From positions 1 to 20,715 of the IMG/VR virus record IMGVR_UViG_3300043410_000971: a DNA stretch of 20,715 nucleotides. The stretch is one strand, 5' to 3'. Source of the stretch: a virus. A program made the position numbers and the translations under genes. How positions within the stretch are numbered: position 1 is the first letter of the stretch; every line of letters begins with the position of its first letter. The notes beneath the pieces were generated by a model, which was not told the origin of the DNA, made no database searches, and saw nothing but the letters and a program-made list of their open reading frames with translations. Positions 1 to 20,715 of this stretch are shown one piece after another.

Positions 1-434
1 ATCGTCAATGGCGTGCTGATAGCCATTGTAACTTAATTCATGGTTATAGTTTCAGCATGAAGTTCTATTTCGGTACAAACGATTTAGACGCACGTAATTG
101 GGCTGCTGATTACGGTGGATTGAAAGACTTGAAGAAGTTATTAGAGGATATGTTTGACCACACTTTGATTGTGGCACAAGATGATCCAGACATGGAAACA
201 TTCAAGTTGTTAGAAGAAAAGAACATGGCAAAGATTATCGTCTTACCAGCACTAGGATGTGAAGCATTAGCCGACCAACTTTACAAGTATATCAATGGAT
301 GTTACATTCCTGACTTGTGGGGTAAGGGTGAAGCAGAACGTTTGTGGTGTTATCGTGTTGAAGTACGTGAAACACAATCTAACATGGCATTCCGTGAAGG
401 TCATCGTGAATGGAATGAGGATCTCTTTGTGTGA
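1..434 (+). CDS. queD: QueD-like 6-carboxytetrahydropterin synthase, 5' end missing
   Basis: Partial: the frame is open from base 3, so the ATG at 57 is internal. Reading upstream gives CNLIHGYSFS just before MKFYFG, which matches the QueD active-site segment (catalytic Cys, then the HGH zinc ligands). Further motifs are AADYGGLK (substrate-side Asp/Gly segment), FDHTLIVA (the DHxxLN motif), GCEALADQ (the late Glu motif) and VEVRET. QueD converts 7,8-dihydroneopterin triphosphate to 6-carboxytetrahydropterin, the substrate of QueE, encoded at 1320. Oddity: the second zinc His of HGH is Tyr (HGY); I believe a phage/alphaproteobacterial QueD subfamily shares this, but that is from memory. The stop overlaps the GTG start of the next gene. 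The family assignment is firm; activity is inferred. Confidence 0.85.
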   Translation, partial: RQWRADSHCNLIHGYSFSMKFYFGTNDLDARNWAADYGGLKDLKKLLEDMFDHTLIVAQDDPDMETFKLLEEKNMAKIIVLPALGCEALADQLYKYINGCYIPDLWGKGEAERLWCYRVEVRETQSNMAFREGHREWNEDLFV

Positions 435-856
435 TTGAGATAGTTCAATTCTTTAGTTGGACATTGCTACTCTATTGGATTCATAGAGTAGCACATTCTG
501 AACCTATGCTCCTGCGTTTTCACATGGATCATCATAGGTACATTAGAAACAATGATACAGAGTGGAATATCAATAACCTATTCTTGTTCAACGACACACT
601 AGATAGCACTGTAGACCTGTGGATAACAGAAGTGATACCTACTATCATATTTGCATTAGCATTCAATGCATGGTGGGTGTTTTGGTTATACTACATTTGG
701 GCAGCTTTCTTCCAAGAAGATTTAGAGCACAGTGACCTAGACCTTTACCCATTTACAGCAGGTAAGTGGCATATGGTTCATCATTCAAACCCAAACAAGA
801 ACTTTGGGCTATTCTTCCCGTTTTGGGATAGACTATTTAAAACAGAAAATGAGTAA
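431..856 (+). CDS. Fatty acid hydroxylase / sterol desaturase superfamily membrane protein
   Basis: 141 aa, GTG start with GAGGA seven bases upstream inside queD. The di-iron histidine boxes of this superfamily are visible: HRVAH (18-22), HMDHH (31-35) and HMVHHSNPNKNFG (114-126), followed by FWDRLFKT, the typical C-terminal WDRLFGT signature; H100 is a further candidate ligand. Hydrophobic stretches at about 5-17 and 66-95 suggest membrane insertion. Family members use O2 and a di-iron centre to hydroxylate or desaturate lipids, sterols or carotenoids. At 141 aa it is well short of the usual 200-300 aa but keeps all boxes, so it reads as a compact version, not a remnant. The substrate cannot be told; a host membrane lipid is one option. 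It lies between queD and queE, with no obvious pathway link. Confidence 0.85.
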   Translation: MIEIVQFFSWTLLLYWIHRVAHSEPMLLRFHMDHHRYIRNNDTEWNINNLFLFNDTLDSTVDLWITEVIPTIIFALAFNAWWVFWLYYIWAAFFQEDLEHSDLDLYPFTAGKWHMVHHSNPNKNFGLFFPFWDRLFKTENE

Positions 857-1007
857 ACTCTGGAGATTATGGGCAAAAGCCCTAGGTGAGAAGTCAGGAA
901 GCACAGATAAGGAAGCTGACCGTATTGCTTTCATTAGAACGATGATTGTGTTAACATACATCATCACAAACCTGTTTATTGTAGCAGGTGTAATAAGACA
1001 TTGGTAA
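849..1007 (+). CDS. Small one-helix membrane protein
   Basis: 52 aa from the ATG at 849, which overlaps the end of the hydroxylase gene by 8 bases; this start is preferred to one at 804, which would overlap far more. The N-terminal 30 residues are charged and amphipathic (LWRLWAKALGEK...KEADR). One transmembrane helix follows (MIVLTYIITNLFIVAGVI, about 32-49), with a short RHW tail. I recall similar LWxLWAxxLGEK...ITNLFIIANIIxHW peptides in T4-like cyanophages, but cannot confirm it here. Function unknown; probably sits in the host inner membrane. Confidence 0.7.
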   Translation: MSKLWRLWAKALGEKSGSTDKEADRIAFIRTMIVLTYIITNLFIVAGVIRHW

Positions 1008-1012
1008 ATATT

Positions 1013-1318
1013 ATGACAAAACTAACTAAAAAGAAAGTAGATGTATTCTACATAGACCCTAAGACAATGGAACAAGTATGTTCGTTCAATCAATGTGTTG
1101 ACAAGTTCACAATTGAAGGTGAAGAAATTAAACCTACGAAGTACGGGAAAGAGTTTGTCACATGTTACCATGAATGCACTGAATGCGGTCGTAGAGAAAT
1201 CTCGCAGTCTGACAAAAAACGAGCAGCTAAAATCTACAGAGAACGTGGTGGACAAAGTAAATTTGAAAACGAGTTCGATAGATGGAAAGCTAAGAACATG
1301 CCCTCAGAGGGAGAATGA
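1013..1318 (+). CDS. Small zinc-ribbon-like protein
   Basis: 101 aa from the ATG at 1013; a TTG at 1001 is in frame but the ATG is the simpler start. Cysteines are arranged CSFNQC and, about 30 residues on, CYHECTECGRREI, which could bind one Zn. The layout (Cys pair, short beta segment, CxxCxxC with GRRE, then a basic helix) resembles the N-terminal zinc domain of MqsA/YgiT-like proteins, but there is no clear helix-turn-helix, so this is only a resemblance. It ends two bases before the queE start, and its last codons contain the queE ribosome site (GAGGGAGA), implying translational coupling. Confidence 0.65.
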   Translation: MTKLTKKKVDVFYIDPKTMEQVCSFNQCVDKFTIEGEEIKPTKYGKEFVTCYHECTECGRREISQSDKKRAAKIYRERGGQSKFENEFDRWKAKNMPSEGE

Positions 1319-1319
1319 C

Positions 1320-2162
1320 ATGGCAAAACTAAAAGTAGCAGAATTATTTTATAGTATTCAGGGTGAGGGTCGTTACATGGGCGTACCCTCAGTATTTTTA
1401 AGAACGTATGGATGTAATTTTACATGCGGTGGCTTCGGTATGCCAAAGGGAGAGTTGAGTGAAGAAAGAAACAAGATTGACGCAGACAGTATCACAGAGT
1501 ATAAAAATTTACCGTTGGTGTCTACAGGCTGTGATTCGTATGCTAGTTGGGATCCTCGTTTCAAGCATCTTAGTCCTGTCATCGATACTGATAGTCTTGC
1601 CGATAGCATTTGTGATTTACTTCCTGGAAAGCGTTGGTTGGATGAACACTTGGTTATCACGGGCGGTGAACCGCTTCTAGGTTGGCAACGTAGCTATCCT
1701 GATTTACTAGAACATCCTAGAATGAAGGCATTAAAAGAGTTGACATTCGAAACAAACGGTACGCAAAGATTGAGTACTGAGTTAGGTGTTTACTTAAGCG
1801 ACTGGAAGCGCAACAGAGAAAAGAACGCACTTACATTTAGTGTAAGCCCTAAATTATCAGTAAGTGGAGAGAAACAAGATGAAGCGATTCTGCCTGACGT
1901 TATTAATCAATACCAGAATGTGGGTTTCGTATACCTTAAGTTCGTGGTGGCATCAGAGGAAGATGTACGTGAAGCAGAAGATGCAGTCCTAGCATATAAG
2001 AAAGCTGGCTTTAGAGGTCCAGTATACTTGATGCCAGTAGGTGGTGTTGAATCTGTATATAACATGAATGCAAAGAATGTAGCGTTGGCTGCTATGAAAC
2101 GAGGTTGGCGTTACAGTGATAGATTACAAGTACCGTTGTTTAAAAATGAATGGGGAACATAA
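1320..2162 (+). CDS. queE: QueE-like 7-carboxy-7-deazaguanine synthase (radical SAM)
   Basis: 280 aa. The ATG at 1320 is chosen over one at 1095 because it has GAGGGAGA directly upstream and yields the family N-terminus (KVAELFYSIQGEGRYMG...FLRTYGCNFTC). QueE rearranges 6-carboxytetrahydropterin to 7-carboxy-7-deazaguanine, the step after QueD in the preQ0/queuosine and phage 7-deazaguanine DNA-modification pathways. Visible motifs: YSIQGEG (11-17), cluster cysteines C32 and C36, a third Cys in TGCDSYASWD (C71), and TGGEPLL (114-120). The third cysteine is separated from the second by 34 residues instead of the usual two, an insertion beginning GGFGMPKGE that looks characteristic of phage QueE. 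It overlaps the next start (TAATG). QueC and a transglycosylase (DpdA/TGT) are not in the window. Confidence 0.9.
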   Translation: MAKLKVAELFYSIQGEGRYMGVPSVFLRTYGCNFTCGGFGMPKGELSEERNKIDADSITEYKNLPLVSTGCDSYASWDPRFKHLSPVIDTDSLADSICDLLPGKRWLDEHLVITGGEPLLGWQRSYPDLLEHPRMKALKELTFETNGTQRLSTELGVYLSDWKRNREKNALTFSVSPKLSVSGEKQDEAILPDVINQYQNVGFVYLKFVVASEEDVREAEDAVLAYKKAGFRGPVYLMPVGGVESVYNMNAKNVALAAMKRGWRYSDRLQVPLFKNEWGT

Positions 2163-2398
2163 TGGTTGGTGCAGAATTTCAAGAAATATCACGGGAAGAG
2201 TACGAGCGTAAAACTCGTACCTGGGAATATAAGTTCTGCTGGTTACCTGAGTACTGTATGGAAACCATGAAGTTTTTGTGGTTGCGTAAAGCATATCGAG
2301 GACGCAAGACACGTAGATATGATTGGCAACTCGTGCCAGATAACAAGTGGATGTGTAAAGAAGAATTCGTTAAGTTGAGACTGTTAGACAAAGTATGA
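2162..2398 (+). CDS. Hypothetical basic, aromatic-rich protein
   Basis: 78 aa starting at the ATG that overlaps the queE stop (TAATG), with GGGGA upstream; an in-frame ATG at 2150 is possible. The protein is rich in Trp, Tyr, Arg and Lys (EYERKTRTWEYKFCWLPEYC, then RKAYRGRKTRRYDWQLVPD), with no signal or membrane segment. The basic middle would suit nucleic-acid binding, but I do not recognise a family. Its stop overlaps the next start (ATGA). Confidence 0.65.
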   Translation: MVGAEFQEISREEYERKTRTWEYKFCWLPEYCMETMKFLWLRKAYRGRKTRRYDWQLVPDNKWMCKEEFVKLRLLDKV

Positions 2399-2628
2399 AA
2401 GAGAAGATTTTAAAAGCAGCCTATGATAAGGGTTTGTACAGTCAAGGTACACCTGACTCATGGGATGAAGAGGCATTGTATCAATTTGGTAAATACTTAA
2501 TTGATGAATGTATCGATGCGGTTAAAAATGCTGATACAAAAGACATGGTGTACACTACATACGACCAAGATAGAACGCTTGGCGTCAAAGAACGTTGCGC
2601 CAAAGCAATTGAAAGAAAATTTGAATGA
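2395..2628 (+). CDS. Hypothetical small acidic protein
   Basis: 77 aa, ATG overlapping the preceding stop and its own TGA overlapping the glycosyltransferase start. Mostly helical in appearance (LYQFGKYLIDECIDAVKNADTK), with a C-terminal KERCAKAIERKFE helix. It resembles small unknown proteins scattered through T4-like phages, but I can assign no function. Overlaps on both sides indicate translational coupling with its neighbours. Confidence 0.65.
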   Translation: MKEKILKAAYDKGLYSQGTPDSWDEEALYQFGKYLIDECIDAVKNADTKDMVYTTYDQDRTLGVKERCAKAIERKFE

Positions 2629-3983
2629 GAACGTATAATAAACGAATTGCCTTTTTGATTAGTGACCAGCACTTTATCCCTCACGGGGGCATTGGTTCAT
2701 TCTGTAAGAGTTTTACAGAAATGTGTGGTCGCATTGATTGGAAAGTTGACATTATCTTAGACAAAGTACCCACTGGGACATTTGATGATGTTATTAAAGG
2801 TGCAGGTGCTAACATCGTAGTACCGGATCAACCATTGAGATATAGTGACCACACTGCGACATTTGCATTTAGTGATACTATCAACTTTGAAAAGATTATC
2901 AACTTCCGCCAAGCAATTCTCAAAGCGTTTGAGACAAACGTTTACGACATGATTGTATGCAACACACAGGAAGCAATGACTGCGGCTTATGCTATGACAG
3001 TTAACAAGTACATTCCAGTTGTGTTCTATACACACTTGCATAGTATGATTTTCCGTGAAAGTCAGGGCAGTGATGTGTTCTTAGATTCATATCACAACTT
3101 CTACAATAAGCACATGGAGTTTACTGACATTATTATCGGTACACAAAGCCAAAAGAACATTGATGAATTGACAAAGCATGGTGCAACAAATTGCAAGATG
3201 TTACCTATGCCAATGAGCGAACGAGGATTACTTGAACCTAATCTCAATGCACGTAAAGGTGTATTGTTTATCGGGCGCTGGGAAGAAGGCAAGAATCCAG
3301 AAGCATATATTAAGGTCATGAAGGAGGCACAACTTCCATGTAAAGTAATGACGAATAGTAATGGTGAAAAGAAATTTATAAAAGCATTTGAAGAAGCCGG
3401 TATCACTGACTATGAGATTAAAGCTGGCATCACTGGACAAGAGAAAGTAGATTTTATTCAAAGTGCAAGTGTATTCTTTATGCCTAGTTTACGTGAGAAC
3501 TATCCATTTGCATTCTTAGAATGTTTAGGACACATGCCATGTGTTGTGCTTAATACACAAGACTGGTCAGACAATTTTGATGGTAAGTATTTCATCAAGA
3601 CTTCAATCAGTAATGCGGCTACCGCAATCAAATCAGAATACAATGTTACCCCACAAGAACACTATGAAACAGGTGCATTGAAGTATGTACAATGGTTGGA
3701 TCAAGCAGTAGCACAAGATTGGATTAAGTTCTTGGATGATTTTGTAGGTAAGCGTAGCAATACAAACGCTGCCAAGATTAACACATATGAAACTGTAAAA
3801 TATAGCGATTACATCAAAGATTTAGAACGTAGTCATTTGGCACGTGAAGACTTTGAAAGTGTGTTGAGTAACAAATACAAGTTTTGCAATGTCGTTTACA
3901 CAGATGAAAACACTTATCTAAGTAAAGATCCAACATATAAACCACAAGAGGAGACAACAGGCGCAAGTTTGTTTAGTTTTTAA
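2625..3983 (+). CDS. GT-B fold glycosyltransferase (GT4-like)
   Basis: 452 aa. The two-domain GT-B layout is visible: an N-terminal domain opening IAFLISDQHF with the glycine loop GGIGSF (21-26), and a C-terminal nucleotide-sugar domain beginning VLFIGRWEEGKNPE (213-226). It ends in the E-x7-E motif, MPSLRENYPFAFLE (286-299, E291 and E299), typical of retaining GT4-type enzymes. It would transfer a sugar from an activated donor; acceptor unknown (phage DNA, virion protein or host surface glycan are all possible). It overlaps the following epimerase by one base (TAATG), which suggests that enzyme supplies its donor sugar. The last 60 residues or so (NTYETVKYSDYI...) lie beyond the GT core. Family confident, substrate not. 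Confidence 0.85.
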   Translation: MRTYNKRIAFLISDQHFIPHGGIGSFCKSFTEMCGRIDWKVDIILDKVPTGTFDDVIKGAGANIVVPDQPLRYSDHTATFAFSDTINFEKIINFRQAILKAFETNVYDMIVCNTQEAMTAAYAMTVNKYIPVVFYTHLHSMIFRESQGSDVFLDSYHNFYNKHMEFTDIIIGTQSQKNIDELTKHGATNCKMLPMPMSERGLLEPNLNARKGVLFIGRWEEGKNPEAYIKVMKEAQLPCKVMTNSNGEKKFIKAFEEAGITDYEIKAGITGQEKVDFIQSASVFFMPSLRENYPFAFLECLGHMPCVVLNTQDWSDNFDGKYFIKTSISNAATAIKSEYNVTPQEHYETGALKYVQWLDQAVAQDWIKFLDDFVGKRSNTNAAKINTYETVKYSDYIKDLERSHLAREDFESVLSNKYKFCNVVYTDENTYLSKDPTYKPQEETTGASLFSF

Positions 3984-4807
3984 TGAAGAAAATCTTAATC
4001 ACAGGTAACTCAGGTTACATCGGCAGTCATCTATCTAAATTGTTAGAGGGTGAGTATGAAGTGTATGGTATGGATTTGAACAATCCGCAACATCCGGTGG
4101 TAAAACACTATAAGCACGACATTAGACAAAATCTACCAGCTAATAAAATAGAGTTTGATGCAATTGTGCATTTGGCAGCACTAGTAAACGTAGGAGAAAG
4201 TCAATCACGCCCGACCGACTACTACATGACAAACTTTTGCGGTACATTGAATGTGATGCATGGGTTGAAATACAAAAACTTTATCCTTGCTAGTACAGGT
4301 GCAGCCGAGTATTGTGCTAGTGCGTATGGCACAAGTAAGAAAGCCGCAGAAGATTGTGTGAAAGAATGGTGTGAGTATCAGAACATCCCATTCACTACGT
4401 TTAGATTCTACAATGTGATTGGTTCTGATGGGTTCAAGCCAACGAACCCTGATGGATTGATGTATAACTTACTCAAAGCAGAAGAAAGAGGAGAGTTTAC
4501 TATATATGGCACTGACTATGAAGTGAGTGAAGACGGTACATGCGTGAGAGATTACGTACATGTCATGGAAATCTGCGAAGCATTAAAGACTGCTATTGAA
4601 CAACCCAGTAACAAGATTGAATGTTTGGGGCATGGCGTTGGCTACACCGTCAAGGAAATGGTTAACTTGTTCTGTAGAGTGAATGATGTGGACTTTATGA
4701 TTAAGTCCGGTCCTCGTAGGGAAGGAGACCTTCCGTCTAGTGTACTAGAAAATGTTAGCCCGTATATGAAGTCTATATACACAATGGAAGATTTGTTAAA
4801 AATCTAA
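3983..4807 (+). CDS. NAD-dependent UDP-sugar epimerase (GalE-like, extended SDR)
   Basis: 274 aa. A Rossmann dinucleotide motif opens the protein (ITGNSGYIGSH; G8, G11, G14). The SDR catalytic pair is YGTSK (Y115, K119), with a Ser/Thr upstream at ASTG (103-106), and the GalE signature DGTCVRDYVHV is at 183-193. The family interconverts UDP-sugars, for example UDP-glucose and UDP-galactose, using tightly bound NAD+. It is shorter than bacterial GalE (about 330-340 aa), mainly in the C-terminal substrate domain, so substrate choice is open (UDP-glucose, UDP-GlcNAc or a dehydratase-type reaction). Coupled to the upstream glycosyltransferase. Its NAD need may link it indirectly to the salvage genes at the right edge. 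Confidence 0.85.
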   Translation: MKKILITGNSGYIGSHLSKLLEGEYEVYGMDLNNPQHPVVKHYKHDIRQNLPANKIEFDAIVHLAALVNVGESQSRPTDYYMTNFCGTLNVMHGLKYKNFILASTGAAEYCASAYGTSKKAAEDCVKEWCEYQNIPFTTFRFYNVIGSDGFKPTNPDGLMYNLLKAEERGEFTIYGTDYEVSEDGTCVRDYVHVMEICEALKTAIEQPSNKIECLGHGVGYTVKEMVNLFCRVNDVDFMIKSGPRREGDLPSSVLENVSPYMKSIYTMEDLLKI

Positions 4808-4836
4808 CTACTCACCGACACTTGATAAGTATATAC

Positions 4837-5271
4837 ATGTTTGATAAACTAAAAAATCTATTCAAAAAAGAACCAGCACCCGCTGATAGAGGCTTACTTA
4901 AGCCAAAAAAGACTCCGAAGACGCCTAAGGTAGAAGCACCTAAGCAACCCGAACTGTCTGCTAAAGACAAAGCGACACAAGCAGGTGAGCCCTATGTTAA
5001 CGTGATCGGCATGGAACTAGATCCTAACAATCTCGGTGAGGGCGCATTTGAGTTGGATTGGAATGATTTGTTTATAGCTAGACTTGTCAAAGCTGGTTAC
5101 ATGAAAAAGAAGGATGATACTGATAGAGATATCATCGACCGCTGGTTCGCCGATTTGTGCCGAGGAATCCTTACAGAAGTTTACGAGCAGGTGCAGGCCG
5201 ATCCCTCAAATAGAGACTTGCGTAGTATGCAAACAAAAGATATCGGTAATGGTCGTACAGAAGTAAGCTAA
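4837..5271 (+). CDS. Conserved-looking phage protein with Lys/Pro-rich N-terminus
   Basis: 144 aa from the ATG at 4837 (a TTG at 4822 is in frame). The first 60 residues are low-complexity and basic (FKKEPAPADRGLL, KPKKTPKTPKVEAPK). The rest is a compact acidic domain (EPYVNVIGMELDPNNLGEG, FELDWNDLFIARLVKAGY, DRWFADLCRGILTEVYEQ). I recall the pattern FELDWN...AGY...DRWF in unknown proteins of T4-like cyanophages, but cannot confirm it. No catalytic motif. Separated by 29 bases from the epimerase, and last in its gene run before the promoter at 5290. Confidence 0.7.
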   Translation: MFDKLKNLFKKEPAPADRGLLKPKKTPKTPKVEAPKQPELSAKDKATQAGEPYVNVIGMELDPNNLGEGAFELDWNDLFIARLVKAGYMKKKDDTDRDIIDRWFADLCRGILTEVYEQVQADPSNRDLRSMQTKDIGNGRTEVS

Positions 5272-5289
5272 AGTACTACAAAATAAAGG

Positions 5290-5318
5290 TTGACATTTAA
5301 CAATATCGGTTGTACAAT
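5290..5318 (+). promoter_or_regulatory. Sigma70-type promoter for the nuclease/ParB-like pair
   Basis: TTGACA (5290-5295), 17-base spacer, TACAAT (5313-5318). The expected start near 5325 gives a leader of about 24 bases before the ATG at 5349. It is the only near-consensus promoter seen in the first 11 kb, so it sets apart the two genes that follow. Confidence 0.75.
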
Positions 5319-5348
5319 ATACATATATTTGCAACAAGAATGGTTACA

Positions 5349-5966
5349 ATGTCAACTAACATAGAATTCAAGCCCGATGTAATTTCAAAGCTAAAGTCAT
5401 TCGATTGGGACTTTATCATTGATTTTGGGTTCAACAAAGTCAATCACATCAAGGGCAACCAATTCAACTTCTGGCGCGGAACGTTGATGGAACAGGTTAT
5501 CGCCACACAAGACAAGCAATTAGATTTTGTCGGCGGGGACGAGCATCACAAAGATTTTAAGTGGAACCGTTTTGATATCACATTGGAACTCAAGTCATTG
5601 CTGAACAAGCAAATGTACACCCGCAGAGGCGCACTAAAGCCAAGCTACAAAATCAATCTTACCAACTTGCGTAGTGCAAGAAACTTGACACTAAATGATG
5701 TAAGTGATATAATCTTAGTTATAATGAGCGATGGTTCATTCGCTATCCCAAAACACATTGCGTTTCAAAACAGTGTGCAAAAGGGCAACAAAGTTGATGT
5801 AGTGATTTCATCAAAATATATCATTGAAATTTCGGGCATGAAAAATTCAAGCCCAGTCAATCAAACAGTTGACATTAATGATATGATTAGAGATTTCAGC
5901 AAACACACAATTGAATTGGCAAAACAAGATTTTAACTCACGCAAGAAAACGAAAGGTTCGAAATGA
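5349..5966 (+). CDS. Possible PD-(D/E)XK-type nuclease
   Basis: 205 aa. Start at 5349 (5340 also possible); a start at 5310 is excluded because it lies inside the -10 element at 5313. A nuclease-like core can be read: RGTLMEQ (E48) on the first helix, FDITLELKS (D76, E80-x-K82) as the acidic/lysine strand, then NLRSARN and a strand pair DIILVIMSDGSFAIPKHIA, reminiscent of the beta strands after the active site in restriction-type nucleases. The basic stretch YTRRGALKPSYK could contact DNA. Spacing of the first Asp is uncertain (D64 or D69 may be the real partner). Its stop overlaps the next start by four bases, so the two proteins probably act together. Fold inferred by eye only. Confidence 0.45.
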   Translation: MSTNIEFKPDVISKLKSFDWDFIIDFGFNKVNHIKGNQFNFWRGTLMEQVIATQDKQLDFVGGDEHHKDFKWNRFDITLELKSLLNKQMYTRRGALKPSYKINLTNLRSARNLTLNDVSDIILVIMSDGSFAIPKHIAFQNSVQKGNKVDVVISSKYIIEISGMKNSSPVNQTVDINDMIRDFSKHTIELAKQDFNSRKKTKGSK

Positions 5967-7360
5967 CTACACTCACAAAGACAGCAACTAAAACTTCTAA
6001 AGGTATCAAAGTGTCAAAACCAGCAAAACAAACAAAGATTGCAAAAACAATCAATCCAAAGCCAGTAAAGACAGTAACGATTGGGTCACCTAACGTATCG
6101 TACACTTTCACGAAACCTACAGGCAAGATTAATCTCAAGACTTTTGACAACGTTCTTACTAAACTTAAAAATGATTTTAAGAAACTTCTAGTCTCAGACT
6201 GGGGAGACTTGATGATGGCTGATGAATCAATCAGCAACCACCTAAAAACAGATAACGCAAATGATGTTGCAAATCGTGACCCACGTTTTGACCCTGCACG
6301 AATGGGTAAGACAGGAACTACTAAATTGGGTGTGTTCTTTTACGATGAAGAAATTCAACGTCTAATGGATAGTCCTAACTTCAAGCGATTGATTCAGCAA
6401 TTTGATATTTCATTCTTCACTTGTGTATTTTGTGTTATCTACAAAGACAAGAAGATGAATTATACAAAAGGCAAGACAACTTATCACAATACGATTGACG
6501 GGTGGCATCACTTGATTGCACTATATCTTCAATTACGTGCAGGCAATATCAAGGGCTGGGATCCTGAAGATTGGGCTGACTTCCCAGTACCAACACAAAC
6601 ATGGGAAACCGATGACCCTACATTCGCAGGTCGTTTGGCATTGATGGTGAACGGCGAAGGTCAAAAAGGCTGGGGTGAGTTTGAATATATTCGTATTCAC
6701 AGTAACAACTATCGTTTGTATAGTCAATCACACCCTGACAAAATCACAAGTGAAGATAAAATTGCATACGATCAAGTCATGGCATGTTTAGTTGATGGTA
6801 ATAGTGTCTTAATGAGCACCAATCACAAACAAGCTAAGAACAAAGGTGCAGTTACTCACGTTGACGCTGTTCGAAATAACAAAGATGTTGACCGTTTGAA
6901 GTTCATCATGTCTCAGCATGAAAAGTGGTGGCCTCATGAAGAACGTAGCAGTGCTATGTTCGGGTTCTATGGCAACATCTATGATGAATTTGTTCGCAAC
7001 AATCGCCCGATGAAGGGACAAGCGTTTGATGACCAAATGTTAGCGTACAATTACATTATTCAGCATGTATTCGGTAACTTATCTGGTGCGATGAAGGCAG
7101 TTGCAGGTAAGTATGGTGCATTGACTAAGTTGCAGACCCTATCTAATCAAGGTTGGAAGGCACCTAGTAGCGATAACGCATTGTTGGCAATGATTGAAAT
7201 CATCTACATGGACTATCTGAAGGGCACTCAGCGTATCTCTGCGGCACGTGGTAGTTTCGTCTGGACTAACACTAAGCGTCAACAAACTAACATTGTCGAT
7301 GCGTTGCAAGTGTTACCGAACACTGGTGCAGGGTTTGCCCAAAAGATTAGCACTCTTTAA
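5963..7360 (+). CDS. Large unknown protein with possible ParB/DGQHR-like domain
   Basis: 465 aa, ATGA overlap with the upstream gene. The N-terminal 45 residues are Lys/Thr-rich and probably disordered. From about residue 120, a ParB-N-like arrangement is seen: YDEEIQRLMDSPNFKRLIQQFD, then a strand pair, then NTIDGWHHLIALYLQLRAG (DGWHHL at 179-184, compare the DGxHRL signature). Also MVNGEGQKGWGEFEYIRI. The C-terminal 200 residues look alpha-helical (RSSAMFGFYGNIYDEFVRNN, MLAYNYIIQHVFGNLSGAMK) and match nothing I know. ParB-like folds bind CTP or DNA, or act as nucleases; none of this is shown here. With the putative nuclease upstream and a dedicated promoter it forms a two-protein unit. Confidence 0.5.
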   Translation: MTTLTKTATKTSKGIKVSKPAKQTKIAKTINPKPVKTVTIGSPNVSYTFTKPTGKINLKTFDNVLTKLKNDFKKLLVSDWGDLMMADESISNHLKTDNANDVANRDPRFDPARMGKTGTTKLGVFFYDEEIQRLMDSPNFKRLIQQFDISFFTCVFCVIYKDKKMNYTKGKTTYHNTIDGWHHLIALYLQLRAGNIKGWDPEDWADFPVPTQTWETDDPTFAGRLALMVNGEGQKGWGEFEYIRIHSNNYRLYSQSHPDKITSEDKIAYDQVMACLVDGNSVLMSTNHKQAKNKGAVTHVDAVRNNKDVDRLKFIMSQHEKWWPHEERSSAMFGFYGNIYDEFVRNNRPMKGQAFDDQMLAYNYIIQHVFGNLSGAMKAVAGKYGALTKLQTLSNQGWKAPSSDNALLAMIEIIYMDYLKGTQRISAARGSFVWTNTKRQQTNIVDALQVLPNTGAGFAQKISTL

Positions 7361-7374
7361 TATATACGTATATA
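7361..7374. repeat. 14-bp perfect AT-rich palindrome in a gene gap
   Basis: TATATACGTATATA is its own reverse complement and fills most of the 22-base gap before the RNase H gene. It runs into a TATAAT (7371-7376) only seven bases upstream of the ATG. No usable -35 sits at the right distance (TAGCAC at 7348). It may be an operator or chance AT-rich sequence. Confidence 0.35.
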
Positions 7375-7382
7375 ATGAAAAA

Positions 7383-8396
7383 ATGAAATACGCACTTATA
7401 GATACTGCAAATACTTTTTTCCGCGCACGACACATCGCCAGTCGTGGTGCAGATACTTGGGAGAAGATCGGCCTTGCACTGCATTTGATTTTAGCAAGTA
7501 CTAACATGGTCGTTCGCAACAAAGGCATCGATCATGTCGTATTCTGCTTGGAAGGGTCCAGCTGGCGGAAAAAAATCTATCCTCAATATAAAGCACATCG
7601 CAGAGTTGCAGAAGCATCATTGACTGAGGCTGAGAAAGAAGAATCAGAAATGTTTTGGGAGACGTATAACGTTTTCTGCGAATTTTTGAAGACAAAGACC
7701 AATTGTAGCGTACTGCGTCACCCTGAAGCAGAAGCAGATGACACCATCGCCCGATTCATTGCGTTGCATCCAAACGATGAAATTGTAATCGTATCAAGCG
7801 ATGGAGATTACATCCAATGTCTGAATGAAAACGTTACAATTTATAACGGTGTAACTAATGAGACAATTCGTTTAGACGGGTACTGGAAAGATAACGGCAA
7901 GCAAGTCTTAAACAAAGATAAGACACCTAAACTTTTAGAGGGCGATCCCGAATTTTTGCTCTGGAAGAAGATTATCCGGGGAGACTCCTCTGACAATATT
8001 TTTAGTTGCTATCCCGGTGTGAGAGAGAAAGGTACAAAGAATAAAGTTGGTATCAAAGAAGCATACGAGGATCGTAATAAGCAAGGATTTTCGTTCAACA
8101 CGTTCATGCTCAGCCGGTGGACCGACCATGAGGGAAAAGAACACAGGGTTAAAGACAAATTTGAATTGAACAAATCCTTAATCGATCTTACTGCACAGCC
8201 CCAAGACATTAAGGACAAGGTTGATGAAATGATTCGTAATGACTTGAAGCGTGATTCAACACCTCAAGTAGGCATTCACTTTATGAAATTTGCGGGGAAG
8301 TATGAGTTATCGAAAATCGCTGACCAAGCTGAAATTTATAGCCGGTGGCTTAATTCAACTTATAAGGGTGAACTTCATGGTAAAGATTCTGCCTAA
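7383..8396 (+). CDS. rnh: T4-type RNase H / 5'-3' flap exonuclease
   Basis: 337 aa from the ATG at 7383; an upstream in-frame start at 7248 lies within the preceding gene. FEN/RNase H-family motifs in order: YALIDTANTFFRARH (D7), EGSSWRKKIYPQYKAHR (58-73), EAEADD (115-120, metal-binding acids), VIVSSDGDYIQC (D140, D142), and IIRGDSSDNI (D201, D204) followed by PGVREKGTKNKVGI, the DNA-contacting helical turn. In T4 this enzyme removes RNA primers and adjacent DNA from lagging-strand fragments. It is slightly longer than T4 RNase H (305 aa), with an insertion around RWTDHEGKEHRVKDK. No strong ribosome site is visible. The next gene overlaps its end by 20 bases. Confidence 0.9.
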   Translation: MKYALIDTANTFFRARHIASRGADTWEKIGLALHLILASTNMVVRNKGIDHVVFCLEGSSWRKKIYPQYKAHRRVAEASLTEAEKEESEMFWETYNVFCEFLKTKTNCSVLRHPEAEADDTIARFIALHPNDEIVIVSSDGDYIQCLNENVTIYNGVTNETIRLDGYWKDNGKQVLNKDKTPKLLEGDPEFLLWKKIIRGDSSDNIFSCYPGVREKGTKNKVGIKEAYEDRNKQGFSFNTFMLSRWTDHEGKEHRVKDKFELNKSLIDLTAQPQDIKDKVDEMIRNDLKRDSTPQVGIHFMKFAGKYELSKIADQAEIYSRWLNSTYKGELHGKDSA

Positions 8397-8607
8397 TCAA
8401 GTATACGCAGGTCTCCATGAGATTCTGAAAAACAAGAATCTTTTCTACCATAGTAGCGTAGGTGGTCACTACTGTCATCTTACCGAAGCAGGTAAGGAAG
8501 AAGTTATTAAATGGGTTGAACTCATGGCACCTGGTATGTACAAGTTAGAACAAGACGAGCTTGATGCCCGCGCAAAAAAACTAGTTTGGGCTGAGTTGAA
8601 AAAATGA
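8377..8607 (+). CDS. Hypothetical small protein
   Basis: 76 aa from the ATG at 8377, with AAGGGTG upstream; a start at 8290 would overlap RNase H by over 100 bases. The sequence HEILKNKNLFYHSSVGGHYCHLTEAGKEEVIKWVELM has the look of a small winged-helix or helix-turn-helix fold (LTEAGKE is common in such domains), but it is too short to be sure. ATGA overlap with the next gene. Confidence 0.65.
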   Translation: MVKILPNQVYAGLHEILKNKNLFYHSSVGGHYCHLTEAGKEEVIKWVELMAPGMYKLEQDELDARAKKLVWAELKK

Positions 8608-8831
8608 CCTTCGCTAATAACGACACCAAAATCAAAGAGATTCGCCAAGGCGACTATGACTTTTTTATTTCAGATGGCATCAAACTTTCACCTCGTGCAT
8701 ATATAGAGGTGTCGGACGTATGTCCCGCTAACATCAAACTAGCAATTCATCGTGCTATGTCAGACGGTTACCTCAAAGCAGTAGCATGTGTTAAAGAAAA
8801 AGATTATATGTGGGAGAAATTATCAGCATGA
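8604..8831 (+). CDS. Hypothetical small protein
   Basis: 75 aa, overlapped at both ends (ATGA) by its neighbours. Mixed alpha/beta in appearance: GDYDFFISDGIKLSPRAYIEV, then DVCPANIKLAIHRAMSDGYL, then VACVKEKD. The pattern resembles small unknown proteins of T4-like phages; no catalytic motif can be seen. Confidence 0.65.
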   Translation: MTFANNDTKIKEIRQGDYDFFISDGIKLSPRAYIEVSDVCPANIKLAIHRAMSDGYLKAVACVKEKDYMWEKLSA

Positions 8832-9043
8832 ATGAAGAACAGAAACAACTTTTCAGAATGATCCTCACTGAGGCTTTGACTGATATCACTGAAAAAGAAT
8901 TCGCAGATTTGATTGACACCTTCATTGCTCTATACGAGTCGAAGTTTGGTAAGATTGAACTTGTAGAGGATGATTCAGACGAAGAACCAGAACTCCTTCA
9001 CACACGTGAAGCAAACGAATATTTGAAAAAGTTCCAACTATGA
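8828..9043 (+). CDS. Hypothetical acidic helical protein
   Basis: 71 aa from the ATG at 8828 (overlaps the previous TGA, with GGAGA upstream); an in-frame ATG at 8810 is less likely. Strongly acidic (VEDDSDEEPELL) between two predicted helices (QLFRMILTEALTDI, REANEYLKKFQL). Could be a small adaptor or inhibitor, but nothing identifies it. ATGA overlap with the next gene. Confidence 0.65.
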   Translation: MNEEQKQLFRMILTEALTDITEKEFADLIDTFIALYESKFGKIELVEDDSDEEPELLHTREANEYLKKFQL

Positions 9044-9519
9044 CAAAGAAAATCTTTTATGAAAAGGTCGGGCGCAAATATGTACCCGTCAGTGAGTATG
9101 ACAGTGAGTTAATGGAAGCTATGCCAAAAGGCACGCACATGGTTATGGTATATCCAGGTGGACAAAGCACACGTTACAATGTTGACCCTGCATATGCACC
9201 TTTGATTGCGGCATGTAGAGTTGCAGAAGATGCTATCAGTCGAAAAATCATGCAGGCAACTGAGATTCGTAGGCAGGGTGATAGAACTTCCCCGCTCACA
9301 GTTGAGCAAAGAGAAGCATGGGAAAATTTAGTTAGGGTGTTCGGTGACAGTGCCAAGCAACTTGAATGGCCCTCTGCTAGAGAATGTGCAGAAGCAGGCG
9401 CACAAGCTATCATTGATGAAGCAGAACAACTATTGACTGTACCATCAGTCAAAAAAGCCTACGAGCATCTTATGTTGGTAGCAGAATTAACAAAGGGAAA
9501 TAATGAATCTAGTAGCTAA
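9040..9519 (+). CDS. Conserved-looking phage protein of unknown function
   Basis: 159 aa. It begins KKIFYEKVGRKYVPVSEYDSEL, followed by MPKGTHMVMVYPGGQSTRYNVDP and a long Ala/Glu-rich helical half (AACRVAEDAISRKIMQATEIRR, WPSARECAEAGAQAI). I have a memory of similar YEKVGRKYVPVSEYD openings among T4-like phage unknowns. No signal peptide, membrane helix or active-site motif. Its end overlaps the next gene by 17 bases in another frame. Confidence 0.7.
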   Translation: MTKKIFYEKVGRKYVPVSEYDSELMEAMPKGTHMVMVYPGGQSTRYNVDPAYAPLIAACRVAEDAISRKIMQATEIRRQGDRTSPLTVEQREAWENLVRVFGDSAKQLEWPSARECAEAGAQAIIDEAEQLLTVPSVKKAYEHLMLVAELTKGNNESSS

Positions 9520-9961
9520 ACCTATTATTAAGAATGAGTATTGGGTCATCACTGATGGCAAGAAAAAAGTAGGCAACGTAATTGCTGAAGGTAGTGGTTT
9601 CGATGTTAGAATCGGTAACAATATCGAACACTTCAATACAACCAAACAAATTGAGAAGAAAAAGCAAATTGAGTTTGCCAAAGTAGAAAAAGCTAAGAAG
9701 GAGCAGGAGCCGCCATTTGCAGTTTTCCCTACTGACACAAATCGAATCTACAACAGTGTTTTGGATGTAAAGCGCAAACTTCACTTGTATACAACTACAC
9801 CTAAGAGTAAGTGTTTCTATGTTGCTGGATGGTTTGCGTTGAAACAGACTAACGAGTTTACTCCAATCTTTTGCCCGAAATATATCTTTGTACAGCGTTA
9901 CGAGTACATGGGCCCTTTTAATACTAAAGACGAAGCTATTGAGAGTATAAATAGTCTATGA
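9503..9961 (+). CDS. Conserved T4-like phage protein of unknown function
   Basis: 152 aa, ATG at 9503 preceded by AAGGGAAATA. Residues 1-45 look like a small beta domain (KNEYWVITDGKKKVGNVIAE). A basic coiled segment follows (TTKQIEKKKQIEFAKVEKAKK), then a C-terminal domain with FPTDTNRIYNSVLDVKRK, KSKCFYVAGWFALK and YEYMGPFNTKDEAIE. The combination FPTxxxxxNxLxDVKxKLxxYTxxxKSKxxYxAG is, as I recall, shared by unknown proteins of T4-like phages. Function unknown. ATGA overlap with the next gene. Confidence 0.7.
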   Translation: MNLVAKPIIKNEYWVITDGKKKVGNVIAEGSGFDVRIGNNIEHFNTTKQIEKKKQIEFAKVEKAKKEQEPPFAVFPTDTNRIYNSVLDVKRKLHLYTTTPKSKCFYVAGWFALKQTNEFTPIFCPKYIFVQRYEYMGPFNTKDEAIESINSL

Positions 9962-10146
9962 GTCCGATAAAGAGATTTATAGACAAGATAGCAATGATGG
10001 AAGGTCGTCAAGCACGTGAGGTTGTTTTGCCAATGAATGAGGCAAAGGAATTGCGTGATGAAATCACTAAGTTGTTACTAGACCAAAGAGATACACCAAA
10101 GTCTGAGGAAGTAGTAAGCGTAGTGATGAAGGGTGGCAAGTGGTAA
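9958..10146 (+). CDS. Hypothetical small helical protein
   Basis: 62 aa, ATGA overlap with the upstream gene. Helical and charged (IKRFIDKIAMMEGRQARE, PMNEAKELRDEITKLLLDQ), ending in a strand-like VVSVVMKGGKW. Likely dimerising through the long central helix. No recognised family. Confidence 0.6.
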   Translation: MSPIKRFIDKIAMMEGRQAREVVLPMNEAKELRDEITKLLLDQRDTPKSEEVVSVVMKGGKW

Positions 10147-10150
10147 CATA

Positions 10151-10444
10151 ATGAGCAGAACACAACCTAAAGTAATACTAGAGATAGTAGATAAAGAAAC
10201 ATACAAGTGCGACCAAATTGTAGAGGCTGCAGGTATATGGGCTGTGTTTTATGACGGACAACCAATCAACTTAAAAAGTCAACACTACTTAGATAGCGAG
10301 GCCGTACCTAAGTACAAGAAGACCAGTTTCAGTAATCCTGGTCACGCAAGAAACCTGTGTCGTAAACTGAACGCACAATTTAAAACAGATAAATTTAGTG
10401 TTGTGTTTATGAACAACGGCACCAAAGTTTATCCTGATGACTAA
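10151..10444 (+). CDS. Hypothetical protein
   Basis: 97 aa from the ATG at 10151; a GTG at 10133 is in frame but inside the upstream gene. Beta-rich opening (PKVILEIVDKETYKCDQIV), then GIWAVFYDGQPINLKS and a helical FSNPGHARNLCRKLNAQF with a strand at the end (FSVVFMNNGTKVYPDD). No catalytic signature. Eight-base overlap with the next gene. Confidence 0.65.
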   Translation: MSRTQPKVILEIVDKETYKCDQIVEAAGIWAVFYDGQPINLKSQHYLDSEAVPKYKKTSFSNPGHARNLCRKLNAQFKTDKFSVVFMNNGTKVYPDD

Positions 10445-10838
10445 ACCCTCACTAAAAGAAGTAATCACTGAGGCTGTGATTAATCAGTTACCAGAGAACC
10501 TTAGGATGTTCACCACTGATGAATATATGCGAAGATGGTGGCAAACTGGGGTAAGAGGTGATTCCCTTAGATTAACTGACATGGGCGATCAAATGTTTCG
10601 TGTTGCTGATATTGAATTCTATCAGTATGACTTTACGAAAAAGATAGAAGGCAGCTATCATAGCTACATTTTACAACTAAGTAAGAAACTTAAGTGCCCC
10701 TATTTTCTGGGGGTAAATAAACAAGAAGGCAAGAAGAATCAACCTTACATACGACTTTATGATAGTAAGATTGCTATGATGGTCAGTTTGTATGGTGATT
10801 TAGATAGTTACTTAAAATCCATAAAGGTGAAGAAATGA
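10437..10838 (+). CDS. Conserved-looking phage protein of unknown function
   Basis: 133 aa. Starts SLKEVITEAVINQLPENL, then WWQTGVRGDSLRLTDMGDQMF, which has the LxLTxxG turn seen in many large-phage unknowns and in small winged-helix proteins. Then YHSYILQLSKKLKCPYFLGVN and YIRLYDSKIAMMVSLYGDLDSYL. The order (WW...RLT..G, LxKxLxCPYxL, IxLYxxKxAxxxxLYGD) suggests a single alpha/beta domain. Not assigned. ATGA overlap with the next gene. Confidence 0.7.
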   Translation: MTKPSLKEVITEAVINQLPENLRMFTTDEYMRRWWQTGVRGDSLRLTDMGDQMFRVADIEFYQYDFTKKIEGSYHSYILQLSKKLKCPYFLGVNKQEGKKNQPYIRLYDSKIAMMVSLYGDLDSYLKSIKVKK

Positions 10839-10999
10839 CAGAAAAGAAAACAAGTTTTCTAGACGCAATCAAGGCGGCACAAGCAGTGAAATCAAAAGTA
10901 CCGGCTGCTAAAGCAAAACTAATTCAACAAGAGAAATCAGGTAAGAACCAAGTTGGTTCTAATCGCCCTACAAAAAGGGCAGCGGGACGTGGTGGATAA
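10835..10999 (+). CDS. Small basic protein, 54 aa
   Basis: Reading from the ATG at 10835 (ATGA overlap with the previous gene; upstream AAGGTGAAGAA) gives MTEKKTSFLDAIKAAQAVKSK followed by a Lys/Gln-rich middle and a basic Gly/Arg tail (RPTKRAAGRGG). The helix-then-basic-tail layout would suit nucleic-acid or protein binding. Start, overlap and composition agree with the neighbouring genes, so I believe it is real. No family recognised. Confidence 0.6.
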   Translation: MTEKKTSFLDAIKAAQAVKSKVPAAKAKLIQQEKSGKNQVGSNRPTKRAAGRGG

Positions 11000-11010
11000 G
11001 TCAACTAAAC

Positions 11011-11028
11011 ACAACGGTCATGCGTTGT
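11011..11028 (+). promoter_or_regulatory. Short stem-loop before the secreted-peptide gene
   Basis: ACAACG (11011-11016) pairs perfectly with CGTTGT (11023-11028) around a six-base loop. No T-run follows, so it is not a normal intrinsic terminator. It may cap the mRNA end of the preceding gene run or sit in the leader of the next gene. No near-consensus promoter was found in this gap. Confidence 0.35.
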
Positions 11029-11063
11029 ATATATGTGAGTAATATTTTATAAAGGAACTCAAA

Positions 11064-11249
11064 ATGAAACAAGTTATCGCAATCGTATTGGCAGCATTCG
11101 CATTCACAGCGTTTGCCGCAGAACCAGCGGCAGCTCCAGCAAGTGCTCCAAAGCACGAAATGAAGCTAGCTAAGAAGAAAAAGGACAAGGACGCTGAAAA
11201 AGCAGCCACCAAAAGTCCCAGTAAAAAAGCCGAAGCTCCTAAGAAGTAA
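11064..11249 (+). CDS. Secreted/periplasmic Ala- and Lys-rich peptide
   Basis: 61 aa, ATG with AAGGA nine bases upstream. The N-terminus is a classic signal peptide: MKQ, a hydrophobic core VIAIVLAAFAFTAF, then AFAAE with a likely cleavage after AFA (about residue 18). The mature part is low complexity: Ala/Pro-rich, then very basic (KLAKKKKDKDAEKAATKS). Similar short exported Ala/Pro/Lys peptides are frequent in beta-proteobacteria, hence my weak host guess. In a phage such a peptide might act in the periplasm on the envelope or as a decoy; that is speculation. Its 3' end contains a run of six A (11223-11228) next to the odd reading frame described in the following entry. Confidence 0.75.
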   Translation: MKQVIAIVLAAFAFTAFAAEPAAAPASAPKHEMKLAKKKKDKDAEKAATKSPSKKAEAPKK

Positions 11250-11439
11250 CCCTCTTAGAAAATCTCTAATCGTTAATGGGTATGATACTGACATTGACGA
11301 TGAAGATTTGGCACCGTTCTATCGCAGACCCAAACTAGTTGATAACACAGAAGACGATACTGTTTCTGACTATGTAGCAGTTAGGTTGGCTGTAATTAGA
11401 GCTAAAACTCTACACAAATTTAGAGAAACCATGCTATAA
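11248..11439 (+). pseudogene. Coding-like frame without a canonical start (truncated or frameshifted gene)
   Basis: One frame, in the +1 phase relative to the peptide gene and open back to about 11170, reads NPLRKSLIVNGYDTDIDDED, then LAPFYRRPKLVDN and DYVAVRLAVIRAKTLHKF, stopping at 11437-11439. It has a protein-like make-up (acidic head, AVRLAVIRA helix). It has no ATG or GTG and only a poorly placed TTG at 11308, with no ribosome site. Three readings: a gene whose 5' end was lost when the peptide gene was placed in front; an assembly error; or +1 slippage at the A6 run (11223-11228), which would fuse it to the secreted peptide. I rank truncation first. Confidence 0.4.
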
Positions 11440-11450
11440 TAGCATAAATA
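11432..11450 (+). promoter_or_regulatory. Extended -10 promoter with overlapping late-like CATAAATA
   Basis: TGC-TATAAT (11432-11440) is an extended -10 element with no recognisable -35. Three bases on, CATAAATA (11443-11450) fits the NATAAATA late promoter described for T4-like cyanophages (T4: TATAAATA). Either would produce a leader of about 50-65 bases for the gene at 11512, which has a very strong ribosome site. Two overlapping elements would allow early and late expression. Confidence 0.5.
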
Positions 11451-11511
11451 AAAATGAGTTGGGGACTCTCAATAAAAGTCTCACTTAAACACACTTACAC
11501 AGGAGAAAATT

Positions 11512-11793
11512 ATGTTTAACACTTTCGCATTCCAAGCCGTAGAAGGCATTCAATCTGCTAAAAAGCAATTCGTGAACACATTCGTTCCACAAGCACAAAT
11601 CAAAGAAGCATTAAATGGTTTCGTTGATGCTCAAACACAATACACAAAAGACGCAATCACAGCTGGTTCAGTTTCTTTTACTAAAGTATCTGAGGTTTTC
11701 ACAGACCGTACACCATACGTTAAGTTTGCTGAAACTCTACAGTCATACTTCCCAACAGCAGCCTGCGCTAAGTCAGCTAAGAAAGCAAAGTAA
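11512..11793 (+). CDS. Phasin-like small helical protein
   Basis: 93 aa, preceded by ACAGGAGAAAATT, a very strong ribosome site. Amphipathic helices dominate (FAFQAVEGIQSAKKQFVNTF, ALNGFVDAQTQYTKDAITAG, YVKFAETLQSYF), with a basic Lys-rich tail (CAKSAKKAK). Spacing and composition (QSAKKQFVNTF, VDAQTQYTK) are reminiscent of phasins, proteins that coat polyhydroxyalkanoate granules, but the match is by eye and weak. An abundant structural or membrane-surface protein is equally possible. Expression is likely high, given the leader and the promoter elements at 11432-11450. A small membrane protein follows one base after its stop. Confidence 0.6.
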   Translation: MFNTFAFQAVEGIQSAKKQFVNTFVPQAQIKEALNGFVDAQTQYTKDAITAGSVSFTKVSEVFTDRTPYVKFAETLQSYFPTAACAKSAKKAK

Positions 11794-11794
11794 T

Positions 11795-11959
11795 ATGCCA
11801 TTCTCAATTGAAGCATTGGCTATTGTTTTAGCCGCTGCTTTCATCGGAATGATGTTGGCAGTACTTGTTGATTTCTATCCTACATTCAAAATATTCGTTG
11901 ACAATGTAGTTGATGGCGTCAAAGAGTTGAAGAAGTTTAAAAGACAAAAGCCATTCTAA
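11795..11959 (+). CDS. Small one-helix membrane protein
   Basis: 54 aa from the ATG at 11795, directly after the preceding stop (TAATATG); longer in-frame starts lie within the previous gene. One long hydrophobic helix (ALAIVLAAAFIGMMLAVLVDF, residues 7-27 approximately) and a basic C-terminal end (KELKKFKRQKPF) that would face the cytoplasm. Size and layout would suit a spanin/holin-type accessory or a membrane anchor for its helical neighbour, but nothing specific supports either. Confidence 0.6.
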   Translation: MPFSIEALAIVLAAAFIGMMLAVLVDFYPTFKIFVDNVVDGVKELKKFKRQKPF

Positions 11960-11960
11960 A

Positions 11961-12539
11961 ATGATTACCATTCAACACGGAAACATTTATAAGATAGCTG
12001 ACTATGCTCGTCACTTGAAGAACCTTAGCTCAGAGGATCGTTATTCTCGCTTTGGTCATCCAGCAAGTGATTACAATATAGACCAGCTAATCTTGCAAAT
12101 GTGTTATAACCCAAAAGACCACGAGTTGTGGTTTGCGAGAAATGACGAACAACGTGTAGGTTGGGGTCATATGTGCAAGAACCAAGATGGTACATGGGAA
12201 CTTGCTGTGTCAGTTGATAAAGAATTTCAACGACAAGGCGTAGCAGATATGCTAATGACTGAAATGCTTGCGTGGGCTAAGTTCCATCATGTTTCAGAAG
12301 TTTACATGCACTGCATTGAAGCGAACAAAGTTATTCAACACCTTGCTCAAAAGCATGAGTTGAAAACTAGAGAACGAGGTGATGGTGAAAGAACGGCAGC
12401 TATTGAAGTTCCTGAACCTAACTTTGTAGAAACGAACACACAGTTGTTCAAAGAGCAGGCTGAGATTGTTGCAGAGATTGCAAGACTACGAGGTAAACTC
12501 GCAGGTTTGTGGTTGAACCCTTCTCACCATATTGATTGA
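11961..12539 (+). CDS. GNAT-family N-acetyltransferase
   Basis: 192 aa. The GNAT core is clear: ELWFARNDEQRVGWGHMC (strands 2-3), TWELAVSVDKEFQRQGVADML with the acetyl-CoA pyrophosphate loop Q-R-Q-G-V-A (90-95), then LAWAKFHHVSEVYMHCIEAN and VIQHLAQKHELK. It would transfer an acetyl group from acetyl-CoA to an amine, substrate unknown. It opens with YARHLKNLSSEDRYSRFGHP, a start common to bacterial GNATs of beta-proteobacteria as far as I recall. A C-terminal extension of about 40 residues (QLFKEQAEIVAEIARLRGK) looks like a coiled coil, unusual for the family. No ribosome site is obvious; it follows the membrane gene by one base. Possible roles: modifying host proteins, tRNA or a defence toxin. 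Confidence 0.8.
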   Translation: MITIQHGNIYKIADYARHLKNLSSEDRYSRFGHPASDYNIDQLILQMCYNPKDHELWFARNDEQRVGWGHMCKNQDGTWELAVSVDKEFQRQGVADMLMTEMLAWAKFHHVSEVYMHCIEANKVIQHLAQKHELKTRERGDGERTAAIEVPEPNFVETNTQLFKEQAEIVAEIARLRGKLAGLWLNPSHHID

Positions 12540-12583
12540 CTAGTCAATCACAAAACGACATAATACACACACAGGAGAAAATC

Positions 12584-12850
12584 ATGTCAGACAATACACC
12601 AAAACTACCACAAGTTAAATTCAACAAAAACGGTTACGAGATCCGCGCAGACATTTTAGCAATGGCTAAAGACTACGTTGGTCAAGACTTCCACTACAAA
12701 TACGTAGGTTGGGAAACATCTATTGAACGAGATAAAGACGGTAAAGTTGTAACTACAGTTCAAATGCCAGAGTATCCAGGACTAGACAAGGTTCTAGAGG
12801 CTGCTGAAAAAATGTACAACTTTGTTAACCAAGGTTCTACACAAAAGTAA
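12584..12850 (+). CDS. Conserved-looking small phage protein
   Basis: 88 aa from the ATG at 12584, with ACACAGGAGAAAATC upstream, nearly the same leader as the gene at 11512; a start at 12536 would ignore it. Sequence: VKFNKNGYEIRADILAMAKDYV, a short aromatic stretch (FHYKYVGWETSIERDKDGK), and PEYPGLDKVLEAAEKMYNFV. Similar VKFNxxGYExRxxxLxMA...VLEAAxKxYxFV proteins are, as I remember, common in T4-like phages, function unknown. Last gene before the terminator at 12871. Confidence 0.7.
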   Translation: MSDNTPKLPQVKFNKNGYEIRADILAMAKDYVGQDFHYKYVGWETSIERDKDGKVVTTVQMPEYPGLDKVLEAAEKMYNFVNQGSTQK

Positions 12851-12870
12851 TACTTTCAGTTCTCAAAAAG

Positions 12871-12896
12871 GCTCCACTAGTTGGAGCTTTTTTTTT
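12871..12896 (+). terminator. Intrinsic terminator
   Basis: GCTCCA (12871-12876), loop CTAGT, TGGAGC (12882-12887), then nine T. The stem can extend through a G-T pair into the upstream A-run. Ends the 11.0-12.9 kb gene group. Confidence 0.9.
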
Positions 12897-12905
12897 GCCC
12901 AAAAT

Positions 12906-12934
12906 TTGACAATAAATGGGCAAACTGATATACT
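12906..12934 (+). promoter_or_regulatory. Sigma70-type promoter, accessory block
   Basis: TTGACA (12906-12911), 17 bases, TATACT (12929-12934), ten bases after the terminator. The spacer starts ATAAATGGG, shared with several promoters downstream. Drives the genes at 12964 and 13123. Confidence 0.85.
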
Positions 12935-12963
12935 ATGGGTAAGTTAAAGAAAAGGAGAACAAA

Positions 12964-13110
12964 ATGAAAGTAAAAGAATTGATAGAGTTATTGTCCAAGT
13001 TCGATGAGGATTTGGAAGTGAAGGGGTCGTACAACGGTGGTGAATACGTGTCCTACTTGGACATGGTAGAAATAAAAGAAGTAGATGGCGAAGTGTGGTT
13101 GTTAGATTAG
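12964..13110 (+). CDS. Small protein, 48 aa
   Basis: ATG with AAAGGAGAACAAA upstream. It reads MKVKELIELLSKFDEDLEVK, then SYNGGEYVSYLDMVEI and a strand-like KEVDGEVWLLD. The opening VKELIELLSKFDxDxEV is a widespread phage/bacterial motif of unknown function. The correct spacing from the promoter and the clean ribosome site support it as a real gene. Confidence 0.75.
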   Translation: MKVKELIELLSKFDEDLEVKGSYNGGEYVSYLDMVEIKEVDGEVWLLD

Positions 13111-13122
13111 AAGGAGAAAGAA

Positions 13123-13359
13123 ATGGATAAGGTTAAAATTGCAGTAGGTGAACTGGTTTACTATCGCAGTGACACTGGTGCCCGAATAATCGGTAAGGTT
13201 CGCAAAGTGAACCGCGTCAACTCAAAGGTTCAAGTGTTCGCCGTGAATGACAGAATCGTTTGGCGTCCAGAACCAAAAGTAATACATAAGTCTTTCCTTC
13301 GTCGGGCAACTGTCGAAATGCAAGATTTTATTTACGATTATATCGACCCAAACTCTTGA
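13123..13359 (+). CDS. Hypothetical small basic protein
   Basis: 78 aa, AGAAGGAGAAAGAA before the ATG. Beta-rich (VKIAVGELVYYRSDTGARII, GKVRKVNRVNSKVQVFAV, DRIVWRPEPKVIHKSFLRRA), which would fit a small SH3-like barrel, with an acidic tail. No family assigned. Its stop codon lies inside the -35 of the next promoter. Confidence 0.7.
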   Translation: MDKVKIAVGELVYYRSDTGARIIGKVRKVNRVNSKVQVFAVNDRIVWRPEPKVIHKSFLRRATVEMQDFIYDYIDPNS

Positions 13360-13384
13360 CAGTAAATGGGTTTGGGTATATAAT
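13356..13384 (+). promoter_or_regulatory. Sigma70-type promoter
   Basis: TTGACA (13356-13361), 17 bases, TATAAT (13379-13384): full consensus. The -35 overlaps the TGA of the preceding gene. The spacer (GTAAATGGGTTTGGGTA) and the leader (CATAGACAGTTAAGAAA) are nearly identical to those at 17287. Confidence 0.9.
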
Positions 13385-13412
13385 CATTACATAGACAGTT
13401 AAGAAAAGGAAT
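13356..13412 (+). repeat. Repeated promoter-leader cassette, copy 1
   Basis: From the -35 to the ribosome site this matches 17287-17344 apart from two spacer changes, a variable 5-6 base stretch after the -10 and one base near the ribosome site. Shared pieces: TTGACA, TAAATGG, TTTGGGTATATAAT and CATAGACAGTTAAGAAA. Coding regions downstream are unrelated, so the control region itself was duplicated or is conserved. Confidence 0.8.
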
Positions 13413-13416
13413 CGAA

Positions 13417-13686
13417 ATGTTTGCATCTACTCTACGTGCCCGTGCTTTGTTGAAACTTGCTTTTGAAGCTGCCAATTGTAAAGTCGAACACACTTATACA
13501 GAAAAGACTACTAAGCGTGACCCAAAACGCCGCTCAGTAGTTTTCCCCTGCTACGGTGATACTGAAAAAGTACTCAAAATTGCATCTGCAATGTTCAAAG
13601 AATGCGGTTACACAAAAAGTATTCCCAAGCTGACTGATAGCCCTTACTTTGGATCCTACATTCGTGTTATCGCATACAAGGATTAA
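13417..13686 (+). CDS. Hypothetical small basic protein
   Basis: 89 aa, ATG with AAAGGAATCGAA upstream. The N-terminal helix FASTLRARALLKLAFEAANC is followed by KVEHTYTEKTTKRDPKRRSV, then VVFPCYGDTEKVLKIASAMF and FGSYIRVIAYKD. Basic overall, with an alpha/beta pattern that could form an RRM- or ferredoxin-like fold; not assigned. Confidence 0.7.
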   Translation: MFASTLRARALLKLAFEAANCKVEHTYTEKTTKRDPKRRSVVFPCYGDTEKVLKIASAMFKECGYTKSIPKLTDSPYFGSYIRVIAYKD

Positions 13687-13691
13687 TCAAA

Positions 13692-13871
13692 ATGGATCAA
13701 GATACTAAAGTACTCATTTCTAAGATCCAACAAGCGATTTGGAAACTCAAGCAAGCAAAGACCTTGTTGCTTGAGATTGATGGTATGGATTTTCATACTG
13801 ATTCACTCACCCAACAAATTGACTTCCTAGAACAAGAAATGACCGAACTTTATTCTCTTGCAACGAAATAA
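13692..13871 (+). CDS. Small coiled-coil protein, 59 aa
   Basis: ATG five bases after the previous stop. It reads MDQDTKVLISKIQQAIWKLK, then AKTLLLEIDGMDFHTDS and LTQQIDFLEQEMTELYSLAT. Both halves have leucine/isoleucine heptads, giving a helical hairpin or dimer. No ribosome site stronger than TTAATCAAA; probably coupled to the upstream gene. Confidence 0.65.
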   Translation: MDQDTKVLISKIQQAIWKLKQAKTLLLEIDGMDFHTDSLTQQIDFLEQEMTELYSLATK

Positions 13872-13876
13872 AAGGG

Positions 13877-13905
13877 TTGACAATAAATCGTTTTGGATGT
13901 ATAAT
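13877..13905 (+). promoter_or_regulatory. Sigma70-type promoter with no convincing gene directly after it
   Basis: TTGACA (13877-13882), 17 bases, TATAAT (13900-13905), another copy of the family (spacer ATAAATCGTTTTGGATG). Predicted start near 13911. The next good gene begins at 14119 behind its own promoter, so the transcript begins with about 150 bases of non-coding sequence. Confidence 0.85.
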
Positions 13906-13910
13906 ACATT

Positions 13911-14058
13911 CAGAATTTCAAACAACGACCGTAATCATATCCGAATAGTAAATGTTCGCCAGCTTGGTCACCTGGAACTTCTTCCTCTGAACTACCCGAG
14001 GTACATTTACAGTAGTAAGCGCAGTAACTTGTCCATGAGGATAGTCGTAAAGTTGCAA
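13911..14058 (+). ncRNA. Candidate structured RNA or long leader upstream of rIIA
   Basis: Lies between two consensus promoters with no convincing gene on either strand. The + strand can fold into nested helices: ACGAC (13925-13929) with GTCGT (14044-14048), directly continued by TATCC (13938-13942) with GGATA (14039-14043), and an eight-base helix GTAAATGT (13948-13955) with ACATTTAC (14003-14010). Inside sit two possible hairpins: CCAG/CTGG (13959-13962, 13972-13975) and CCTC/GAGG (13984-13987, 13998-14001). No terminator T-run follows, so it may read through into rIIA as a leader. Pairings were found by eye, without energy values. Confidence 0.45.
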
Positions 14059-14087
14059 TTGACAAATAATCCAAAATGAGATATAAT
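14059..14087 (+). promoter_or_regulatory. Sigma70-type promoter of rIIA-rIIB
   Basis: TTGACA (14059-14064), 17 bases, TATAAT (14082-14087). Spacer AATAATCCAAAATGAGA differs from the other copies. Gives a leader of about 25 bases containing CACAGGAACACAA, then the rIIA ATG. Confidence 0.9.
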
Positions 14088-14118
14088 ATATCTTTAAGTT
14101 GAACACACAGGAACACAA

Positions 14119-16257
14119 ATGATTATCAATTCTGCCCCACAAAACGAAGCTGTTGCAAGTAACGTCGGTGAAATCGGCGAGTTTCGTATTCGCAATTCAG
14201 CTAAAGCATTCAACATCTTGAGTTCAGGTTTGTATGCTAACAAAATTCGTGCTATCATCCGTGAATTGTCTTGTAACGCTGTTGACAGTCACGTTGCCGC
14301 AGGCAAGCAAAACACACCCTTCGATGTGCATCTGCCTAACTCACTTGAACCTCACTTTAGTATCCGTGACTACGGTACAGGATTGACACATGACCAGGTC
14401 ACTAACATTTATACTACTTATTTTGAGTCAACTAAAACCAACTCCAACGAGTTCATCGGTGCGTTGGGTTTGGGTAGTAAGTCTCCATTCTCATACACCG
14501 ACAATTTCACTGTCACGGCAATTAAAGATGGTCGCAAAGGCATTTACACTGCTTTTATCAACGAGCAGGGCGTCCCCTCAATCGCATTGATGATGGAAGA
14601 AAAAACTACTGACCCAGCAGGTGTCGAAGTTAAGTTCTCTGTTAACGACCGCAACGACTTTAACAAGTTTGTACACGAAGCAAAAAGTGTTTACAAGTGG
14701 TTCAAGCAACAACCTGTAGTGTCCGGTGTCACTAGCTTTGAAGTTACAAAGCCTGTATACGAAACTGAAAACATCATTCCAGGTGTGAGCGTGATGAAAG
14801 ATGGCAAGTGTGTTGCTATCATGGGTAACATTGCTTATCCAATCGAAATCCCTCAAGGTCAAATTGAAAGTCGTGAGTTGAATTCATTGTTGTACTACTG
14901 TAGTTTGGCAATGGAATTTGATATCGGCGAACTTGACTTCCAAGCAAGTCGTGAAGGTCTGTCATACATTCCACAAACAATTGATGCTATCAAGCGTAAG
15001 TTGGAAGCTGTGAATAGTGTTCTGGCATCTTATATTGCGGCTGAAGCTGACAAGATTACTAACACTTGGGAACGTTCTTGGTTCTTGGCTTCTAAGAAGC
15101 AAACTCACTTGTGGCAGGCTGCTGTCAATAAGTACTGTGACGACACTAAGTTCCCGATGTGGGACAATCGTAGTTACTATGGTCATCAGTTCAAGTTGAA
15201 GACTGAGGACTTGCAAAAGAAGTACAACATGATTTTGCGTGGTTTTCATCGTAGTTCAGGTGCGAGTACTTTCTCTAATCTGAATTCTAGTTATGAATAT
15301 GACTACGACAACAAGGATCAAAACGGTCAGCCCACTCGTTATCAAACTTGGACTGTCGGTTCTACTAAGGATGTGATTTTTGTTATCAACGATACAAAAG
15401 TCGGTGCTACTGAGCGTTCTAAGTTTCACTATCGTAGTGAGAAGGGTGGTCAAACTGTTTACGTGATTGAACCATTCGACCGCACTAAGATTGTGAACAC
15501 TAAAAAGTTCTTTAAGGATCTTTACAATCCACCAAAGAACATGATTGTGAATGCAAGCGACTTGCGTGAGAAGCCTCGCAAAGATAGTTCTGTCGGTAAG
15601 AACGTGACTATCTTGCAATTGGAATCTCGCACACGCGGTGGCTGGCGTGATTGGACAACTTGGGTCTGGGCTGATGCTGGTAAAGCTGATACCTTTGACA
15701 AGAATGATACCCACTATTACTTGCCGCTGAGTGGTTTCCAATCTCTCGGTAAGTTCAGTGATGTGAAACAATTGCGTAAGCACTTGGAAGAATCTGGTGT
15801 GTTCAAAGGTACAGTCTATGGTGTTCGTAAGAGCGACATGGAATTTATCAACACCCAGAAAAACTGGGTCAACATTGATACAATGATTGCTGAGAAATTG
15901 GCTAAGTTGGACAATGCAAACATCATGGGTTTGGTCAAACAGGCTATTGACTATGGTGATGGTTTCAAGCATAATGTTGCTACATTAGTTGATGACAAGA
16001 GTCCTTACAGCGTGTTTGTAAAGACCTTCAGCAAAGTTGAGAAAGTTGACGCAAAGAAACAACAAAGTTTGGAAGCATTGTGTCGTGCTTATGATATCAA
16101 AAGTTCTGTCTCACCGGCAGCTATGATTGATAAGTACAAGCAAGAAGTACGAGATATCAAAGAGCGTTATCCGCTGTTGGATAGTTTGTACAGTAGTGTT
16201 AGTGCATACGCATTGGCAGAGTATATTAGTTTGATTGACGCAAAGAAAGGCGTGTAA
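14119..16257 (+). CDS. rIIA: rIIA-like protein with GHKL ATPase domain
   Basis: 712 aa, close to T4 rIIA (725 aa). The N-terminal third carries the GHKL nucleotide-binding boxes: N-box IIRELSCNAVDSH (E49, N53, D56), G1 RDYGTGLT (D84, G86, G88) and G2 FIGALGLGSKSPFSY (G114, G117, G119), all intact. The remainder (700-residue scale, with WERSWFLASKKQTHLW, VIEPFDRTKIVNTKKFFKDL, SPAAMIDKYKQEVRDIKERYP) is the long rIIA-type C-terminal part. In T4, rIIA and rIIB are membrane-associated proteins needed to resist exclusion by the RexAB system of lambda lysogens; their biochemical role is not settled. It has its own promoter and CACAGGAAC ribosome site and is followed one base later by rIIB. Confidence 0.9.
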   Translation: MIINSAPQNEAVASNVGEIGEFRIRNSAKAFNILSSGLYANKIRAIIRELSCNAVDSHVAAGKQNTPFDVHLPNSLEPHFSIRDYGTGLTHDQVTNIYTTYFESTKTNSNEFIGALGLGSKSPFSYTDNFTVTAIKDGRKGIYTAFINEQGVPSIALMMEEKTTDPAGVEVKFSVNDRNDFNKFVHEAKSVYKWFKQQPVVSGVTSFEVTKPVYETENIIPGVSVMKDGKCVAIMGNIAYPIEIPQGQIESRELNSLLYYCSLAMEFDIGELDFQASREGLSYIPQTIDAIKRKLEAVNSVLASYIAAEADKITNTWERSWFLASKKQTHLWQAAVNKYCDDTKFPMWDNRSYYGHQFKLKTEDLQKKYNMILRGFHRSSGASTFSNLNSSYEYDYDNKDQNGQPTRYQTWTVGSTKDVIFVINDTKVGATERSKFHYRSEKGGQTVYVIEPFDRTKIVNTKKFFKDLYNPPKNMIVNASDLREKPRKDSSVGKNVTILQLESRTRGGWRDWTTWVWADAGKADTFDKNDTHYYLPLSGFQSLGKFSDVKQLRKHLEESGVFKGTVYGVRKSDMEFINTQKNWVNIDTMIAEKLAKLDNANIMGLVKQAIDYGDGFKHNVATLVDDKSPYSVFVKTFSKVEKVDAKKQQSLEALCRAYDIKSSVSPAAMIDKYKQEVRDIKERYPLLDSLYSSVSAYALAEYISLIDAKKGV

Positions 16258-16258
16258 A

Positions 16259-17239
16259 ATGAGTTATCCATATTTGATTCAAGGTAATAACATTACCGTT
16301 GTGATTGGCAACAAGCCCCACACAATTTCAAAAACACATATCACTTATGATAAGGTGAAGGAAGCTATCAAGGCAGGCGACTGGGACTTGGTAAAAGATA
16401 TCATCGAACCTAAGCAAGTTGTGTTGAACTATGGCAAGGGCAATGTCTCTGTCAAAGGTGAAACATTGTACTGGAAGGGTGAAATCTTGAACAGCGGCTT
16501 GGCAATTCGCATGATTGCTATGTTGCAAGAAGGTTTCCCAATCGAGCCAATGGTCATGTTCATGGAAAACTTGTTCCAAAACCCAAGCAAACGTGCAGTC
16601 GATGAATTGTATGGCTTCTTGGAAAAGAATCAGTTGCCAATCACTGACGACGGTTACTTCTTGGCTTACAAGAAAGTTCGTGCGAACTACTTTGACGTTC
16701 ACAGTGGTACAATGGACAACAGTGTTGGTAAGATTGTTGAAATGGAACGCAACAAAGTTGATGACAACAAGGATCAAACTTGTTCAACCGGCTTGCACTT
16801 CTGTGGTCAATCTTACTTGAGTCACTTTGGTGGTGAACGTGTTGTGATTGTTAAAGTTCATCCAGCAGACGTAGTGTCCATTCCAAGTGACTACAACGGT
16901 GCTAAGGGTCGTGCATGTCGCTATGAAGTGATCGGTGAAATTGGCGCTTCGATTGAAGATTCAACTAAGGCTTTCCCAAGTCAAGTTCAATCTAACGCTG
17001 TCAACAACACTTATGTCGCACCCAAGCCAGTGACTAAGAAAGGTTCTACTGACTTCTATCGTGGTTACACTGATGGTTTTGAAGAAAACGGTTACGAAGG
17101 TTCTGGTAAGGACTATGCAGAAGGTTTCGACAAGGGTACTAATGACTTGAAGAACGGTGTTGTCACCCCTCGTTATGAGTATCATGTCCCTCAAGCAAGC
17201 ACATATACTAACGTGACTTGGCCGAATCCTAAAGTGTAA
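16259..17239 (+). CDS. rIIB: rIIB-like protein
   Basis: 326 aa (T4 rIIB 312 aa). The ATG at 16259, one base after rIIA and preceded by GAAAGGCGTGTAAA, is preferred to one at 16235 inside rIIA. Beginning: YPYLIQGNNITVVIGNKPHTISKTH, then IVEMERNKVDDNKDQTCSTG, HFCGQSYLSHFGGERVVIVKV, PADVVSIPSDYNGAKGRACRY, which are the conserved central segments of rIIB (the CSxGLHxC...VVIVKVxPxDVVSIPxD pattern). The last 60 residues (STDFYRGYTDGFEENG, GKDYAEGFDKGTNDLKNG) look like a less conserved extension. Pairs with rIIA in T4; order and spacing are kept here. Ends in the palindrome and terminator at 17229-17281. Confidence 0.9.
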   Translation: MSYPYLIQGNNITVVIGNKPHTISKTHITYDKVKEAIKAGDWDLVKDIIEPKQVVLNYGKGNVSVKGETLYWKGEILNSGLAIRMIAMLQEGFPIEPMVMFMENLFQNPSKRAVDELYGFLEKNQLPITDDGYFLAYKKVRANYFDVHSGTMDNSVGKIVEMERNKVDDNKDQTCSTGLHFCGQSYLSHFGGERVVIVKVHPADVVSIPSDYNGAKGRACRYEVIGEIGASIEDSTKAFPSQVQSNAVNNTYVAPKPVTKKGSTDFYRGYTDGFEENGYEGSGKDYAEGFDKGTNDLKNGVVTPRYEYHVPQASTYTNVTWPNPKV

Positions 17240-17247
17240 CACTTTAG
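17229..17247. repeat. 9-bp inverted repeat over the rIIB stop codon
   Basis: CTAAAGTGT, one base, ACACTTTAG. Perfect arms around the TAA. In RNA it could form a small hairpin just before the terminator; as DNA it resembles a compact operator. Confidence 0.5.
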
Positions 17248-17258
17248 TATTACAAATT

Positions 17259-17281
17259 AGCCCCGGAAACGGGGCTTTTTT
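17259..17281 (+). terminator. Intrinsic terminator after rIIB
   Basis: AGCCCCG (17259-17265), GAAA tetraloop, CGGGGCT (17270-17276), then a T-run to 17281. A strong GC stem with a GNRA loop. Confidence 0.95.
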
Positions 17282-17286
17282 GTGGC

Positions 17287-17315
17287 TTGACAATAAATGG
17301 TTTTGGGTATATAAT
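17287..17315 (+). promoter_or_regulatory. Sigma70-type promoter
   Basis: TTGACA (17287-17292), 17 bases, TATAAT (17310-17315). It starts five bases after the rIIB terminator and is near-identical to the copy at 13356. Confidence 0.9.
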
Positions 17316-17344
17316 ATATCTCATAGACAGTTAAGAAACGGAAT
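17287..17344 (+). repeat. Repeated promoter-leader cassette, copy 2
   Basis: Second copy of the -35-to-ribosome-site cassette seen at 13356-13412; shares TAAATGG, TTTGGGTATATAAT and CATAGACAGTTAAGAAA. The gene after it is unrelated to that after copy 1. Confidence 0.8.
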
Positions 17345-17348
17345 GATT

Positions 17349-17660
17349 ATGATGACTTATCAAGATTGGAAAAAGGAACAAATCGCAAAAGGTGAGTTCA
17401 CCAGTTATGATTGGTACAAACAAGAGTTCCCTCAAGTCAAGGAATACGTGTGTGTCTATCTTGATCCTGAATGTAAACTTTATCATGCTGACGATGCCGA
17501 GATTTTGTTTCAAACTGACAATCTAGGCGAGGCGTGTACTTTCGTTTACAATTTGTTCAAGCAAGAAAAGCGTGACATTGCAGTTTACCAAGAACGTAGC
17601 CAAGGTTATCGTGAAGTTTATAAGAACAAAACCCGTGATTCTTTGGGTCGTTTTGCTTGA
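17349..17660 (+). CDS. Hypothetical protein
   Basis: 103 aa from the ATG at 17349, seven bases after CGGA, the same spacing as in the sister leader at 13417; ATGs at 17343 and 17352 are also in frame. A start upstream at 17280 would lie before the promoter and is rejected. Sequence: MTYQDWKKEQIAKGEFTSYD, then YVCVYLDPECKLYHADDAEI, a helix GEACTFVYNLFKQEKRDI, and a basic Arg/Lys tail (NKTRDSLGRFA). Family unknown. Its stop lies within the next -35. Confidence 0.7.
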   Translation: MMTYQDWKKEQIAKGEFTSYDWYKQEFPQVKEYVCVYLDPECKLYHADDAEILFQTDNLGEACTFVYNLFKQEKRDIAVYQERSQGYREVYKNKTRDSLGRFA

Positions 17661-17685
17661 CAAATAAAGATTTTGGGCATATAAT
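17657..17685 (+). promoter_or_regulatory. Sigma70-type promoter
   Basis: TTGACA (17657-17662), 17 bases, TATAAT (17680-17685), again overlapping the stop of the preceding gene. The spacer contains TTTTGGGCA, as in other copies; the leader has CATACAGTCAGAAAAGAGG. Confidence 0.9.
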
Positions 17686-17717
17686 ATAGTCATACAGTCA
17701 GAAAAGAGGAACACAAA

Positions 17718-18179
17718 ATGTTTGAAGTTGTCCAAGAACAGTATTTCCCAGCAATAGGTGCAACTCGTGGTTACTCAGATGGTGGTCGTGTTGTTGCTAC
17801 ATTTGAGATTGAAAAATCTGCTGATGACTTTATCAAAGAATTGCGTAGCAAACTTTCAGGTGAGTTTTATGTTTCTAAGCGTGAAGTTAAAGAAGTGAAG
17901 GAAGAAAAAGTGTCTAACAAAATCACAGCGGCAGAAGCCCGCAAACTCGCAGGTCCTACTGTCCAAGAACGTGTGGATGAAGTTTATCCCTTGATTCGTG
18001 AAGCCGCAGAAAAAGGTAAGCGTTGGATCAACTTGCACGACTGGTGGGCTGACGAAGGCTATCGTGGTTCTGTAGAATACAAGCAGGCTTGCATGATTCT
18101 CGAAGGTGATGGCTATACTGTAAAATTCTTCTATGAAGAACGCCAATTCGTTGCTATGTATACAACCGTGGAGTGGTAA
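17718..18179 (+). CDS. Hypothetical two-part protein
   Basis: 153 aa, ATG with AAAGAGGAACACAAA upstream. N-terminal 50 residues: FEVVQEQYFPAIGATRGYSD, then GRVVATFEIEKSADDFIKEL. A charged linker (REVKEVKEEKVSNK) joins a C-terminal domain: QERVDEVYPLIREAAEKGKR, WINLHDWWADEGYRGSVEYK, QACMILEGDGYTVKFFYEER. The latter resembles phage domains of the form (I)REAAExGKR...GY...A..LExDGYxVxFxYEExQ, whose function I do not know. First in a four-gene unit ending at 18911. Confidence 0.7.
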   Translation: MFEVVQEQYFPAIGATRGYSDGGRVVATFEIEKSADDFIKELRSKLSGEFYVSKREVKEVKEEKVSNKITAAEARKLAGPTVQERVDEVYPLIREAAEKGKRWINLHDWWADEGYRGSVEYKQACMILEGDGYTVKFFYEERQFVAMYTTVEW

Positions 18180-18180
18180 A

Positions 18181-18318
18181 ATGAAAACATACACAGTCAA
18201 AGGTTATTGGAAAGGTGAACTTCACGTTGAGGAATGTTCGATTGAAGAATCCGAAGTCCAAGATGTTGTCGATGAACTTGAGTCCGAAGGTTACGCTACA
18301 GAAGTAGAGGAGAGTTAA
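18181..18318 (+). CDS. Small acidic protein, 45 aa
   Basis: From the ATG at 18181, one base after the preceding stop, with GGAGTGG upstream. It reads MKTYTVKGYWKGELHVEECS, then a helix (IEESEVQDVVDELESEG) and YATEVEES. A beta-beta-alpha-type mini-domain; its start YTVKGYWKGELHVEE is similar in style to other small phage proteins. Function unknown. Confidence 0.65.
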   Translation: MKTYTVKGYWKGELHVEECSIEESEVQDVVDELESEGYATEVEES

Positions 18319-18319
18319 A

Positions 18320-18571
18320 ATGCAAGTCATTAAATGTTGGGACATTCAAGTTTGGGACGGTGGTGAACGTCACAATCACAGGTACTATGTTGCTACCAAA
18401 GAGTTAGCTGAGGAATGGTTAGCACGTAACAAACATGATATGGCTTTTGAAAAAGAGTTTATCATCATGGACGACTTAGCCGAAGTTGATGAATACAAAT
18501 TGCAACTGATCCGTCAACAAGCCCTTGCTAAACTGAATGAGCAAGAAAAGAAAGCGTTAGGATTAGCATAA
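18320..18571 (+). CDS. Hypothetical small protein
   Basis: 83 aa, ATG with GAGGAGAGTTAAA upstream. MQVIKCWDIQVWDGGERHNH, then RYYVATKELAEEWLARNKHD and a C-terminal tail QALAKLNEQEKKALGLA. The tail resembles the C-terminus of the following protein (EALAKLSDEEKKLLGIK). Function unknown. Confidence 0.7.
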   Translation: MQVIKCWDIQVWDGGERHNHRYYVATKELAEEWLARNKHDMAFEKEFIIMDDLAEVDEYKLQLIRQQALAKLNEQEKKALGLA

Positions 18572-18581
18572 GGAGAATATC

Positions 18582-18911
18582 ATGCCCTGTATGGATTATG
18601 ACACACGTTGGACTGGCGATTGGAATCGCCGCGAACGTGATGAAGCCAACAAAGAGATTAAACAACACACTGACAAACTTGCCCGCATTGCTTGTAAAGC
18701 TATGACGGAACTAGTGAAATCAGGACATGCTGACTTCCTTATCCTCAAAGATGACGAAGTGCGTGAATGGTGGGAAAAACACCAAGAAGATGACCGCAAA
18801 GCACAGGAAGCAAAAGCTGAAAAAGAACGCCGTGCAAAAGTGAGGAAAGAAGCACTGGCTAAACTCAGTGACGAAGAAAAGAAACTTTTAGGCATTAAAA
18901 CGACCAAATAG
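18582..18911 (+). CDS. Hypothetical charged protein
   Basis: 109 aa, ATG with AAGGAGAATATC upstream. Starts MPCMDYDTRWTGDWNRRERD. Long charged helix (KQHTDKLARIACKAMTELVK; AKAEKERRAKVRKEALAK), ending in the shared motif ALAKLSDEEKKLLGIK. The shared tail suggests a common partner or an old gene duplication. No family recognised. Its stop immediately precedes the -35 of the next promoter. Confidence 0.7.
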   Translation: MPCMDYDTRWTGDWNRRERDEANKEIKQHTDKLARIACKAMTELVKSGHADFLILKDDEVREWWEKHQEDDRKAQEAKAEKERRAKVRKEALAKLSDEEKKLLGIKTTK

Positions 18912-18940
18912 TTGACAAAAAATGTACATGGTGTTATACT
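18912..18940 (+). promoter_or_regulatory. Sigma70-type promoter of the NAD module
   Basis: TTGACA (18912-18917), 17 bases, TATACT (18935-18940). It starts directly after the preceding stop. A late-type element overlaps its start site (18944-18951). Confidence 0.85.
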
Positions 18941-18943
18941 ATG

Positions 18944-18951
18944 TATAAATA
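18944..18951 (+). promoter_or_regulatory. T4-type late promoter match (TATAAATA)
   Basis: TATAAATA is an exact match to the T4 late promoter consensus. It lies just downstream of the sigma70 -10, so both could serve the same gene at different stages. Chance matches are likely enough in AT-rich DNA to keep this tentative. Confidence 0.45.
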
Positions 18952-19003
18952 AGAGTAGCAGAGCGATAGACGCCGAGCAGACATTTATTGAAAGGATTTT
19001 TCA

Positions 19004-20023
19004 ATGTCAAAAGAATATGGTACACTTGTCCTCATTGGACGCTTTCAACCCTTGCACAATGCACACTTGGAGATTATCAAGCGTTGCACAGCATTGACTG
19101 ACCAATTGGTCATTATCGCTGGTTCAGCAAAACAACCCCGCACTTACAAGAACCCCTTCACTAGCCAAGAGCGTGAACAAATGATTAAGGCCGCAACCGG
19201 TGGCTTGAGTATGCGTATTTTCGTAGAAGAAAATATTGATACAATGTATAACGACCAAGCGTGGGCTGTGCGTGTTCAAGGTATCGTTAGCAAATACAAA
19301 ATCTTAGGCACAAAGACTGCTATCATCGGTCACAAAAAAGACGACTCAAGTTTCTACTTGGATATGTTCCCTCAATGGGATTATGTTGATGTGGAAGAAA
19401 TTGAACCACTCAGTGCAGTCAACATCCGTGACTTGTTTTTCAAAACCAGTTTCAATAGCAACTTCATTAAGAACGTTGTCCCACAAACTACTTACGACTT
19501 TTTGATGGCGTTCCGTCAGACTGAGGAATTTCAACAAATCATCCGTGAGCGTGAGTTTGTTGAAACATACAAAAAGCAATACGCAAGTTTGCCTTATCCC
19601 CCAATCTTCTCCACTGCTGACGCTGTGGTGATTCAATCAGGTCACGTGCTTATGATTAAACGCCGTGCTGAACCCGGTAAAGGTTTGTGGGCATTGCCCG
19701 GTGGTTATGTTAACGCCAATACTGACAAGTCAGTAGAAGATGCGGCCATTCGTGAGTTGCGTGAGGAAACAATGATTAAAGTGCCCGCACCCGTGTTGCG
19801 TGGTTCTATTGTCCGTAGCAAAGTCTTTGACGCTATTGACCGTTCACCTCGTGGTCGTATCATTACACACGCCTTCTACATTCAATTGCCCGATGGTGAG
19901 TTGCCAAAAGTAAAAGGCAGTGACGATGCTGAAAAAGCACGTTGGGTACCTATCGCAGAGATTAAATCGGAAGAATGTTTCGAGGATCACTACGAAATTT
20001 TGCAACACTTCTTGGGAGCTTAA
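19004..20023 (+). CDS. nadM: Bifunctional NMN adenylyltransferase / Nudix hydrolase (NadM-Nudix type)
   Basis: 339 aa, ATG with GAAAGGATTTTTCA upstream. N-terminal domain: GRFQPLHNAHL (12-22, the GxFxPxHxxH nucleotidyltransferase motif), IIGHKKDDSSFYLDMFPQWD, and SAVNIRDLFF (137-146, the ISSTxIR equivalent). C-terminal Nudix domain: KGLWALPGGYVN, then VEDAAIRELREET (244-256), with REx2EE kept but the Glu in the front part of the box not obvious. It would make NAD+ from NMN and ATP; the Nudix half is known in relatives to cleave ADP-ribose. KVP40 carries a protein of this kind (natV) with nadV. The macro-domain gene follows one base after its stop. Confidence 0.92.
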   Translation: MSKEYGTLVLIGRFQPLHNAHLEIIKRCTALTDQLVIIAGSAKQPRTYKNPFTSQEREQMIKAATGGLSMRIFVEENIDTMYNDQAWAVRVQGIVSKYKILGTKTAIIGHKKDDSSFYLDMFPQWDYVDVEEIEPLSAVNIRDLFFKTSFNSNFIKNVVPQTTYDFLMAFRQTEEFQQIIREREFVETYKKQYASLPYPPIFSTADAVVIQSGHVLMIKRRAEPGKGLWALPGGYVNANTDKSVEDAAIRELREETMIKVPAPVLRGSIVRSKVFDAIDRSPRGRIITHAFYIQLPDGELPKVKGSDDAEKARWVPIAEIKSEECFEDHYEILQHFLGA

Positions 20024-20024
20024 T

Positions 20025-20531
20025 ATGACAATCAATCCAGGTTCAATCGCAACGACTTACTTGAAACATGCACGAGGTAATATTCTCGACATGGCAGAAG
20101 CAGGTGAGTTTGACATTGTAGTTCAAGGCTGTAACTGCTACAACACAATGGGTGGAGGCATTGCTAAAGAGATTGCAAGTCGTTATCCACAAGCTGTTGA
20201 AGCAGACAATGCAACACAAGCAGGTAAGTTTGACAAAGTAGGTACCTATACTCATTCAGTAATTCCTCGTAATAAGAATGATGCATGGTTCTTGGTTAAT
20301 GCGTATACTCAATACACGATTAGTCGTGGTCAAGATGTTTTCGAATATCTAGGCTTTGAATTGTTGTTGTATAAGTGGGCAGGTTGGTTGCCCCAAGAAC
20401 GATGGGCATTCCCCTACATTGGTATGGGACTAGCAATGGGCGACCCACAACGAATCGTCCCAATGCTTGACAACTTTGCAAGAGTAATTAAAGAACATGG
20501 TGGCAGTGTCACTTTGGTAGAATTCGGTTGA
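20025..20531 (+). CDS. Macro-domain (ADP-ribose-binding / Appr-1''-phosphatase-like) protein
   Basis: 168 aa from the ATG at 20025, one base after the previous stop. Macro-domain segments in order: ARGNILDMAEAGEFDIVVQG (16-35), the substrate loop NCYNTMGGGIAKEIASRYPQ (37-56), KVGTY (71-75), and the phosphate loop FPYIGMGLAMGDPQRI (about residues 138-153). Family members bind ADP-ribose and remove ADP-ribosyl groups from proteins or nucleic acids, or hydrolyse ADP-ribose-1''-phosphate. Placed between NMN adenylyltransferase and nicotinamide phosphoribosyltransferase, it points to clearing ADP-ribose products while NAD+ is rebuilt. The exact substrate cannot be read from sequence. Its stop overlaps the next promoter -35. 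Confidence 0.88.
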   Translation: MTINPGSIATTYLKHARGNILDMAEAGEFDIVVQGCNCYNTMGGGIAKEIASRYPQAVEADNATQAGKFDKVGTYTHSVIPRNKNDAWFLVNAYTQYTISRGQDVFEYLGFELLLYKWAGWLPQERWAFPYIGMGLAMGDPQRIVPMLDNFARVIKEHGGSVTLVEFG

Positions 20532-20556
20532 CACAATAATTCTGTTGTGTTATACT
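20528..20556 (+). promoter_or_regulatory. Sigma70-type promoter of nadV
   Basis: TTGACA (20528-20533), 17 bases, TATACT (20551-20556). Overlaps the TGA of the macro-domain gene. Predicted start near 20562. Confidence 0.85.
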
Positions 20557-20566
20557 GAAAACAAGT

Positions 20567-20585
20567 CCTAGAGATAGACTCTAGG
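20567..20585 (+). promoter_or_regulatory. 5' leader hairpin of nadV
   Basis: CCTAGAG, loop ATAGA, CTCTAGG: a perfect seven-pair stem within about five bases of the predicted transcript start. There is no T-run after it. Such positions suit mRNA-protecting hairpins or a regulatory leader. Confidence 0.6.
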
Positions 20586-20611
20586 CAATTTGAAAATAAA
20601 GGAACTTTATT

Positions 20612-20715
20612 ATGAAACTCGCTAAAAACATTATCCTAAACACTGACTCATACAAAGTGAGCATGTTTAAACAATATCCAGTAGGAACTACAGGTGTATA
20701 TAGCTACATCGAATC
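20612..20715 (+). CDS. nadV: Nicotinamide phosphoribosyltransferase, 3' end beyond window
   Basis: Only the first 34 residues are present, cut by the right edge. ATG with AAAGGAACTTTATT upstream. The start ILNTDSYKVSMFKQYPVG, followed by GVYSYIE, matches the opening of NAMPT/NadV (compare TDSYKxxHxxQYP...VYSYFE). The enzyme joins nicotinamide with PRPP to give NMN, which the product of the gene at 19004 adenylates to NAD+. It is separated from the other two module genes by its own promoter and a leader hairpin, so the first step may be controlled separately. Confidence 0.85.
   Translation, partial: MKLAKNIILNTDSYKVSMFKQYPVGTTGVYSYIE

Follow-up and report, generated by a model that had tools for sequence, protein, structure and literature searches.

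An NAD+ salvage locus with an embedded macrodomain gene

The 3′-terminal 1.8 kb of the window (the whole 20,715-nt stretch of viral DNA that was analysed) contains, according to open reading frames and profile searches, a nadM-Nudix gene, a macrodomain gene (macro) and the 5′ end of nadV, all on the plus strand. The nadM-Nudix gene (19004..20023) encodes a 339-aa NMN adenylyltransferase fused to a Nudix domain of the ADP-ribose pyrophosphatase type (about 19616-20011). It is recognized by Pfam CTP_transf_like (1.4e-13) and NUDIX (3.8e-21) and by PHROG_395 (6.8e-80), and the solved bifunctional NMN adenylyltransferase/Nudix enzymes 2qjo (3.6e-89) and 2qjt align with it end to end. The macro gene (20025..20531) starts one base past the nadM stop and encodes a Poa1p-like macrodomain protein of 168 aa. 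The nicotinamide phosphoribosyltransferase gene nadV (20612..20715) is cut by the window end after 34 codons, which match NAMPT_N (3e-9) and PHROG_448 (2.9e-8); full-length nadV in relatives matches NAPRTase (7e-55) and NAMPT_N (1.4e-29). The gene order and domain calls of the initial annotation are borne out by Pfam, PHROG, 2qjo/2qjt and the predicted macro fold. The Nudix half, to which it had assigned a second task, retains its catalytic motif (RELREE) in the window, and RE-L-x-EE is kept in 67/67 NadM proteins; at the position of the first Nudix-box Glu, nearly all of 67 NadM relatives have Lys or Arg.

Phages reportedly reconstitute NAD+ through a NadV plus NadM pathway named NARP2, which is said to come from work by Osterman et al. 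in 2024. The gene content expected of NARP2 is present at our locus: a NadV with NAMPT_N and NAPRTase domains (the full gene being taken from relatives) and an adjoining NadM-type adenylyltransferase. NadV converts nicotinamide and PRPP to NMN, NadM carries NMN on to NAD+, and Nudix domains of the NadM type cleave NAD+ or ADP-ribose (reviewed in PMC9503650, PMC7824862). Judging from these domains, NadV and NadM form a predicted two-step route from nicotinamide through NMN to NAD+ of the NARP2 type, in agreement with the initial annotation.

A search for DNA-level similarity to named phages returned nothing useful. When 19004-20531 was compared with locus L087, DNA identity was 94% in macro and 83% in nadM; by eye, the C-terminal half of nadM is nearly identical and the N-terminal half diverged, a pattern that suggests recombination inside nadM.

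Promoters

A sigma70-like promoter (TTGACA, 17-bp spacer, TATACT) lies before nadM at 18912..18940 (+), 18912 being the first base of its −35 box, and another with the same boxes and spacing precedes nadV at 20528..20556 (+). In most loci a strong sigma70-like promoter precedes each of the two genes at a constant distance; for nadM, a match of at least 10/12 was found within 130 nt of the gene in 46/82 loci. No promoter above shuffled background, and no leader of its own, was detected for macro; since it lacks a promoter, the gene is predicted to be part of the nadM transcript. Its stop codon TGA (20529-20531) lies inside the −35 box of the nadV promoter (TTGACA, 20528). The same nesting was found in 26/49 loci with macro upstream of a nadV promoter, and likewise in the distant phage L173.

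Other near-perfect sigma70-like promoters (TTGACA, 17 bp, TATAAT/TATACT/TACAAT) occur in the window at 5290, 12906, 13356, 13877, 14059, 17287 and 17657, mostly before plausible genes such as rIIA at 14119. They mark early transcription units, and none of them carries the RNA leader described below.

Recurrence of the trio

The initial annotation suggested that macro should recur next to nadM and nadV in related phages. We collected 80 viral loci with NadM as a query, scored the order nadM > macro > nadV by BLASTP and collapsed the loci at 90% NadM identity to 50 clusters. The order was kept in 28 of the 43 clusters with nadV visible, and hence the arrangement is not due to chance; in the other 15 nadM and nadV had no macro between them, and a further 7 of the 50 clusters were not judgeable. 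The order is identical in L173 (333-kb contig). Long contigs carry one macro copy or none (one in 13/17), while nadV is present in 16/17. Four whole contigs of 240-354 kb (L047, L069, L078, L080) lack macro and keep nadM and nadV. Missing from the slot in 15/43 clusters and from these four contigs, macro is an accessory gene. Macro is present in 9 of 16 named phages with nadM, and in none of these (0/9) does it lie between nadM and nadV; usually it is distant from both, and it is near them in KP15 (~3.4 kb) and phiM12 (~1.5 kb from nadV). The trio is therefore a lineage-level variant: the suggested recurrence holds for most clusters and for L173, but not for the named phages.

The slot between nadM and nadV also hosts other genes. 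A NADAR gene replaces macro in Synechococcus phage B23 and in L084 (L088:6036-6563; L084:2585-3112). Because no NADAR was found in the 17 long phage contigs, the two are slot alternatives rather than partners there. In XacN1 a DUF1768 (NADAR) gene follows shortly past nadM. A Nuc_deoxyri_tr2 gene occupies the slot of L025 (6390-6920) and adjoins macro in L024 (6528-7001). In a larger NAD salvage island (L070:6028-9346; L107), nadM is followed by PnuC and a NadR-like protein, with macro and nadV further downstream. Overall, the slot tends to gather enzymes of NAD+/ADP-ribose metabolism, plus small genes with no assigned function.

Nucleoside 2-deoxyribosyltransferase-like genes (PF15891) repeatedly adjoin macro or nadV (L013, L015, L025, L024, L054, L062, L076; L122, L145, L155). 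Two slot genes without a Pfam match, L094:6042-6497 (X1) and L096:6124-6636 (GAP32; GAP32_113 = PHROG_25832), are candidate new ADP-ribose enzymes.

These distributions bear on the question of whether macro belongs functionally with its neighbours. It could be a general accessory gene of the T4 tk.4 type, brought here by cassette shuffling and having no tie to nadM or nadV. Macro is distant from nadM in 7/9 named phages that have both, many unrelated inserts occupy the same interval and homing endonucleases are active in the region, all of which would fit such a history. It accounts poorly for an order kept in 28/43 clusters and in distant L173, for a macro stop codon embedded in the nadV −35 box in 26/49 loci, and for a slot otherwise enriched in NAD/ADP-ribose genes, and we regard it as rather unlikely.

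The macrodomain protein

The Pfam Macro profile (PF01661) scores the window protein at 14 bits, below the cut-off of 22, which is passed by its relatives in L007, L010, L004 and phiM12. The protein matches PHROG_335 (8.5e-30), the family of T4 tk.4, and its predicted fold is that of a macrodomain (AlphaFold mean pLDDT 94). In a Foldseek search the ADP-ribose-1′′-phosphate phosphatase Poa1p accounted for the best six PDB matches, TARG1 and DarG came next, and tk.4 of Acinetobacter phage 133 was near the top among viral models. With dN/dS of about 0.15-0.2, macro is under purifying selection.

The window protein shares with Poa1p and T4 tk.4 the conserved CNC and GGGIA motifs, Poa1p being its best solved structural match and tk.4 its PHROG_335 relative. 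It differs from Poa1p in having only ~20% identity and in being known from its sequence and predicted fold; in a HMMER alignment, the Poa1p active-site residues His23 and Ser30 correspond to Gln34 and Thr41, and L173 has His at the former position. In DarG and TARG1 the lysine of the TK motif is catalytic. The window protein lacks this lysine (assigned to the TK motif in MtDarG): the aligned position is Gln96, conserved at 98% among 51 sequences. Given the Poa1p-like fold, the model favours free metabolites of the ADP-ribose-1′′-phosphate type over DNA or protein adducts as the substrate. Removal of ADP-ribose from DNA or protein, as a counter to DarT-like or other ADP-ribosyltransferases, would be in line with the presence of DarG and TARG1 among the next structural neighbours but is at odds with the conserved Gln96, and appears very improbable to us.

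A free metabolite could also originate from RNA repair. In that case macro would clear ADP-ribose cyclic phosphate or ADP-ribose-1′′-phosphate left by KptA/Tpt1, with NadV and NadM recycling the released nicotinamide. Poa1p, the closest solved fold, acts on that product, and RNA ligase and kinase genes lie near nadM in roseophages and Astolliot. We nevertheless consider this origin improbable, as no KptA above the cut-off was found in 17 phage contigs by a search whose control worked and which covered phage-encoded, not host, KptA; coupling to a phage-encoded KptA was rejected on this ground.

A covarying RNA leader shared by nadM and nadV

Aligning the regions between promoters and start codons revealed a feature absent from the initial annotation, a leader of ~50 nt common to nadM and nadV. 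It consists of a covarying stem, capped by an almost invariant GAUAGAC loop and connected through a short linker to a covarying Shine-Dalgarno hairpin that is followed by the start codon; the second hairpin holds AGGA in its loop beside the start codon. The nadM leader spans 18953..19003 (+), with the GATAGAC loop at 18965-18971 and the Shine-Dalgarno hairpin at 18989-19003, and scores 60.3 bits (E 1.1e-10) with a covariance model built from nadM leaders. The nadV leader spans 20561..20611 (+), with the loop at 20573-20579 and the Shine-Dalgarno hairpin at 20595-20611, and was recovered by the covariance model, by covariation and by an unbiased scan of viral contigs.

Both hairpins are supported by compensatory changes. 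The 29 nadV leaders have standard pairs in 95.5% of paired cells and 68 doubly compensated cells, compared with 18.3 +/- 3.4 in shuffles; the corresponding numbers of doubly compensated cells are 92 vs 30.7 +/- 3.8 for 27 nadM leaders, and 218 vs 59.6 +/- 6.5 for 64 distinct diverse leaders, whose alignment was fitted to the structure. In all three sets, 0/500 shuffles equalled the real alignment in paired fraction, in covariation score or in the count of doubly changed cells, and the covariation signal was lost when partners were slid by one to three columns. It is these slid-partner versions, not the shuffles, that control for relatedness of the sequences; the gap is very large. Neither the window leaders nor those of six relatives had an Rfam match at E<=1, and a search of the open literature, subscription papers being outside its scope, yielded no description of the element.

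Specificity and spread of the leader

The covariance model gave 143 matches in 100 loci (982 kb), all on the coding strand: 61 belong to nadV, 56 to nadM and 26 to a small gene that separates the leader from nadM. These small genes begin right at the leader. In a second set, made of 64 diverse nadV loci retrieved with an RcXuper query together with named phages (639 kb), 67/69 matches were located at nadM or nadV or immediately ahead of either gene. The loop sequence is GATAGAC in 142/143 matches of the first set and 52/69 of the second. Throughout whole contigs and named phages nothing else was found at E <0.1, except for an extra leader copy near nadV in G013; a match at L142:1020 (E 0.17) was taken as chance.

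A pattern scan of 2.9 million viral contigs, blind to gene content, also placed the leader almost only before nadM and nadV. Among loci retrieved with the first pattern, 76 of 81 matches precede nadV, one precedes a nadV truncated where its contig ends (MKLAK) and four are chance; a second pattern gave 32 matches (19 nadV, 10 nadM, 3 others). Matches of the two patterns away from nadM and nadV are chance, one contig-end case and one duplicate. Leader-bearing phages include those of Rhodobacter, Roseobacter, Xanthomonas and Synechococcus, and the isolates RcXuper, DSS3P8, MD18, DSS3_MAL1, LucasX and B23 have it before both genes. The leaders of BUCT-ZZ01 have GAAAGAC loops. Inheritance from hosts was considered and rejected, with the leader present in 0/20 bacterial nadV loci.

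In macro-less operons where nadV lies ~40-50 bases behind nadM (L033, L047, L053, L055, L067), nadV has no promoter and keeps the leader. Where nadV is divided into two ORFs, its second half carries a GATAGAC leader of its own, giving a broken gene whose translation start is duplicated (L066, L085, L171). Both situations are hard to explain by promoter conservation. A promoter-only cause of the conserved upstream sequence was rejected, as the other early promoters of the window have no hairpins and promoterless nadV retains them.

Several arrangements around the leader deserve a separate description. The gene that splits nadV encodes a GIY-YIG endonuclease (L066:7010-9650, L085:6363-9047, L171:3486-6164). 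Inserts between the leader and nadM (~330-580 nt before nadM in L024, L032, L034, L041, L058, L062, L066, L069 and L080) belong to several small accessory families, all starting with MS or MP, and the leader stays first in the operon. In L107:8321-9378, L156:2399-3478 and L152:2291-3478, two leader copies just before nadV flank a minus-strand gene for an endonuclease-like protein (304-309 aa), an arrangement that looks like an insertion at the leader with duplication of the element; the extra copies, which have no long plus-strand ORF, were set aside as duplicates. In the jumbo enterophages RaK2 (L102) and GAP32 (L096) a two-hairpin layout with loops TGATGTAG, CGTAGTAG and TGAAGTAG was seen by eye before nadM and nadV, and is perhaps a second class of leader element.

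Possible function of the leader

Since the second hairpin encloses the Shine-Dalgarno sequence and the leader persists before promoterless nadV, the leader probably acts on translation. Macro, located directly behind nadM, would share its leader control, and translation is probably the level at which the phage controls its NAD+ repair genes. Only NadM or NadV always accompanies the leader, which makes autogenous control or a pathway metabolite the simplest candidate cues.

A more specific version would make the GAUAGAC leader a new riboswitch class that reads a metabolite of the NAD+ pathway (NAD+, NMN, nicotinamide or ADP-ribose) and, upon host NAD+ depletion, switches translation of the rescue genes, macro included, i.e. 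a phage RNA sensor of abortive infection. We put this forward as a tentative idea, on balance doubtful. Alternatively, the leader may sense no metabolite and serve as a constitutive element of translation or mRNA stability, or as an operator for an RNA-binding protein (e.g. a CsrA-like one, with GGA in a hairpin loop). The AGGA displayed by hairpin 2 beside the start codon fits an operator, and the GAUAGAC loop offers little length for a binding pocket. A general element would, however, be expected before other genes too, where the leader is not found, and the hosts of leader-bearing phages include cyanobacteria and alphaproteobacteria, which to our knowledge mostly lack CsrA. A leader that senses no metabolite is a serious possibility that we hold to be somewhat short of probable.

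Proposed mechanism

We consider it fairly likely that the locus is an early-expressed, post-transcriptionally controlled phage NAD+-rescue regulon operating as follows. After NAD+ is split by host defences or phage reactions, NadV and NadM would rebuild it from nicotinamide. The macrodomain may convert ADP-ribose modified at the distal ribose (ADP-ribose-1′′-phosphate or an ADP-ribose-based signal) to ADP-ribose and feed it to the Nudix half, which would cleave it to AMP and ribose-5-phosphate, so that the signal is removed and precursors are returned. ADP-ribose would not be reused directly by NadV or NadM and could return via Nudix in the form of these two products. The leader would regulate translation initiation of nadM (with coupled macro) and of nadV on one common cue, most likely a pathway metabolite or else a protein that the phage produces or controls.

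Depleting NAD+ is a central defence of bacteria, and phages restore the cofactor; we found nothing on how they time or tune this repair. With a conserved RNA present on both repair genes in phages of very different hosts, the regulation of counter-defence can be tested directly, and the RNA provides a cheap marker for finding NAD+-rescue loci. If it does bind a metabolite, it would define a new, virus-borne class of riboswitch. The trio, in turn, poses a defined pathway question: do macro and Nudix together convert an ADP-ribose signal of the host to precursors fit for salvage?

Comparison with known systems

The leader resembles NAD+ riboswitches in gene context only. Like NAD+-I (nadA motif) and NAD+-II (pnuC motif) (PMC7297122, PMC7749635), it is a cis RNA that precedes NAD-metabolism genes and involves the ribosome binding site. 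Unlike them, it combines one hairpin with a 7-nt loop and a Shine-Dalgarno hairpin, before phage nadM and nadV. The tandem bulged stem-loops with a ACANCCCC bulge that define NAD+-I are not seen, there being no CCCC in either window leader and no Rfam match, and by inspection the layout, in which no three-helix pseudoknot was seen, appears to differ from that of NAD+-II, with its P1, P1a and pseudoknot with the RBS.

The initial annotation knew of no description of the trio as one system. The idea is partly prior, and what stands is the trio with macro in the slot, as a variant. Iyer et al. 2022 (PMC9503650) report, in the part of the text consulted, NADAR genes that neighbour NadM/NadV, and macrodomains that counteract ADP-ribose signals. 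Those loci and ours have an ADP-ribose-processing gene in an NAD+ salvage neighbourhood, the B23 NADAR gene being in the exact slot; in the window a macrodomain replaces NADAR, and the RNA leader is not described in that part of the text. Another phage NAD+ pathway, NARP1, includes the signal-degrading enzyme RyDEP, whose activity was demonstrated (PMC13232231). In both cases an enzyme degrading an ADP-ribose signal lies inside a phage NAD+-reconstitution operon, the role being predicted for the window; NARP1 is a different pathway (Adps/Namat), RyDEP has an unrelated RyR-domain fold, and our locus is known from sequence alone.

As far as the available account of NARP2 goes, the window locus shares with it both enzymes, adjacent and with intact motifs, and adds a macro gene behind nadM and a common RNA leader on both genes. 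Thus, NARP2-type NAD+ salvage and the T4 tk.4-type macrodomain are known parts; an accessory macro gene within a NARP2-type set is new, and the shared leader RNA was previously uncatalogued.
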